A stretch of DNA of 64,000 nt from Pontibacter coccineus (lineage in GTDB: Bacteria > Bacteroidota > Bacteroidia > Cytophagales > Hymenobacteraceae), in contig NZ_JAUOTN010000009.1 in NCBI RefSeq assembly GCF_030546575.1, positions 1-64,000 of the forward strand. The letters are read 5' to 3'. Under the pieces are notes generated by a model. The model searched no databases. It was not told the origin of the DNA and saw only the letters and a list, made by a program, of their open reading frames with translations. Made by a program: the position numbers and the translations under genes. Below are positions 1 to 64,000 of this stretch, one piece after another. How positions within the stretch are numbered: the first letter of the stretch is position 1; every line of letters starts with the position of its first letter.

Positions 1-77
1 GGTATAGGTATAGGTATAGGTATAGGTATAGGTATAGGTATAGGTATAGGTATAGGTATAGGTATAGGTATAGGTAT
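1..77. repeat. Tandem GGTATA hexamer array (12 copies plus a partial)
   Basis: Twelve uninterrupted copies of GGTATA followed by GGTAT open the window, so the array may continue to the left. A short GCGG spacer follows, and an inverted copy (CTATACCTGAT) lies about 30 bases further right. A second array of the same unit and the same length sits at 44905-44976, also followed by GCGG and inverted copies. The unit is the core of the word dispersed over the whole window. Confidence 0.97.
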
Positions 78-137
78 GCGGCTTGGAAAGGAGAGACCGG
101 CGGTCCTATACCTGATAGAGGAAGAGTAGCTGTGACT

Positions 138-2780
138 TTACTGCACCACTATTTTGCTAGAGAGGACGGCTCCCCCCTCAGTGGTTAGCCGGAGGATGTA
201 GAGCCCGGGCAAAAGGCCTTTGGTCGGCAGTTCCTTCAGCATGCCCGTTTCCCGCGATTCCCACACGGGCCTGCCCAGGCGATCTATTACCTGCACCTGT
301 ACTGTTTCGTTTTCCACAGCTATAAATACCGTCTCGCCTGCCGTTACCGGATTAGGGTATACCTGCACAAAGTTCTTCGGGGTATGGATTACGGTTTCTT
401 CCTGACTGTAGATCGTTTTGCCATCGGTCGTAGTCGCACTCGCTCGGTACACGTTTCGCCCAGGTATAGGGGATTGGTCGACGAGCAGGTGTTGCAGGCT
501 GGCTATTGGGTCGCTGGTATGCAATACCTTAAAGTTCCCTTTCTCCAGGCGCTCCAGGCGTATGTCGGCCAACTGGTACGTGGTGCTGAGGCTCAAAGTG
601 AAGTGGGCAATATCGGGGGTGACGAGCTGACGTGCCTGGAAGCTACTGATGTAGCAGGGCGATGATGCTGAATCGGCGGCAACACTTCGACTGTAGGCTG
701 CCTGGGTACCCTGAATCAGGGGCGCTACTGCCAGGTAACCACCCTGCAGCATACTTCGGTCTAAAACGGCAAGTGTATCAGCCGTCTGGAGGAGGGGCTC
801 CAGGTGCGTTGCGCCCAGCTGAAATAATTGGTACTCCTGCGCGTTGGGTTGTTTGCTCCAATGCACCATCACCTGCTCTTCGCAATTAAAGCCGATCCGT
901 AAAGCTGCTGGACGAGCCAGGATAAACTCTTCTGTTTGCAAGGCTATCCCTTTACGAAGCAGCCGCAGTTGCGCCCGGGCTGCCGTATCGGGTGTTTGCC
1001 AGGTATAGCTACCCAGGCTAAGGTCGATACCTTCAGCTATGGGATGCCAGGTCTCGGAGCCGTGCAGGCGGTACTGCAGGTCAGCAGCGCCAGCAGCTGT
1101 GCCAGCCTGCCAGGCAAGGCGGTGGGGCTGGCCAGCTGCCAGTGTAGACGTCGCAACAGGGTATAGCCATTCCATACCTTGCTCCAGTTCATACACCAGA
1201 CTAAACTCCTGCGCCCCCTCCGACACACGGTAACCTGCTACCTGCAAGGTATAGGTACCGGCTGCAGGCGCTTCAATGGTGATCTGCTCCACGTTGTTTA
1301 AGCGGTCCTGACTGCGGCGGGCGGGCTGTTGCAGGGAGTCGGGGTGCGGGAAAGTGCTCAGTACCCAGGGCTTCCAGCTTTTACCTGAATTTTTGTGGTG
1401 CAGCACCAGGTCCAGGTCATTGACTAGCGCTTGTTCGGCGTTGGGTTCCGCTTCCGTGTCGTGCCATACCAGGGTCGCTTTCACGCGATATACTCCTTTG
1501 GGCACGTTCAATTGGAATGTGCGCGATTGGCCTGTGGCTACTGCATCCAGCTTAAACTGCTGTGCTTGTATGGTTCGAAGTGCTCCGAGGGCATCGGCGT
1601 TGCCAAAACCTGATGCGAAATCAGGACCGGGGTTGCCTGCATCAACTGCACTGTTGATCAGCGCTGCTTTTACCAGCGAAGCCGGGGGCAAACTGCCGTG
1701 TAGTGCTTTGTAAAGCTGTTGCACCAGCAAGGCTATACCTGAAACCACCGCCGCCGATTCTGAAGTGCCCGCAGCGCCATGCGCCACCAGTTCCGGCTTA
1801 ATGCGACCGTCATAGGCGGGCCCCCTGGAGCTGCGTATCCCTACCTGCCCATCCGGATCCAGTGCCCCTACACTCAGCGTGTTCTTGGAGGTCTTGAACT
1901 GCCCGGTCAGGTTGGCTATACCTGGCAGGTTGGCATACGTGCCGCTTGTTTCAGATTGGTCGCCGCTGTTGCCAGACGAGAATACGTGAAGCAGTTCAGG
2001 ATATCGGTAACTCTGCTGGTCGTAAGCCTGTGCCTCCAGCCCATAATAGTTCTCCACGCCTACGCCATAGGAGTGGTTCTGCACGCTTATACCTAGGCCC
2101 AACAGAGCTTCGCTATCGTCAGGGAACAGCTCCTCGAAGCTTGAGTGGGCGATAAGCGCATGCTGCGTCACGCCTTTGCCATTCGGGCCCGTGTTGCCGG
2201 CGCCTGCTATCAGCGTGGCCATGGTGGTGGCGTGCGGGCTTTGGTTACCTGCCATCGACTGCGGGTCAATAACACGGCCCTGCAGGTCAATGTCATCGGG
2301 GTCAAAGGCGGCCTCTTTTATGGATACCGCCATACCCTGCCCGGCCATAGCCCGGAAGGCCGCATGTGCAGCATAGATATTGTTTACGACGAAATCAGTG
2401 TCTTTCAGCTCCAGTTCCTCCATGGCTTGGCGATTGGGCTTGTCCACGTACAGCACTTCCGGCGAAGCGGCCAGCTGGAGCAGTTGGGCTGGTTTGAGGC
2501 CGGTTATCAACAAAGTATTGCCTTGTGTGCCGGACTGCTTCACAGTGGCACCCAGTTGTTGCTGTTGCAGCCAGGTATAGAAAGCCTTTTTGCTGGATAC
2601 CTGTATTCGGTACGAGGCAGTCGGAGCGGCTTGGTGCAGTTGCTGCAGATGAGGCGCCATCTTATGGGCTACCTGTTTGGGAAGTGGGACTTGTTGCGCC
2701 TCACTTTGGAGCGGGAGCAGCGCTAATAGACAGAGTACAGGTACCCAAAGTGTTTGTTTCAGTTGGTGGCGTGGGGGCAT
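138..2780 (-). CDS. Secreted S8 (subtilisin-like) serine peptidase with T9SS C-terminal sorting domain
   Basis: A secreted subtilase of about 880 residues. The chosen start (ATG at 2780) begins with MPPRHQ and runs straight into a hydrophobic signal peptide ending near SEAQ; an in-frame ATG 16 codons upstream would put non-signal residues in front. Subtilase catalytic residues are visible: Asp near 160 (AAFDPDD), His near 183 (SPHATTMA), oxyanion Asn near 271 (SSGNSGD) and Ser near 340 (GTSESAAVVSG). Beta-rich domains follow. The last 80 residues have the type A sorting-domain form (VYPNPV, then LPGLYILRL and a basic end), so the protein is probably exported by Sec, passed through the T9SS and anchored or released. 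The T9SS translocon gene sprA lies just upstream at 3782-10969. The substrate is unknown. Confidence 0.9.
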   Translation of the reverse strand: MPPRHQLKQTLWVPVLCLLALLPLQSEAQQVPLPKQVAHKMAPHLQQLHQAAPTASYRIQVSSKKAFYTWLQQQQLGATVKQSGTQGNTLLITGLKPAQLLQLAASPEVLYVDKPNRQAMEELELKDTDFVVNNIYAAHAAFRAMAGQGMAVSIKEAAFDPDDIDLQGRVIDPQSMAGNQSPHATTMATLIAGAGNTGPNGKGVTQHALIAHSSFEELFPDDSEALLGLGISVQNHSYGVGVENYYGLEAQAYDQQSYRYPELLHVFSSGNSGDQSETSGTYANLPGIANLTGQFKTSKNTLSVGALDPDGQVGIRSSRGPAYDGRIKPELVAHGAAGTSESAAVVSGIALLVQQLYKALHGSLPPASLVKAALINSAVDAGNPGPDFASGFGNADALGALRTIQAQQFKLDAVATGQSRTFQLNVPKGVYRVKATLVWHDTEAEPNAEQALVNDLDLVLHHKNSGKSWKPWVLSTFPHPDSLQQPARRSQDRLNNVEQITIEAPAAGTYTLQVAGYRVSEGAQEFSLVYELEQGMEWLYPVATSTLAAGQPHRLAWQAGTAAGAADLQYRLHGSETWHPIAEGIDLSLGSYTWQTPDTAARAQLRLLRKGIALQTEEFILARPAALRIGFNCEEQVMVHWSKQPNAQEYQLFQLGATHLEPLLQTADTLAVLDRSMLQGGYLAVAPLIQGTQAAYSRSVAADSASSPCYISSFQARQLVTPDIAHFTLSLSTTYQLADIRLERLEKGNFKVLHTSDPIASLQHLLVDQSPIPGRNVYRASATTTDGKTIYSQEETVIHTPKNFVQVYPNPVTAGETVFIAVENETVQVQVIDRLGRPVWESRETGMLKELPTKGLLPGLYILRLTTEGGAVLSSKIVVQ

Positions 2781-2944
2781 AGAGCAGACGTCAATGTAAA
2801 GCTCAGTTTCTATTTCATAGAATAGCACTAAAGCTAATCAATCGCCACCATATAGGCAATAGTTGATAAAGCCTGATCTGCTGAAAATCAAGCCTATACC
2901 TGTGTTTGAACAAAAAGCTTTGTTGGAGGGGGTTGTTGCGGGGA

Positions 2945-3319
2945 CTACATGTGGTAGATCCACTTAAAGAGCAGGATGCCAAGTATACAGCCAATGGTGT
3001 TGCTCAGCACGTCGACTATATCGCCCTGGCGGCCAGCTATAAAGTAGTGCTGCAGGAATTCGATGGCGATGCCGAACAAAGAGCTCACGAAAAAAGACGT
3101 GCGTATGGCAAAAAGTTGCACACGCATGTAGGTATACTGCTTTTTCAGGCCTACTACCATCAGGTAAGTGAGCACGGCAAACATGAAGGCGTGCGCAAAC
3201 GAATCAAAAGAGAAGATCTCCCAGATAGAAAGGGAGGGCATAGAAGAGGAGGGCAGCAGCGTCAAAACCATGATCACTGCTGCCCAAATGATGGTAAAGA
3301 AATTATACCGTAGTATCAA
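2945..3319 (-). CDS. VanZ-like family membrane protein
   Basis: A 124-residue protein with about four membrane segments. It has the family pattern: LTLLPSS after the first segment, FDSFAHAFMF with the conserved Asp and His, GIAIEFLQ, and a final DIVDVLSNTIG motif before the last helix. VanZ-like proteins are small membrane proteins of uncertain biochemical role. The gene begins 22 bases after gcvH on the same strand, so the two are probably co-transcribed. The 3' flank to 2828 holds one TATACCT word and no convincing terminator. Confidence 0.85.
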   Translation of the reverse strand: MILRYNFFTIIWAAVIMVLTLLPSSSMPSLSIWEIFSFDSFAHAFMFAVLTYLMVVGLKKQYTYMRVQLFAIRTSFFVSSLFGIAIEFLQHYFIAGRQGDIVDVLSNTIGCILGILLFKWIYHM

Positions 3320-3341
3320 GCCTGCTTCTATACTTGCAAAA

Positions 3342-3722
3342 TTACTGACCGATAACTTCGCGGTAACCTTCAGCCGTCAACAGGCCCTCGATTTCGCTTG
3401 CGTCTCCGATAGACATTTTGATGATCCAGCCGTCTCCGTAAGGATCAGAGTTTACCAGCTCAGGGCTGCCGTCCAGCTTCTCGTTGAACTCCTGCACGGT
3501 GCCGCTCAGTGGGCTGAACAGGTCAGACACAGTTTTCACCGCCTCCACTGTACCAAATACGTCGTTCTGGCTGATTTCTTTGTCTACCGTGTCGATGTCA
3601 ACATAAACGATGTCACCCAGCTCGCTTTGCGCGAAGTCGGTGATGCCAATGTAGGCTACGTCGCCTTCTACGCGTACCCACTCGTGGTCTTTGGTATACT
3701 TTAGGTTGTCAGGTAAATTCAT
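3342..3722 (-). CDS. gcvH: Glycine cleavage system H protein
   Basis: A 126-residue lipoyl carrier protein that shuttles the aminomethyl intermediate between the P, T and L proteins of glycine cleavage. The fold motifs are complete: YTKDHEWV at the N-terminus, [16 protein letters not shown], and the lipoylation site Lys63 in [11 protein letters not shown] followed by PLSG. Length is normal for the family. No gcvP, gcvT or lpd lies in the window. A TAnnTTTG -7 box about 28 bases upstream of the ATG suggests its own promoter, separate from the sprA operon. Confidence 0.97.
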
Positions 3723-3749
3723 ATCTATTGCTTTGGGTTAAATGATGTC

Positions 3750-3757
3750 CAAAAATA
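3750..3757 (-). promoter_or_regulatory. -7 box (TATTTTTG) of gcvH-vanZ promoter
   Basis: On the minus strand the sequence reads TATTTTTG, a full match to the Bacteroidota -7 consensus TAnnTTTG, in the 59-base gap between sprA and gcvH. The -33 element is weak. Assigned from position and consensus only. Confidence 0.5.
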
Positions 3758-3781
3758 CGCTCTTTTTCGCAATGCTAAAAA

Positions 3782-6700
3782 TTATTGCAGACTAACACGT
3801 AGCTGTACCCCACCTTCCGACACACTGTTGCGGAAGGATGTAGATATTTTAGGGTCGGACACGGTGCGCAGCAGGTAGAACTGTATGTTCACACGCTGGC
3901 TCAGCACGTAGTCCACGGTGGGGCGCAGCTGCAGCTGGCGGGTACCGTTGGTGATCTGGTTCTGGCTTATCTCGTTGCCCTGCTCGTCCTGCGTAATGGC
4001 CCGCTGCACTGTCTGGTTATCGCGCACCGACATGTCCATGCGCACGGTCAGCTCGTTCTCCAGTGTGCGCTGCTCCCCGCCTATCCGGAAAGGTATACGG
4101 AAGTTGGTGGTGGCATACCCAAAGCCGAAGGTATAATCCTTCACGTTGGTTTCGGTTACCTGGGCATTGGTGAGGTTGAGCGACAGGTTGCGCTCTATCC
4201 TATACCCGAGGCGGCCGGTCAGGTTGGTGTTGGTGCGGAAGTTCACACCCAGCAGTTCCAGCCGCTCCTGCACCGTGAGCTGGTTCAGGATGTAGTACGG
4301 AATCAGCTGCCCGAACTCGTTGGTGCGGGTCGGGTAGTCGCCCGGGTCGTTCTCGTAAGCCAGCGAGGTCGTGAAGCTCGTTACGTTATAGGTCGAATTG
4401 TAGGAGTGCGTCAGGTTTACCTGGCTGAACCAGCGCTTGAAGAATGCGAGCTGCGACAGGCCATTGTAGTCGATGCGCCAGTTAGGGATAGGCGCCCGCT
4501 TAACCGGGTTGCCGCCTTTGGCCTTGAAGCCACTCGCATCGCGCCCCTGGTAAGCGTACAGGAACGACTGCAGGAGCACATCCTGCGAGTTCAGGGTATA
4601 GCCTGAGTCGCCGGCCGCCGCATTGGCGTTTGTGAGGCGCTCGCGTATCTCGTAGCGGTTGCGGATAAAGTTGTCGAACGCGGCCGAAGTTCCATTTGCT
4701 GTAGGCTCGAAAATGGTGCCCAGTGCAAAGAAGGATGTGCTGAACGAACCGGTGTTGATCGGGTTCTGGCGCTCGTTTATGGTGCCGATGTTGCCGAAGT
4801 CATCAAACTGCTTGCGGTAGAATACCTCCTCGATCTCGGACATATTGCGGCGGGCATCGAGCTGCAGGTTAAAGTTTCGGAACGGTTCCATGTTGGCCCT
4901 GGCCGTGAACGTCTCGGTATTGATGCCACTGAACGGCGTGTTCAGGTACTGGCTGCTGTCGGTATACCAACCGTTGGTAAAGGCACGGTTATAGAGCTCG
5001 TCCAGATCGTACTGGCGGCCGAGGATGAACGGAAGTCCCGGTGCGTCGAAACCATCGTCGAAGCCAAACATGTGGGTGCGCGGCAGGTAGCCCGGCATCA
5101 TGGTGCCCCGGTTTTGCAGGTAGGTGAAGTTCACCGAGCGGGTCATCATCAGGAAGCGGGCCAGCCCCTTGGCCAGTTTCATCTCAGAGCGCTTCTGTAC
5201 CACGCTGTCGCCCGGTGCAGGTACCGGCGGTCCGCCCTGCGGCTGCGTCGGGCTGTTCACCTCTTTCAGGAACTTCACTTTGTTGTACAGCTTCACCATG
5301 TCAAAACGGCCATTCACGCTGAACTCGGTGGTGTTTTCGGCGGTGTTACCCAGCTGGAAAGCCGCATCCTGGTTCAGGGCAGTGGAACCTGCCGTCCAGA
5401 TGTAGGTAACAGCATAGCGGGTCTCAGCACCCAGCCAGTCGGTAAGCGGGAATTTATCAAACGGCACCTTGTAGTTGGCGGCCACCAGCTGGTTGAAGTG
5501 TGTGTTGCGACCCAGGTTACGCAGGTTGTTCCAGATCACTTTATTCTTGTATCGGAGCGAGTCCACGTCGCGGTTGATGCGGTAGTCCGGTTCGTCTACC
5601 ACGGCACGGTTGGTGGCGGTATAGTCCAGCGACAGGCTCTTACTGATGTCCCACTTCAGGTCGTAGATGCGGTTGAAGAAGAAGTACTTCTGGAACGTTG
5701 GCTCTATACCTCTGGAGGTGATCAGGCCCGAACCCGGATCGCGGCGCTGCAGGAAGGTTTCGTTATACCTGCGGTCGAGGTCGGCTCTGAAGGCAAAACG
5801 GCTCGGCAGCGGCGTGAAGTTCAGGTCCTTGATCAGGCGCATGTACGGTGACTTGAGGCGCTCGCTTTTGGCGAAGAACTCGTAGTTGCGCGGCGTGGTG
5901 GTATAGGTATAGGCCACCGCCCCGGTATAGGTGCGGGTAAAGTCGCGGTCCGTCTCGATGTTGGTGAACAGGCGCTCGGCGTAGGAATACGAGAAGGACA
6001 GGTTCTCTACGTCGTACGGACGCACCTTGGCCTCCGGATTCGTTCGTTCTTTCCGCACGTTTAGCAAACTCACGCTCTTCCGGGTCTCCCGTGTACTCAC
6101 CTCTTGCCTGTACTCTCGTTGGGCCTCGTTCGTCTCATACCTGGTCAGCGATTGATCGAGCGGTACGTCCTTGTCGAGTGGGTCAAACTGCGGGGCGCTG
6201 TTCATGGTGCCGTACTGCACCGACACCGGCACTTTTATACCTAGCTTTTCGGGCAGAAACTTATCAGCCACAATGTTGGCGCTCACATCAAACACAGCCG
6301 TGTTTTCGCGGGCACGCTGGGCGATTTTCTGTTGCAGGGCACCGAAACCGATGGTGGTATAGCTGCCTGTGGCTGTGATGTTGGCAAAGTCGGCCAGTTT
6401 GGTGTTGAGGCGGGCATTGGCGGCCCATCCCGAGTTGTTTCTAAAGTCTGTTACGCGCAGTTCGTTCACCCACACGCAGACCGATTGCGGACGGGCATCC
6501 TCGCCGGGCACAGTCGGGTTGCGCAAACCGATCATCACGCTTTGCACCTCGCTGAAATCCGGGTTACCGACCACCCGAATCATCTTGCCACCCTCGAGCA
6601 TTACCTCGAACGGACGACGGTTGTCCCAGCCTCCTGCGGTTCGGTTTCGCTCCACTTTGGCGTTCACAAAATCCTCTAGGGCAACGTCCACTTCATTCTC

Positions 6701-9700
6701 GGCCAGCCAGATGCCTTCGCGGCTGGTCGTGCTGGCAGGCGTCAGTTTGAGTGGCACTACGTACTCGTAGTAGTTCTGGGTATAGTCCGTGCCGATGCGC
6801 ACAAAGGCCTGCACATCATCATCGCGGGTGTTCGGGTCGCGGGTCTGGGCGTGCAGGAACAGCTTCAGACGCTTGTAGATCAGCATGTCGATGGACAGGT
6901 TTTTGTAAACCGCCTTAGAGAAAGAGTCTTTCAGATCCTCCACGCACAGCTGCATCGCCTGCTCGTTCTGGCGACGGTTGTTGGTGGCGGCATAGTCGCG
7001 CAGACGCTCTATACCTGGCGGCATTACATAAGGGATGATCGTTTCGTCCTGTACTTTTTCGCCGTTCTCTTCGATGTTCACGGTGGACACGGTAAACGAG
7101 CGGGCATCGTCGGTACAGTTAAGGCAAGGGTTGCCGTCGGTGATCGGCTGCAGGAAGGTGCGCCACTGGTTGGCCACAAACTGGAACTGCACGAAACGGA
7201 GCACCACCGGATCGGCAAACTCGGTCACGTACATGCGCATGAAACGGATCGACTTGAAGCCGCTTATGCCGCCCACATTGCCCGTAGGCTGGCGCACCGG
7301 CACCCGGAACTGGTACCAGGTCACGTTGTCACCGGTCTTGGTGTCCACGATCTTGTCCACGATGTAGTTCTCGCCCACGCTCATGCCACCTGGCTGCAGT
7401 TTGATCTTGTATTCGTAGTACTGTTCCAGGTCACTGATTACGTTGTCGCGGTTCAGGTCTTCTTTGTCCGGGAAAGCGTAGTTAGAGAAGCGGCTCTGCT
7501 CTGGTGAGTTGCCTTCCATGCCGTTGAAGCGTTTGTAACGCTCCAGGATACCGGCGTTCTGCTGGTCGTAAGCGGCATCGAGGTGGTGCAGGAAGTTGTC
7601 AGCGGAAGGGTCCGAGAGGACCGTCTGCGGTGCACCGCCAGGTATGCGGCCCAGGAAATTATTCTGGAAGAACTCACGCTCCGCATTGTCACCCAGGCCA
7701 TCCAAACCAATGTCCTGGAAGCCGCGGGCGCCAGGAACCGCCGAGAAGGCATCGGTCAGGAACTGCTGCGTGGTCACGCGTCCCCACTCGGTGGTTTGCA
7801 GGTTCTGGTTATCGGTAGCAGAAGTTGGCAGGCCGTTCTCAAAGGAGTAGCGGTTGTCTTTCAGGATATCCTCCGACACGTTGCCCAGGTTGATCACCAG
7901 CTCACCACCATCGTTGCTCGTGATCGGATTGCCGTTCGCGTCTTTGCGTCCCTTTGGCCCGGTCAGGAATGGATCCATCAGCCAGAACTCCACATACTCT
8001 ACGTTGGCATTGTCAAAGTCTGTGTCGAAGGTGATCTCTCGGCTGATACCACCCCAGTTCTTACGTGGGTCGTTCTGCAGCCTGCCCTGCCCGTCCAGGC
8101 TTGGGTTGTAGTTGTACTGCCCTCGCTCCTGCGGGTAGTAGGCTACATCGAAGGTATATTCGTAAGCGTTGGCAATCTCACGATCACGACCCGGGAATAC
8201 CTCATACCTTGGCACAGGACGCACATAGTGGTTACTGAGCTCCTCGTCGTTGATGTTGCTCGGTCGCAGGCCCTCGCTGTCGCGGTAGAAGATCTGGTCG
8301 ATGGTATACCAGGCCACACGGGCACGGTTGTAGGCATACTGCAGACCTTGTCCCTGCGCCAGCGGGGCCGGAGTGGCCGCCAATCGCCAGGTGGTGTTGT
8401 TAAAACCACCCAGGCTGAATGGCGTTTCGGCGCCTTCAAAGTCATCCAGGTATGAAGTGCCATCTTCGTTCACCGGCGACTCCGTTGCAGAAGGCACCAA
8501 GTGCGCAAACTCACCGCTGAACGTCACGCTCGACGGCACTTTGGTCTGGATAAACGGAATCATGTCCGTCATCTTCGTCAGGAAGCGCGACTCCCGGTTG
8601 AAGTTCACGTCCAGGCCGTAAATGGTATTGTTGGTTGGCTCGTCGCCGATGCTCACGCGGTTAATGTAAGGCCGCTCGTTGAGGTGCAATACCGTACCAC
8701 CCAGGTTCAGGTCGTTGTTCACACGGTAGTCGAAGCGGGCGCCCAACAGGGAGCGGGGCTGTATGTTGAGCAGCTCGGCCTTTTCGTAGGTCACGCGCAG
8801 GTCGCTGGCCGAAGCGATGTAGCTCGGGTTGAGGATCTTGATGCGGCCCAGGTCATAGAATACCTGGTAGTCGGTGCCCTCCTCGAGGCGTGTGCCACCG
8901 GAGTATACCGCCACCGAACCCTCGGCAATGCGGAAGCCCGGCAGCATGATCTCGTCCGTGGAGCTAGCCTGGAAACGGCCCTTCAGGTAGAACTTTGCCT
9001 TGAGTGTGTTCTGTTGCGCGTCCGTCTGGGTTTGTTCGTAGAGTTCCTGGAACACGTAGCGCTCAACCAGGTCCTGCCTTCCTTCAAACTGGCTGGCCAG
9101 GTATGAGCCGAACGGCTCTACCACCGGGAAGAAGATGCGACCTGTCTCAGGATCAATGGTTATACCTTCCAGGAAGTCGAAGTTGCCGTCGCGCGGTTTG
9201 TCGTTGTTGGTGTTTACATTGTCGAGGTTGAGTACCTCGATCAGCGGGATGTTCTGGATCGGGCTCGGCTCTTTCAAGCTGGTAATGTCTACGCCGGTTT
9301 CATCGTCTTTGTAAACGATCTGCAACTGGAAGTTCTGGCGGTTCACCTGCGTCGCGTCCAGGCTGTAGACGTTCTTCATCATCAGGTCCCAGGTCGGGTA
9401 TTCCAGTGCCGGGTTGGTTGCCTTCAGCAACTTCATGTGGATCACCTGATCGTCGCGCAGGTTCTGGTAGTCCTCCATCAGCTCACCCACCTTGTAGGTC
9501 TGGCCGTTGTAGGTATACTCGAAGGCCACACCCAGCACTTGATCGGGCAGCAGGGCAGTGGTGAGGGAAATATAACCCAGTTGTGGGTTGAACTTGTACT
9601 CACGCGGGTCCAGCCTGCGGGCGCGCACGTGTTCAAAGTCAATGGCTTTCTGAAGGCCCTGGCTGTTCAGGTATGAGTCCACCTGGTCGTTGTTGCGGGC

Positions 9701-10969
9701 AGATGGGTTGTTGGCGATCAGGCCATACAGTGCGTTGGCGTTGTTAGCGGCCGGGGCAAGCGGGTTGCGCTCGAACTGGTTACGAAAAGGATCGGCTTCG
9801 CCCAAGTCCATGTAGGCGACCATGTTGCGCAGGTTTTCGGTGCTGCGGTTGTTGTTGGTCACGTACAGCTCCAGTCGGCGGATCACGATGCCGGAGTTTA
9901 CCAGCGGCAGGTTCTGTAGCGTTTTGTCATAACGGCCCCGGAAGAACTGCGAGAGGAAGAAGTGGCGGTCTCGGTCATAGCTGTCGGCCCGGATCTCAAA
10001 AGGCTTATTCTGCGCCCCGTTCTGAATCACGACTTCATCGTTACGGCCACGCACGTTCGCGGCAATCGTAGTCACGCCCAGGCGGCCAAACTGCAACTGC
10101 GTTTTCAAACCAAACAGGTTTTGCGCACCCGTGATCAACGAGTTGTTAAGCGGCAGGCTCACATTACCGGCCTCTACCTTGCGGATAATCTCTTCCTCGA
10201 AACCGGTATAGTCCAGCTTCATGTTGTTCTCAAACTCGAAGTTGGCGTTGTTGTCCCAGTTAAAGTTAAGGCGCATTTTCTCGCCGATCTTACCCACCAG
10301 GTTGAGCGAAATGTTCTGGTCGAAATCAAAGTCGCCGGTGCGCTGCTGGCGGAGCGGGATGGAGGGGTTCTCGTTCCGGTTGAAACGGGCTCCGAACTTC
10401 AGGTTGACGTTACCATTCGGCTGAATGTCCACAAAATTGCCACCGAACACACGGTCAAACACCGGGCTGATGTAGATTTTCGGGACCAGGCGACGGCCGC
10501 TCACCACGCTCTCACCGTCCAAACCAGCTGACTTGGTGCGCCAGTAGTCGCGGATGGCCTGTTGGCGCTGGTAGCGGGAGTATTCCTCCCACGACATGGT
10601 AGAGGGCAGGCGGTAGTCCAGCTCACCCATGCGTTCATTGATATTGTACTGCCGCAGGCTGTCGTCCAGCTGTATCTCAAGCTCGATGTTAGACGGCTGA
10701 CCAAGCAGCAGGGGAGAAGAGGTAGGGCGGGTGCCGAGCGGGCTTCCGAGGCGGTCGCTCGGCGTAAAGGTCGGGCGGCGGCTCGGGATGTAGGGTTGCA
10801 GGCGGGCGGAGTCCTTCGGAATGGTATCCTGGACGAAAAAATCTGAAAAAATAAGGGTGCTATACCTGTTGTGAGAGCGCAATGCCGCAGCCTGCGACCA
10901 CCATGCCAGCATAGTGATAGCAGCAACCGTTGCAAACAGCAGGCTGTTTTTTTTACTTTTCCAGATCAA
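3782..10969 (-). CDS. sprA: SprA, giant outer-membrane T9SS translocon / gliding motility protein
   Basis: A 2395-residue protein, in the usual size range of SprA (Sov in Porphyromonas). SprA forms the very large outer-membrane beta-barrel through which T9SS cargo crosses. It starts with a basic N-terminus and a hydrophobic export segment (about 8-28). The mature part is rich in beta-strand patterns with many Asn/Asp/Tyr and aromatic ends, and SprA N-terminal-type segments appear twice (regions starting IYISPVFDRVFGG and, later, IKVPVSVQYG). The C-terminus ends in an amphipathic strand. It lies 15 bases after ruvA and is probably in the maeB-ruvA-sprA operon. Its cargo class is represented in the window by the subtilase at 138-2780. 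Confidence 0.95.
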   Translation of the reverse strand: MIWKSKKNSLLFATVAAITMLAWWSQAAALRSHNRYSTLIFSDFFVQDTIPKDSARLQPYIPSRRPTFTPSDRLGSPLGTRPTSSPLLLGQPSNIELEIQLDDSLRQYNINERMGELDYRLPSTMSWEEYSRYQRQQAIRDYWRTKSAGLDGESVVSGRRLVPKIYISPVFDRVFGGNFVDIQPNGNVNLKFGARFNRNENPSIPLRQQRTGDFDFDQNISLNLVGKIGEKMRLNFNWDNNANFEFENNMKLDYTGFEEEIIRKVEAGNVSLPLNNSLITGAQNLFGLKTQLQFGRLGVTTIAANVRGRNDEVVIQNGAQNKPFEIRADSYDRDRHFFLSQFFRGRYDKTLQNLPLVNSGIVIRRLELYVTNNNRSTENLRNMVAYMDLGEADPFRNQFERNPLAPAANNANALYGLIANNPSARNNDQVDSYLNSQGLQKAIDFEHVRARRLDPREYKFNPQLGYISLTTALLPDQVLGVAFEYTYNGQTYKVGELMEDYQNLRDDQVIHMKLLKATNPALEYPTWDLMMKNVYSLDATQVNRQNFQLQIVYKDDETGVDITSLKEPSPIQNIPLIEVLNLDNVNTNNDKPRDGNFDFLEGITIDPETGRIFFPVVEPFGSYLASQFEGRQDLVERYVFQELYEQTQTDAQQNTLKAKFYLKGRFQASSTDEIMLPGFRIAEGSVAVYSGGTRLEEGTDYQVFYDLGRIKILNPSYIASASDLRVTYEKAELLNIQPRSLLGARFDYRVNNDLNLGGTVLHLNERPYINRVSIGDEPTNNTIYGLDVNFNRESRFLTKMTDMIPFIQTKVPSSVTFSGEFAHLVPSATESPVNEDGTSYLDDFEGAETPFSLGGFNNTTWRLAATPAPLAQGQGLQYAYNRARVAWYTIDQIFYRDSEGLRPSNINDEELSNHYVRPVPRYEVFPGRDREIANAYEYTFDVAYYPQERGQYNYNPSLDGQGRLQNDPRKNWGGISREITFDTDFDNANVEYVEFWLMDPFLTGPKGRKDANGNPITSNDGGELVINLGNVSEDILKDNRYSFENGLPTSATDNQNLQTTEWGRVTTQQFLTDAFSAVPGARGFQDIGLDGLGDNAEREFFQNNFLGRIPGGAPQTVLSDPSADNFLHHLDAAYDQQNAGILERYKRFNGMEGNSPEQSRFSNYAFPDKEDLNRDNVISDLEQYYEYKIKLQPGGMSVGENYIVDKIVDTKTGDNVTWYQFRVPVRQPTGNVGGISGFKSIRFMRMYVTEFADPVVLRFVQFQFVANQWRTFLQPITDGNPCLNCTDDARSFTVSTVNIEENGEKVQDETIIPYVMPPGIERLRDYAATNNRRQNEQAMQLCVEDLKDSFSKAVYKNLSIDMLIYKRLKLFLHAQTRDPNTRDDDVQAFVRIGTDYTQNYYEYVVPLKLTPASTTSREGIWLAENEVDVALEDFVNAKVERNRTAGGWDNRRPFEVMLEGGKMIRVVGNPDFSEVQSVMIGLRNPTVPGEDARPQSVCVWVNELRVTDFRNNSGWAANARLNTKLADFANITATGSYTTIGFGALQQKIAQRARENTAVFDVSANIVADKFLPEKLGIKVPVSVQYGTMNSAPQFDPLDKDVPLDQSLTRYETNEAQREYRQEVSTRETRKSVSLLNVRKERTNPEAKVRPYDVENLSFSYSYAERLFTNIETDRDFTRTYTGAVAYTYTTTPRNYEFFAKSERLKSPYMRLIKDLNFTPLPSRFAFRADLDRRYNETFLQRRDPGSGLITSRGIEPTFQKYFFFNRIYDLKWDISKSLSLDYTATNRAVVDEPDYRINRDVDSLRYKNKVIWNNLRNLGRNTHFNQLVAANYKVPFDKFPLTDWLGAETRYAVTYIWTAGSTALNQDAAFQLGNTAENTTEFSVNGRFDMVKLYNKVKFLKEVNSPTQPQGGPPVPAPGDSVVQKRSEMKLAKGLARFLMMTRSVNFTYLQNRGTMMPGYLPRTHMFGFDDGFDAPGLPFILGRQYDLDELYNRAFTNGWYTDSSQYLNTPFSGINTETFTARANMEPFRNFNLQLDARRNMSEIEEVFYRKQFDDFGNIGTINERQNPINTGSFSTSFFALGTIFEPTANGTSAAFDNFIRNRYEIRERLTNANAAAGDSGYTLNSQDVLLQSFLYAYQGRDASGFKAKGGNPVKRAPIPNWRIDYNGLSQLAFFKRWFSQVNLTHSYNSTYNVTSFTTSLAYENDPGDYPTRTNEFGQLIPYYILNQLTVQERLELLGVNFRTNTNLTGRLGYRIERNLSLNLTNAQVTETNVKDYTFGFGYATTNFRIPFRIGGEQRTLENELTVRMDMSVRDNQTVQRAITQDEQGNEISQNQITNGTRQLQLRPTVDYVLSQRVNIQFYLLRTVSDPKISTSFRNSVSEGGVQLRVSLQ

Positions 10970-10984
10970 GTTGGGCTCTACCGA

Positions 10985-11578
10985 TTAAGAAGACTTCAAG
11001 GCAAATTTTATTAGTTCCTCTACGCTCAGGCTTCTGTCTTCCCGCTTGATGATGGCATCAAGCGTTTTCTCTGCCACGTTCTTAGCAAAGCCTAGTGTAA
11101 CTAATGCTGATAACGCTTCTGCACGTGACGTATTGTGTGCAGAAACGGGAACTGCTGTGCTACCAGCCAGCATGGTTTCTTTCTTTATTTTATCTTTTAA
11201 TTCCAATATAATACGCTGCGCGGTTTTAGCCCCGATTCCCTTCACATGCTGTATGGTACGCACGTCTTCCCGCACAATGGCCTGCTGCACTTCATCCACC
11301 GAAAGCGATGACAAAATCATCAGCCCTGTATTCGGTCCCACGCCTGAGATCGAGATCAGGAGCAGGAAAGTCTCCTTCTCAGCGGCTGTTGTAAACCCAT
11401 ACAAGGTATGGGCATCCTCTTTGATGTGCAGGTAGGTATGCAGCTTGCAGCGCTCCCCCTCAGGCAGTGACGAGTACGTGTTCAGGGAAATTTTGATCTG
11501 ATAACCTATGCCATTGACATCGACAATGACATAGGTTGGATCTTTCAGAGCTAGCTTACCGTCAATGTATGCGATCAT
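10985..11578 (-). CDS. ruvA: Holliday junction branch migration protein RuvA
   Basis: A 197-residue RuvA, which binds four-way junctions and loads the RuvB motor. The OB-fold N-terminus (MIAYIDGKLALKDP, VDVNGIGYQIKI), the two helix-hairpin-helix motifs (LLISISGVGPNTGLMIL and IQHVKGIGAKTAQRII) and the small C-terminal three-helix domain (EALSALVTLGF) are all present. The ATG follows the stop codon of maeB with no base between, so translational coupling is likely. sprA follows after 15 bases. ruvB is not in the window. Confidence 0.97.
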   Translation of the reverse strand: MIAYIDGKLALKDPTYVIVDVNGIGYQIKISLNTYSSLPEGERCKLHTYLHIKEDAHTLYGFTTAAEKETFLLLISISGVGPNTGLMILSSLSVDEVQQAIVREDVRTIQHVKGIGAKTAQRIILELKDKIKKETMLAGSTAVPVSAHNTSRAEALSALVTLGFAKNVAEKTLDAIIKREDRSLSVEELIKFALKSS

Positions 11579-13852
11579 CTATATATGTTTATTATTATAG
11601 TTTTGAGCATCTACGACAGCAATGGACACCATGTTAACAATCTCACGGATAGAACTGCCCAATTGCAGAATGTGCACCGGTTTGCGCATACCCATCAGTA
11701 CCGGTCCAATTGCCTCAGCACCACCTATTTCCTGCAACAATTTGTAGGCGATGTTACCCGATGTAAGGGTCGGGAAAATAAGTGTGTTCGCTCCTTTTTC
11801 GGCCAGCTGGCTGAAAGGATAGTGCTCACGCAGCAGGTTCTTGTTCATGGCGGTATTCGCCTGCAACTCGCCATCTATCAGCAGGTCCGGATAGCGCTGC
11901 TTCGCCTTGCGCACCGCCTCAGCGCCCTTGTTAGGTATATCGCCTTGCACGGAGCCAAAGTTAGAATACGACAGCACAGCCATACGCGGTTCCGTGTCGA
12001 AGAAACGAACAGCACGGGCAGTCAGGCCAATGATGTCCACCAGTTCGTCGGCGGTCGGGTTGACGTTCACAGTGGTATCAGCAAAGAAGTACGGCTCCTT
12101 TTTGTTGAGGATGATGTACATACCTGCCACTTTGTTGATGCCATCTTCCACCCCAATGATCTGCAAAGACGGTAAAATGGTTTTGGAATAGTCGCGTGTA
12201 AGGCCTGAGATAAGCGCATCTGCTTCGCCTGTCTCGAGCATCATGGCGCCGAAGTAGTTGCGATCACGCATCTGGCGGCGGCTGTCGAACAGCGTGAGGC
12301 CTTTGCGCTGTCGTTTTTTGTACAGCAACTGCGCAAACTCCTCGCGTTTCGCGTCTTCCTCGTAGGGGTCGATGATCACGCAGTCGTGCAGGTCGAGGTT
12401 GGTTTCCTCTATGATCGCGGCAATCCGGGCTCTGTTGCCCAACAGAATCGGATTCGCGATCAGCTGCTCTTTTACGATCTGCGCCGCTTTCAGGATCTTG
12501 TAGTGGTCCGCTTCTGCAAACACCACTGTCTTCGGATCTTTCTTCGCCTGGTTGGTGATACGGGTCATCAGCTTCTGGTCGATGCCGATGCGCTCCTGCA
12601 GTTCAACCTCATATGCCTCCCAATTGGTGATCGGGTGCTTGGCCACACCGCTCTCCATAGCAGCTCTTGCCACTGCTGGCGATACCGTGGTGATCAGGCG
12701 CGGATCGAGCGGCTTCGGGATCAGATAGGTACGGCCAAACGAGATAGTGTTGTCTCCGTAGGCTTTGTGCACCAGTTCCGGAACAGGCTCTTTGGCGAGG
12801 TCAGCCAGGGCGCGCACCGCGGCCAGTTTCATGGCCTCGTTGATCTCCGTGGCGCGCACATCCAAAGCGCCTCTAAATATGTAAGGGAAACCGAGTACGT
12901 TGTTTACCTGGTTCGGATGGTCAGAGCGGCCGGTCGCCATGATCAGGTCATCCCGGGTATCCATGGCTAAATCATAATCAATCTCCGGGTCCGGGTTAGC
13001 CAGTGCGAAAATGATCGGGTCTTTTGCCATCAGTTTCACCAGCTCCGGCGCCAGCACGTTGCCAGCCGAGAGTCCGATGAACACGTCAGCACCTTCCATG
13101 GCCTCGCGCAGCGTGTTGATCTTGCGGAGGGTCACGAACTGCGCTCTGTAAATGTCCAGGTCGTTGCGCTCCGGACGGATGATGCCATCCTTGTCGAACA
13201 TCACAATGTTGTCCAGCTGGGCACCCAGGGCCACGTACAGCTTGGTGCAGGCGATGGCAGCAGCGCCCGCGCCGTTTATCACAATCTGGATCTCCTCGAT
13301 TTTTTTGCCCGCCAGTTCCAGTGCGTTGAGCAGGGCCGCCGACGAGATGATGGCCGTACCGTGCTGGTCGTCGTGCATGAGCGGGATGTTCATCTGCTCC
13401 TTCAGGGCGTTCTCTATCTTGAAGCTCTCAGGGGCTTTGATGTCCTCCAGGTTAATGCCGCCGAAAGTTGGCTCCAGCGACTTCACGATGCGAATGAACT
13501 CTTCCGGGTCGGTGCAGTCGATCTCAATATCGAACACGTCTATACCTGCGAACTTCTTGAAAAGGACGCCTTTGCCCTCCATTACTGGTTTTGATGCATC
13601 CGGGCCAATGTTGCCAAGTCCGAGTACGGCAGTTCCGTTGGAGATGACGCCTACCAGGTTTCCCTTGGCGGTATATTTATAAACGTTTTCTTTGTCAGCG
13701 GCTATTTCTTTGCAGGGCTCGGCTACTCCAGGAGAGTATGCTAGGGCCAGGTCATGCTGTGTACTCAGCATTTTAGTCGGCACTACTTCTATTTTGCCGG
13801 GTTGTCCCTGCATGTGGTAGTTGAGTGCGTCCTCTTTGTTTACTTTGATCAT
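11579..13852 (-). CDS. maeB: NADP-dependent malic enzyme with phosphotransacetylase-like C-terminal domain
   Basis: A 757-residue MaeB-type enzyme that decarboxylates malate to pyruvate and makes NADPH. The N-terminal half is the malic enzyme: [12 protein letters not shown], the [20 protein letters not shown] stretch, the DDQHGTA motif and a nucleotide-binding [12 protein letters not shown]. The C-terminal third (from about 430) is the phosphate acetyl/butyryl transferase-like domain usual in this subtype, thought to be regulatory. It heads the maeB-ruvA-sprA run. The 297-base upstream gap (13853-14149) contains no clear -7 box and one terminator-like hairpin belonging to the next gene. Confidence 0.96.
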
Positions 13853-14097
13853 GGTATGCGTTATTGGTGTTGTCTCGTGTTAGTTGTTCCCTTGCGTTGT
13901 GCGGCTCCTGCGCCGGGCAGAAGCTTAAAGCCAAGTTGATAAGATTTTATGGTTTATCAAAGCCGTAATCAACAAAGATACGCCCTGAACAATCTCCATC
14001 TAGCAGAATAGGATGTTTTTTATCAGGCTGCTGATATTCTGCGATTCGTTAATGACCCGCATGGCAATAAGCTGATAAAACAGGAGGGGCGTAAACG

Positions 14098-14130
14098 ACG
14101 AAACACCCTTCCGTAAGAAGAGTGTTTCGT
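14098..14130 (-). terminator. Hairpin downstream of the lytic transglycosylase gene
   Basis: Inverted repeat with nine perfect end pairs (ACGAAACAC / GTGTTTCGT), extending to about 13 with one mismatch, around a 7-base loop. It lies 20 bases past the stop at 14150. The T-run on the minus strand is poor, so termination strength is uncertain. A TATACCT word follows at about 14137. Confidence 0.5.
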
Positions 14131-14149
14131 TTGATCTATACCTGTAAGC

Positions 14150-15658
14150 TTAGCTGAGAATGAGCTGTTGTCCGGGTTTGATGGCGCTGTTTTTGAGTTT
14201 GTTCAGCTTTTTTATTTTCTCTACTGTCACCCCTTCGTGACGCTGGGAGATAGTCCAGAGCGTGTCGCCTGGCTGTACATGGTAGACGCGCTCTTGCGGG
14301 GCTTTGCCTGGTGTTGGCTTAGCTTTGGCCGGCGCGCTAGCTGCCTTGTGAGTGCTGTTTCCTGCAGATGCCAGCAAAACCGGAGCCGCTTCCGGGGCGG
14401 GCTGCCATACCAGTAGTTTGTCCTGCACTCTGATGGAAGAACCGTCCAGCTTATTCCATTCCTTTATTTCGTCAATGCTCACCCCGAATTTGCGGGCAAT
14501 GGCAAACAGGTTGTCGCCGCGCTGCACAATGTAGGTTTTTTGCACCAGGCTGTCGTTAGGTGCTTCCTTAGTGGTGGCAGAGGCCAGCATAACGGGCGCT
14601 TCGGCTGGTGCAGTGTGTTTGGCCGGCGGAGGTGTGGGGACAGCGGCGAGCAGGATGCAGCTCTGCTCAGCAGCCAGCAGCTTGGCAGCCTGTGCCGGGA
14701 TGCGCAATTTGTAATTGCGGGTGGTCGCGGGAAGCTTCGGTTTTTTAATCTCCGGGTTCAGGGCCAGTAGCGCCAGCGTGTCGACGTGTAACTCGGTTGC
14801 CAGCTTCTCCAGATCCAGTGCCTGGTTTACCGTCAGGTGGGTATAGTCGGGTGCGTACAGGATAGAGTCAGAGAAGATGTTGTGCTCCGGCGCATACTTC
14901 ATCGCGTAGATCACCGCCGTCATGGAAGGCACGTAGCTGCGTGTTTCCTTTGGCAGGTATGGGAAGATCTCCCAGAACGTCTTTTTGCCACCGCCTGCTC
15001 TTCTGATCGCTTTGTTCACATTTCCCTGACCGCAGTTGTAGGCAGCCATGGCCAGTTCCCAGTCGCCATACGTGCGGTATAGCCTGCTCAGGAAACGCAT
15101 GGCAGCATCCGTAGATTTCTCGATGTCCATGCGCTCGTCGATGTACTGGTCCTGGTTCAGACCATACTCTTTGCCGGTCGATTTGATGAACTGCCAGGGA
15201 CCAACCGCGCCTGCCCACGAGGCCGCCTTCGGGTTCAGGCCAGACTCGACGATGGAAAGGTATTTGATGTCCTGCGGCATGTTGTACTTCTTCAGGTACT
15301 TCTCATAGATCGGAAAATACATATTTTCGCGGGAGATCATCGTGCGCGTGTACTTTCTGTTACGGACAGTGAAGTAATCGATGTGGTTGCGCACGAATTT
15401 GTTGAATACCAGGGGAATGTCCGCCTCAATACAGCTCAGCCTGTCCTGAATCACCTCGTCGGGCTCATAGGGGATGTACTCCACGAGCAGTGCCAGGTCC
15501 TCTTGTGAGAGGAAAGTAGTATCTGCATGGGGCTTTTTTAAGGAATCCTCTTCTGCGAGTCTTTCGAACCTGATCGTATAGCCAGAAGCCTGGGCATGGA
15601 AAGCCCATATACTTCCAGCCAGTGCTGCAAGTACTGTAAAGAGTCTAAACTGCATCAT
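14150..15658 (-). CDS. MltD-like lytic transglycosylase with two LysM domains
   Basis: A 502-residue secreted murein hydrolase. It has a signal peptide (about 1-25), then an SLT domain whose catalytic Glu138 lies in SIVESGLNP, followed by GAVGPWQF and the AMAAYNCGQGNVN motif. Two LysM peptidoglycan-binding domains follow, at about 375-425 (YIVQRGDNLFAIARKFGVS) and 455-502 (YHVQPGDTLWTISQRH), joined by Ala/Pro-rich linkers. It should cleave glycan strands in the periplasm. It starts 7 bases after gatA, so it is read with gatA and the tatA genes although the functions differ. Confidence 0.93.
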   Translation of the reverse strand: MMQFRLFTVLAALAGSIWAFHAQASGYTIRFERLAEEDSLKKPHADTTFLSQEDLALLVEYIPYEPDEVIQDRLSCIEADIPLVFNKFVRNHIDYFTVRNRKYTRTMISRENMYFPIYEKYLKKYNMPQDIKYLSIVESGLNPKAASWAGAVGPWQFIKSTGKEYGLNQDQYIDERMDIEKSTDAAMRFLSRLYRTYGDWELAMAAYNCGQGNVNKAIRRAGGGKKTFWEIFPYLPKETRSYVPSMTAVIYAMKYAPEHNIFSDSILYAPDYTHLTVNQALDLEKLATELHVDTLALLALNPEIKKPKLPATTRNYKLRIPAQAAKLLAAEQSCILLAAVPTPPPAKHTAPAEAPVMLASATTKEAPNDSLVQKTYIVQRGDNLFAIARKFGVSIDEIKEWNKLDGSSIRVQDKLLVWQPAPEAAPVLLASAGNSTHKAASAPAKAKPTPGKAPQERVYHVQPGDTLWTISQRHEGVTVEKIKKLNKLKNSAIKPGQQLILS

Positions 15659-15665
15659 TTATAAT

Positions 15666-17111
15666 TTATGCTTCAACGGTTAGCTTGTCCAGTATGTAAT
15701 TTGAGAAAGCGAGCAGTTGCGGCTCCTCAAATGAGCGGGTCATTAGTTGCAACCCGATGGAAAGGCCGTTCGCATCGCGTCCTGCCGGAATAGAAATGGC
15801 AGGAACACCAGCAAGCGAGGCCTGAACCGTAAAGATGTCAGCCAGGTACATGGCCAACGGATTCGCCGTATTCTCCTCTAGCTTGAAGGCCGTAGTCGGA
15901 GCGGTAGGCAATATAAGAAAATCATAATGTTGCAGCAACTCGTCCGTCTTATCTTTTATGAGACGGCGCACGCGCTGCGCCTTGGTATAGTAGGCGTCGT
16001 AGTAGTCGGCGCTCAGCACAAAAGTGCCCAGCATGATGCGGCGCTGCACCTCCGGACCGAAGCCCTCGGCACGCGTTTTCTTGTAAAGGGAGGTCAGGTC
16101 GGTGGCATTCTCGCTGCGGTAGCCGTACTTCACCCCGTCAAAACGACCCAGGTTAGAGCTGGCCTCTGCTGTGGTGAGGATATAGTAGGTGGGCACCATG
16201 AAGTCCAGGTATGGGAACTCCACAGCCTCCAGCTGATGACCTGCTTCCTGCAGCATGTCTTTCACACCGAGAAGGGTTTCCTTCACCTCAGCATCCAGCC
16301 CCTCGCTCTCGAAGCAATCGCGGATATAGCCGATCTTGTACTTTTTGTCTGTCTGCAGCAGTTGGCTGTAAGCGGGCACCGGGCGGTGGCTTACTGTGCT
16401 GTCATACTCGTCGCTGCCTGCCATTACTTCCAACAGCAGGGCCGCGTCTTCCACGCTTTTCGAAATGATACCGATCTGGTCGAAAGAAGAGGCGTAGGCG
16501 ATCAGGCCATAGCGGGAGATACGTGAATAAGTTGGCTTCAGGCCCACCACGCCACAGAAAGAAGCGGGCTGGCGAACAGAGCCTCCTGTATCGGAACCGA
16601 TCGAGGCCAGGCACAGGTCGGCCTGCACGGCCACGGCTGAACCTCCGGACGAACCACCCGGTACGCGGGTGGTGTCATCGGCGTTTAGCACAGGACCGAA
16701 GGAAGAGTTTTCGTTGGAAGCCCCCATCGCAAATTCGTCACAGTTCTGGCGGCCGATGATAATAGCATCTTCAGCAAGCAGGCGCTGCACAGCCGTAGCG
16801 GTGTAGAGCGATTTAAAACCGTTCAGGATCTGACTCGATGCCTGCAGCGAGTGGCCTTCATAAGCCAGCACGTCCTTGAGGCCGATCACCATACCCGCCA
16901 GTTTGCCGGCATGGCCTGCAGCGAGTTTCTTATCTACGGCATCAGCCTGGGCAAATGCTTCTTCCTCGAATAGCTCCAGGAAAGCGTTTAGCTCAGGCTT
17001 CTGCTTAATATTGTGAAGGTAGTGCTCTACCAGTTGTCTGCACGACAGTTGCCCGTTGGCAATATCGCTGCGAATGTCACGAAGTGAATGGTATGATTTC
17101 AAACTAGTCAA
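15666..17111 (-). CDS. gatA: Asp-tRNA(Asn)/Glu-tRNA(Gln) amidotransferase subunit A
   Basis: A 481-residue amidase-signature enzyme, the glutaminase/amidase subunit of GatCAB, which converts misacylated Glu-tRNA(Gln) or Asp-tRNA(Asn). The Ser-cisSer-Lys triad is readable: Lys79 in GLKD, Ser154 in PGGSSGGSAV and nucleophile Ser178 in GSDTGGSVRQP. FCGVVGLKPTYSRISRYGL is also typical. Length is normal. The start overlaps the end of the upstream tatA-like gene by 8 bases. gatB and gatC are not in this window. Confidence 0.96.
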   Translation of the reverse strand: MTSLKSYHSLRDIRSDIANGQLSCRQLVEHYLHNIKQKPELNAFLELFEEEAFAQADAVDKKLAAGHAGKLAGMVIGLKDVLAYEGHSLQASSQILNGFKSLYTATAVQRLLAEDAIIIGRQNCDEFAMGASNENSSFGPVLNADDTTRVPGGSSGGSAVAVQADLCLASIGSDTGGSVRQPASFCGVVGLKPTYSRISRYGLIAYASSFDQIGIISKSVEDAALLLEVMAGSDEYDSTVSHRPVPAYSQLLQTDKKYKIGYIRDCFESEGLDAEVKETLLGVKDMLQEAGHQLEAVEFPYLDFMVPTYYILTTAEASSNLGRFDGVKYGYRSENATDLTSLYKKTRAEGFGPEVQRRIMLGTFVLSADYYDAYYTKAQRVRRLIKDKTDELLQHYDFLILPTAPTTAFKLEENTANPLAMYLADIFTVQASLAGVPAISIPAGRDANGLSIGLQLMTRSFEEPQLLAFSNYILDKLTVEA

Positions 17112-17316
17112 GCTTTTTTATGTCCTTGATGGAGCGTTCGAGCTCGTCCTGGATTTCTTTTTTGGCATCGTTAAAGCTACGCAGACCACGGCCGGCAGAG
17201 CGTGCCAGGCTTGGGAGCTTGTCTGTGCCAAACAGGAGAAGTACTGCGGTTAGTACAACAAGTAATTCTCCTCCCCCTATGTCTCCCAGGAAGAGGAGGA
17301 TTGTACTAAGAATCAT
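17104..17316 (-). CDS. tatA: TatA/E-family twin-arginine translocase component (copy 1)
   Basis: A 70-residue TatA-type protein: one N-terminal membrane helix (GELLVVLTAVLLLFG), the hinge FGTDKLPSLARSAGRGLR, an amphipathic helix and a charged tail. TatA oligomers form the conduct for folded proteins with twin-arginine signals. A related gene lies 20 bases upstream, and the 3' end overlaps gatA by 8 bases. The hinge has Thr-Asp where the second copy has Ala-Lys. Which copy does the TatA, TatB or TatE job cannot be told from sequence alone. Confidence 0.88.
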   Translation of the reverse strand: MILSTILLFLGDIGGGELLVVLTAVLLLFGTDKLPSLARSAGRGLRSFNDAKKEIQDELERSIKDIKKLD

Positions 17317-17336
17317 AAAATATTATTCTGAAAAGA

Positions 17337-17552
17337 TTACTTCGTTGTGTTGCTGTCGTCTTTAACAGAGCTTTCGATATCAGACTTGATTTCTTTGGTG
17401 GCGTCTTTGAACTCACGGATGCCGCGTCCCAGTCCTTTCGCAAGTTCAGGTATACGCTTGGCGCCGAAAAGTAACAGAATAGCGAACAAGATCAGGACTA
17501 CCTCTGTGCCTCCTAAACCTCCGATAAATGCAAAAATGTTGGTAATTACCAT
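17337..17552 (-). CDS. tatA: TatA/E-family twin-arginine translocase component (copy 2)
   Basis: A 71-residue paralog of the next gene, with membrane helix ([16 protein letters not shown]), hinge [20 protein letters not shown] and an acidic/basic amphipathic helix ending in a polar tail. This hinge is closer to the standard TatA form. It is the first gene of a four-gene minus-strand run (tatA, tatA, gatA, lytic transglycosylase) and has a TATTTTTG -7 box about 30 bases upstream. tatC is not present here. Confidence 0.9.
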
Positions 17553-17581
17553 GGTCTTAAAGTTTTAAGAATGAATTGCTG

Positions 17582-17589
17582 CAAAAATA
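17582..17589 (-). promoter_or_regulatory. -7 box (TATTTTTG) upstream of the tatA-tatA-gatA run
   Basis: The minus strand reads TATTTTTG, matching TAnnTTTG, about 30 bases before the first tatA ATG. The -33 region is AT-rich with no exact TTTG. Confidence 0.5.
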
Positions 17590-18061
17590 AAGCTTATATT
17601 TTAATTTAACCCACATTTGGAAACATTAGTTTAGACCCACGTCATTATCTTGATGAATCACCCCATGGTGAAGAGTAAGGCAGGGTGCGGGAACGGCTTT
17701 TTGAGCCGTGATGCAAGTGAGTTGCAACCTGGTGTGCCAGAAGGCGTATAGAGGGGCAAATAAATTTAATATCTTGCTACTTGCGGGGTATCCTGGAGCA
17801 GATGCGCGCCTGTCTTTTCCCAAAATGGAAAAAATGTTTCCGCTAGAGGGAAAAACTTATACCCCAGGTATAAACCTTAATGCTGATAATCAGTTAGTTG
17901 GTGCTGTTGGCGTTTTTGGCAAGCTACTTGTAATATGCCGTGTACAACAGATTTACGCTTAATGGCCCGGCAGAGCGGTCAGGCTAAGAAGAAAAATAAA
18001 TATTAGGTTTTTTTAATCTTCTGTTTGCAAGTGTAATCTAAAGGTTGTAATTTAATCCATA

Positions 18062-18165
18062 GAAATTTAACACAGCCCTCCTGAACGGGAGAAAGTGTCT
18101 AAATATAATTTTAAGTTTGTTTTCATAGCTTGGAAAGGCACCCTGCTTTGTAGGGTGTTTTTTCT
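18062..18165 (+). ncRNA. Candidate small RNA (about 100 nt) of unknown family
   Basis: The unit has three parts in the right order. A TTTG at 18024-18027 is followed after 20 bases by TAATTTAA (18048-18055), close to the -33/-7 consensus. Next comes a hairpin with ACAC/GTGT outer and CTCC/GGAG inner pairs (18070-18098). It ends in a strong terminator stem followed by six T. No open frame fits inside, and no plus-strand gene lies upstream for the terminator to serve. It could instead be decay-prone leader or read-through control. I do not recognise a known RNA family. Confidence 0.4.
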
Positions 18166-18170
18166 TTTAT
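18139..18170 (+). terminator. Rho-independent terminator on the plus strand
   Basis: Stem CACCCT / AGGGTG with loop GCTTTGT followed by TTTTTTCTTTT. The polarity is plus, yet the genes on both sides are minus-strand, which is why a small plus-strand transcript is proposed. Confidence 0.7.
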
Positions 18171-18207
18171 AGGGGTATAGAAACCAAACTCCCGATGGAA
18201 TGGGCAC

Positions 18208-18255
18208 AAAAAAGCACGGCCGGGCATCTTGCAAGATGCCCGGCCGTGCTTTTTT
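18208..18255. terminator. Perfectly palindromic bidirectional terminator after envC-like gene
   Basis: A 48-base perfect palindrome: six A, GCACGGCCGGGCATC, TTGCAA at the centre, then the exact reverse complement ending in six T. It lies 22 bases beyond the stop at 18278. Confidence 0.93.
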
Positions 18256-18277
18256 AAAACCAGGTATAACAGGAGGT

Positions 18278-19513
18278 CTACTTTGGCCTGATCCAGCTTT
18301 CCGGGTTGAGGTTGGTGTTGTTTTTCCAGAGCTGAAACTGCAGTTCGGTCGTGCCGTTAGCGTCGGTGTACACAGTCCCGATCACATCTTTATGTTTCAC
18401 GTCTTGCCCCTCCTTCACGTTAACAGTGCGTAGCTTCGCGTACACAGCGAAGTATTCACCGTGCTGCACCATCACAATGTTGTTCATGCCAGGCACACTA
18501 GCCACGGTGAGCACTTTGCCTTCGAATATGGCGCGCGCAGGCTCTCCCTGACCGGTTTGAATGTCGATTCCTCTGTTTTCTACCACCACACCTTTCAGTA
18601 CCGGGTGGTTGTGGCGGCCAAACTTCTGCGAGATGAAGCCACGGTCCACGGGCCAGGCCAGGCGTCCGCGGTTACCTGCAAATGAGGAGGAGATAAGTGC
18701 CGCTTCCGGTGTGAGGGTGATCTTGCTGGAGCTTCCGCTGGTGGCGCGTCCTTCTTCGCGGGCGGCACGGGCGGCGCGGGCTATCTCCTCTTTCACAATA
18801 TCGGCAATGAGGTTATCCAGCTTTCTGACTGCCTGCTGGCGTTGCGCCACTTCTTTTTTGAGCTGTTCTTCCTGCTTGCTGAGCTTTTGGATCATGCCAT
18901 CCTGCTGGGTGCGCAGCGACAACAGGTTCTTGTTCTCTACGACCTGCTTATTGAGCAGCCCGCGTTTCTCTTCCCGCTGTGACTCCAGCGTGCGCAGCTG
19001 GCCCGTGAGGGCCAGCTGTACTTTATTAATTTGTTCTACTTGTTTCTTGCGGGCTTCGGAATACTGCTGCAGGTAGCGCAGGCGGCGTACCATCTGGTTA
19101 AAAGAATCAGCAGCGAATACGAACATGAGCTTGTTGTAGCTGTTGGCGGTTTTGGAGGCAGCGTATACCATGGTGGCATACTCGGCTTTCAGGCTTTCCA
19201 GGTCGGACTGCAGTTCACCCACTATACCTTCTGTTTCCTTCAAGCCTGTTTCCAGCAATTTTATTTCGCGTGAGATGGTGCTGATAACGCCTTTCTGTAC
19301 CGCAATCTTTTCCTGAATGGCGTTGAGCTGGCCAATAGAAGCCTCCTTCTGCACCTTGGTCTGCTGCAGAATGCGGTTCGCTTCTTTAATACGGTTTAGG
19401 TTCTCCTTTTTCTCTTTCTCGAGCTGCGCCTTCGATTTTTGTTTCTGGGCTTGGGTAACCAACGGCAACAGCAGGATAATCAGGAAAAAGGCTGATTTGT
19501 AAAGGGCCTTCAT
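18278..19513 (-). CDS. EnvC-like murein hydrolase activator (coiled coil plus degenerate LytM/M23 domain)
   Basis: A 411-residue periplasmic protein: signal peptide (1-22), long charged coiled coil (about 25-270, Lys/Glu/Gln-rich), then an M23/LytM domain (about 285-411) with FISQKFGRHNHPVLKG and the C-terminal FQLW...NPESWI. The usual zinc ligands appear lost: the position normally HxGID reads NRGID, and the usual LHFE segment reads LQFQ. That is the pattern of EnvC, which activates cell-division amidases instead of cutting peptidoglycan itself. A TAGTTTTG -7 box lies upstream at 19553-19560. A catalytic role cannot be fully excluded. Confidence 0.88.
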   Translation of the reverse strand: MKALYKSAFFLIILLLPLVTQAQKQKSKAQLEKEKKENLNRIKEANRILQQTKVQKEASIGQLNAIQEKIAVQKGVISTISREIKLLETGLKETEGIVGELQSDLESLKAEYATMVYAASKTANSYNKLMFVFAADSFNQMVRRLRYLQQYSEARKKQVEQINKVQLALTGQLRTLESQREEKRGLLNKQVVENKNLLSLRTQQDGMIQKLSKQEEQLKKEVAQRQQAVRKLDNLIADIVKEEIARAARAAREEGRATSGSSSKITLTPEAALISSSFAGNRGRLAWPVDRGFISQKFGRHNHPVLKGVVVENRGIDIQTGQGEPARAIFEGKVLTVASVPGMNNIVMVQHGEYFAVYAKLRTVNVKEGQDVKHKDVIGTVYTDANGTTELQFQLWKNNTNLNPESWIRPK

Positions 19514-19552
19514 CAGAAATAGGGGTATACTACACTTAGCCTACAAATATGG

Positions 19553-19560
19553 CAAAACTA
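19553..19560 (-). promoter_or_regulatory. -7 box (TAGTTTTG) of the envC-like gene
   Basis: The minus strand matches TAnnTTTG about 40 bases before the ATG, in the 83-base gap after the DUF4292 gene. Confidence 0.5.
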
Positions 19561-19596
19561 TATTGCCCGTGCCAGAAGCCCGCCTATTTTATTAGA

Positions 19597-20340
19597 CTAA
19601 AGGCGCTTGTAACCAGAAGGAACACTGAAAGGAAACTCTAGTACGTCCTCGGAAACGGTGACTTTGGTGTGGCTTAAGTTAAAGTCGGAAACCTGGCCCG
19701 CCTGTAGGATTTGGGCCAGCATGTTGTAGGCAAAGGGCACCTCGCCCAAAGGTTGGAAACTCTCGTACTGCACCACAATGCTATTGCCCGATTGCTGGTC
19801 TTTGACGTTGAGCTGCTGCAGTTTCAGGTTTTCAGAGCTGATGAAATAGTCGAAAAGCAGGTTTTCGCGCAACTGCTGCACATGTTGCATCTGCCCTTGG
19901 TTAGTCGCCTTTTCAGAGCCGTTGGCCTGGTAGTTGCCCAGCAGAATGGCCTGCACCACCTGAAAGTCGAGTGCTACGTTAAAGCGCTTGCTCAGAAAAG
20001 CGTAGTCTGTGGCGGAGTACTCCCGTTGGATGCGGTTCATCATGTACACCGAATCGGGCGTGAGCTTAATGCGGGCGGCCTCTATACCTAAACCCGGCAG
20101 TACCGAGATCCAGATCACACTGTCCTTTTGCATGCGCAGGGCGTAGCCCGACGAAGTGCTCTGGCCTTTGTCATCAAACTTAAGCTGACCGCGGGCATTC
20201 AGGTAGGTGAATTCCAGATTTTGGACAGTAACGTTGCCAACAGTTTCGGTGGCGGCGGTAGCGGCAGAAGGGATCGTTTCTTTTTTGCAGGCGGAAAACA
20301 GGAGTATACCCAGCAGGTATAGCAGGAGCTGTTTATTCAT
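19597..20340 (-). CDS. DUF4292-type lipoprotein
   Basis: A 247-residue lipoprotein with a short hydrophobic signal and lipobox LFSAC (Cys18). The body fits the Bacteroidota DUF4292 family (FTYLNARGQLKFDD, KDSVIWISVLPGLGIEAARIKLTPDSV, then a beta-rich C-terminal half). Such proteins are LolA/LolB-like in outline and probably sit in the outer membrane, but the cargo is unproven. Its start overlaps the end of the TPR gene by 8 bases, so the two are translationally coupled. Confidence 0.82.
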   Translation of the reverse strand: MNKQLLLYLLGILLFSACKKETIPSAATAATETVGNVTVQNLEFTYLNARGQLKFDDKGQSTSSGYALRMQKDSVIWISVLPGLGIEAARIKLTPDSVYMMNRIQREYSATDYAFLSKRFNVALDFQVVQAILLGNYQANGSEKATNQGQMQHVQQLRENLLFDYFISSENLKLQQLNVKDQQSGNSIVVQYESFQPLGEVPFAYNMLAQILQAGQVSDFNLSHTKVTVSEDVLEFPFSVPSGYKRL

Positions 20341-22105
20341 AGAGTTTCTTTTCTTTTATCTTTCTGTTAAGGAAAGCAGAGGCCTCCCCTTTGAGTTTGG
20401 CCTTTTCCCACTGCCTCACCGCCTCGTCTTTTTTGCCCAGCTTGAACAGCACGTCGCCGTAATGCTCCACAATGGTGGCATCCTCCGAAACAGCAATGGC
20501 CTGCTCCAGGTATTTCAGCGCACCCTCGTAATCTTCCATTTTGTACAGCACCCAGGCATAGGTATCCAGGTAAGTGGGGTTGGCTGGGTGTTGCTCTACC
20601 AGACGGCCGGCCATGGCCTTGGCTTTGGGCAGTTGCTCACCTCGCAGCGATAAGAAGTAACTGTAATTGTTGAGTACGTGCTCGTTGTTGGGGTCCTGCG
20701 AAAGCACGGCATCATACGCCTCGTCTGATTTTTTATACTCTTTTATAGAGTTATAGGCATCTCCTAATTGGGCGTTGAACTGTGTCACCAGCTCGGGCTC
20801 GCTTGCCGAAAGGCGCTTGCCATGCTCCAGCGACTTGGCCGCCCGGTCAAAGTTCTTCTCAATGAGATGGCCGGTGCCGTTGTAGAACCAAAACACAGCC
20901 TGGTTCGGGAACAACTCCAGCGCCTGCTCCGAGTGCTTCACCAAATCGCCCGACTCGCCCAGTTCAGCGTCGAGCAGCACGATCTGCTGCCAGATCTTAA
21001 AGTGGGAGTCGTCCAGCTTGACCGCCTTGATGTAGTTGCCCCGTGCCGCCTCTTTTTTGCCGGTGATGGTTTGCAGGTCGCCGGCTACCGCGTAGGCTTT
21101 CGCCTCCTCGGGGTGAGACGTGATCGTGAGGTCGGCCAGTTCAAGGGCTATACCTTCTATGGCAGGGTTTGGCAGCTGGCGGATGAAATCGACCAGGATG
21201 CGCACTTTGGTGTCGATGTCGAGGTCCGTGCTGGCGAACGCGATCTTCACCTGGTTTTCAGACTCCTTCAGGTTGCCTTTCTGGCGGTACAGGTCTGAGA
21301 GCATCAAGTGAGCAAAGGGGTTATTCGGCTCAATGCGCAGGGCGCGGTTGATCGTTTCGATGGCAATGTCCGGCTTTTGGCTGGCATTATACAGCTCGGC
21401 CTGGGCCAGCAGGTAGCGAATCTCAGTAGGGTTGGAGGCGATCAGCTTTTCGCCTTCGGCAAGGGCTTTCCCTATGTTCTTCTGACGCAGGTAGATCTGC
21501 TGGCGGTTCATGGAGAGCTGCTCCAGCGCACCGTATTTTTTCTCAATGCGGTCGTAGGTCTTCAGCGCATCATCGTACTTGGACTGCGCCAGGTATAGCT
21601 CCGCCAGGTTGAACAGGTACTGCTCCTGTTCAGGCACGTTGCGCAGCAGGTCGTTGTAAGCCTGAGCCGCCTCGGTATACTGCTTCTGTTCGGCGTGCAG
21701 CTGCGCAAGCAGCAGGTAATAGTAGGGGTTTTTTGAGTCATTGGCGACGGCGGCCTGCGCAAATGTTACACCCGCTTTCGGGTTTTCCATCAGCATGTAG
21801 GTCTCGGCCAGCTTGTAGTTGAGCGCCGCATTGGTTGGGGTAACGGCGTATGCTTTCTGGAACTGGCTAAGCGCCTGCTTGTAGTCCTCCAGCATAAAGT
21901 ATTTCATGCCCTCCAGAAACAATGCCTCGCTCAGCAGCTTTTCCTGCTCGCTAGGTTCGGGCTGCGGCACAGGTATAGCTACCTGCTCGGTTTCGGCCTT
22001 CTCCTTGCCCTTTCTCTTTTTCTTCTTAGACTGGGCCTGGCTTTCGCCGGTCGCGACCAGTGCAAGGCAGCAAGTGGCGAGCACAATGTTTCTGAATCGG
22101 GTCAT
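20333..22105 (-). CDS. Secreted tetratricopeptide repeat protein
   Basis: A 590-residue protein with a signal peptide (ending near SQAQ), a short Lys/Lys-Arg-rich stretch, then TPR helices over nearly the whole length. Typical repeats are LEGMKYFMLEDYKQALSQFQ, LNYKLAETYMLMENP and LDTYAWVLYKMEDYEGALKY. It is a protein-protein scaffold with no enzymatic motif. It is coupled by overlap to the DUF4292 lipoprotein, and its start lies 12 bases after the nucleotidyltransferase gene. A joint role in outer-membrane or lipoprotein biogenesis is an inference from this pairing. Confidence 0.85.
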   Translation of the reverse strand: MTRFRNIVLATCCLALVATGESQAQSKKKKRKGKEKAETEQVAIPVPQPEPSEQEKLLSEALFLEGMKYFMLEDYKQALSQFQKAYAVTPTNAALNYKLAETYMLMENPKAGVTFAQAAVANDSKNPYYYLLLAQLHAEQKQYTEAAQAYNDLLRNVPEQEQYLFNLAELYLAQSKYDDALKTYDRIEKKYGALEQLSMNRQQIYLRQKNIGKALAEGEKLIASNPTEIRYLLAQAELYNASQKPDIAIETINRALRIEPNNPFAHLMLSDLYRQKGNLKESENQVKIAFASTDLDIDTKVRILVDFIRQLPNPAIEGIALELADLTITSHPEEAKAYAVAGDLQTITGKKEAARGNYIKAVKLDDSHFKIWQQIVLLDAELGESGDLVKHSEQALELFPNQAVFWFYNGTGHLIEKNFDRAAKSLEHGKRLSASEPELVTQFNAQLGDAYNSIKEYKKSDEAYDAVLSQDPNNEHVLNNYSYFLSLRGEQLPKAKAMAGRLVEQHPANPTYLDTYAWVLYKMEDYEGALKYLEQAIAVSEDATIVEHYGDVLFKLGKKDEAVRQWEKAKLKGEASAFLNRKIKEKKLYE

Positions 22106-22117
22106 AAAATGGGTATG

Positions 22118-23125
22118 CTAATCTTTGAGCGTGTTGTAGTCGCCAAGGCTCAGATCTGACTGGCGTCCTTCAAAGGAAACAAAATTACCTACCATTGAGT
22201 TTGCTATGTTCCCGTTTTTGATGGTCGACTCCTTCTGAACGATGGAATTGCTCAGAATAGACGCCAGTACGCTGGTGTTGTCTCCAATAGAAACGTGCGG
22301 GCCTACCACGGAATTGTGGATCACGGCATTCTCTCCGATATACACGGGCGGGATGATGACCGAGTTCTGGATATCAGCCGACGCGGCTACCAGGTTCTTC
22401 TCATCCTTGATATACTCTAAATAGCGTTGATTGGTGAAAACGGTTGCGTTTTTATTGCCACAATCGAGCCATTCGGAGATAACGGCAGGAATAAATTTCG
22501 TGCCTTTGTTCTTCATGTTTTCCAGCGCGTTGGTCAGCTGGTACTCGCCCTTGTCTTTGATGTCGTTGTCAAGCAAATACTGCAGTTCGCTGCGCAGGTA
22601 GGCGCCGTCTTTGAAGTAGTAGATACCGATGATGGCCATGTCCGACACGAACTCCTGCGGCTTCTCCACGAAGTCGGTGATCTCGCCATTGTCGTTCAGC
22701 TTCACCACGCCAAACGGACGCGGGTCCTCTACGCGCTGCACCCAGATGGTGCCGTCGGCGTTGGTGTCGAGTTGAAAGTCGGCTTTGAACAGCGTGTCGG
22801 CAAAGGCTACTACTACCTTGCCTTCCAGCGAATCCTGGGCGCACATGATGGCGTGTGCCGTGCCCAGGGCTTCTTCCTGGTAAAAAATGCTGCCTTTGGC
22901 ACCTACTGATTCCGCGATTGCTTTCAGGTCGCGCTCCACGGCCTCACCGAAGTGACCGATGATGAAAGCCACTTCCTCTATGGGCTCGTGGCATACTTTT
23001 GCAATGTCTTCTACCAGGCGCTGCACGATCGGCTTGCCTGCAATAGGTATAAGTGGTTTAGGAACTGTAAGAGTGTGCGGGCGCATACGCTTGCCCATAC
23101 CTGCCATAGGTACAATAATCCTCAT
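22118..23125 (-). CDS. Sugar-phosphate nucleotidyltransferase
   Basis: About 335 residues from the ATG at 23125. An upstream in-frame ATG at 23176 adds 17 unconserved residues and was not used. The N-terminus has the NTP-transferase signature (VPMAGMGKRMRPHT, then PKPLIPIAGKP), with the DTLF segment of the active site further on. The C-terminal part is a left-handed beta-helix of hexapeptide-like repeats (VIIPPVYIGENAVIHNSVVG). It probably makes an NDP-sugar from a sugar 1-phosphate; glucose-1-phosphate thymidylyl- or uridylyltransferase are the likeliest, but the substrate is not fixed by sequence. A flippase gene follows nearby in the same direction. Confidence 0.9.
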   Translation of the reverse strand: MRIIVPMAGMGKRMRPHTLTVPKPLIPIAGKPIVQRLVEDIAKVCHEPIEEVAFIIGHFGEAVERDLKAIAESVGAKGSIFYQEEALGTAHAIMCAQDSLEGKVVVAFADTLFKADFQLDTNADGTIWVQRVEDPRPFGVVKLNDNGEITDFVEKPQEFVSDMAIIGIYYFKDGAYLRSELQYLLDNDIKDKGEYQLTNALENMKNKGTKFIPAVISEWLDCGNKNATVFTNQRYLEYIKDEKNLVAASADIQNSVIIPPVYIGENAVIHNSVVGPHVSIGDNTSVLASILSNSIVQKESTIKNGNIANSMVGNFVSFEGRQSDLSLGDYNTLKD

Positions 23126-23280
23126 AGCGATTAGTTTATGGATGGAAAAATGTAGCCGGACGTGCTGCCCGGCCACTATTGGTTTTGATTAATACTGTAT
23201 TTTGAATGTTTGGTTTTAGCCCTCACTAAAAAGCAGGAAAAGGGCTGGCTATACCTTGTGTTGATGGCGACGCCACTGAA

Positions 23281-23730
23281 CTACTTGGTGCCTGTGCTGC
23301 CGTAGCCGCCAGCGCCGCGCTCGGTGTCTGTCAGCACTTCGGCTTCCGCCCATGCTACACGCTCGTAGCGCGCCACCACCATCTGGGCCACACGCTCGCC
23401 GTCCTCTACTACAAACTCCTGGTCCGACAAATTCACCAGCAATACCTTGATTTCGCCACGGTAGTCGGCGTCGATCGTGCCGGGGCTGTTCACGATGGAG
23501 ATGCCGTGCTTGTAGGCCAGGCCTGAGCGGGGTCTGATCTGCGCCTCGTGCCCTTCCGGCAGCTCAATGAAAAGGCCGGTAGGTATAAGGGCGCGCTGCA
23601 GCGGCTTAAGTGTAACGGGTGCTTCTAAGTTTGCGCGCAGGTCCATACCTGCCGAGTGCTCCGTCTGGTAAGCCGGAAGCGCATGCTTGGATTGGTTAAT
23701 GACTTTAACCGGTATGTTCGTTGTGTTCAT
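23281..23730 (-). CDS. dut: dUTP diphosphatase
   Basis: A 149-residue trimeric dUTPase that hydrolyses dUTP to dUMP. All five family motifs are present: AGMDLRA, RPRSGLA, the [13 protein letters not shown] uracil-binding hairpin, GERVAQMV and the C-terminal [10 protein letters not shown] arm. Normal length. Starts 17 bases after the flippase gene on the same strand. Confidence 0.97.
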
Positions 23731-23747
23731 CTATATAAAGATAAAGA

Positions 23748-25241
23748 TTATTTTTTAGTTAGAAAGTAGGACCGCTCTCGCAGCCAAACCACCGCCAGGA
23801 AAACGCCCGAAAGCGACAGGTGGTATGCGTGGCGCAGCCAGAAGTTCTCGACAGGTATAAAATAAGCTGCCGCCACTAGTCCCGTAGCCAGTGCAATGTA
23901 GCCCAAAATAGTTTTAACTGGGTAAGGGATCGGGTAGTGCACATTGCCCAGTACGTAAGTCGCCAGTGCCATACCTACATAGCAAATAAGCGTGGCAATG
24001 GCCGAGCCCATATAACCCAGCACAGGTATAAGCAGCAGGTTGAAGACAATGGTAATGGCCGCACCGCCAAAGCTGATGTAGGTGCCGAAATGCGTTTTGT
24101 CTGTCAGCTTGAACCACACGGTGAGGTTGTAGTAGATGCCCAGGAACAGGTTAGCCAGCAACAGCACCGGCACCACCATCAAACCGTCATGGTATTCGGG
24201 GCCGATCAGCAAGGCGAAGTCTTCGAGGTTAGTCGAGATAAACAGGTAGATGAAGGCGCAGGCGATCACAAACCACTTCATGACCAAGGCGAAGGCTTGC
24301 GGCGATTCCTTCTCTTTGGCTTGCGAGAAAAAGAACGGCTCGGCGGCATAACGGAAAGCCTGGATGGTGAGCGTCATGAAAATGGCGAGCTTGTAGCAGG
24401 CGCTGTATATACCCACGGCCGCCATGTTGCTGGTGCCCGGGTAGAAACCTTCGGGCAGGTAGCGCTCCAGCAGAATACGGTCGATCACTTCGTTGACCAT
24501 GCCGGCCAGGCCCATGAACAGGAGCGGCCAGGCGTATTGCAACATCGGCTTGAGTTGCTCCACATCCAGCCTGAAGCGGAAAATGCGCAGCTCTTTCCAA
24601 AGCATGGGCAGGAGCAGCGCATTGGCCACCAGGTTGATCAAAAATATATAGCCTACTCCAAAATCAGGGTTGTAGAGCGCAGTAGCCAGCGGCTGAAGAC
24701 TCGTGAGGTACTGTCCTTCGTAAATGTGTCGCAGCAGGACCAGGAAAAATAGATTGGCGCCCACTGTCAGCAGGATGTTCGCTAGCTTAATGGAGGCAAA
24801 CTTGATGGCTTTGTTCTGGTGGCGGAGCCAGGCGAAAGGTATAGCCACCAGCGCATCGATTGCCAGCACCAGCGCCAGCCAAACGATGTACTCCCGGTGT
24901 TCGGGGTAGCCGATGTAATCAGCAATTTGCTGCGAAAAGAGCAGCAGTATACCTGTGAAGATCGTGCTGCTGACCAGAATGGCGCTCAGCACCCGGTTAT
25001 AGACCGTTTTTGGATCCTGCTCTGGTTTGTTGGCGAAGCGGAAAAAAGCCGTCTCCATGCCGTAGGTATACACCACGTTGAAGAAAGCCACGAAAGCATA
25101 CAGATAGGAGACCACCCCATATTCCTCGGGTAGGAACACCCGGGTATAGACCGGTACGAGCAGGTAGTTGAGGGCGCGGCCCACAATGCTGCTCAGTCCG
25201 TAGGCAGCCGTTTGCCCGACCAGTTTTTTGGCGATGCTCAT
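23748..25241 (-). CDS. Polysaccharide/lipid-linked oligosaccharide flippase (MOP superfamily)
   Basis: A 497-residue integral membrane protein with about 12-14 hydrophobic segments. The N-terminus MSIAKKLVGQTAAYGLSSIVGR with LLVPVYTRVFLPEEYGVVSY is the usual opening of Wzx-like exporters of the multidrug/oligosaccharidyl-lipid/polysaccharide superfamily. It probably flips lipid-linked glycans across the inner membrane. The sugar nucleotidyltransferase downstream supports a surface-glycan role, but no glycosyltransferase cluster is here. dut follows in the same direction. Confidence 0.88.
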   Translation of the reverse strand: MSIAKKLVGQTAAYGLSSIVGRALNYLLVPVYTRVFLPEEYGVVSYLYAFVAFFNVVYTYGMETAFFRFANKPEQDPKTVYNRVLSAILVSSTIFTGILLLFSQQIADYIGYPEHREYIVWLALVLAIDALVAIPFAWLRHQNKAIKFASIKLANILLTVGANLFFLVLLRHIYEGQYLTSLQPLATALYNPDFGVGYIFLINLVANALLLPMLWKELRIFRFRLDVEQLKPMLQYAWPLLFMGLAGMVNEVIDRILLERYLPEGFYPGTSNMAAVGIYSACYKLAIFMTLTIQAFRYAAEPFFFSQAKEKESPQAFALVMKWFVIACAFIYLFISTNLEDFALLIGPEYHDGLMVVPVLLLANLFLGIYYNLTVWFKLTDKTHFGTYISFGGAAITIVFNLLLIPVLGYMGSAIATLICYVGMALATYVLGNVHYPIPYPVKTILGYIALATGLVAAAYFIPVENFWLRHAYHLSLSGVFLAVVWLRERSYFLTKK

Positions 25242-25287
25242 GCGTTTGTTTTAGGGCAGGTAGGTATAGGTATCAGCTGAAAAAGAA

Positions 25288-25331
25288 AGAACGCGCTATA
25301 CCTGTCTTTTATGATAGGTATAGCGCGTTCT
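25288..25331. terminator. Terminator hairpin built from two inverted AGGTATAGC words
   Basis: Perfect 16-base arms (AGAACGCGCTATACCT and its complement) around a 12-base loop, followed on the minus strand by a T-rich run. It lies 12 bases past the stop of the enoyl-CoA hydratase gene. Each arm ends in the dispersed word. Three more AGGTATA copies flank it within 70 bases. Confidence 0.85.
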
Positions 25332-25343
25332 GCAGGTATAGGA

Positions 25344-26126
25344 TTAAGCGCCTTTGAAGACAGGCTTGCGTTTCTCCAGGAATGCGTTGGTGCCTTCCAC
25401 AAAATCTTCGGAAGAGCAGCAGCGGGCAAACGAGTTGGCCTCTGTCTGGTAGCCGTCCTCGTCTTTGTCGTACACGGCGTTCACGCAGTCGATCACCAGG
25501 CCGATGGCCAATGGCGCCTTCGACACAATCTTGGTAAGGATCTCCATACACTTTGGCAGCAGCTCTATGGCAGGCACCACATGGTTCACCAAACCAAGCT
25601 CCTTGGCTTCGTTCGCACCAACCATGTCGGCGGTCATCATCAGTTCCATCGCTTTGCCTTTGCCGATCAGCTGCGTCAGGCGTTGCGTGCCGCCGTAGCC
25701 TGGTATCAGGCCCAGATTTACTTCCGGCTGGCCAAAACGGGCGCCCTCGCTGGCAATGCGCATGTGGCAGGCCATAGCCAGTTCGCAACCTCCTCCGAGT
25801 GCAAAGCCATTCACGGCCGCAATCACGGGCTTGGTGCAACGCTCGATCATGCTGAAAACCTCCTGGCCACGCTCCGCAAAACTACGGGCGTTCACATCGC
25901 TCAGCTCTGAAATCTCCGAAATGTCGGCACCCGCCACAAAGGCCTTCTCGCCGGCACCGGTAAAGATAGCGCCTTTCACAGCAGGGTCGTCGTAGACTTG
26001 CTGTATGGCCGCCTTGATCTCCCTGATGGTGTCGATGTTGAGGGCATTGAGCTTATCTGCACGGTTGATAGTGATGACCAGAATGCCGTTCTCGAGGTTG
26101 AGCAGCAGGTTTTCGTATAAAGACAT
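25344..26126 (-). CDS. Enoyl-CoA hydratase/isomerase family protein
   Basis: A 260-residue crotonase-fold enzyme. The oxyanion-hole segments are clear: KAFVAGADISE and NGFALGGGCELAMACHMRIAS. The catalytic acid region reads FGQPEVNLGLIPGYGGTQRL, which contains both glutamates expected for a hydratase. It probably hydrates short-chain enoyl-CoA (crotonyl-CoA type) in fatty-acid or butanoate metabolism. It stands alone with its own promoter (26162-26169) and terminator. Confidence 0.92.
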   Translation of the reverse strand: MSLYENLLLNLENGILVITINRADKLNALNIDTIREIKAAIQQVYDDPAVKGAIFTGAGEKAFVAGADISEISELSDVNARSFAERGQEVFSMIERCTKPVIAAVNGFALGGGCELAMACHMRIASEGARFGQPEVNLGLIPGYGGTQRLTQLIGKGKAMELMMTADMVGANEAKELGLVNHVVPAIELLPKCMEILTKIVSKAPLAIGLVIDCVNAVYDKDEDGYQTEANSFARCCSSEDFVEGTNAFLEKRKPVFKGA

Positions 26127-26161
26127 AGTTTAATACTGTATGAGTATTTAGATAACGGTAG

Positions 26162-26169
26162 CAAATATA
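26162..26169 (-). promoter_or_regulatory. -7 box (TATATTTG) of the enoyl-CoA hydratase gene
   Basis: Minus-strand TATATTTG matches TAnnTTTG, about 36 bases before the ATG, in the 198-base divergent gap. Confidence 0.55.
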
Positions 26170-26273
26170 GTAGTGATTTAGGTAAATCCCTAAAGTGCAA
26201 TCTTGCAATGGCTCAGTTCTAATGGCCCTTCCCTAATTTTCACGCTGGTTTCGTGCCTCTGGTCATGATTTGC

Positions 26274-26281
26274 TATCTTTG
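26274..26281 (+). promoter_or_regulatory. -7 box (TATCTTTG) of the DUF3078 gene
   Basis: Plus-strand TATCTTTG matches TAnnTTTG, with a TTTC about 22 bases upstream as an imperfect -33. It supports the later ATG at 26325, because the frame's upstream ATG at 26253 would lie before this promoter. Confidence 0.55.
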
Positions 26282-26324
26282 TGCAATTTTAAAATGCATT
26301 ACGCTCACTTTATACCTTATTTTC

Positions 26325-27305
26325 ATGCTTAAGGCTTTATTGCGCTTTCCCTTTCTAATTCTTTTCCTCTCGCACCTTAGCTTGTCCACTGCCTCTGCTC
26401 AAGATATCCCGGCTCCCGTTCAGATTATTCCGGCCGATACGGCGGCGGTACCGAATAGCTGGGACTTTGGCGGTACCGGCACCGTTAACTTCAGTCAGGT
26501 GAGCCTGAGCAATTGGGCCGCCGGGGGGCAGAGTTCGCTCTCAGCGCTGGGGATACTGAACATCTACAGCAACTATAAGAAAGGCAAAAACACCTGGAAC
26601 AATACCCTGGACCTGACCTACGGCACTGTGAAACTGCAGGAGCAGCGTCTCCGCAAAAGCGACGATCGGCTGGAGCTGAATTTGAAGTATGGGCGACAGG
26701 CTTCGAGCAAATGGTTTTATACGGCCCAGCTCAACACCCGCACGCAGCTCAGCCCGACCTATACCCCTGAGCGTGACTCAGTGATTTCCAACTTTATGGC
26801 GCCCGCCTTTATACTGGCCTCCATCGGGATGGACTACAAACCGAACCCCAAGCTTTCGGTTTTCATTTCTCCGTTTACCGGCAAGTTCACCGCTGTGCTT
26901 AACCAGCGCATGGCCGACTACGGGGCTTTTGGGGTGGAGGCCGCTCAGCGCGACCTGGAGGGGAATCTTATACCTGGTACCGGGGAGCGCTTTCGCGAAG
27001 AGTTCGGGGGCTTTGTGAATGTGCGCTTTCGCAACGAAATCTTTAAGAATGTGATCCTGCAATCCAAAGCCGACCTGTTCTCCAACTACCTGCATAATGC
27101 CAAGAACATCGATGTGAGTTGGGAGAACCTGGTAAACTTCAAAGTGAATAAGTTTTTGTCAGCCAGTCTGTTTGTGCATATGATCTACGATGATGATATT
27201 TTGATCGATATAGACCGCGGCGGTGATGGTACAATGGATGGGAAAGGGCCTCGTTTGCAGCTGAAAGAAACCATGGGAATAGGATTATCCTATAAATTCG
27301 AATAG
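26325..27305 (+). CDS. DUF3078-type secreted protein
   Basis: About 326 residues from the ATG at 26325, which starts directly with a signal peptide (MLKALLRFPFLILFLS, cleavage near ASAQ). The mature part has the family pattern WDFGGTGTVNFSQVSLSNWAAGG, and then repeated aromatic-ended beta strands. This suggests a small outer-membrane barrel or barrel-associated protein. Its function is unknown. It is followed by a small secreted protein gene in the same direction. Confidence 0.83.
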   Translation: MLKALLRFPFLILFLSHLSLSTASAQDIPAPVQIIPADTAAVPNSWDFGGTGTVNFSQVSLSNWAAGGQSSLSALGILNIYSNYKKGKNTWNNTLDLTYGTVKLQEQRLRKSDDRLELNLKYGRQASSKWFYTAQLNTRTQLSPTYTPERDSVISNFMAPAFILASIGMDYKPNPKLSVFISPFTGKFTAVLNQRMADYGAFGVEAAQRDLEGNLIPGTGERFREEFGGFVNVRFRNEIFKNVILQSKADLFSNYLHNAKNIDVSWENLVNFKVNKFLSASLFVHMIYDDDILIDIDRGGDGTMDGKGPRLQLKETMGIGLSYKFE

Positions 27306-27398
27306 TAAACTTTTGTTGAGTACTTCTTGTTATTCACTAAAAATGTATACTTTAGCGTATAATGTACGTTGTATAGATACATTATCAAAAGTGGATTT

Positions 27399-27743
27399 AT
27401 GAAAAAAATCATATCGTTACTATTCTCTCTAGCTTTCCTCCTGTTTGTGTCCGATGCGATGGCACAAACTTCCAGTTCTTCGAGCACTTCGCTGAACTCA
27501 GGGAAAGATGAATACTGGGGTACTGCCAGGGTGCAGGAAAAGGGTACTACCACTGATGCCGTTGGCGCTCGCGCTGCCGGTATGGATGCACGTTGGAACG
27601 CCTATGAAAACTCGAACCGTACCCGCTTTACCAAAGACCGCATCAAAGGGAGCAAGCGAATGGAAGCCATTCTGAAGAAAGAGAAGGAAATGCACCGCAA
27701 GCACAAGCGCGACAAGCGTCGTTTGGCCCGACATTCCTTGTAA
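27399..27743 (+). CDS. Small secreted basic protein of unknown function
   Basis: A 114-residue protein from the ATG at 27399. The signal peptide MKKIISLLFSLAFLLFVSDAM ends in AQ. A Ser/Thr-rich stretch follows, then a very basic C-terminus dense in Lys, Arg and His (KKEKEMHRKHKRDKRRLARH). I do not recognise a family. The start was preferred over an ATG ten codons upstream because it gives an intact signal peptide. A strong terminator follows at 27764. Confidence 0.7.
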   Translation: MKKIISLLFSLAFLLFVSDAMAQTSSSSSTSLNSGKDEYWGTARVQEKGTTTDAVGARAAGMDARWNAYENSNRTRFTKDRIKGSKRMEAILKKEKEMHRKHKRDKRRLARHSL

Positions 27744-27763
27744 TAACTTAACCCGAAAGCATT

Positions 27764-27801
27764 AAAAAGCCCCGCCTGATTTTTCAGGCGGGGCTTTTTT
27801 T
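27764..27801. terminator. Bidirectional intrinsic terminator
   Basis: Stem AAAAAGCCCCGCCTGA / TCAGGCGGGGCTTTTT with a short T loop and a T-run, 20 bases after the small secreted protein gene. Confidence 0.93.
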
Positions 27802-28009
27802 GTGCTTAGGTATAGGTGATTGCATTCCCTAACAGGTATAGCGCTTTCTGAAGTCGAAACCTGATTGGGCGCGAGTAGAGCCTACTGCAAAGGTATAGGC
27901 ATTAGCTGGCAGGTGGTCAAAGCTCTTTCAAAGTATAGCTACACTATCTCAGCAGGTATAGCTTGCGATTGGCCGGTGCGTTTTATTTTCCTAGAGCGGA
28001 GAATAGCTG

Positions 28010-28086
28010 ATTCGGATTTATCAATCCGAATCCCAACTGTAGCAGGTCTCCAGATCCGCGTAATCCATGAGGATGTGCACATCCCG
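28010..28086. repeat. Three consecutive imperfect palindromes
   Basis: In order: ATTCGGATT-TATC-AATCCGAAT (28010-28031, perfect 9-base arms), GCAGGTCT-CC-AGATCCGC (28042-28059, one mismatch) and GAGGATGTG/CACATCCCG (28069-28086, seven-base core GGATGTG/CACATCC). The order resembles dispersed palindromic intergenic elements I have seen in Bacteroidota genomes, here decayed. That recollection is not a database result. Confidence 0.55.
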
Positions 28087-28143
28087 AAGAGTATCTCCTC
28101 AAATTGACAGATAGGATGGTTTCATTACCCCAAACGCGCTTTT

Positions 28144-28171
28144 AATTAAGCAGGGCTAGCTCTGCTTAATT
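28144..28171. repeat. 28-base near-perfect palindrome
   Basis: Arms AATTAAGCAG and CTGCTTAATT are exact complements around GGCTAGCT, whose core GCTAGC is itself palindromic; only one pair is mismatched. No T-run follows. It could be a protein-binding site or a repeat remnant. Confidence 0.6.
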
Positions 28172-28279
28172 CAGGTATAACCCCTCTCAAGTAAAGCAAA
28201 TGCTCAGGTATAGCTAATCATTTTTAGGTATAGCGAGTACCCGCTGTTTCAGGATGCCTTTGCGACCTGGTTAAAAACA

Positions 28280-28312
28280 AAAGGCTCCCGCTTTCGCAGG
28301 AGCCTTCTTTAT
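28280..28312 (-). terminator. Terminator of the rimP-nusA-infB operon
   Basis: Stem AAGGCTCC / GGAGCCTT with a CGCTTTCGC-type loop. On the minus strand it is followed by TTTTGTTTTTA. It lies 21 bases beyond the infB stop. Confidence 0.85.
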
Positions 28313-28332
28313 GATTCATGAAATTAGCTGTA

Positions 28333-31300
28333 CTACAGCGTACGCTTCACTTCTTTCTCTACGTAAGCCTCGATCACGTCTCCGATCTCGATCTCGTTGT
28401 ATCCTCTCAGGCTGATACCGCATTCGTAACCCTGGCGTACTTCAGACACATCGTCCTTGAAACGCTTGAGTGCCAGAATCTCGCCGTCATGAACCACAAT
28501 GCCGTCACGTACCAGTCGTACTCTGGAGTTACGCTGAATAGAGCCGTCGGTGATCATACAACCTGCAATCGTACCCACCTTCGTGATACGGAACACATCG
28601 CGAACTTCGGCGTTACCGGTGATCTCCTCTTTCATGGTAGGAGCAAGCATGCCTTCCATCGCATCTTTCACTTCGTTGATCGCATCGTAGATGATAGAGT
28701 ACAGACGAACGTCGATCTGCTCCTGCTCTGCCAGTCTGCGTGCGTTCTGGGAAGGACGTACCTGGAAACCGATTATGATCGCATCAGAAGCCGAAGCCAG
28801 CAACACGTCAGATTCCGAGATTGCGCCTACGCCTTTGTTGATGATGTTCACCTGCACCTCGGCAGTTGACAGTTTCAACAGGGAGTCGGCAAGTGCCTCT
28901 ACGGAACCGTCCACGTCACCTTTCACAATCACGTTAAGCTCCTTGAATGTACCGATGGCCAGACGGCGACCGATTTCATCCAGGGTAATGTGCTTGCGGG
29001 TGCGCAGGCTTTGCTCACGCTGTACCTGTGCCCGGTTCGTGGCGATTTCACGTGCCTCGCGCTCCGATTCCATTACCTGGAACTTGTCGCCGGCCTGTGG
29101 TGCGCCGTCCAGACCTAGTAGCTGTACCGGAGTGGATGGGGCTGCCTCTTTCATCTTGCGGCCACGGTGGTCGGTCATGGCTTTCACCCTACCGTAGTGG
29201 GAGCCTGCCAGTACCACATCACCTACCTTCAGCGTACCGGTCTGCACCAGTACAGTCGCTACGTAACCACGGCCTTTGTCCAGCGATGCTTCGATAACCG
29301 TACCTACTGCATTTCGGTCCGGGTTCGCCTTAAGCTCCAGGAGCTCGGCCTCCAGCAATACTTTCTCCAGCAGGTCAGGAATGCCCTGGCCCGTTTTTGC
29401 CGATATTTCCTGCGACTGGTATTTACCGCCCCATTCCTCTACCAGGATGTTCATCTGAGCGAGCTCTTCACGAACCTTATCGGGGTTAGCGGCTGGTTTA
29501 TCTATCTTGTTCAGTGCAATGATGATCGGAGATCCGGCTGCCTGAGCATGGTTGATGGCCTCCTTTGTCTGTGGCATCACCGAGTCATCGGCCGCCACCA
29601 CAATGATAACAACGTCCGTTATCTTGGCACCACGGGCACGCATGGCCGTAAAGGCTTCGTGACCCGGCGTATCCAGGAAGGTAACGGTACGGCCGCTCTC
29701 TGTCTGCACCTTGTAGGCGCCGATGTGCTGCGTGATACCGCCGGCCTCGCCAGCTGTTACGTTGGCATTTCGGATATAGTCAAGGAGGGAAGTCTTACCG
29801 TGGTCAACGTGGCCCATGATTGTTACAATTGGGGCACGATCCAACAGATCCTCTTCGTTTTCTTCCAAGGCTTCTTCCAGCGCCTGCTCATCTTCTGATG
29901 TGATGAACTCCACTGCATAGCCAAATTCGTCTGCAATGATGGTGATGGCTTCGGCATCAAGGCGCTGGTTGATGGATACGAACATACCCAACTGCATACA
30001 TACCTTGATGACATCGTTCACGCTCACGTTCATCAGCGCGGCCAGGTCATTAGCTGACACGAACTCTGTTACACGCAGGGTCTTCGACTCTGCCTGCTCC
30101 ATCAGGCGACGCTCTTCCGTTGCATCTGCAATAGCAGAGCGCTTCTCACGACGGTATTTGGCGCGGTTGCCACCGCCTCCTTTGCCGCCGCTTAGCTTAG
30201 CGAGCGTAGCTTTGATCTGCTCCTGGATTTCCTTATCCGTTACTTCCGCTTTTTCTACACGTGGTCCTGGGGCATTGCGTGGTCCACGGCCGCCTGGGCC
30301 TCCAGGTCCGCCACCAGGACGCTGTCCCGGACGATTGCCCTGATAGCCTCCGCCGCTGCCACCCGTATGCTGGATCGGGCGAGCCTGTGGATTGGAAACA
30401 CTTTGTCCCTGGTTCTGGCTGCCACCCTGTTCCGGGCCAGCCACAATAATGCGCTTGCGCTTTTTCTTCTTACCGGCCTTCTTGTCATCAGAAGACGCTA
30501 CCGGCTTGGTACCTTTTCTACGGGAGCTGTCTGGCAGTTCAATCTTGCCTAGCACCGTAAGGCCTTTCAGCTGGTCGGCTTTTGCTGTAATTGTTTCTAT
30601 TTGTTCTGGTCCTTTTTCTTCAGGAGTAGCAGGTGCCGGCTTTTCCGGTGACTGTGGTGCCGCTGCTTGCGCAGGAGCCTGTTCTTTTTCTACTGGTTTT
30701 TCAGCTGGTTTCTGTTCCGCAGCAGGGGCAGGAGGCGTTGCCGGCTGCTGAGGCGTTTCAACTTTCGGGGCTTCCACCTTTGGTGCTTCAGCTTTAGGCG
30801 CTTCCGCAACAGGAGCGGCAGGTGTTTCCTGCACTGGCGCTGCCGGCTTCTCCACAGGCTTCTCTACCTGAGGGGCAGGGGCTGGCTGCTCTGGTGCTTT
30901 CGCTTCCGGTGCTTTTGGCTGTTCCACTGCAGGTGCCTCTGGCTCTTCAGGCTTAGGGGCAGCCTTCGGTACCGGACGTCCTTTGGCGTCAAGCTCTATT
31001 TTGCCGAGTACCTTTATACCCGGAAGCTTTGCTTCAACAGGCGCCGGTGCCGGCTCCGCTTTTGGCTTCGCCTCTGCGGCTTCGCTTTTCGGCTGGTGCG
31101 CGTTCTTGATCAGGATCTCCTGCTCAGGCTCCGATGTTTTCTTTGGCTCGTGATGAGGCTCCGATTCCACTATCTGGTTGCTTTGTGGTTTCTTGCCGAT
31201 GTTCAGTTCTTCCGCTTCAATCTTGTCTTGCATGGAAGAGGCGAACTCTTTAGCCAGCATACCGAACTGCTCTGCCGTGATTTTGGTGGTGGGTTTGTTT

Positions 31301-31404
31301 TCCACGTCAAAGCCTTTAGCAGAGAGGTAATCCACAATGGTAGCTGTACCAATGTTTAAAGTAGTTGCAACCTGTTTGAGCCTCCTGATTTTGTCTTCTG
31401 CCAT
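28333..31404 (-). CDS. infB: Translation initiation factor IF-2
   Basis: A 1023-residue GTPase that places initiator tRNA on the 30S subunit. It has a short helical N-terminal domain, then a long Pro/Ala/Glu/Lys-rich low-complexity linker (about 70-300), a Gly/Arg/Gln-rich stretch (about 325-375), and the core. The core shows [14 protein letters not shown] (G1), [25 protein letters not shown] (G3) and ALNKIDKP (G4), then domains II-IV. The long low-complexity N-terminal region is common in Bacteroidota IF-2. It is the last gene of the rimP-nusA-infB operon; the gap after nusA is 116 bases. Confidence 0.98.
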
Positions 31405-31520
31405 GTTCTGATATGCTGTCTTTATTATTCTGTTAATATACTATAGTTGCCTTGCAAGGTATAGAACCGCGCCCCGTTCTGATATTTTTCAAAATTACAG
31501 TAACGGAGCGCAACTCACAA

Positions 31521-32774
31521 CTATTGATTGTCTTCTTCTTCCAACTCTTCGCGCAGGATGGAGAGCACGCTGTCGATCGTCTCTTCTTCCAGTTCTGTTC
31601 TGCGAAGCAGGTCTTCTTTCGAAATGGCCAGTACGCTCTTGGCGGTGTCCAGACCGATGCGACGCAATTCTGCAATCACCCAGTCCTCGATCTCGTCCGT
31701 GAATTCCTCCAGGCTGATGTCTTCTTCATACACTTCAGACTCACGGAACACGTCGATCTCCATGTCTACCAGTTTGCTGGCCAGCTTAATGTTCTGACCG
31801 CCTTTACCGATCGCAAGCGATACCTGGTCTGGCTTCAAAAACACCGATACGCGGCCGTTCTCGTTGTCGATCTTCATGCTGGTGATCTTAGCCGGGCTAA
31901 GGGCACGCTGTATGTATAGCTCCACGTTGTCGGTGTAGTTGATCACGTCGATGTTCTCGTTCTCCAGCTCGCGCACGATGCTGTGGATACGGGAACCCTT
32001 CATGCCGACACAGGCACCTACCGGGTCAATACGGTCGTCAAACGATTCTACGGCTACTTTGGCACGCTCGCCGGGCTCACGCACAATTTTTTTGATGGCG
32101 ATCAGTCCGTCGTAAATCTCCGGTACTTCGTTCTCGAACAAACGCTCCAGGAATGCTGGGGATGTACGGGAAAGAATGATCTTGGGATTACCGTTCACGA
32201 TCTCAACACGCTGTACCACAGCACGCACCACATCACCTTTACGGTAACGGTCCTTCGGGATCTGCTCGCCTTTCGGGATCAGCAGTTCGTTCTCTTCCTG
32301 GTCAAGCAGCAGTACTTCGCGGTTCCATACCTGGTACACCTCGCCGGAGATAATCTCGCCCACAAGGTCCTTGTATTTCTGGAACAGGAGCTCTTTCTCC
32401 ATGTCCTTGATGCGCTGGATCAGGGTCTGGCGGGCAGTGAGCACAGCGCGGCGACCGAAGTCCTCCAGCTGTATCTCTTCCGATACCTCTTCACCCACTT
32501 CAAAGTCAGGCTCTATTTTCTGCGCCTCCGATAAGGCGATCTTATCATGATCCCAGATGTCCTCCGAGTTGTCGTCCACGATTTCGCGGTTACGCCAGAT
32601 CTCCAGGTCACCCTTCTCCACGTTCAGGATGATGTCAAAGTTCTCGTCGGTGCCCCACTTCTTGCGGATCATGGTACGGAATACATCCTCCAGGATGCGC
32701 ATCATCGTCGGGCGGTCTATGTTCTTGAATTTCGCGAATTCAGCGAACGACTCGATCAGGACTGAACTGTTCAT
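31521..32774 (-). CDS. nusA: Transcription termination/antitermination factor NusA
   Basis: A 417-residue NusA. The N-terminal RNA-polymerase-binding domain (FAEFAKFKNIDRPTMMRILEDVF) is followed by an S1 domain (about 130-200) and two KH domains (GACVGMKGSRIHSIVREL and LAIGKGGQNIKLASKL). A short acidic C-terminal part ends in Glu/Asp, and no second acidic repeat domain is evident. It lies 7 bases after rimP in the conserved rimP-nusA-infB order, coupling transcription and translation functions. Confidence 0.97.
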   Translation of the reverse strand: MNSSVLIESFAEFAKFKNIDRPTMMRILEDVFRTMIRKKWGTDENFDIILNVEKGDLEIWRNREIVDDNSEDIWDHDKIALSEAQKIEPDFEVGEEVSEEIQLEDFGRRAVLTARQTLIQRIKDMEKELLFQKYKDLVGEIISGEVYQVWNREVLLLDQEENELLIPKGEQIPKDRYRKGDVVRAVVQRVEIVNGNPKIILSRTSPAFLERLFENEVPEIYDGLIAIKKIVREPGERAKVAVESFDDRIDPVGACVGMKGSRIHSIVRELENENIDVINYTDNVELYIQRALSPAKITSMKIDNENGRVSVFLKPDQVSLAIGKGGQNIKLASKLVDMEIDVFRESEVYEEDISLEEFTDEIEDWVIAELRRIGLDTAKSVLAISKEDLLRRTELEEETIDSVLSILREELEEEDNQ

Positions 32775-32781
32775 TATCTTA

Positions 32782-33255
32782 TCATTTAAATGAGATTACA
32801 ACATTTGCTTTTACAATGTCCCCGAAAGGTATTTGCACAGGCTCATACGTTGCCTTTTTGCCTTTTTGTTTGATTTCTTGTGTCAGGTTTAAGCCTGTTT
32901 CTGTTACTTCCTCCAGCTTGCCGGTTTTTTCGGTGCCATCCTGCATTTTCAGTTTCAGGTTGCGGCCGATGTTTCGCTTGTACTGCTGCGGCTGCGTGAG
33001 CGGAAAATCCACGCCCGGTGAGCTCACCTCCAGCACATAAGACACCTCCTCGCCATACTGCTCCGCGATCTTCGCATTGACGCGGCGGCTGATGCTGGCG
33101 CACTGGTCGATCGTGATGCCCTGCTCGCCGTCAGCCAGCACGGTTATCTTGGGGCGCACCGCCGAATCAGACACTGCCACATCTACGATGAACAGGTCAT
33201 TATCCGGTAGACTGGCTTCCACCATAGCGCGAATACTTTGTGCCGTTATTGCCAT
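32782..33255 (-). CDS. rimP: Ribosome maturation factor RimP
   Basis: A 157-residue RimP, needed for 30S subunit maturation. The N-terminal alpha/beta domain has DLFIVDVAVS, VLADGEQGITIDQCASISR and YVLEVSSPGVDFPL, the strongest family motif. The C-terminal SH3-like domain follows. It is the first gene of the operon. A TAAATTTG promoter and a hairpin followed by a T-rich tract occupy its short leader, so expression may be controlled by attenuation. Confidence 0.95.
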   Translation of the reverse strand: MAITAQSIRAMVEASLPDNDLFIVDVAVSDSAVRPKITVLADGEQGITIDQCASISRRVNAKIAEQYGEEVSYVLEVSSPGVDFPLTQPQQYKRNIGRNLKLKMQDGTEKTGKLEEVTETGLNLTQEIKQKGKKATYEPVQIPFGDIVKANVVISFK

Positions 33256-33257
33256 AT

Positions 33258-33295
33258 TAAATTAAAGAAAATAAAGAAGGGGACCTCGCGTCCCC
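33258..33295 (-). promoter_or_regulatory. Candidate leader attenuator of the rimP-nusA-infB operon
   Basis: Reading the minus strand, GGGGAC-GCGAG-GTCCCC (33279-33295) is followed at once by the T-rich TTCTTTATTTTCTTTAATTT and then the rimP ATG. This is a terminator-like structure between promoter and first gene. The gene beyond the promoter is on the other strand, so there is no upstream minus-strand gene for it to end. The 6-base stem is short. Confidence 0.45.
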
Positions 33296-33318
33296 TCATC
33301 TCCTTGGAAATAATGTCA

Positions 33319-33326
33319 CAAATTTA
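33319..33326 (-). promoter_or_regulatory. -7 box (TAAATTTG) of the rimP operon
   Basis: Exact TAnnTTTG match on the minus strand, about 64 bases upstream of the rimP ATG. This places transcription start near 33312 and gives a leader of about 57 nt. Confidence 0.6.
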
Positions 33327-33552
33327 CTATAAAAACATTATATAAACAACAATATGTGTTGAAGTGCGCTGTAAATTATCTGGTTTCTGGAGATTTCGGG
33401 CGGTATTTGAGCAACTATGGCAGGTTGCCGGAAGGGCTTCTGTTCCCTAACATGAACCGGTGGGCGAAAAGTTCTGCTCTTACAAAACAGTGCCGCCGCC
33501 GCATCTGAATATATTCTGAAGCGAGGCTTGATATTCCTACAGGCATAATTTG

Positions 33553-33560
33553 TAAGTTTG
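33553..33560 (+). promoter_or_regulatory. -7 box (TAAGTTTG) just before a GTG start
   Basis: Exact TAnnTTTG match on the plus strand ending 5 bases before the GTG at 33566. If used, transcription would begin at or next to the start codon. Confidence 0.45.
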
Positions 33561-33565
33561 CCACC

Positions 33566-34696
33566 GTGTCAGGTACATTCAAACAAATACGCCGGAAAAT
33601 CTGGCTGATCCTCAATATTCTGGTGGTGCTCTGGCTCCTGCTGGGGGTGTTGAGCATGCGCGTGCCTCCCTACGAATTCTGGCCTGCCGGCTTCATGGCT
33701 TTCTCGCTGCCCGGTGCCCTGGTCCTCAACTTCCTGTTCTTCCTTTACTGGCTGCTGAAGCGCTCCTGGTACGTTTTCTTGCCGCTCGCCGTTATCGGTC
33801 TTGGCTGGAACCAGTATGGTCGTTTGGTGTCCATTTCATGGGACGAGGAACTGCCTGCTGACGCTAAAACGCTGGAAGTGCTCAGCTTCAACGTGCATAT
33901 TTTCAACGCCTACGACAAAATAGTGGAAGGCGTGCCGCGTGTGTCGGAGGAAATGGTGGACTGGGTGGCCACACACCCTGCCGATGTGTTCTGTCTGCAG
34001 GAGTTTTACAGTAGGGTCAATTCGACTGAGTTCAACAATTTCAACCGGATCGGGAAGCGATATAACCGGTATATGTTTGCCTCTACTTACCAGGGCGACC
34101 GCGTGAAAGCCGATGTGGGCGTCGTGATTTTTTCAAAGTACCCGATCATAAGAGGCAATACGATCCACTTTGAAAACACATCGAAGCGCAGCGCCAACCG
34201 GGCCGCCTGGGTAGACATCAATGTGAAAGGAGATACTGTGCGGGTATACGCGGTGCACCTGCAGTCGATGAGTATCAGGGCAGAAGATATCGAGAACACC
34301 TACTCCGCGATAGGCGATGAGGCGAGCTTTAAAAAAGAGAGCCGCAACCTGGCCCGTCGTTTGCGCATGGGTTTCCGGGCAAGGGCCATGCAGGTACAAG
34401 AATTACTCGACCACGTGAAAACCTCACCCTATCCGGTTATCGTGGCGGGCGACTTCAACGATATTCCGTTTAGCTATACCTACAGTCAGTTGGTGAGCGA
34501 GCTGAACAACTCGTTTGAGAAGGCCGGCAATGGAGTGGGGGCCACTTATAACGGTCCTTTGCCATTTCTACGTATTGATAACCAATTCTATAGCGAAGGC
34601 CTGGAGGCGTACGATTTTAAAACGCATTACGAAATGCCGCTTTCCGACCACTTCCCGATCTCGGCGACCTACGTCATCAAACCGAAGGAGGAGTAA
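33566..34696 (+). CDS. Membrane-tethered endonuclease/exonuclease/phosphatase family protein
   Basis: A 376-residue protein starting at GTG. A stop codon lies seven codons upstream and the first membrane helix begins at residue 12, so GTG is the only start that keeps it whole. Three hydrophobic segments (about 12-32, 38-62, 66-85) are followed by an EEP domain with SFNVHIFNAYD, CLQEFYS (catalytic Glu), YAVHLQSM, VAGDFNDIPFSYTY and LSDHFPI (catalytic His). The catalytic domain is probably outside the inner membrane. The substrate (nucleic acid, phosphoinositide or other phosphodiester) cannot be told. It is divergent from the rimP operon. Confidence 0.88.
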   Translation: MSGTFKQIRRKIWLILNILVVLWLLLGVLSMRVPPYEFWPAGFMAFSLPGALVLNFLFFLYWLLKRSWYVFLPLAVIGLGWNQYGRLVSISWDEELPADAKTLEVLSFNVHIFNAYDKIVEGVPRVSEEMVDWVATHPADVFCLQEFYSRVNSTEFNNFNRIGKRYNRYMFASTYQGDRVKADVGVVIFSKYPIIRGNTIHFENTSKRSANRAAWVDINVKGDTVRVYAVHLQSMSIRAEDIENTYSAIGDEASFKKESRNLARRLRMGFRARAMQVQELLDHVKTSPYPVIVAGDFNDIPFSYTYSQLVSELNNSFEKAGNGVGATYNGPLPFLRIDNQFYSEGLEAYDFKTHYEMPLSDHFPISATYVIKPKEE

Positions 34697-34717
34697 GGCA
34701 CTGACGGTATAATTTCT

Positions 34718-34725
34718 TAATTTTG
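34718..34725 (+). promoter_or_regulatory. -7 box (TAATTTTG) of cysS
   Basis: Exact TAnnTTTG match 20 bases after the preceding stop. The leader to the preferred cysS ATG is about 80 nt and contains a GCATGC-TCTTTGC-GCATGC inverted repeat. Confidence 0.5.
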
Positions 34726-34810
34726 AACTTTGGTTAGCCTTAAGGTTAACCGGGGAAATCAAGTATAAACAGAAGGCATGCTCTTTGCGCATGCGCTTCA
34801 TACCGATACC

Positions 34811-36304
34811 ATGCAACACAAACTCAACCTGTACAACACGCTCACGCGCAAAAAAGAACTGTTCGAACCGCTGCACGCACCCTTTGTGGGGATGTATGTC
34901 TGCGGGCCGACGGTATACGGCGAGCCGCACCTGGGCCATGCCCGCAGTGCCGTTACCTTCGACGTGCTGTACCGTTACCTCAAATACTTGGGCTACAAAG
35001 TGCGCTACGTGCGCAACATCACCGACGTCGGTCACTTGGAGAATGACGCCGATGAGGGCGAAGACAAAATACAGAAAAGAGCCAAGCTGGAGCACCTCGA
35101 GCCAATGGAGGTCGTGCAGCACTATACCAATGTGTACCAAAAAGACATGGCCACGCTGAATGCCAAGTCGCCTGACATAGAGCCGCGTGCCTCCGGTCAC
35201 ATCATCGAGCAGATCCAGATGATAGAGGAGATACTCGCGAACGGGATGGCCTATGAAGTGAACGGTTCGGTATACTTCGACGTGCCCGCCTACAATAAGG
35301 ACCACAACTACGGCAAGCTTTCCGGTCGCATCATCGAGGATTTGCTGAGCAACACCCGTGATACCGAGGGCCAGGGCGAGAAGCGTTCGCCGGTGGACTT
35401 TGCTCTCTGGAAAAAAGCATCGCCGCAGCACATCATGCGCTGGCCTTCGCCCTGGAGCGACGGCTTTCCGGGCTGGCATCTCGAGTGCTCGGCCATGAGC
35501 CGTAAGTACCTGGGCGAGACCTTCGACATACACGGCGGCGGACTCGACCTGATGTTCCCGCACCACGAATGCGAGATCGCGCAGAGCCAGGCGAGCAACA
35601 GTCACTCCGATGCCGCCCGCTACTGGGTGCATAACAACATGATCACGGTGAACGGCCAAAAGATGGGCAAGTCGCTGGGCAACTTCATCAACCTGAGCGA
35701 ACTCTTTAGCGGCAATCACCAGATGCTGGAGCAGGCTTACAGCCCGATGACCATCCGCTTCTTTATTCTGCAGGCGCACTACCGCAGCACCCTCGACTTT
35801 AGCAACGAGGCGCTGCAGGCCGCCCAGAAAGGGTACAGAAAGCTGATGAACGGTATGCGCGTACTCGAGAAGTTGAACTACCCGGAAGAAGGTATAGGTA
35901 CCCCGGATGAGAAGCTGAACGAAGAGCTGCTGAAACTGACAGAGGAGTGCTTCCGTGGCCTGAACGACGACCTGAACACGGCACGCGCGATCGCTTCGCT
36001 TTTCAACCTGCTCAAAAAGATCAACAGCCTATACCTGGGGCAGCTGCCGATCGGGGCACTGACGCGCGGCACTTTCGATACCATCCGCACGACCTATACC
36101 GAACTGGTAACCGATGTGCTGGGTCTGAAAGATGAACCGACTGCCGATATGGAGCAGATGCTGGAACTGGTGCTTGGCTTTTACAAAGAAGCAAAAGAGA
36201 ACAAGGCGTATGACAAGGTAGATGCTATCCGTGCCGAACTGAAGAAGCAGGGAATTGTGATCAAAGACTTGAAAACCGGAATTGACTGGGCTTATGAAGA
36301 ATAA
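34811..36304 (+). CDS. cysS: Cysteinyl-tRNA synthetase
   Basis: About 497 residues from the ATG at 34811 ([16 protein letters not shown], the usual family start). An ATG 11 codons earlier adds an unconserved tail. Class I synthetase motifs are present: [16 protein letters not shown] (HIGH region with the first zinc Cys), the zinc-binding LECSAMS and [11 protein letters not shown], and [10 protein letters not shown] as the KMSKS loop. It charges tRNA(Cys) in the cytoplasm. The last bases overlap the start of the M28 peptidase gene. Confidence 0.96.
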
Positions 36305-37307
36305 TATGAAGCTACTGGCCATGCTGCTGTTTGGTGCGATGGGCCTTAACGGCTGCGACTCTTCTGGAAACGGAGGCAATACCGAACGTGTGGCGACCAC
36401 CGAAGTAGAGGAAGCTGTGGTGCAGGCGCCTGAGTTTAACGCCGATTCTGCTTACCACTTCGTGGACCGGCAGGTGGCTTTCGGGCCGCGTGTGCCGAAC
36501 ACAGCGGAGCACTACAAAGCAGGAGAATGGCTGATCGAGACGCTGCGCAGCTACGGGGCTGAAGTACAGGTACAGGCCTTCCAGGCGCGTGCTTTTGACG
36601 GCACCATGCTCAACCTGCGCAACATCATCGGTACCATTAACCCGAACGCGACGAAGCGGGTACTGCTGGCCGCGCACTGGGACACACGCCCCTTTGCCGA
36701 CAAAGACACGAAAGACCAGAACAAACCCATTGACGGTGCCAACGACGGCGGCAGTGGCGTAGGCGTGCTGCTTGAGATTGCCCGGACCATACAGGCCGCA
36801 GAGCAGAAACCAGGTATAGGCATCGACATCATCTTCTTTGATGGAGAAGATTACGGACGGCCGGACAACAGCGATCACCCCTACATGCAGGACGACTGGT
36901 GCCTGGGGTCGCAGCACTGGAGCAAGAACAAGCATACCCCGAATTACAAAGCGAACTACGGCATCCTGCTCGACATGGTGGGCGCCGAGAATGCCAAGTT
37001 TGCCCGCGAAGGCACCTCCATGCAGTATGCCCGCAACATCGTAGACAAGGTATGGCGTGCCGGCAACCGCATTGGCTACTCCGACTATTTTAAGTATGTG
37101 AACGCCCCGGCCATTACCGACGACCATTACTACGTGAACACAGTGGGCGGCATCCGCATGATCGACATCATTGAGTATAACATGGCGAACCAGGACGACT
37201 ACTTCGGCCACTACCATCACCGCCATACCGACACGATGGACATCATCAGCAAAAACACTCTGAAGGCAGTGGGCCAGACCGTGCTGCACGTGCTCTACAA
37301 CGAGTAA
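36294..37307 (+). CDS. M28-family lipoprotein, probable glutaminyl-peptide cyclotransferase
   Basis: About 337 residues from the ATG at 36294, overlapping cysS by 11 bases; the next ATG (36306), just after the cysS stop, is a fair alternative. A lipoprotein signal ends at LNGC (Cys21). The metal-binding core has [38 protein letters not shown] and a late HYHHRHTDT. The WDTRP, FDGED and SQHW segments are typical of bacterial glutaminyl cyclases in the M28 fold, which form N-terminal pyroglutamate in exported proteins. Pyroglutamate formation is a known modification of T9SS-era Bacteroidota exoproteins. A simple aminopeptidase remains possible. Confidence 0.85.
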
Positions 37308-37324
37308 GGCTATACCTGACCAAC

Positions 37325-37355
37325 AAAAAAAGGCGCTCCTTGGAGCGCCTTTTTT
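37325..37355. terminator. Bidirectional terminator between convergent genes
   Basis: Seven A, GGCGCTCC-TT-GGAGCGCC, then T-run. It serves the M28 gene on the plus strand and overlaps the stop codon of the minus-strand lipoprotein gene. A TATACCT word lies between the M28 stop and the stem. Confidence 0.92.
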
Positions 37356-38025
37356 ATTTTTTCACGACGGAGGGCAGCACGTTGTCTTCCGTCATTTTCT
37401 GCACCGTGAGTTCAGCAAACTTGCTAGCTGCCTTGCGGAGGCTGCCAGGGCTGTGTGACTTGGATTGGGCTGACCAAACCAGCCGGTCAGAACTGACATC
37501 GTAGAGGTTGGTTTCGAGGTAGTATACCTTGTCTTCGGTGTAGTAGCCGGGGTCGTAGAGGGTGGGATACCAAAAGGTATAGTATCCTCTGAAACTGCCA
37601 TACCACATAAAACGTGTCATAGGGCGATACCCCATGCTGCCAGGCACGTAACGGGTTTCGGTTTGCTCGTCTACCAGGGCGGCGGTGAGGATGGCGTCAT
37701 GGCCGTTTTCTTTAATGCGCTCCATGAGCAGGTTGACATCGGGCTGGGCTTTAGCGGCAGCGGTGGGCGGGAACAGTTCCATGCTGCGGGTAGCCTGAAT
37801 GCCGCGCATTTGCAACTGATTCACCAGGTCATTCTCTACTTCCTGCCGGGCCAGCACATTATCGGTGAGGGCTGCCACAACAACATGCCGGTAATTCTGG
37901 GCTTCGATCTCCGGGCTTTTCCAGGAGCCCAGAATCTGTGTGGAAGAAGAGCAGGCGGCTATACCTACCAACAGGAGTAGCAGAGGCAGCCAGGCATTTG
38001 AAGGAAGTTTGTGTTTCATGTCCAT
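37354..38025 (-). CDS. Lipoprotein of unknown function
   Basis: A 223-residue protein with a lipoprotein signal ending in GIAAC (Cys25). The early mature segment (ILGSWKSPE, then YRHVVVAALTDNVLARQEVENDLVNQL) resembles small Bacteroidota lipoproteins with an alpha/beta nucleotide-like start (DUF4136-type in outline). The middle is Tyr/Gly/Pro-rich (WYGSFRGYYTFWYPTLYDPGYY) and the end has YLETNLYDVSSDRLVWSAQS. No enzymatic motif is visible. The upstream gap of 273 bases to the aldolase gene has AT-rich DNA with a promoter for that gene. Confidence 0.72.
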   Translation of the reverse strand: MDMKHKLPSNAWLPLLLLLVGIAACSSSTQILGSWKSPEIEAQNYRHVVVAALTDNVLARQEVENDLVNQLQMRGIQATRSMELFPPTAAAKAQPDVNLLMERIKENGHDAILTAALVDEQTETRYVPGSMGYRPMTRFMWYGSFRGYYTFWYPTLYDPGYYTEDKVYYLETNLYDVSSDRLVWSAQSKSHSPGSLRKAASKFAELTVQKMTEDNVLPSVVKK

Positions 38026-38251
38026 ATCGCTAACGTGCTTGTAATTAATGCTTTGTATAACGAGTGTGAGATTGATTTAGATTTAAGAGAGAACCAGTTA
38101 TAGCCTGGCCCTGCACAGGCAGATGTGGATAGCGTGTTATTTAGTGTCAGGCATAGGGTAACATTTTAGCGAAGTATGCGGTATGTTGGGGCAGTATACC
38201 CGTGCTGGCAACAGAAGGCGTGATAATTTCTGGAGTATTCAAAAAGCATTA

Positions 38252-38259
38252 TATATTTG
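38252..38259 (+). promoter_or_regulatory. -7 box (TATATTTG) of the aldolase gene
   Basis: Exact TAnnTTTG match about 40 bases before the ATG. The -33 element is weak. Confidence 0.5.
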
Positions 38260-38298
38260 TCCTACAATTCAATACATCCCTTTATAAAACTTTAAAAA

Positions 38299-39357
38299 AT
38301 GTCGTACGATAACATCGTTTCCTTACTGGGCTCTGAAGCGGAGAGCCTGCTTCAGTATGAAAGCAAAACAATTTCCAAGGACCTGCTCCACGCACCGGGC
38401 CCGGATTTTGTGGACAGAATCTTTGTGCAGTCGAACCGTAGTCCGCAGGTATTGCGCAGCCTGCAGCAACTGTTCAATCACGGCCGTCTGGGAGGTACTG
38501 GTTACCTGTCCATCCTACCGGTAGACCAGGGCATTGAGCACACAGCGGGTGCCTCTTTTGCCCCGAACCCGATTTATTTCGACCCGGAGAACATCATCAG
38601 ACTGGCAATGGAAGGTGGCTGCAACGCCGTGGCGACTACCTTCGGTAACCTGGCCATGATGTCGAGAAAGTATGCGCACAAGATCCCGTTTGTGGTGAAG
38701 ATCAACCACAACGAGCTGATGACCTACCCCAACAAGTACGACCAGATCATGTTCGGCTCCGTGGACGAAGCCTGGAACCTGGGTGCTACGGCCGTGGGTG
38801 CTACCATCTACTTCGGTTCTGAGGAATCTTCCCGCCAGATCATTGAGGTGGCTGAGGCGTTTGAGAGAGCGCACCAGCTCGGTATGGCCACGATCCTGTG
38901 GTGCTATACCCGCAACAACGCCTTTAAGAAAGACGGTGTGGACTACCACGCAGCCGCTGACCTAACGGCGCAGGCCAACCACCTGGGTGTCACCATCCAG
39001 GCCGACATCATCAAGCAGAAGCTGCCGGAGAACTACGGCGGCTTCAAGGCAATCGGTTTTGGCAAGACCAACGAAAAGATGTACACTGATCTGACAACCG
39101 ATAACCCGATCGATCTGACCCGCTACCAGGTGGCTAACTGCTACATGGGCCGTGCCGGCCTGATCAACTCCGGTGGTGAGTCGAAGGGCGAGTCGGATCT
39201 GGCGGATGCGGTGCGTACAGCCGTTATTAACAAGCGTGCAGGCGGTATGGGCTTGATCTCAGGCCGCAAGGCGTTCCAGAAAGACATGAAAGTTGGCGTG
39301 GAGCTCCTGAACGCGATTCAGGACGTATACCTGGCCAACGACATTACACTTGCGTAA
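38299..39357 (+). CDS. fbaB: Class I fructose-bisphosphate aldolase (FbaB/DhnA type)
   Basis: A 352-residue Schiff-base aldolase of the DhnA family, cleaving fructose 1,6-bisphosphate in glycolysis or running in reverse for gluconeogenesis. Family signs are [15 protein letters not shown] near the N-terminus, [23 protein letters not shown] and ADIIKQKLP (candidate Schiff-base Lys). The C-terminal [10 protein letters not shown] phosphate-binding segment is also clear. Single gene with its own promoter and a downstream inverted repeat. Confidence 0.93.
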
Positions 39358-39396
39358 TCTACTATAGCAGAACTGCTGATTATTAACTAATTTTAC

Positions 39397-39441
39397 AGCC
39401 TGCTTTGGAAAAGCTCTTTTGTGAGTATTCCGGAGCAGGCT
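39397..39441 (+). terminator. Inverted repeat after the aldolase gene
   Basis: AGCCTGCT and AGCAGGCT (8 exact, about 14 pairs with two mismatches) around a 17-base loop that includes a T-run. No long T-run follows, so termination is uncertain. The right arm touches the accD -7 box. Confidence 0.45.
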
Positions 39442-39448
39442 ATATTTG
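39441..39448 (+). promoter_or_regulatory. -7 box (TATATTTG) of accD
   Basis: Exact TAnnTTTG match beginning at the last base of the upstream inverted repeat. The leader to accD is about 80 nt. Confidence 0.5.
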
Positions 39449-39532
39449 TGCCCGAATCTGCCCGAAGTTGGAGAAGAGGAGTGTGGCGGAACAACCATTT
39501 AATGTGCAGCATGCACGACCGATACGATTATG

Positions 39533-40432
39533 ATGCCTTGGTTTAAACGAGTAGAAAAAGGAATTAGCACGCCGACAGAGGAGAAAAAGGAAACTCCGGA
39601 TGGTTTGTGGTATAAGTGCCCGGAATGCAAAACGGTGACGAGCATGACCGAGCACCGCAAAAACCTGAAGACCTGCGTGAAGTGCAACTACCACGACCGG
39701 ATTGGTTCGAAGGAGTATTTCGCCATCCTGTTCGATGATAACAAGTTCACAGAGATGGATGAGGATATGAGCTCGGGTGACCCTCTGAATTTTACAGACT
39801 CTAAGCCATACCCGCAGCGTACTGTTGAGACCCAACGAAAGACCGGGCTGAAGGACGCCGTGCGGACTGCCTATGGCAAGTCCGGAGGCAGGGACATCAC
39901 CATCGCCTGTATGGACTTCGCCTACATCGGCGGCTCAATGGGATCTGTGGTGGGCGAAAAGATTGCCCGCGCCATTGACCATGCCCGCAAAACGCGCACT
40001 CCTTTTATGATGATCTCAAAATCCGGTGGTGCCCGAATGATGGAGGCTGGCTTCTCACTGATGCAGATGGCCAAAACCTCTGCCAAACTGGCGCTCCTCT
40101 CAGAAGAGAAACTACCTTATATTTCTTTGCTCACAGACCCGACTACAGGTGGTGTAACCGCATCATACGCCATGCTGGGCGACTTCAACATTGCCGAGCC
40201 GGGTTCCCTGATCGGTTTTGCCGGACCACGTGTTATTAAGGAAACGATCGGGAAAGACCTGCCAAAGGGCTTCCAGAGTGCAGAGTTCGTGCTGGAGCAC
40301 GGCTTCCTGGACTTTATAGTGGACCGCAAAGAACTGAAGCAGCGCCTCGTTGACCTGCTGGGTATGATCATGCCGGCCGCAGAAGAAAGTAACGGCACCG
40401 CCAAAACTCAGAAGGCAGCCAAGTCATCGTAG
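39533..40432 (+). CDS. accD: Acetyl-CoA carboxylase carboxyltransferase subunit beta
   Basis: About 299 residues from ATG at 39533, preferred because [11 protein letters not shown] matches the family start; an adjacent in-frame ATG at 39530 is equally possible. A four-Cys zinc finger is present (Cys29, 32, 48, 51: CPEC and CVKC), then the crotonase-like carboxyltransferase fold with [18 protein letters not shown] and [18 protein letters not shown]. With AccA, AccB and AccC (not here) it makes malonyl-CoA for fatty-acid synthesis. A perfect 15-base-stem terminator follows. Confidence 0.97.
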
Positions 40433-40455
40433 GCAGATTGCATAAAATTTGGCCA

Positions 40456-40490
40456 GAAAGAGCCTGTCAGTGTCGCTGACAGGCTCTTTC
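40456..40490. terminator. Bidirectional terminator after accD
   Basis: Perfect 15-base stem GAAAGAGCCTGTCAG / CTGACAGGCTCTTTC with a 5-base loop TGTCG, 23 bases beyond the accD stop. Confidence 0.88.
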
Positions 40491-40564
40491 TGCTAGTACT
40501 CAAACATGAAAGAATATAAGCGGAACAGGTACATTCGAACCTTTTAAGCTTGTGAAAGTAATAG

Positions 40565-40597
40565 TTTGGGTAAAGCACAATATTGTGCCTAATTTTG
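40565..40597 (+). promoter_or_regulatory. Promoter of the first OmpA-like gene with an operator-like palindrome in the spacer
   Basis: TTTG at 40565-40568 and TAATTTTG at 40590-40597 are separated by 21 bases, a good match to the Bacteroidota -33/-7 pair. Between them lies the perfect 14-base palindrome GCACAATATTGTGC (40575-40588). The half-site with its flank AAAGCACAA recurs about 40 bases downstream. A repressor bound there would cover the promoter. Confidence 0.6.
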
Positions 40598-40698
40598 GCA
40601 TTAGTATTGCGAAAGCACAAAAGCAAGGCAACACGAAACTTGTATTAACCAATACTACCATCAACCAAAAACCATTTATTTAAATTTATTTCAAGACT

Positions 40699-41475
40699 AT
40701 GAAATTAGTAAAACTATCGTTGACATCGATGCTGGCTGTAACCATGCTGTTCACTTCGTGCCAGACTACGGCTCCTACCACTTCCGGTACCGGCGACACG
40801 TCCACCACAACAGGCAACAGAACTGACACCAGCACTACCGGCACAAACACCACCGGCCAGGAAAAAACAGGTATGAACAAAACCACCAAAGGCGGTATCA
40901 TCGGAGCTGGCTCCGGCGCTGTAGTAGGTGGTATCATCGGTAACCGCATGGGCAATACCGCTGCGGGAGCCATTATAGGTGCCGCCGTGGGTGGTGCCAC
41001 AGGTGCCGTTATCGGACGCCGTATGGACAAGCAGGCTGAAGAGCTGGAGAAGAGCATGGAAAATGCCAAGATCGAGCGTGTAGGTGAGGCCATCCGCATC
41101 AACTTCGACTCAGGTATCCTGTTTGCCGTGAACTCTGCTGAACTGAGCGCCAATGCCAAGAAAGACATTGACGGCCTGGTAACAACACTGCAGAAATACG
41201 AAGGCACCAACATCATCATCGAAGGCCACACCGACAACACCGGTAGCCGTGAGCTGAACCAGGGGCTGTCAGAGCGCCGTGCACAGGCTGTTGCCAACTA
41301 TGCCCGCACCAAAGGTGTAGATGCATCGCGCATGCAGGCGAAAGGCTACGCGTTTGACCAGCCAATTGCCGACAACACAACAGCTGCAGGCCGTTCACAG
41401 AACCGCCGCGTGGAGATCATCATCATCGCAAGCGACGAGCTGAAGAAGGCTGCTGAAAACGGTGAGATAAAATAA
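40699..41475 (+). CDS. OmpA-family lipoprotein with glycine-zipper segment (copy 1)
   Basis: A 258-residue protein: lipoprotein signal with lipobox FTSC (Cys21), Thr/Ser/Gly-rich linker (about 25-65), glycine-zipper segment (about 66-105, GGIIGAGSGAVVGGIIGNRM), short coiled helix and a C-terminal OmpA domain (about 135-250). The peptidoglycan-binding OmpA motif is intact (IIIEGHTDNTGSRELNQ, then SERRAQAVANYA and NRRVEI). It probably links the outer membrane to murein. A shorter paralog lies 322 bases downstream. No beta-barrel is present. Confidence 0.92.
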   Translation: MKLVKLSLTSMLAVTMLFTSCQTTAPTTSGTGDTSTTTGNRTDTSTTGTNTTGQEKTGMNKTTKGGIIGAGSGAVVGGIIGNRMGNTAAGAIIGAAVGGATGAVIGRRMDKQAEELEKSMENAKIERVGEAIRINFDSGILFAVNSAELSANAKKDIDGLVTTLQKYEGTNIIIEGHTDNTGSRELNQGLSERRAQAVANYARTKGVDASRMQAKGYAFDQPIADNTTAAGRSQNRRVEIIIIASDELKKAAENGEIK

Positions 41476-41500
41476 GGTATCAGGTATAACATCTGAACGG

Positions 41501-41536
41501 AAGCGCCTGTTGGGTATACCTGACAGGCGCTTTTTT
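41501..41536 (+). terminator. Terminator whose loop carries the TATACCT word
   Basis: Stem AAGCGCCTGT / ACAGGCGCTT with loop TGGGTATACCTG and six T after it. Another AGGTATA lies just upstream. The remaining DNA to 41797 is AT-rich, with no gene seen and no clear TAnnTTTG box. Confidence 0.88.
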
Positions 41537-41797
41537 GTGCACCAGATTTTAGCAGGGAACCCCTCTGGCGGGCTGCAAAAGCCGTCTTGGTAACTGCTTT
41601 TGAATATTCCCCAGGTAGTTTACGTATATACTTTGCCTAATGTAGACTATTGGTAGGGTTGTTGTATTGTGTTGCTTTACAGTATGTTATGTATTATGAT
41701 TGGTATAACTGCTATATGTAAATACAACATTTTAACACGTTTGGAGTATTAAGTGCTTAATCTGACAACTATAATTGAAAATTAAAAAACAAAGACA

Positions 41798-42463
41798 ATG
41801 AAACATATCAGAATTTATTTGGCGGTACTTGCCGTTTTCGGTTTGTTATTTACTTCCTGTAATGCCAGCCGCACGGCCAAAGGCGGCGCCATCGGTGCCG
41901 GTAGTGGTGCCGTAGTGGGTGGTGTGATCGGTAAAGTGGCTGGTAACACGGCGGCAGGTGCCATTATAGGTGCAGCAGTGGGTGGTACAGCCGGTGCCCT
42001 GATCGGTCGCCACATGGACAAGCAGGCGGCAGAGCTGCAGCGTGACCTAGAGAACGCTAAAGTAGAGCGTGTAGGGGAGGGTATCAAAATTACTTTCGAC
42101 TCCGGCATCCTCTTCGATGTGAACTCTGCTCAGCTGCGTGCGAACGCACAGACGGACATCCAGCAACTGGCCACTACGCTGAAAAAGTACGAAGACACGA
42201 ACATCATCATCGAAGGCCACACCGACAACACCGGTAGCCGTGAGCTGAACCAGCGTCTGTCGGAGCGTCGTGCCGAGTCGGTGGCGAGCTATACTACCCA
42301 GCAGGGTGTTTCGCGTAACCGCATCACAACGCAGGGCTGGGCTTTCGACCATCCGGTAGGAGACAACTCTACAGCAGCCGGCCGTCAGGCTAACCGTCGT
42401 GTAGAGATCGCCATCTTTGCAAACGAGAAAATGAAGAAAGCCGCTGAGCGCGGGGAATTGTAA
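41798..42463 (+). CDS. OmpA-family lipoprotein with glycine-zipper segment (copy 2)
   Basis: A 221-residue paralog of the gene upstream with the same order: lipobox FTSC (Cys21), glycine zipper (GGAIGAGSGAVVGGVIGKVAG), helix and OmpA domain (IIIEGHTDNTGSRELNQ, SERRAESVASY, ANRRVEI). It lacks the Thr/Ser-rich linker of copy 1. The two genes share a 54-base identical stretch in the OmpA core (41209-41262 and 42200-42253). Tandem duplication is clear; any split of function is unknown. Confidence 0.92.
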   Translation: MKHIRIYLAVLAVFGLLFTSCNASRTAKGGAIGAGSGAVVGGVIGKVAGNTAAGAIIGAAVGGTAGALIGRHMDKQAAELQRDLENAKVERVGEGIKITFDSGILFDVNSAQLRANAQTDIQQLATTLKKYEDTNIIIEGHTDNTGSRELNQRLSERRAESVASYTTQQGVSRNRITTQGWAFDHPVGDNSTAAGRQANRRVEIAIFANEKMKKAAERGEL

Positions 42464-42480
42464 GCATTCGATCGCCTAAA

Positions 42481-42520
42481 AAAAAGCCAGCTATGCCGAT
42501 TCAGGTATAGCTGGCTTTTT
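42481..42520. terminator. Bidirectional terminator containing AGGTATAGC
   Basis: Perfect 14-base arms AAAAAGCCAGCTAT / ATAGCTGGCTTTTT with a 12-base loop, between convergent OmpA and DUF2238 genes. The right arm includes CAGGTATAGC. Confidence 0.92.
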
Positions 42521-42523
42521 TTG

Positions 42524-43186
42524 TTAGCTTTTAGTGCCAGCAGGTTGCCGGCGTTTGCGGAGGACCAAGGCTGACCCGATGGCTATGATGGCTCCCAGGA
42601 AGGCGAGCATCATGTCTTTTTGCGCGTCCCAGATATCGCCCTGCATCCCCAGGTAGGCCATGCCCTGTTCATCCCCCTTATACACCAGGTCGGCCACCAG
42701 CCATTCCACGATTTCGTAGACCGCGCTGAGTGCCAGAACAAGCGACAGCGTGAGCACGCAGCTTATAAATACGCTCAAACTGAAGCCCCGCCTCGCCACT
42801 TCATAGAGCGGGTAGGTGAGCATGAGCCCAAAACCGAAGTGCACCAAGCGATCGTAGTGGTTGCGCTGGAAATTGAAGGGCTCTTTCATCCACTCGCCAA
42901 AGGGGTTGTCGGCATACTGGTAGTGGCTGCCGTACACGTGCAGCATCATAAACAGAAAGATCAGGGTATAGCTGGTGTCGGTGAAGCGGAAGATGTTGTA
43001 AAAAGCCGCCAGCAGGATCAGCACGGAGAGGGAGAGCGAGTTTTCAATGAGCCAGTTGAGCAGATCAGGCGTTGTGAGGCCGGTGTAGGCCAGGAAAATC
43101 ACGAATATGGAGGTATAGGCTATGTGCAACGGCCTGCGCAGAAAAGGCAGTTTGTTCTCGGTGCGGAAAGTCATTGTAAACGTCAT
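42524..43186 (-). CDS. DUF2238 (YjdF-like) inner membrane protein
   Basis: A 220-residue protein with about six membrane helices. It has the family signs HYQYADNPFGEW, NHYDRLVHFGFGLM and YEIVEWLVADLVY, with the final segment GMQGDIWDAQKDMMLAFLGA. The biochemical role is unknown. The start may be the ATG four codons further in. Single gene sharing a terminator with the OmpA genes. Confidence 0.88.
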   Translation of the reverse strand: MTFTMTFRTENKLPFLRRPLHIAYTSIFVIFLAYTGLTTPDLLNWLIENSLSLSVLILLAAFYNIFRFTDTSYTLIFLFMMLHVYGSHYQYADNPFGEWMKEPFNFQRNHYDRLVHFGFGLMLTYPLYEVARRGFSLSVFISCVLTLSLVLALSAVYEIVEWLVADLVYKGDEQGMAYLGMQGDIWDAQKDMMLAFLGAIIAIGSALVLRKRRQPAGTKS

Positions 43187-43274
43187 GTGCCAACGGGTTT
43201 ATGCGGGACTACAGCATTAACCTTAATTTGATACACATGTTTTGCCTAATTGGATACAGGCTTTTCGAAAAGCT

Positions 43275-43967
43275 TCAGGCCAGCAGGTCTTTCTGATAGA
43301 ACACGAGTCTGATCGGGTTGTCCTCCGGGTTCTGGGTCGGGTCACAGTGGTAGCCGAACATCTCGACGCCATTCATGTAAGGGAGCAGCTTTTTGTAATA
43401 GGTATGGCCCGTGTTTTCGGGGTTGAAGGTGATGTCGTGGTACACGCAGGTCGGCAGCGAAGGCATGCGGCTCAGTCTGTCGAACAGCACGTCGGGCTTG
43501 CCCAGGTCGCCGGAGTATACGATGCGGCTGTTTTCTTCTTCGAAAATGTAGGCAAACGACTGCAGCCCTTCTGAGTGCATGCCGTAGGTATCGACCGCCT
43601 TTATACCTTCAAAATGCTCAAGTGGCACAAACTCAGCATACTTATCCGGGTTCTTCACCTGTATTTTGAGGAACTCGTATACCTGCGCCTTAAACTGATC
43701 GGTTGGGTACAGGATGATTGGTTTCGGTGCCTTATCTACCACATGTTTGTGCAACAGCAGGTTGGCCAGGCTCCCGCAATGGTCGTTGTGCAAGTGTGTG
43801 AGCAGGATATGATCTACCCGATGCACCAGGTTTTTGTGCACCAGCGTCTGGTATACCGTGAAACCGCAATCGAGCAGGACACACTTTCCCCGTACAGTTA
43901 CCAGGGCGGCAGAGTTCAGATAATCGATGTCAAAGGCACCTCCTGTTCCTAAGAATTTAATTTGCAT
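43275..43967 (-). CDS. MBL-fold metallo-hydrolase (RNase Z-like)
   Basis: About 230 residues from the ATG at 43967 (MQIKFLGTGGAFD, the usual first beta strand). An upstream in-frame ATG adds 36 non-conserved residues. The metal motif reads LLTHLHNDHCGSL, and later metal ligands are plausible at VYSGDLGKPD and YHDI. A distinct EHF segment and a final Tyr/His-rich part (MFGYHCDP) differ from standard RNase Z. It is a zinc-dependent hydrolase with unproved substrate; tRNA 3' processing is possible. Confidence 0.82.
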   Translation of the reverse strand: MQIKFLGTGGAFDIDYLNSAALVTVRGKCVLLDCGFTVYQTLVHKNLVHRVDHILLTHLHNDHCGSLANLLLHKHVVDKAPKPIILYPTDQFKAQVYEFLKIQVKNPDKYAEFVPLEHFEGIKAVDTYGMHSEGLQSFAYIFEEENSRIVYSGDLGKPDVLFDRLSRMPSLPTCVYHDITFNPENTGHTYYKKLLPYMNGVEMFGYHCDPTQNPEDNPIRLVFYQKDLLA

Positions 43968-44157
43968 AGAGTGAAAGCTAATGCCGTTTTGGGCTGGGAC
44001 TAAGGGTATAGCGGGAATTGAAATAAATTGTTGTAGTATAATACAATTTTTCTGGGCAAATGTTTGAACATGCAACCTTAGCCTTTCTCAGCCAATTTTG
44101 ACGGAAACGCCATTTGCATAAAGCCGTTAATTAAGAACTGGTTAACCCACATGCGCT

Positions 44158-44865
44158 ATGGAAGGATACGAACTACCTGCTGAGGAGAAAATAATGATTA
44201 CCCACGAGTTGCTGAATCAGGAGTACAAGCCCCTCAGGCTTGATCCGCGCCGCAGCCACATGCACGAGCTGATTTCGACCATGCTCTCGCATCGTACCAA
44301 CCACAAAGACGAAGAGCAAGCTTTTTATACCATGATGGAGCGATTCGGGGACTGGGAAGGCGTAATGAACGCCCCTTTTGATGATCTGGCCGATGCCATC
44401 AGCACGACGCGCTACCCGGGGCAGAAGGTGCCGCAAATACAGGAGACGCTGCGCATCATCAAAGAGGAGCGGGGCGAGTTCAGCATCGATTTTCTGGAGC
44501 AGATGCCGGTGGAGGAAGCCATTGCCGGGCTGACGCGCCTGCCGGGCGTGGGGCTGAAGACGGCAACGCTCGTGCTGCTCTTTAACTTCAAAAAGCCGGT
44601 GCTGCCTGTGGATACACACGTGTTCCGGGTGAGCCAGCGGGTGGGGCTGATCGGAGCCAAGGTCACGGCCAACAAAGCCCACGACATCCTGCTCGACATG
44701 CTGCCCAAAGATGCGGTGGTGCTCTTCAACTTCCACAAGCACCTGCTCAAGCACGGACAGCAGATCTGCACCTGGTCCTACCCCAGGTGCGAGAAGTGTG
44801 TGCTGAACGGAATTTGCAATTACTACAACCAGGTACGGGCGAAGGGAATTGACAAGGCTGCCTGA
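44158..44865 (+). CDS. nth: Endonuclease III (base-excision DNA glycosylase/AP lyase)
   Basis: A 235-residue HhH-GPD glycosylase for oxidised pyrimidines. The hairpin motif LTRLPGVGLKTA carries the catalytic Lys, PVDTHVFRV the catalytic Asp, and the C-terminal CTWSYPRCEKCVLNGIC has the C-x6-C-x2-C-x5-C spacing of the 4Fe-4S cluster. It is about 25 residues longer than the E. coli enzyme at the N-terminus; an internal ATG at residue 12 may be the true start. A GGTATA array follows the gene. Confidence 0.93.
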   Translation: MEGYELPAEEKIMITHELLNQEYKPLRLDPRRSHMHELISTMLSHRTNHKDEEQAFYTMMERFGDWEGVMNAPFDDLADAISTTRYPGQKVPQIQETLRIIKEERGEFSIDFLEQMPVEEAIAGLTRLPGVGLKTATLVLLFNFKKPVLPVDTHVFRVSQRVGLIGAKVTANKAHDILLDMLPKDAVVLFNFHKHLLKHGQQICTWSYPRCEKCVLNGICNYYNQVRAKGIDKAA

Positions 44866-44904
44866 GGAAGACTGTACCTTGTAGCAGCCTTTAACCGGAA
44901 GACA

Positions 44905-44994
44905 GGTATAGGTATAGGTATAGGTATAGGTATAGGTATAGGTATAGGTATAGGTATAGGTATAGGTATAGGTATAGCGGCTATACCTATACCT
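44905..44994. repeat. Tandem GGTATA array (12 copies) ending in inverted copies
   Basis: Twelve exact GGTATA copies (44905-44976), then GCGG and two inverted copies (44983-44994). The last two direct copies and the inverted ones can fold as GGTATAGGTATAG-CGG-CTATACCTATACC with 13 perfect pairs (44965-44994). It lies between the convergent nth and serine hydrolase genes, where a terminator is expected. Confidence 0.95.
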
Positions 44995-45005
44995 GATCAG
45001 ACGCT

Positions 45006-46301
45006 TCAGTTATCTACCTCGCTCAGCACAGGCCGGGTATCCTGTTTGTCGCGTTTTTCATACTGTACCTGAAACGCTGACAGGTTGGGTTTGAACTTGC
45101 GTTCTCTCTTCAACTCGTGTTGGTAAATGATCTGCCCCAAGTGGTAGAGGAAAGGGTAGCCGAGCGTGTCGTAATCATATTTGCCATCGTTCAGCACGTC
45201 GTCGCTGTTCACATATACCGTGGCCGTGAGCATGTACTCCACCTGGTTTTCAAAATCCGCCACATACGAGACATCTGTCAGGAAACCATAAGACCAACCC
45301 ACTTTGTTGAACACCCGCACATGCTCGGGCATGCGGTGTGTGTTATCCCGGAAGAAGAACTTCACATAGCTGTCATAAAATAGGGTGGTATCGTACTTGG
45401 GGTAAGGCGTTTCGGAAGGGTACTGCGACAGGTAGCGGTACAGGAAATCGTAATCGTCTTCAGTGAGGTTGAAGCGTTGCTTTTTGGGTACGGAGGCCGG
45501 AAACATCACCGACTGCAGGAGTTGCTGCAGATCCTCCAGCGGGAGCTTGTTGTGCAATGTAAAGTCAAACGGTGCATGTACCAGGGTGTCGCGGCTGTCG
45601 TAATGCGCTTTGCCGAGTTTGATAACCTCGCTGAAGTCAATGGAATCAGTGTTGTAGAGCGCCGGCTGAGAATACCGGGTGCTGCCATCTTCATTTAAAA
45701 AGCGAACGGGGTTTGAGTGGCGGTTTTGCTCTGTCGTGAAGCCCATGAACTGGCGTACAATGCGGGAGTCTTTGTAGCCTTTCCGGTGGAGGTTCCGGTT
45801 AACTTCCTGCTGGCCTACAAACTGGTACAAACGGTTGTAAGGGTCGTTTTCGCTGATCAGCAGGGCCCGTTTGATAAAATGCGCGATGGAGGGCAGGCCA
45901 GTGGCCGAAGAAGCGTCTGTGTAAAGCGATGTCTGCCCCACCTGGCTGCTGTCAAACACAACAGGCGTGTGCTTGTCTATACCTTTCTTTCGGAGCGTGT
46001 TGAGCTTCTCCAGCGCCATGAAAGCCAGTGGCAGCTTAACCGTAGAGGCCGGGTTGAAGTAAAGATTGGGGTCGTGGTTGAAATAGTGGTTTTTGAAAGA
46101 AGGCTTGTTGTGCTTATCGCGGTTGATCTCGGTATAGATGATCTGCACGCGGTATTTTTCCGGGTCGCGGAGCAGCACGTTTACACTGTCGTTGGCTGCT
46201 TTTGTCAAAAGCTCCCTCAGAAAATCATCAGTTCTTTTTTGAGCCATAGAAGATTGATAGATGCAGAGCATCAAAGCTAAAAGAAGTAAACGTTTGGTCA
46301 T
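45006..46301 (-). CDS. Secreted serine hydrolase, class A beta-lactamase-like
   Basis: A 431-residue protein with a signal peptide (MTKRLLLLALMLCIYQ, cleavage near SMAQ). The acyl-enzyme motif is FNPASTVKLP (Ser86, Lys89), followed by ISENDPYNRLY as a probable second motif. The third motif, usually KTG, appears as FNKVGWSYGF. This is the fold of class A beta-lactamases and related penicillin-recognising enzymes, but the changed third motif and greater length argue against a classical beta-lactamase. A DD-peptidase or esterase role is possible. A truncated copy of its 5' end lies near 47152-47216. Confidence 0.82.
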   Translation of the reverse strand: MTKRLLLLALMLCIYQSSMAQKRTDDFLRELLTKAANDSVNVLLRDPEKYRVQIIYTEINRDKHNKPSFKNHYFNHDPNLYFNPASTVKLPLAFMALEKLNTLRKKGIDKHTPVVFDSSQVGQTSLYTDASSATGLPSIAHFIKRALLISENDPYNRLYQFVGQQEVNRNLHRKGYKDSRIVRQFMGFTTEQNRHSNPVRFLNEDGSTRYSQPALYNTDSIDFSEVIKLGKAHYDSRDTLVHAPFDFTLHNKLPLEDLQQLLQSVMFPASVPKKQRFNLTEDDYDFLYRYLSQYPSETPYPKYDTTLFYDSYVKFFFRDNTHRMPEHVRVFNKVGWSYGFLTDVSYVADFENQVEYMLTATVYVNSDDVLNDGKYDYDTLGYPFLYHLGQIIYQHELKRERKFKPNLSAFQVQYEKRDKQDTRPVLSEVDN

Positions 46302-46392
46302 ATGATGCCTGAGATTTGTTCAGAATTTGTAACAGATGCTCTCCCGAACAGGTAAGGTCGTTTCATTCTAAGAAAACACGCTCAAATTTACT

Positions 46393-46486
46393 GTCATTCT
46401 GTTAAGAAACTTGGTTAAAATAGAGGGCCCCTTCCCCCGGGAGGTTAAGCCCATACTATTTGCTACCAAGATCCTTCCAGGATGAC
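46393..46486. repeat. Candidate dispersed intergenic element with GTCATTCT/AGGATGAC ends
   Basis: The 338-base gap 46302-46639 holds no gene. Within it, GTCATTCT at 46393 and AGGATGAC at 46479 are inverted ends (7 of 8 pairs), and the inner part TTTGCTACCAAGATCCTTCC resembles intergenic repeats of this end sequence that I have seen in Bacteroidota genomes. The rest of the gap has GC-rich inverted bits near 46515 and an AGGTATAGC word near 46601. Confidence 0.4.
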
Positions 46487-46639
46487 AAAAAAAGTAGAAT
46501 GAAAAGGCCCTGCCCGAACAGGGGGCATGTTTTACTGGTTTAAAGAACAGCGCTAAACTAACTATCAGCTGGTTTCAAGCCAAAGTTTTTCAACAGCCAG
46601 GTATAGCATTCAGCACGCCTTTTGAGAGATCTCATACCG

Positions 46640-47158
46640 CTACAAGTGAAGTTTCATCATGATATCGGTTTGCTCGTCATCACCTAGTTTGAAAACATGC
46701 TTGTCAAACTCAACAAAGCCATTCTTCTTATAAAAATGGATCGCTCTTGGGTTTTCTTCCCAAACGCCCAGCCAAACATACCCGGCCTTCATTTGCCGTG
46801 CCATATGGATGGCATGATCATAAAGCAGTTGCCCCACACGTTTCCCGTGATATTCCTTCAGCACATAGATCCGCTCTATTTCAAGACCGTTATCGTCTTT
46901 CAGTTCCGTCTGCGCAAGGCCGGAGTTCACTTTTAAGTAACCGACTACTCTATTGTCAACTGTCGCGAAATAGAACTCTGAGTTTTGGTCACTGAGTTCA
47001 GCCGTCAGTTTTTCAACTGCTAATTCTTCTTCCAGATACTTTTTCATATCCTCTGCCGAATTCTTAGCTGAGAACGTTTCAGAAAAGGTCTGTCTGCTGA
47101 TTTGTTGCAGTTGGTCAAGGTCGTCTTGCGTGACTCTTTTTATTTCACAATTCATCAA
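46640..47158 (-). CDS. GNAT-family N-acetyltransferase
   Basis: A 172-residue acetyltransferase. Acetyl-CoA-binding motif A reads IERIYVLKEYHGKRVGQLLYDHAI, followed by the WEENPRAIHFYKKNGFVEFDKH C-terminal signature. The acceptor is unknown; small polyamines, amino acids or peptides are typical. The start codon lies directly after a decayed copy of the serine hydrolase signal region, which suggests this gene was joined to, or inserted beside, a duplicated 5' fragment. Confidence 0.9.
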   Translation of the reverse strand: MMNCEIKRVTQDDLDQLQQISRQTFSETFSAKNSAEDMKKYLEEELAVEKLTAELSDQNSEFYFATVDNRVVGYLKVNSGLAQTELKDDNGLEIERIYVLKEYHGKRVGQLLYDHAIHMARQMKAGYVWLGVWEENPRAIHFYKKNGFVEFDKHVFKLGDDEQTDIMMKLHL

Positions 47159-47216
47159 TTCTTTTTTGCTCCATGGAAAGCTGGAAGATGCAAAGACGTA
47201 ATGCTAAGAGAAGTAA
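47152..47216 (-). pseudogene. Truncated copy of the serine hydrolase 5' end
   Basis: Reading the minus strand from 47216, the frame gives LLLLALRLCIFQLSMEQKRI and then D-E-L-stop. The start of the serine hydrolase at 46301 gives LLLLALMLCIYQSSMAQKRT in the same place. Nucleotide agreement is roughly 75 percent over about 65 bases by eye. The copy lacks a start codon and ends in the first codons of the GNAT gene, so it is a remnant. Confidence 0.65.
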
Positions 47217-47283
47217 ATAGCTGTAGGTATAGCGAACGGGGCGGTACTGTAAAATTTATCCCTACAGGTAAGCCGCATTCTCC

Positions 47284-47613
47284 TCAGCTTCTCGGGGCAT
47301 AGTAAATAATGCAGACGCCTAACAGGGCTATCAAGGCTCCGATGATGTCGTACTTGTCAGGCGAATAGTCGTCGAATTTCATTGACCACAGCAAGGACAT
47401 GACAATGAAGACCCCTCCATAGGTAGCATAAACTCTGGCGAAGTTCTGGGTTTGAAAGGTTGCTACCACTCCGTAGAGCGCCAGAATTATTCCGCCTGCC
47501 AGGCCATACCAGGCCGGCTTTCCTTCTTTCAGCCAGAGCCAGATCAGGTAGCCACCGCCTATCTCGCAGAGCCCTGCCAGTATAAAAATCGGAATTGATT
47601 TTAGAAAAGTCAT
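47284..47613 (-). CDS. YnfA-family membrane protein
   Basis: A 109-residue protein with four membrane helices. It matches the YnfA (UPF0060) family well: [35 protein letters not shown] and [19 protein letters not shown]. YnfA-type proteins resemble small multidrug transporters, and an efflux role has been suggested for some. Single gene. The 202-base gap upstream to 47815 has one TATACCT word and a small open frame I do not call. Confidence 0.93.
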
Positions 47614-47815
47614 CTCAAGTTGGGTTATGCTTACAAATTACTGGTTGTTCTTCTTGTCTTTTTAGGCTGCCTATACCTGCTCTACAGAAGTAGCCGTCAA
47701 TCCTGTCTGCCTGGTTGAGTCTATTCCCCAGAAGGGACCTTGCCCTTCTCATACTCCTGTTGCAACCTGGTCTTTTACATACAGTTAAGCCTTCCAATCG
47801 CATCTCAGTGTCAGG

Positions 47816-48586
47816 CTAGCTATTGCGGGAAGCTGGTTTTACCCCAAAGTATTTCCACAGGTATACCTCGTATTCAGTTGCGTCTTTCAACGTAATTTCC
47901 CTGGTAAGGTCACCTTCTTTTAGCTTGAGTTTGTTCTCTGTGAGTGTGATGCGGCCTTGTTCGGTGGGGCGCGTGATCATGCTGCGCTGCCTGAAGTGGG
48001 AACCGGGATCGGTCTGGTGAAAGTGACACATGCCGGCAAATTCATCAAACGCCCTTTCAGTTTTTTGGAAGATGTATTCGGGCAGGATCTCGCCCTTCTC
48101 AACGCGACTTACCCGGTAATAGCTTTCATCATACATGTCGAAGACGTAATTGCCCCGCGCATCAGCTTGTACCTTGTTCAACTCCATCTTCAGTGGCGCA
48201 AAACTAAATTCCCCGAACCCGACATCGGTCAGATACTCTTCTCCCGCTATGGTTACCAGCAAGGCCAGATGATCATACTCCGGGGAGTAGGTGCCATCGC
48301 TGCTGGAATAGACTTTTGCAGAAATCCGCCTGACCTCAAAACCGAGAGCCCTGAGTAATTCAAAGTACAAACCGTTCAGTTCGTAGCAGAAACCGCCTCG
48401 CTTCTGCAGCACCACCTTGTCAAAGATCTTTTCAGCATCCAGTTCGATCGCAATACCGTGGTGGATGTCCAGATTTTCGAAAGGAACAGCTAACAAATGG
48501 CGCTTCTGCAGTTGCTGTAGCACGGCAAGGATCGGCTGCAGTTTCCCGGTGTATCCGATGCGCTCCAGGTAGGCGGTGTAGTTCAT
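47816..48586 (-). CDS. Arylamine N-acetyltransferase
   Basis: A 256-residue enzyme that moves acetyl groups from acetyl-CoA to arylamines or hydrazines. The Cys-His-Asp triad is visible: Cys67 in KRGGFCYELNG, His106 in EYDHLALL and Asp121 in LTDVGFGE. The N-terminal YLERIGYTGKL and PFENLDIH segments are standard. Physiological acceptor unknown. Confidence 0.95.
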   Translation of the reverse strand: MNYTAYLERIGYTGKLQPILAVLQQLQKRHLLAVPFENLDIHHGIAIELDAEKIFDKVVLQKRGGFCYELNGLYFELLRALGFEVRRISAKVYSSSDGTYSPEYDHLALLVTIAGEEYLTDVGFGEFSFAPLKMELNKVQADARGNYVFDMYDESYYRVSRVEKGEILPEYIFQKTERAFDEFAGMCHFHQTDPGSHFRQRSMITRPTEQGRITLTENKLKLKEGDLTREITLKDATEYEVYLWKYFGVKPASRNS

Positions 48587-48695
48587 GTGCTTTGATGTTA
48601 TGCTCTTTTCTTACAACAGGTATAAGCTTTTTACTCAGTAAGCTATACGTTCTGCCATACCCTGGTACCTGCCCATCCGCTTCTGAAAGTCTTGA

Positions 48696-49595
48696 TCAAC
48701 TGATTTGTGCATATTCCAGCCGCACCTCGTTCTCCTTAACCTCCAGCCTCGCCTTCCGGCCGCATACCAGCGCCAGGTTGTCCGGCTCGTGGCCGGTCGG
48801 GAAGCCGTAGCAAACGGGGTAGTGATACTTGCCGCTGTGCTCGGCGATGATCTCGTAGGCGTCTTTGCCGAATGGGATGGCGTTGTCTTTCATGTCGCTG
48901 AAGTGGCCGACGATTAGGCCTGCCAGGTCTTGTAACTTGCCAGCGCGGTCGAGGTGCACCATCATGCGGTCGATGCTGTAGAGGTACTCATCCACGTCTT
49001 CCAGAAACAGGATCTTGCCTTTTGTGCTGAAGTCGGAGCTAGTGCCGGAGACGTTGTGCAGAAGCGCCAGGTTTCCGCCGATCAGCTGGCCTTCGGCTAT
49101 ACCTGTGCGGTTAAAGGCGTGCGGCGCGGCGCTGTAGCTGAGCTCCTCCCCGAAGAGCACGCGGCGCAGACTGTCCAGCGCTTCTTCCGTGCCTTTCGGG
49201 AAAAGCAAAGGCATGATGCCGTGCACGCTCTCTATACCTAAACTGTGGATGTGGCAAAGGAGGGAGGTGATATCGCTGAAGCCCACTACCCATTTCGGAT
49301 GCTTTTGAAAATGGCTGAAGTCCACCTGGTCGAGGATGCGGGTGGTGCCGTAGCCGCCGCGAGCGCAGATGATGGCTTTGATGTCGGGGCGGTCGAGGGC
49401 CTGCTGCAGGTCCTGTAGGCGCAGCGCATCGTCGCCGGCAAACACACCGTACTGCGCCCCCACCGTCGGGCCAACTTCCACTTCCAGTCCCCAGCCCTGC
49501 AGTATGTCAATGGCGGCGGCAATGTCTTCGTAACTGATAAGGCGGGCGGTGGCGATGATGGCGATTTTGTCGCCGGGCTGCAGGGGTGTGATCAT
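48696..49595 (-). CDS. LD-carboxypeptidase (peptidase family S66)
   Basis: A 299-residue LdcA-type peptidase that removes the terminal D-Ala from murein tetrapeptides in the cytoplasm during cell-wall recycling. The nucleophile Ser107 lies in VGFSDITSLL, the Glu in LFLEDVDEYLYSIDRM and the His in LIVGHFSDM. The N-terminal PLQPGDKIAIIATA is typical. It is divergent from the AbgT-family transporter at 49762, with a 166-base shared gap containing AAAATTTGC/GCAAAATTTT-type near inverted repeats. Confidence 0.93.
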   Translation of the reverse strand: MITPLQPGDKIAIIATARLISYEDIAAAIDILQGWGLEVEVGPTVGAQYGVFAGDDALRLQDLQQALDRPDIKAIICARGGYGTTRILDQVDFSHFQKHPKWVVGFSDITSLLCHIHSLGIESVHGIMPLLFPKGTEEALDSLRRVLFGEELSYSAAPHAFNRTGIAEGQLIGGNLALLHNVSGTSSDFSTKGKILFLEDVDEYLYSIDRMMVHLDRAGKLQDLAGLIVGHFSDMKDNAIPFGKDAYEIIAEHSGKYHYPVCYGFPTGHEPDNLALVCGRKARLEVKENEVRLEYAQIS

Positions 49596-49761
49596 GGGGA
49601 AAGCTTTTTTGATGATAAACGAAGGTATGGCTTTTTGCTAAAATTTGCGAGGCTGCAAAATTTTGAGCAATTTCGGAAGCCCGTTTTAGCTGACTTCGGC
49701 TGCACGTCCGGCACCTATACCTAACTAAGCGGTGTGCGGGCGGGAAACTAAAAAACTTTTT

Positions 49762-51294
49762 ATGACCCAACTTAAGACAAAAAAGTCAGGGATTGACAAA
49801 TTCCTGTCGGTGGTGGAACGTATTGGTAATGCCCTGCCGCACCCCGCCACGCTATTTGCCGGCTTCGCTCTACTCGTGATCATCCTATCGTGGGTGGCCA
49901 GCCTCTTCGACATGGCCGTGGTGCACCCGGGCACAGGGCAGACCATAACACCGGTCAACCTGCTGTCCACCGAAGGCCTGCACATGATCCTAACGCGCAT
50001 GGTCACTAACTTCACCGACTTCGCCCCACTGGGCACGGTGCTCGTTTCTTTGCTAGGTATAGGTATAGCCGAAGGCACCGGCCTGATCGGTGCGGTGCTG
50101 CGTTTGGTGGTGCTGTCCTCGCCGAAGCGCCTGCTTACCTTCGTGATCGTGTTTGCCGGTGTGATGTCCAACACGGCTTCTGAAGTGGGCTATGTGCTGC
50201 TGGTGCCGCTGGCGGCGGTAATCTTTTTGGCGGCCGGTCGTCATCCGCTGGCTGGTCTGGCTGCGGCATTTGCCGGTGTGTCGGGTGGTTACAGCGCCAA
50301 CCTGCTGCTGGGTACCATCGACCCGCTGCTGGCCGGTCTGTCAACAGAGGCTGCCCGCATCATTGACCCGAACTATACCGTGAATCCGGCGGCTAACTAC
50401 TATTTCATGTTCGTGTCTACTTTCATAGTGGCAGGCCTGGGTACCTGGGTGACGGAAAAAATCGTGATTCCGAGGCTGGGAGAGTATAACGGCGATGAAA
50501 AGCCGCAAAGCATCGATCGCCTAAACAGTCAGGAGAAGCGCGGCCTGCTATACGCGACCATCGCTATTCTCCTGTCCACCGCTTTTGTGTTGGGCGGCCT
50601 GCTGCCAGAAGACGGCTACCTGCGCAACCCGGAAACCGGCGAGGTGCTCAACTCGCCTTTCATGTCAGGCATCGTGGCCTTCATTTTCCTGCTTTCTGCC
50701 ATTGCAGGTATAGCGTACGGCATCGGCGCCAAGAGCATCAAAAACGATAGCGACGTGATGCGTGGCATGTCCAAATCCATGGAAACGCTGGGCTCGTACA
50801 TCGTGCTCGTGTTCTTTGCAGCACAGTTCGTGGCCTACTTCAACTGGACGAACTTGGGCCTGATTCTGGCCATCAATGGGGCGGACGTGCTGAAGACCCT
50901 GGGCCTGAGCGGTATTCCATTGATGATCATGTTCATCCTGGTGTCGGCCTCCATCAACATGATTATGGGCTCTGCCTCAGCCAAATGGGCGATCATGGCG
51001 CCGGTGTTCATCCCGATGTTCATGTTGCTGGGCTATACGCCGGAGTTTACGCAAACCGCCTACCGCATTGGCGACAGCGTGACCAACATTATCTCGCCGA
51101 TGATGTCGTACTTTGCCCTGATCGTGGCCTTTATCCAGCGCTACGACAAAAAAGCAGGTATAGGCACCGTTATCTCGACCATGTTGCCATACTCCATTGT
51201 GTTCCTGATCGGCTGGACCATCCTGTTCATCATCTGGATATTGCTGGGCCTGCCGGTAGGGCCGGGCTCTGAGTTGTATATGCCACAACCATAA
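49762..51294 (+). CDS. AbgT-family transporter
   Basis: About 510 residues from the ATG at 49762; an earlier in-frame ATG adds ten polar residues. About 11-13 membrane segments, with the family segments [55 protein letters not shown] and [16 protein letters not shown]. coli AbgT imports p-aminobenzoyl-glutamate, and other members export sulfonamides or antimetabolites; the substrate here is unknown. The coding region carries several AGGTATAG words, two of them in tandem at Gly-Ile-Gly-Ile near 50055. Confidence 0.94.
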
Positions 51295-51312
51295 TAGGTA
51301 TACTATCCACAT

Positions 51313-51354
51313 AAAAAGAGCCGATGCAGTTTTATACCTGCAGCGGCTCTTTTT
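51313..51354. terminator. Bidirectional terminator between AbgT and beta-barrel genes
   Basis: Arms AAAAAGAGCCG / CGGCTCTTTTT, with inner TGCAG/CTGCA pairs; a TATACCTG word lies in the loop. It stands between convergent genes. Confidence 0.9.
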
Positions 51355-51381
51355 TTATAAGCTCAAGGCTACAACCTATAC

Positions 51382-51984
51382 CTAGAACAATTTCAGGCCC
51401 ACACTCACTAAGATCTGCTTATTGGCTAGATCGTAGTTGCTCTGATTGGCGGGGTCATCGTAGTTGCGGCTGATGTGCTCGTAGCGCACGTCCAGGGTCA
51501 GGCGCTGGATGTCGAGGCCTACACCTGCCTGGTAACCCCAGTCAGAGTTCTCCATAAAGCTCTTGATGTTCTGCCCATCCTGGCGCGCGCTCAGCAGCGT
51601 GGAGGCCACCGGTCCTGCCTGCAAACGCACCACATTGCCAAGGCTTATACCTGCCATAATGGGCACGTCGAGGCGGTTAAACTTAATATCGGCTACACGG
51701 CTAGCGAGCGTGGCATTGGGGTTGGATTCCAGGCGGCCGCCTGTCTGCGTAAAGATCGCTTCGGGTTGAACAAACAGGCCCAAAATATTGATGCGGGCAA
51801 ATGCGCCGGCATGATAGCTGGTCACAGATTCCTTTTTGGCATACTCAGCCGGGTTGCTGGTCACATCACGTACGCTCACGCTCGAAGAGCCTACACCTGC
51901 TTTAAGTCCACCCGTCAGGAACTGCGCCTGCGCTGCCGTACTGAGAGCGAACAGCGCGAATATAGTTAGCACTAAGTTTTTCAT
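51382..51984 (-). CDS. PorT-type small outer-membrane beta-barrel protein
   Basis: About 200 residues from the ATG at 51984, which gives a clean signal peptide (MKNLVLTIFALFALSTAAQA); the upstream ATG adds 22 unlike residues. The mature protein opens FLTGGLKAGVGSS and continues in beta strands with aromatic ends to a terminal VSVGLKLF. This is the form of PorT-like outer membrane proteins with eight or so strands. Role unknown. The 292-base upstream gap has AT-rich DNA and two AGGTATA/TATACCT words. Confidence 0.85.
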   Translation of the reverse strand: MKNLVLTIFALFALSTAAQAQFLTGGLKAGVGSSSVSVRDVTSNPAEYAKKESVTSYHAGAFARINILGLFVQPEAIFTQTGGRLESNPNATLASRVADIKFNRLDVPIMAGISLGNVVRLQAGPVASTLLSARQDGQNIKSFMENSDWGYQAGVGLDIQRLTLDVRYEHISRNYDDPANQSNYDLANKQILVSVGLKLF

Positions 51985-52276
51985 AGCTATATGATTAAAT
52001 TCTACATGGTTAACCTTGGCCAAAGCGGCACAGGTATAACGAATAGTCAATAGCCTTTTAGTACGTAACCGTGTGAATATAGGGTGTATGGTATTGTATT
52101 CTGGTATTATTTATATATTTAACTGGCTGAATGGTTCCAACTCCATGGGCTTAAGAAGGGTAGATCTATCAGCTATACCTCTGCCTCAAAATGATTCCCG
52201 ACTGGTTGACAGGTGCAAAGAAATAGGCAGCACTGCTGTGCCCGGAATCTAACCTTTTGCCATGGCAGTGGCGAAG

Positions 52277-52708
52277 CTATACCTCAACATCAGGTATAGC
52301 TTCGGAGTTGATCAGGCTATCATCTGCTTCGATTATAGCAGTAGCCTCTATCTCCACGAGTTGCTCCGGCCTGATGAGGGCACTGACCTGCACCATGGTA
52401 GCAGCGGGTTTTATCTCGCTGAAGGACTCCCCGTGGGCGCGACCTACCGCTTCCCACTGGCTGATATCGGTTACAAAGATGCGCGTTCTCACCACCTGCT
52501 GCAGCGTGGCACCGGCCTCCTGCAGGGCTTTCTCTATCTTATGCAGAATAAACCGGGTCTGCTCGTACGCATTGCCTATACCTATCACCTGATCCCCATC
52601 CATGGCTGTCGTGCCCGCCACTTCTACCACATTGCCCACGCGCACCGCACGGCTATACCCAATGGTGCTTTCCCATACAGCGCCGGAGGAAATGTTCTGT
52701 CTTTTCAT
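52277..52708 (-). CDS. RidA/YjgF-family protein
   Basis: About 143 residues from the ATG at 52708; upstream in-frame sequence is low-complexity repeat DNA. The fold signs of the imine deaminase family are there: SSGAVWESTIGYSRAVRVGNVVEVAGTTA, EQTRFILHKIEKALQEAG and VVRTRIFVTDI. RidA members hydrolyse reactive enamines/imines from PLP enzymes. The usual catalytic Arg is present in VVRTRIF. The family also includes members with unknown roles. Confidence 0.9.
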   Translation of the reverse strand: MKRQNISSGAVWESTIGYSRAVRVGNVVEVAGTTAMDGDQVIGIGNAYEQTRFILHKIEKALQEAGATLQQVVRTRIFVTDISQWEAVGRAHGESFSEIKPAATMVQVSALIRPEQLVEIEATAIIEADDSLINSEAIPDVEV

Positions 52709-52717
52709 AATTGGAGG

Positions 52718-52772
52718 AGTTTTTAGAGTTAGACAAGTTAGAAAGTTAGAAGAGTAAAAAGTTAGAAAGTTG
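52718..52772. repeat. Left outer repeat A (AGTTAGAAAGTT tract)
   Basis: Low-complexity tract with repeated AGTTAGAAAGTT units. An inverted imperfect counterpart lies at 54121-54178 on the other side of the radical SAM gene. Confidence 0.7.
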
Positions 52773-52880
52773 TGATGTAATGACGTCACAGTGTAACATC
52801 GCGGTAGAATGGCAAAATAGCGACTTGTTTGGATCTTGCAGGAAAATCCCCTTTTCCCAGTGGTGGTTTAATCGTGCCCC

Positions 52881-52920
52881 CAACCATTTAACAATTCAAC
52901 CATTTAACAATTTAATCAAT
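52881..52920. repeat. Left inner repeat B (CAACCATTTAACAATT, twice)
   Basis: Two near copies of CAACCATTTAACAATT in tandem. The inverted counterpart lies directly after the radical SAM gene at 54002-54042. Confidence 0.75.
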
Positions 52921-53000
52921 AAATATACAGATTCTCATTAGCAGGATCAGGTATTTCGAATCCCGGCCTACTTCTATACCTGATACTCGGGCAGAATCCT

Positions 53001-53008
53001 TAATTTTG
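53001..53008 (+). promoter_or_regulatory. -7 box (TAATTTTG) of the radical SAM gene
   Basis: Exact TAnnTTTG match 19 bases before the ATG, giving a very short leader. No -33 TTTG is seen; a TATACCT word lies close upstream. Confidence 0.5.
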
Positions 53009-53027
53009 AGTAAACAATCACCCCCGG

Positions 53028-54005
53028 ATGCGCTTAAGATCGAAACCTGTGCTTTGCAACTACTACGTTACCTACCGTTGTAACGCAAAGTGCTCGTTTT
53101 GCGACATCTGGGAGAAGCCTTCGCCTTACATTACCCTGGAGGATGTGGCCCAGAACCTGCGCGACCTGAAAAAGCTGGGCGTGCAGGTGATCGATTTCAC
53201 GGGAGGGGAGCCCCTCTTACACCGCCAGATCGACCAGATGTTGGGCATGGCGCACGACATGGGTTTCATCACCACCCTCACTACCAACGGAATGCTCTAC
53301 CCCAAACTGGCCGAACGGCTGAAGGGTAAAGTGGATATGCTGCATTTTTCGCTGGACTCAGCCCACAAAGAAGAGCACGATACCGGCCGGGGCGTGGCCT
53401 GCTATGATTTCGTGATGGAGTCGATACAGGTGGCAAAGCAGCTGGGCGAACGACCGGATATCCTGTTCACGGCGTTCCGTCACAATCTAGACCAACTGGA
53501 GGAGGTATACCGCACCATCACCCAGCCCAACAAGCTGATGCTGATTATCAACCCGGCCTTTGAATACAACGAGGTCGCGGTAGGGGAGCAGCTTACGGAA
53601 GAGGAACTGAACTACCTGACGGCCTTCGGAAAGCGCAAAGGCGTATACCTGAACGAGGGCTTTGTGCAGCTGCGCCGCGACGGGGGCAACAAGGTGGCGG
53701 ACCCGGTTTGCAAAGCCGCCAGCACCACACTGGTCATCTCCCCGGAAAACGAGTTGGTGCTGCCCTGCTACCACCTGGGCACCAAGAGCTTCCCGATAGA
53801 AGGCAAATTGGACGCGCTATACCTGAGTGAGGAGGTGGAGGAACTGAAGCAACTGGAGGGACGGTTACCGGCCTGCGAAGGCTGCACCATCAACTGCTAC
53901 ATGCAACCCAGCTTCGCCGTTGAAATAAACAAATACTTCTGGAAAGCCCTGCCCAGCACGCTGAAGTATAACCTGAGCAAAGGGACGTGGAAGCGGTTGA
54001 TTTGA
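53028..54005 (+). CDS. Radical SAM enzyme with Cys-rich C-terminal (SPASM-like) region
   Basis: A 325-residue protein with the 4Fe-4S/SAM motif C-x3-C-x2-C at Cys18, 22 and 25 (YRCNAKCSFCDIW), a following FTGGEPL and the HFSLDSAHKEEH segment. The C-terminal third has added Cys: one in DPVCKAA, one in VLPCYH and three in PACEGCTINCY, which is the pattern of an auxiliary-cluster SPASM-like domain. Such enzymes often modify peptides or act as maturases, but no precursor peptide was recognised here. The gene is single and framed by mirrored repeat tracts. The substrate is unknown. Confidence 0.87.
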   Translation: MRLRSKPVLCNYYVTYRCNAKCSFCDIWEKPSPYITLEDVAQNLRDLKKLGVQVIDFTGGEPLLHRQIDQMLGMAHDMGFITTLTTNGMLYPKLAERLKGKVDMLHFSLDSAHKEEHDTGRGVACYDFVMESIQVAKQLGERPDILFTAFRHNLDQLEEVYRTITQPNKLMLIINPAFEYNEVAVGEQLTEEELNYLTAFGKRKGVYLNEGFVQLRRDGGNKVADPVCKAASTTLVISPENELVLPCYHLGTKSFPIEGKLDALYLSEEVEELKQLEGRLPACEGCTINCYMQPSFAVEINKYFWKALPSTLKYNLSKGTWKRLI

Positions 54006-54042
54006 TTGTTAAATTGTTAAATTGTTGATGGTTAAATTGTTG
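54002..54042. repeat. Right inner repeat B' (inverted relative to B)
   Basis: TTGTTAAATTG units in tandem. The reverse complement reads CAACAATTTAACCATCAACAATTTAAC..., close to repeat B before the gene. The first bases overlap the gene's stop codon. Confidence 0.75.
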
Positions 54043-54081
54043 TTCGTGCACGTTTCGGATACAAATTGCCTGCACGATTCG

Positions 54082-54099
54082 GACAGGTCGCGACCTGTC
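54082..54099. repeat. Perfect 18-base palindrome
   Basis: GACAGGTCGCGACCTGTC is its own reverse complement; CTCTACAAAATTCC follows. It resembles a palindrome I recall from intergenic DNA in Bacteroidota. No T-run follows. Confidence 0.75.
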
Positions 54100-54120
54100 T
54101 CTACAAAATTCCTGACTTTT

Positions 54121-54178
54121 CAACTTCCCTACTTCTAAACTTTCTACCTTTTTAACTTCTAAACTTTCTAACTTAAAC
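54121..54178. repeat. Right outer repeat A' (inverted relative to A)
   Basis: Repeated AACTTCTAAACTTTCT units ending at the next gene's start codon. The reverse complement matches the AGTTAGAAAGTT tract at 52718-52772 with some mismatches. Confidence 0.7.
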
Positions 54179-54179
54179 T

Positions 54180-54701
54180 ATGCCCGTTATACTACCTGTA
54201 AAAGGAATAAGCCCGCAACTGGGCGAGGATTGCTTTGTGGCCGAAAACGCTACGATTGTAGGCGATGTGGTGATAGGCCGTTCGTGCTCGGTGTGGTTCA
54301 ATGCCGTGATCCGGGGCGATGTGAACGCGATCCGGATCGGTGACAAAACCAACATTCAGGACGGCGCCGTGATCCACTGTACCTATCAGAAAGCCGCTAC
54401 CACCATCGGCAGCAATGTTTCCGTTGGCCACAATGCCATTGTGCACGGCTGCACCGTGGAAGACAACGTGCTGATCGGGATGGGAGCTATCGTGATGGAC
54501 AATGCGCTGGTGCAGAAGAACTGCATCGTGGCGGCGGGTGCCATCGTGCTCGAAAACACCGTGTGTGAGTCAGGCTTTATTTATGCCGGTATACCTGCCA
54601 AAAAGGTAAAACAACTGAGCCAGGAGCAAATTGAGGGGTTGGACAAGGTGGCCAACAACTATGTGATGTACAGCGGCTGGTTTACAAATCCGGAGGAATA
54701 G
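54180..54701 (+). CDS. Gamma carbonic anhydrase family protein
   Basis: A 173-residue left-handed beta-helix protein of hexapeptide repeats (VVIGRSCSVWFNAVIRGDVNAIRIGDKTNIQDGAVIHC). The metal-site histidines are placed as in the family: VIHCT, then SVGHNAIVHGC. Members hydrate CO2 or are inactive relatives (PaaY/YrdA type); activity is not proved by sequence. The ATG directly follows a repeat tract. It is convergent with the CNNM gene. Confidence 0.92.
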   Translation: MPVILPVKGISPQLGEDCFVAENATIVGDVVIGRSCSVWFNAVIRGDVNAIRIGDKTNIQDGAVIHCTYQKAATTIGSNVSVGHNAIVHGCTVEDNVLIGMGAIVMDNALVQKNCIVAAGAIVLENTVCESGFIYAGIPAKKVKQLSQEQIEGLDKVANNYVMYSGWFTNPEE

Positions 54702-54717
54702 CTATACCTATACCTGA

Positions 54718-54756
54718 AAAACAAAGGCTATACCGGATAGGTATAGCCTTTGTTTT
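54718..54756. terminator. Terminator with inverted AGGTATAGCC words in the arms
   Basis: Perfect 17-base arms AAAACAAAGGCTATACC / GGTATAGCCTTTGTTTT with a 5-base loop. It serves both convergent genes. Two further TATACCT words sit just before it. Confidence 0.93.
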
Positions 54757-56092
54757 AATGATTTGGCTCTTCTGTTTGCGGTTCTATCTGGGAATGATAG
54801 TCTTCCTTCACTGTAAAGAGCACCCATTCCACGCGGCGGTCTGATTTATCCAGCACCCGTATCTTGTACTCGTTAAAGTCGGCTGCCTCGTTCAGGTCGT
54901 CTGGTATGTGGCCGTAGATCATGGTCACAAAGCCCCCTATCGTTTCATAGTCATCGCCTTCGGGTATCGGGAAGGGCAGGTAGTCGTTTACATCCGAAAC
55001 CGGGGCGCCACCGTTTACACGGTACTCAAAATCGCCCAGACGCTCCACAATCGGCACCTCCTCATCGTATTCATCCTGAATCTCGCCTACCAGCTCTTCG
55101 ATGATGTCCTCTATGGTGACAATGCCTGACACGCCGCCGAACTCATCGGTTACGATGGCCATGTGCATGTGGCGGCGCTGGAACTGCTGCAGCAGGCGCG
55201 GGATCTTTTTGGTCTCCGGCACGAAATAGGCCGGGCGCATCAGCTTCTCAATAATGATCGGCTCATTCAGCCGCATCATGCTCAGGATGTCTTTTACGTA
55301 GAGCACGCCGACAATATTATCGATCGAGCCGTCGTAAACCGGAAGCCTGGAATAGCCTTCCTCAAATATGATCTCCATCAGCTCCGGCTCCGGAATGTTC
55401 ACATCGATGGCCACCATGCGGGTGCGGGGCACCATGATCTGTTTCACCATGCGCTCATTAAACTCAAACACGTTCTCGAGGAGCTCATGCTGTGAGTCGA
55501 CCAACAGGCCTCCTTCGGCGCTTTGTTCAAAAAGCAGGCGCAGTTCCTCTGGCGAGTGTACCTCGGAGCCATGCACGGGGCGTATGCCCATCGAACGCAG
55601 CACCAAGTTGGCAAAGCCGTTGAGGATCCAGATAAAAGGCCTGAACAGGTAATAGAAAAAGCGGAGCGGCAGCGTAATAGCCAGCGTAGTGGCCTCGGAG
55701 CGCTGGATAGCAAGCGACTTAGGGGCCAGTTCGCCAAACACAATGTGCAGCACCGTAATAATGGCAAAGGAGATCGGCAGCGCTATTCTGTGGGCCAGTT
55801 CTACGCTTCCCTCATAGCCAAAGAAATTCATGACGTTGATCACGATCTGGGACACCACACTTTCGCCTATCCAACCCAGTCCGAGCGAGGCCAGCGTAAT
55901 ACCGAGCTGCGTGGCCGAGAGGTAGGCATCGAGGTGGGTGAGCATGTGCTGGGCCAGCCTGGCCATTGAGCTGCCCGCCTGCGCCCGCAGCTCGATTTGT
56001 GAGGCGCGCACCTTCACGATTGCAAACTCCGCCGCCACAAAAAAGCCGTTCAGCAATACCAGAAAAATAGTGAGTAAGATGTTTAGAACCAT
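54755..56092 (-). CDS. CNNM/CorC-family (hemolysin-family) transporter-like protein
   Basis: A 445-residue protein: DUF21/CNNM membrane domain (about 1-190, opening MVLNILLTIFLVLLNGFFVAAEFAIVKVRASQIE), a CBS pair (about 205-330, VPRTRMVAIDVN and MHMAIVTDEFGGVSGIVTIEDIIEELVGEIQDE) and a CorC/HlyC C-terminal domain (about 350-430). Proteins of this type are linked to magnesium or cobalt transport; the family name hemolysin is historical. The stop overlaps the end of the shared terminator. Confidence 0.93.
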   Translation of the reverse strand: MVLNILLTIFLVLLNGFFVAAEFAIVKVRASQIELRAQAGSSMARLAQHMLTHLDAYLSATQLGITLASLGLGWIGESVVSQIVINVMNFFGYEGSVELAHRIALPISFAIITVLHIVFGELAPKSLAIQRSEATTLAITLPLRFFYYLFRPFIWILNGFANLVLRSMGIRPVHGSEVHSPEELRLLFEQSAEGGLLVDSQHELLENVFEFNERMVKQIMVPRTRMVAIDVNIPEPELMEIIFEEGYSRLPVYDGSIDNIVGVLYVKDILSMMRLNEPIIIEKLMRPAYFVPETKKIPRLLQQFQRRHMHMAIVTDEFGGVSGIVTIEDIIEELVGEIQDEYDEEVPIVERLGDFEYRVNGGAPVSDVNDYLPFPIPEGDDYETIGGFVTMIYGHIPDDLNEAADFNEYKIRVLDKSDRRVEWVLFTVKEDYHSQIEPQTEEPNH

Positions 56093-56221
56093 AGTGTGTT
56101 ACGGCGCGGTTTGCTTCCGGCTGCGTAAAATTAATCTAAAATACGTGTTTTCACTATATATGTACATGCTATTAGCAAGAATCCGAAGCCGCGGCCGGTG
56201 TGAGCTTGCTAAAAAGGCCAA

Positions 56222-56257
56222 AACAAGAAAAGGTGCCGCAGGGCACCTTTTCTTGTT
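56222..56257. terminator. Terminator downstream of the small 56275 gene
   Basis: Perfect 16-base arms AACAAGAAAAGGTGCC / GGCACCTTTTCTTGTT with loop GCAG. On the minus strand it ends the 103-residue gene, 17 bases past its stop. Confidence 0.9.
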
Positions 56258-56274
56258 GATACATCTTCAGTTGG

Positions 56275-56586
56275 CTAGTAATGAACCTGCATGGCGGGTG
56301 CCTGGGCGGTGCTGAACAACTCGCGGGCATTTTCCGGAGAAAGCAGCGGCATGAAAATAGCCTTAGCCTCCTCTTCGGAAATTATTCTGTAAACATGCTC
56401 TGAAGAAGTATCGAGGAAGGGATTGCAGAAGGAGTAAATGAATTCATCTGAGAAAGTGCGGTATACAATATGAAAATTATGCCTCTCATCGCGCGCCAGC
56501 TTGATCGCCCTAAAGGTAGAACCAAGCTCCCGGCCGCAAACAGTTTTGATAGAGGTGGATTCCTGTGGCTGAAAGTTTGTATTCAT
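56275..56586 (-). CDS. Small protein of unknown function
   Basis: A 103-residue protein from the ATG at 56586 (MNTNFQPQESTSIKTVCGREL). The frame stays open for another 91 codons upstream but that part is mixed low-complexity DNA with no conserved look, so the short form is preferred. It has no signal peptide or membrane segment and is rich in charged and aromatic residues (HNFHIVYRTFSDEFIYSFCNPFLDTSSEHVYRII). I do not recognise the family. A terminator follows. Confidence 0.6.
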   Translation of the reverse strand: MNTNFQPQESTSIKTVCGRELGSTFRAIKLARDERHNFHIVYRTFSDEFIYSFCNPFLDTSSEHVYRIISEEEAKAIFMPLLSPENARELFSTAQAPAMQVHY

Positions 56587-56987
56587 AGTTTTAGATGTTG
56601 GGTTTGCAAATAAACTGCTATAGAATAGACGTTCAGATGAAGGGTAAGATTCCGTAGAAATGACTGCCATATCTCTGATATCCGTGAATGGTAAATAATA
56701 CAGGGTGAATGGCAGTTGGTTGATTATCAGTAGCTTGGTGTGCGGGCTACGGGTTTGGGAGATAGGTATGCAGCGAAGAGCCAGTCTGTTGATCCGACCG
56801 GAAACATCCTGCCGTAGCGCTCTGTTATTCATGGCACTGGGAGCGGCATTGGCAGGCAATAGCTGGTCATCTGTCCTTAAGGAGGGAACGATGCTGCCGG
56901 ACAGATGGGGCTTTCGACCAAAATTTGTACTTTTGTAGTGGCGCTCTCAGGCGCCTGTGATCTAAAGAATTAACCAGGTATACCCTT
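56587..56987. other. 401-base intergenic region
   Basis: No confident gene. It contains a continued open frame on the minus strand (to 56859), a short direct repeat GTGAATGG within the decayed GAATGGTAAATAATACAGGG stretch near 56685-56715, and the plus-strand TACTTTTG box (56928-56935). An AGGTATA word lies near 56977, about ten bases before the DsbD-like start. Confidence 0.55.
56928..56935 (+). promoter_or_regulatory. -7 box (TACTTTTG) of the DsbD-like gene
   Basis: Exact TAnnTTTG match about 50 bases before the ATG. No clear -33 TTTG. Confidence 0.45.
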
Positions 56988-59201
56988 ATGAGAAATAATT
57001 TGAGGCTAGCGCTTCGCCTGCCCTGGCTGTTAGTGGTCCTGATGACCTTTGCAGCGCAAATGGCGCAGGCACAGGTGCTGAAGCCTGCCTCCTGGAGCTA
57101 CGATGTTTCCAAAAAGGAAGTCAAAGTAGGTGAGGAAGTCGAGCTGATTTTCAACGTTAAAATAGACAAGGACTGGTACCTCTACTCCTCTGATTTTGAC
57201 CCGGACCTAGGGCCGATGGTGACGGAGTTTAAGTTCGAGAAACACCCGTCTTACCAGTTGGTGGGCAAGATCAAGCCCGTGAATCCCAAAAAGAAATACG
57301 ACGAACTGTGGGAGGGAGAGTATACCTATTTTGTAGGCACCGCCCAGTTCAGGCAGAAAGTCAAGGTGCTGCAGCCTGATCTGGTTGTGAAAGGCTCCTA
57401 CGAGTACCAGGTATGCACCGACATCGACGGCAAGTGTATCCCGTTTGACGATGACTTTGCCTTCACCAACGCACAGATCAAAGTAACAGCCGCCAGCGGT
57501 GCGGCAACACCAGCCGCTACGCTCGGGCAATCGCCTGCCAAAGCCATAGAACAGGCACCTGAACTAGCTACTACCCAGGCTACGGCGCCCGATGGCGTTG
57601 ACACCGCCGTGCCGCCTAATCTGCCTCAGGACTCGGTGCTGGCTGCAGAGGAAGCCCTGGAGGATGAAGGAACTGCCGAAACCATAACGCCTGCTCTGAT
57701 CGATTTTTCAAACGAAGATGCGTCTGGCGGAAGCATCTGGACCTTTATGCTGATCGCTTTCGGTTCGGGTCTGGTAGCCCTGCTCACGCCCTGCGTGTTC
57801 CCGATGGTGCCTATGACGGTGAGCTTTTTTACGGGCAGCAGCCAGAGCCGGGCGCAGGCCATTGGCAAGGCGCTGCTGTACGGCATCTCCATCATTGCCA
57901 TTTATACCGTAGCCGGTACTGTGGTTGCCAAGCTATTTGGGGCCGACGGCGCTAACTTCCTGAGTACGCATTGGCTGCCCAATGTGCTCTTCTTCGCTGT
58001 GTTCGTGATCTTCGGTATGTCCTTCCTGGGTTTGTTCGAAATTACGCTGCCAAGCTCGTGGCTGAACAAAGCCGATGCGCAGGCGGATAAGGGCGGTATA
58101 CTGGGTGTGTTCTTTATGGCCTTCACGCTCGTGTTGGTTTCCTTTTCCTGCACGGGACCGATCGTGGGCAGTATCCTGGTGGCTTCTGCCGGCGGCGAAA
58201 CGCTGCGACCGGTTATGGGCATGTTCGGTTTCTCACTTGCTTTTGCCTTGCCGTTCACCTTGTTTGCCATCTTCCCGTCGTGGCTGAGCAGCCTGCCAAA
58301 GTCCGGTGGCTGGCTTAACTCCGTGAAAGTGGTGCTGGGCTTCCTGGAGCTTGCCCTGGCGCTTAAATTCCTAAGCATCGCCGACCAGGTATATCACTGG
58401 GGCATCCTCGACCGCGAGGTATACCTGGCGCTGTGGATTGTGATCTTTACCTTGATGGGCTTCTATTTGCTGGGCAAGCTCAAATTTGCGCACGACTCGG
58501 ATCTGCCTTACGTCAGTGTTCCCCGTGTATTCATGGCCATCGCCACTTTTGCCTTCGTGGTATACCTGATACCGGGTATGTTCGGTGCTCCGCTCAAGGC
58601 TTTGTCTGGCTACCTGCCACCGCAGTCCACTCACGACTTCGATATCAACGCGTTGGTGCGCCAGAGCGGGGGAGGAAGTTCCGCGCAGTATACCTCCGCT
58701 AACCAGCTGTGTGAGCCGCCTAAGTATGCCGACTTCCTGCACCTGCCGCACGGTCTGCAGGGTTACTTCGATTTGGAGCAGGCCAAGCGCTGCGCCGCTG
58801 AGCAGGGCAAACCGATCTTCATCGACTTTACGGGTCACGGCTGCGTGAACTGCCGCGAGATGGAGGCCAACGTGTGGTCGCACCCCGAAGTGCTACGCCG
58901 CCTGCAGGAAAATTACGTGATTGCCGCCCTTTACGTGGATGATAAGAGCGAGCTGCCGGAAAGCGAATGGTATACCAGCGAGTACGACGGCAAAGAGAAA
59001 AAGACCCTCGGTAAGAAGTACGCCGACTACCAGATCACAAAATTCAACGTGAACGCCCAGCCCTACTATGTGCTGATGGACGAGAACGAGAACGTACTGG
59101 TAAAACCGATCGCCTACGACCTAAGTGTGGAGAACTTTGTGAAGTTCCTGGATGCCGGCGTGGAGGCGTATAAGAACAATAAGCAAGTTGCCAAGAAGTA
59201 A
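56988..59201 (+). CDS. dsbD: DsbD-like thiol:disulfide interchange protein
   Basis: A 737-residue inner membrane protein that carries reducing power from cytoplasmic thioredoxin to periplasmic thiols. In order: signal peptide (to about 27), N-terminal DsbD-alpha-like domain (about 30-165), acidic/Ala linker, eight membrane helices of the CcdA/DsbD type (about 250-560, with LLTPCVFPMVPMTVSFF and FSCTGPIVG carrying the two membrane Cys), then a thioredoxin-like domain (about 590-737) with FTGHGCVNCREME, where the CxxC is CVNC. All domains are in place. A terminator follows. Confidence 0.94.
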   Translation: MRNNLRLALRLPWLLVVLMTFAAQMAQAQVLKPASWSYDVSKKEVKVGEEVELIFNVKIDKDWYLYSSDFDPDLGPMVTEFKFEKHPSYQLVGKIKPVNPKKKYDELWEGEYTYFVGTAQFRQKVKVLQPDLVVKGSYEYQVCTDIDGKCIPFDDDFAFTNAQIKVTAASGAATPAATLGQSPAKAIEQAPELATTQATAPDGVDTAVPPNLPQDSVLAAEEALEDEGTAETITPALIDFSNEDASGGSIWTFMLIAFGSGLVALLTPCVFPMVPMTVSFFTGSSQSRAQAIGKALLYGISIIAIYTVAGTVVAKLFGADGANFLSTHWLPNVLFFAVFVIFGMSFLGLFEITLPSSWLNKADAQADKGGILGVFFMAFTLVLVSFSCTGPIVGSILVASAGGETLRPVMGMFGFSLAFALPFTLFAIFPSWLSSLPKSGGWLNSVKVVLGFLELALALKFLSIADQVYHWGILDREVYLALWIVIFTLMGFYLLGKLKFAHDSDLPYVSVPRVFMAIATFAFVVYLIPGMFGAPLKALSGYLPPQSTHDFDINALVRQSGGGSSAQYTSANQLCEPPKYADFLHLPHGLQGYFDLEQAKRCAAEQGKPIFIDFTGHGCVNCREMEANVWSHPEVLRRLQENYVIAALYVDDKSELPESEWYTSEYDGKEKKTLGKKYADYQITKFNVNAQPYYVLMDENENVLVKPIAYDLSVENFVKFLDAGVEAYKNNKQVAKK

Positions 59202-59223
59202 ATAAAGCCTACTTAAAAAAGTC

Positions 59224-59257
59224 AAAGCCCTGATGCGTTCAGCTTCAGGGCTTTTTT
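59224..59257. terminator. Bidirectional terminator after the DsbD-like gene
   Basis: Arms AAAGCCCTGA / TCAGGGCTTT around an 11-base loop with a T-run after the right arm. It also serves the DUF3999-type gene on the minus strand. Confidence 0.88.
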
Positions 59258-59297
59258 ATGCCATAAGCATTATCCTGTTTACCTGTAAAGCAGGATG

Positions 59298-60584
59298 CTA
59301 TACCTGTTTCTTTTTGTCCATTTCGTTCAGCATGCGCACCGTCATATAGGCCAGTCCGGCCGTCACAAGTGCAATAGCGGCCCAGATGGCGACTGTAGAG
59401 CCACTGCTTTGCTGGGGCTCTTTTTCCTGCAGCATTTCAGGTTTCCTTGTCTGCAGCACCTGCAAACTCGCCGGAATGCTATCCTGGAAGTGCCTAAGGT
59501 CGTAGGAAGGTGCCCCGACCTTTGGATTGCTGAACCGCAAGGTATAGGTCTCCCCGGGATTTAGGTCCGCCACCAGGTAGCGGTTAAGCTGCAGCGGCTT
59601 TATTGCGCCGATTTCCAGAGGCTGGTTATCCCCATTCTGAATAACGATGGTAAGCTCCTTTACTTTCTCTCTTGGCAACACCACTATGGCAGGCGCATTG
59701 GAGCTCAGTACAAACGGAATCAGCCGCTGTTGCTGCTCCCGCCGCTTTCGGCGTTTGCTTCTGCGCCGCTGTCTTGGTTCCGTTGTTTTCAGCTGTACAT
59801 GGCCCTGCCGGTAATACAACTGCGGTGACGAAACCGTGAACTCTAACTGCTCAGGGTAAACGGGCTGTGCGAATTGCAACCGGATGTAGGTGCTTTTAGC
59901 GGAGACACTATCCGTGCGGGAAACTTGCTGCACAGGTATAGCGGTGTACTTGCCGGCCTCGGTATAAGTGTCGTAATAGCCTGCCTGCAGGATATTGAGC
60001 GGTGCGCTGGTGGAGTCGTTCAGCTGCAGCCGGAAATAACGGTAGTCACTCAGGGGGAAATCCAGCAGCTTCACCTCGGCCGTGCTCTCCCGGTTGTTAA
60101 TGGCATACAGCAGGTCCCGCTCCTTTAGTACGTACCAGTCCTGTCGGTTGTCGCTGCCACTTAGCTTCACCTCTTTGCGCACGTCCGCGTTGCCGATCAG
60201 CAGGCTGATGTTGTTGAGCCTGCGCTTCTCCTGGTTGGAGATGAGCAGTTCCGAACAGCAGCCTTGCCGATGGGTATAGCTGATGATGTCGTAAGTCCTG
60301 AACAGGCGCTTGTATTGCACTGGCTGCTCCGTTTGAAGCAGGTAAGGAATCTCCTGACCATTGCTGTTATAAAGGCGCAGGTCAGAGAGATCGGGTTGCA
60401 AACGGCCTGTTATTTCAGGGCTAAGCTGTATGCGCTGATAGCCGGCCTGTGTCGGGGTTGCCACCGGAGCCTGCCAGTCATACTGCTGGGCGCTTGCCAC
60501 CTGGGCGCATGTCAACAGCAGGAGCCCCAGCAGGGCGCGGAGTTTACTGGTTGTCGGCAACATGCGGTGGAGTAGCTTCATCAT
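59298..60584 (-). CDS. DUF3999-type secreted protein
   Basis: A 428-residue protein. It starts with an export signal (LRALLGLLLLTCAQVASAQ), then beta-rich segments (YQRIQLSPEITGRLQPDLSDLRLYNSNGQEIPYLL, RYFRLQLNDS) of the DUF3999 type. A membrane helix near the C-terminus (IWAAIALVTAGLAYMTV) is followed by a short Lys-rich end. It would face the periplasm with a C-terminal anchor. It starts inside the last bases of the DUF2339 gene (41-base overlap; a later ATG gives 20). The role is unknown but the pairing is known elsewhere. The stop codon TAG is provided by a CTATACC word. Confidence 0.78.
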   Translation of the reverse strand: MMKLLHRMLPTTSKLRALLGLLLLTCAQVASAQQYDWQAPVATPTQAGYQRIQLSPEITGRLQPDLSDLRLYNSNGQEIPYLLQTEQPVQYKRLFRTYDIISYTHRQGCCSELLISNQEKRRLNNISLLIGNADVRKEVKLSGSDNRQDWYVLKERDLLYAINNRESTAEVKLLDFPLSDYRYFRLQLNDSTSAPLNILQAGYYDTYTEAGKYTAIPVQQVSRTDSVSAKSTYIRLQFAQPVYPEQLEFTVSSPQLYYRQGHVQLKTTEPRQRRRSKRRKRREQQQRLIPFVLSSNAPAIVVLPREKVKELTIVIQNGDNQPLEIGAIKPLQLNRYLVADLNPGETYTLRFSNPKVGAPSYDLRHFQDSIPASLQVLQTRKPEMLQEKEPQQSSGSTVAIWAAIALVTAGLAYMTVRMLNEMDKKKQV

Positions 60585-63006
60585 CCAAAATCAACACTTT
60601 TAGCTTCTGGTACATAAAAGAGATGACCAGCAGTAGCACACCCAGGCAAATGAACGCGGCGATCTTTCCTCCTTCCGATACGCCTCTTATGTCGAAGAGG
60701 AAGAGCTTGAGCAGGGTAAGGAAAAAAAGCGATAGCGATATAATGCGGAGCGTCTTCATTTTGCGCCGCATGCCAACCGTCATCAAAACAAAAGAACTGA
60801 TGCCCCACAGAATCGGGAAGCCCACTTTGCGAACCTGTGGCAGCAGCGCTTCCAGATTGGTGCCCGGCTCATAAAGCTGCAGCACAACTAGGTGCTCCAA
60901 TTCGGCACTTGCCAGGAAGACAACCACAAAGCATGCGCCCCACAAGGCTACCTTGCCCGGCAGTGCGTTGAAGCCAAACTCCAGCGCCACCATGCGCAGC
61001 AATTGTACAACTATCAGCAGCACCAGCACAAGCGGCAGGTAGTGCAGCATAAAGGCGCCCAACGTCTCGCCACCGTCCAGCAGGTATGCGTTGCGGGTAT
61101 CAATAGTGAGCGGGTGCTGCAGAACCAGGTATAGTAGGATGCCCAGAACAGCCAGCGCTCCCATACCTTGCTGTACCTGCTGATTCGGCTGACGGCTGCT
61201 CAGCAACAGGAGCATGAAGAGGTATAGGTAGTTGTAGAAGCCCAGTATAAAGTACTTGGTCGCATAGCTCACGGCCAGACTGTCAAGCGTGTGGATAAGC
61301 TCAAACAGTAATACAAAGTACAAGCTGAAGACCAGCGCAAACCTGATGAGGGTGCGGTAGGTGTTGGCGTCCAGTAACTCAAACAATATAGATCCATGTT
61401 CCTTTCGGAGCAGCCACAGGTTAGCAGCCAGTGCTGCCACCGCTACGAAGCCGGTAACGGAGACTCTGTTCAGGACGATGTTCAGCGGGGACGGGAGCTG
61501 ATTGTAGTATAGGTTCCAGTCCATCAGCAGGCTGAGGAACATTAGACCCAGCACCACCACCGAAGCCACTTTGATCAGCTTTATACCTGACTTCTGCGAA
61601 AGCCACAGGAGGAGCACCGACTCAAGCGCCCAGAACAAGGTGATGTAGTTGCCTTTTAGCTGTACCGGTGCGGTCAGGCTCAGGAAGGTGAGCACCAGCC
61701 CGATAAGGAGGTAGACCAGGTTGCGGTCCGCTTTCTGGTTTTGGTAGAGCAGGTAGGCGAAAATGAAGTTGAAAATAGCAATGACCATGGTAAAGAGGCC
61801 CTGGTAGTTGCCACCTGCTATAAATTGCAGCACATACATGCCGGCAGAATAATAGAGGAAGGTGTTGCTTAGCAGGATCATGATCTCTGGCGCCGTGAAA
61901 TGCCTTCTCTCTTTGATGTTGTTGATGATGTTCATGGCAAAGAACACCAGGTAAAACAGCGTGGCAAATACCAACGCTCCTGCATAGGGCGCATCAGGCG
62001 TGTCGATAACCCGGGTGGTGAGCCAGCCGCCGTACAGGACGATCGTGAAGACGTAGGCGATGGTATTGAGCAGACTCCATTTCTTAAAGTAGGCCAGCAC
62101 CAGTATACCCAGGTTCAGGACAAGGATGAAGACGAAGAGCGCAATGTAGTTACCCTCGCCTGAACTCGCCATAAAGGGGCTGGCAAAACCTCCTATCAGG
62201 GCCAGCACGGCCAGTTCCATGCGGTTGTAGGCAATGGAGAGGAAGATAGTAAAGCCGGTGATGACTACCATTAGCAGGAAGGCTACGGTCTGGCTAAAGA
62301 TCTGGTACTCGTGAAAGGCGATGGCAATGGTGAAGTATAAGACGGCCATACCGCCACCTACCAGCACTGAGCTAAAGGCCTGGTAGGTCTTTTGAAGACG
62401 ATGCGCTACAGCCAGCAAAGCACCGCCAGCCAATATGCCAATGGCCACACGACCTACTTCATTGATCCAGTCCTGGTCGATGGCGTACTTCACGAAGAAG
62501 CCGATGCCCAGCACCAGTATCGCTATACCCAGCTTGTTGATCAGGTTCTCGCCAATGAACTTCTCCCAGTCAAGGTTCTCGCGGAATTTATCAAAGATGG
62601 AGGGCTCCGTTGCCTCCGCAGGCACCTCACTGAAGGCAGCAGTGGGTATAGGCTGTCTGAGTGGTATGGCGCCCGGCACGGGACGGCTTTCTAACTCTGG
62701 CTGAGGCTGGCGAACAGGTTCCGGGCGTGGAATAGGTATAGCCGGAGGTGGGGTTGGCGCGGCAGGCGGCGGCGTGGAAACCACCGGCGGTGCAACAGGT
62801 TTTGGCCTGGACTCCTGTGCCTGTTCAGGTGCCGCCGCTATACCTGTAGCAGGTCTGGTGGCTTGTTTCTCTAGTTTGTCTCGCAGATGTAGTACTTCTG
62901 ACCTCAGGTGATTGATCTCATGCCAATTCTCATCCAGCTTGCCTGAAAGCTGCTTCGAAACCCAGAAAACCAGTGCAAAAAGTAGAAGCAGCAGGGCTAT
63001 TTCCAT
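60544..63006 (-). CDS. DUF2339 polytopic membrane protein
   Basis: An 820-residue protein with an N-terminal membrane helix, a short coiled coil (about 20-50), a Pro-rich linker (about 70-125), then about 24 hydrophobic segments over the rest. The opening of the domain (FIGENLINKLGIAILVLGIGFFVKYAIDQDWINEVGRVAIG) fits DUF2339. No catalytic motif is obvious. It overlaps the DUF3999-type gene, and this coupling suggests a complex with a large membrane part and a periplasmic partner. The cellular role is unknown. Confidence 0.9.
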   Translation of the reverse strand: MEIALLLLLFALVFWVSKQLSGKLDENWHEINHLRSEVLHLRDKLEKQATRPATGIAAAPEQAQESRPKPVAPPVVSTPPPAAPTPPPAIPIPRPEPVRQPQPELESRPVPGAIPLRQPIPTAAFSEVPAEATEPSIFDKFRENLDWEKFIGENLINKLGIAILVLGIGFFVKYAIDQDWINEVGRVAIGILAGGALLAVAHRLQKTYQAFSSVLVGGGMAVLYFTIAIAFHEYQIFSQTVAFLLMVVITGFTIFLSIAYNRMELAVLALIGGFASPFMASSGEGNYIALFVFILVLNLGILVLAYFKKWSLLNTIAYVFTIVLYGGWLTTRVIDTPDAPYAGALVFATLFYLVFFAMNIINNIKERRHFTAPEIMILLSNTFLYYSAGMYVLQFIAGGNYQGLFTMVIAIFNFIFAYLLYQNQKADRNLVYLLIGLVLTFLSLTAPVQLKGNYITLFWALESVLLLWLSQKSGIKLIKVASVVVLGLMFLSLLMDWNLYYNQLPSPLNIVLNRVSVTGFVAVAALAANLWLLRKEHGSILFELLDANTYRTLIRFALVFSLYFVLLFELIHTLDSLAVSYATKYFILGFYNYLYLFMLLLLSSRQPNQQVQQGMGALAVLGILLYLVLQHPLTIDTRNAYLLDGGETLGAFMLHYLPLVLVLLIVVQLLRMVALEFGFNALPGKVALWGACFVVVFLASAELEHLVVLQLYEPGTNLEALLPQVRKVGFPILWGISSFVLMTVGMRRKMKTLRIISLSLFFLTLLKLFLFDIRGVSEGGKIAAFICLGVLLLVISFMYQKLKVLILDDEATPPHVADNQ

Positions 63007-63086
63007 ACCAAAGCAAAAATTAATTATTCCCTATATTAAATATTTTTCGCTTCATTCTAAAATCATTTTGTGCAGGGTTAAACGAA

Positions 63087-63117
63087 AAAAGGCCCTCCTG
63101 CAATAGGAGGGCCTTTT
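63087..63117. terminator. Terminator of the superoxide dismutase gene
   Basis: Perfect 13-base arms AAAAGGCCCTCCT / AGGAGGGCCTTTT with a 5-base loop, 20 bases past the SOD stop. A TATACCT word lies between. Confidence 0.92.
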
Positions 63118-63137
63118 CTGGTTGTAAGTGTTATACC

Positions 63138-63746
63138 TTACTTCGCCTCGTTGTAGCGACGTGTTACTTCTTCCCAGTTCACCACGTTCCAGAAGGCATT
63201 CACGTAGTCCGGACGACGGTTCTGGTAGTTGAGATAGTAAGCGTGCTCCCATACGTCAAGACCCAGGATTGGCTGTCCGCCGCAACCTTCCGCAAATGGC
63301 ATCAGTGTGTTGTCCTGGTTTGGTGTGGAGCAAATTTCCAGCGTGTTGCCTTTAACGCACAGCCAGGCCCAGCCAGAGCCGAAACGGGTAGCCGCTGCTG
63401 CATTGAACTTCTCTTTCATCTGGTCGAAAGAACCAAAAGCGGAGTTGATCGCATCAGCAAGTTCACCAGATGGCTGTCCGCCACCGTTTGGAGAAAGAAC
63501 TGTCCAGAACAGGTTGTGGTTGTAGTAGCCACCGCCGTTGTTGCGAACCGCTTTGTTGTCCTCCTTCACATTCTGCATGATCTCCTCGATGCTCATGTTC
63601 TCCATCTCAGTGCCCGCGATCGCCTTGTTCAGGTTGTCGGTGTAGGCCTGGTGGTGTTTCGTATGGTGGATTTCCATGGTGCGCGCGTCAATGTGTGGTT
63701 CCAGCGCGTCGTAGGCGTAAGGTAGTTTCGGTAATTCGAAAGCCAT
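63138..63746 (-). CDS. Superoxide dismutase, Mn/Fe family
   Basis: A 202-residue SOD. The four metal ligands are placed as expected: HHTKHHQAY (first His), [10 protein letters not shown] (second His), and [15 protein letters not shown] (Asp and last His). Residues GG before YYNH and the Gln of NQDN are more common in Mn enzymes, but metal use cannot be fixed. Cytoplasmic, no signal peptide. Normal length. Confidence 0.95.
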
Positions 63747-63833
63747 AGTTTTATGTGGTTATATATGTGAATAATAGCATGCGTACAGGTTTAAGGATGT
63801 ACGTATGCGTTTGAAATGCGAGTTTCAATTTAG

Positions 63834-64000
63834 TTATTTTCTTTTAGCTGCAAAAAAAGCAGCCATCAGTTCGGCGCACTCCTGCGCCATCACGCCGCTC
63901 ACCATTTCGGTTTTGGGGTGTAGCAGGTTGCCTACTCTTCTATACCCACGCTTGGGCTCAGATGTTCCGTAGACCACCCGTTTAAGCTGGGCCCAGTAGC
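63834..64000 (-). CDS. tadA: tRNA-specific adenosine deaminase TadA (3' end only)
   Basis: The last 55 codons run off the right edge. Reading the minus strand gives RVVYGTSEPKRGYRRVG, LLHPKTEMVSGVMAQECAELM and FFAAKRK before the stop at 63834. This matches the C-terminus of the TadA nucleoside deaminases, including the late G-V-x-x-x-E-C zinc-region helix. TadA makes inosine-34 in tRNA(Arg). The active-site HAE and PCxxC motifs lie outside the window. Guanine or other nucleoside deaminase is the alternative. Confidence 0.75.
   Translation of the reverse strand, partial: YWAQLKRVVYGTSEPKRGYRRVGNLLHPKTEMVSGVMAQECAELMAAFFAAKRK

Follow-up and report, generated by a model that had tools for sequence, protein, structure and literature searches.

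The genome of Pontibacter coccineus contains a dispersed 8-base word, AGGTATAG, in 4,844 copies, against 96 copies of the reversed-word control. We consider the word, with a probability of roughly 55% and judging from sequence, to be a putative DUS-like self-marking of DNA in Pontibacter, a genus in which no type IV pilus motor could be recognised. This reading is supported by the abundance and specificity of the word, dialects of spelling that match the phylogeny, conserved sites, swaps of one spelling for another in place, depletion in conjugative regions and ComEC in 50 of 50 genomes. Against it stand the lack of a full-length pilus motor match, a DUF5689 protein that does not track the word, the lack of an excess of inverted pairs, clumped spacing and the lack of a swap in one dialect-C genome (G054). 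The window, which is the whole analysed stretch of 64,000 nucleotides, had been noted in a first-pass annotation for two tandem arrays of GGTATA; the dispersed word was underrated there, and it is the main finding.

With the arrays masked, 72 sites of AGGTATAG were found in the window against 2.1 expected, and a total of 464 kb contained 478 where 39 would be expected, overall about one site per kb. Most one-base variants were near expectation in the 464 kb; the raised ones have A or C at the last position, G at the seventh or G at the first. A clear flank preference was seen only for C or A at position -1 and for C or G directly behind the word, and the commonest 10-base form is CAGGTATAGC. 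Classed by simple ORF calls, the density was 0.81 per kb in genes, 2.34 per kb in intergenic regions and 3.2 per kb between convergent genes. Within genes, 128 sites were in sense and 191 in antisense orientation, and 106 of the 128 sense sites stood in the frame reading Gly-Ile. Even spacing is a feature of USS; it was not seen for AGGTATAG, the spacing of which was more clumped than random.

The spelling of the word differs within the genus. In 39 of 50 Pontibacter genomes the commonest of three 8-mers was present at 2,246-8,208 copies. By our own cut on whole-genome counts, the genomes were divided into dialect A (AGGTATAG, 12 genomes), dialect B (AAGTATAA, 19 genomes), dialect C (AACTATAG, five genomes), three mixed genomes and 11 weak ones; the words other than A were first spotted in 40 genomes, from each of which 11-20 kb surrounding nth had been sampled. 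AGGTATAG is present at 2,823-5,222 copies in the 12 genomes and at 173-833 in the remaining 38. The B word reaches 2,246-7,030 copies in its 19 genomes and 3,911-6,128 in the three mixed ones, and the C word 6,288-8,208 copies in its five genomes and 907-2,617 in the mixed ones. The weak genomes contain 204-1,201 copies of AAGTATAA, which is 1.3 to 5 times the control; G007, with 1,201 copies against a control of 252, was placed among them. In comparison with expectation, 626 copies of the B word were found against 64, and 208 of the C word against 21. All three words have the frame A-R-S-TATA-R in common. Dialect C is half-palindromic, and ACTATAGT is raised in it too. Elsewhere in the family, across five further genera with 154 genomes, AAGTATAA has only 16-662 copies, and in 20-kb samples from other genera the A, B or C word was present 0-4 times (18 of 20 strips; those of G074 and G214 were too short).

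In a tree of nine concatenated proteins, covering 41 of the 50 genomes, dialect A formed one clade of 12 genomes with support of 1.00, and dialect C together with the mixed genomes G045 and G061 formed another. Dialect B was paraphyletic and is therefore probably ancestral, and the weak-word genomes stood in several places on the tree, which suggests losses of the word. The dialect label changes eight times on this tree, against 18 or more times in 1,000 shuffles, so the spelling follows the phylogeny. One dialect-B genome showed a separate peculiarity: in G020:C1:1944098-1946633 AGGTATAG recurs about every 66 bp in a CRISPR-repeat-like manner, over at least these coordinates.

The conjugative-element marker TraM (PF12508) was detected in 24 of the 50 genomes, 17 of them word-bearing. 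Twenty of the 24 TraM places listed in these 17 genomes were compared with genome means (omitting G012:C8, G012:C12, the second G040:C6 place and G051:C13), in strips of 12-20 kb, which include some flanking DNA. These 20 strips contained 51 local words against 348 expected, a sevenfold depletion. The reversed word was not depleted in them (23 against 9.4 expected), and strips around nth, from 11 of these genomes, contained 229 local words against 183 expected. The word flags recently acquired DNA in these genomes; a depletion of this kind would be expected of any genomic signature that is acquired slowly.

The available part of one source names only the Neisseriaceae and Pasteurellaceae as families with such DNA discrimination (PMC12616744). 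The DUS of Neisseriaceae is described with eight dialects and about 940 to 5,900 copies per genome, and with inverted pairs at terminators (PMC3630211); its distribution is atypical in mobile elements (PMC7371117). Pontibacter resembles this system, as far as these accounts describe it, in having a single short word repeated thousands of times, a phylogenetic pattern of dialects, genomes of mixed dialect, sites both within and between genes and an atypical distribution in mobile elements (PMC3630211, PMC7371117). It differs in the word and the phylum, in its tandem arrays, in the lack of a full-length pilus motor match and of a general excess of inverted pairs, and in that its uptake is a prediction. 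The USS of Pasteurellaceae has a density of about 1 per kb; the Pontibacter word is similar in density and in the sharp enrichment of a single word, and unlike it in being an 8-base core with little flanking preference, with no known receptor and in Bacteroidota.

The density of HIP1 in cyanobacteria is comparable to that of the word, and a HIP-like origin has to be weighed, in which a DNA methyltransferase together with a repair bias would make and maintain the word, as proposed for HIP1. HIP1 is likewise a high-frequency octamer with lineage-specific replacement words (PMC4390886), and the depletion in recent arrivals fits such an origin too. However, HIP sequences are given in the available text of that source as GC-rich palindromes with matching methyltransferases (PMC4390886), and AGGTATAG and AAGTATAA are neither GC-rich nor palindromic; we regard this origin as unlikely.

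The arrays reported in the first-pass annotation lie at two places in the window, and the one at 44905-44976 was confirmed directly, with 12 exact units closed by an inverted copy. The features of this locus are as follows.

44158-44865, plus strand: HhH-GPD (endonuclease III-like; nth) gene upstream of the array (PF00730, E 1.1e-12).
44905-44976, plus strand: tandem array of 12 exact GGTATA units, with six units in G017 and two in G039 and G010 at the homologous place.
44981-44997, minus strand: inverted copy of two overlapping words, CTATACCTATACCTGAT, capable of base-pairing with the end of the array over the intervening GCGG (44977-44980).
45006-46301, minus strand: Beta-lactamase2-family gene downstream of the array (PF13354, E 2e-14).

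Through the flanking A (44904) and G (44977) the array consists of 12 overlapping AGGTATAG words. Chance is excluded for the arrays, since GGTATAGGTATA has 26 matches in the window against 0.01 expected in shuffles. The array is located between convergent genes, and the RNA fold of 44953-45000, which comprises the array end with the inverted copy, has -23.8 kcal/mol (z -4.7). A terminator was considered for this foldable inverted pair and rejected: no T-run follows the inverted copy, and inverted pairs are not in excess. At distances of 8-60 bp, 18 pairs were on opposite strands and 30 on the same strand in the source genome, 15 and 23 in the dialect-B strips and 5 and 28 in the dialect-C strips, and the array with its inverted copy is a single example of such a pair.

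These surroundings bear on the possibility that the word is bound by an abundant protein of regulatory or chromosome-organising function, the arrays forming high-affinity clusters. The intergenic enrichment, highest between convergent genes at 3.2 per kb, agrees with it, as do the mostly intergenic position of the arrays and the site after nth, which has an inverted partner in G000 (the source genome), G039 and G010 and can fold. It is nevertheless quite unlikely, for about 0.8 sites per kb lie inside genes on both strands, three spellings exist in one genus, and most arrays have no common flanks.

The second array lies at the beginning of the window, where two features were identified.

1-77, plus strand: the other array, truncated where contig C12 begins, with its opposite side most likely at C3:1-74.
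106-116, minus strand: inverted single word after this array.

Positions 1-77 read as 12 GGTATA units and GGTAT, followed by GCGG at 78-81 and by the inverted word. The window opens with the first base of contig C12, so this array is cut. The first 74 bases of contig C3 likewise consist of this array, in opposite orientation, and in the relatives G017 and G015 the flanks of C3 and C12 adjoin across one five-unit array; 1-77 and C3:1-74 are therefore most likely the two ends of one array that was too long for the assembly. The equal copy number that had been remarked for the two arrays is accordingly meaningless, the true length of this one being at least 77 bases. Of the common right side that had also been remarked, GCGG does follow both arrays, but nothing marks it as special: at 54% of 477 sites the base after the word is C. 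An (AGTATA)n array was also observed at a contig start in G013 (C3:6-95), so such arrays may break other Pontibacter assemblies.

A search of the source genome for further arrays, as had been proposed, revealed 19 runs of at least three GGTATA units, ranging in length from 3 to 13 units; with the two contig ends counted as a single array, there are 18 loci. Of the 17 runs that lie outside the window, three overlap a long ORF, in two cases close to its 5′ end. By eye, the flanks of the arrays are mostly unrelated. Four arrays (L014, L015, L022 and L025) have a similar left flank by eye, three of them also sharing part of the right flank, and these shared flanks resemble a longer intergenic repeat. 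At the locus after nth we counted 12 units in G000, six in G017, two in G039 and two in G010, a comparison that omits eight other dialect-A relatives with the downstream neighbour absent from the strip; at the other locus there are at least 12 units in G000, five in G017 and five in G015. The suggested variation in unit number is hence real between species, and it is at this level, rather than between strains, that it is shown.

In a 39-genome search (GGTATA)4 was present in nine of nine dialect-A genomes and in none of 16 other Pontibacter, and (AGTATA)4 was present in 14 of the 50 Pontibacter genomes, comprising 13 of dialect B and one mixed, and none of A, C or the weak group. Within Pontibacter, arrays were found only where the dispersed word has the matching spelling. 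Together with the differing unit counts at both loci, this supports the earlier suggestion of slippage on existing sites: by this account the arrays arose through slippage at an 8-base word that is hyperabundant and overlaps itself, and we infer that they have no separate function themselves. As a hallmark of Pontibacter, (GGTATA)4 was rejected: among the matches listed, 46 of 80 were in Pontibacter and 34 were scattered (e.g. Paenibacillus, Colwellia and Sphingomonas), so the microsatellite alone proves nothing.

The dispersed sites are conserved between close relatives beyond other 8-mers of the same coding class. Forty of 59 aligned sites were identical in G017 (28.1 expected from such 8-mers), and 36 of 49 in G015 (15.6 expected). 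In four dialect-B genomes the A word was kept at 3 of 91 aligned sites against 13.2 expected, and AAGTATAA stood at 13 of these 91 A sites; for other words of equal distance the count was 13 of 885. The 13 swaps represent five distinct sites pooled over four related genomes, so the Fisher p of 7e-8 overstates their strength. At 26 aligned sites of the dialect-C genome G054 no swap was found. The five sites are the following.

5905-5912, plus strand: dispersed site, with AAGTATAA at the aligned position in G006, G013 and G043.
21591-21598, plus strand: dispersed site, with AAGTATAA at the aligned position in G006, G013 and G014.
34474-34481, minus strand: dispersed site, with AAGTATAA in G006 and G014 and AAGTATAG in G013 and G043.
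37310-37317, minus strand: dispersed site, with AAGTATAA at the aligned position in G006 and G014.
53817-53824, minus strand: dispersed AGGTATAG site, with AAGTATAA at the aligned position in dialect-B G013, G014 and G043, and also in G044, G008 and G019.

A purely mutational or mobile origin, in which the word would be inserted, copied or favoured by mutation with no selected use, gains something from the tandem arrays, as these show slippage acting on the word. But where a close relative lacks a site, it mostly differs by ungapped point changes (gapped at 2 of 61 aligned sites in G017 and 1 of 50 in G015), which indicates that the sites were not inserted, and with the conservation above other 8-mers and the sharply defined spelling this origin becomes very unlikely.

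A Chi-like recombination hot spot read by RecBCD/AddAB is disfavoured and scarcely probable, since the word, although it is like Chi a non-palindromic, over-represented and lineage-specific octamer scarce in mobile DNA and leans weakly to the leading strand in strips of clear GC skew (210 to 163, p 0.017), is enriched between genes and shows, by the neighbour test, none of the polarity that published calls require in the available text (PMC8022716), neighbouring sites sharing a strand in 199 of 384 cases in the source genome (p 0.51), 124 of 253 in 14 dialect-B strips and 41 of 78 in four dialect-C strips.

For the preferred reading, DUS-like self-marking, the transformation machinery was searched in the 50 genomes. 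A comEC match was present in all of them, interrupted by a stop in the word-bearing genomes G009 (C76:160505-161305) and G022 (C1:2771217-2771876), which is either sequencing error or recent loss. ComEC also occurs in E. coli and is not specific to competent species, which makes its presence weak evidence for competence. Uptake in the known DUS/USS systems makes use of pilus proteins, type IV pilus machinery with a minor-pilin receptor being a mark of this class. The pilus search covered the motor ATPase PF00437 (type IV pilus/type II secretion) alone and gave no full-length match in the 50 genomes; partial matches of 38-66 of 370 positions occurred in all 50, three of them reaching the cut-off of 24.9 bits or slightly exceeding it (25.0-25.9 bits). 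Membership in the known DUS/USS systems is not established, because uptake is a prediction here and a full-length pilus motor was not found.

Transformation in Riemerella, also in Bacteroidota, is described as needing ComEC, DprA, ComF, RecA and four unusual proteins, one of which carries DUF5689 (PMC8459023), and R. columbina prefers its own DNA (PMC7965970). The likeness to Pontibacter would lie in ComEC-dependent competence with unusual machinery and in that preference; the difference is that Riemerella has no established uptake word and that its DUF5689 protein does not track the Pontibacter word. DUF5689, the one Bacteroidota candidate surface protein tried as receptor, was rejected: it was present in 22 of the 50 genomes, including the weak-word G046, G053, G058, G002 and G007, and absent from strong-word genomes, e.g. 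G013, G050 and G016. No receptor for the word was found with this candidate.

In the proposed mechanism, a putative surface or periplasmic DNA-binding protein of ComEC-dependent transformation would prefer word-bearing DNA, and cells would recombine in DNA of their own kind. The uptake bias would keep and spread the word over time, to about one site per kb, and the differing spellings A, B and C would limit exchange between lineages. Competence, preferential uptake and the receptor are thus predicted features of Pontibacter. Among the papers listed from the literature searched, mostly open-access, we found no report of an uptake word for Pontibacter or its family, which is not proof of absence, and no uptake or transformation data for Pontibacter; the matches listed for AGGTATAG in published texts were, by title, unrelated to bacterial genome words.

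If the DUS-like reading is true, Pontibacter would be a third, unrelated case of self-marking, in Bacteroidota, which would mean that such marking arose repeatedly and can do without type IV pili. Because three spellings, mixtures and what look like losses occur within one genus, the receptor could then be sought by co-variation, and it would be directly testable whether uptake bias alone creates such words. More tentatively, and with slightly less than even confidence, we might speculate that this is an independently evolved, dialect-bearing recognition of self-DNA for transformation without a type IV pilus motor, and that scattered species in the family's other genera could share the invention, marked there by the unrelated words ACCTAG[CG][GT].

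ACCTAG[CG][GT] itself is a second, unrelated hyperabundant word family, with 3,373-10,408 copies (two-strand count, the palindromic form being counted twice). It is hyperabundant in 5 of 120 genomes of genus g18 (G086, G092, G144, G160 and G179), the others of g18 having 26-637 copies, and in 3 of 8 genomes of g20 (G213, G214 and G217); it was seen in strips L281 and L292, and in L292 the flanks of 16 sites look unrelated. In another genus (g17), the 20-kb strip L278 of genome G073 contains the palindrome CGCATGCG at six places, with a two-strand count of 12 against 0.4 expected, and this is possibly a HIP-like word.
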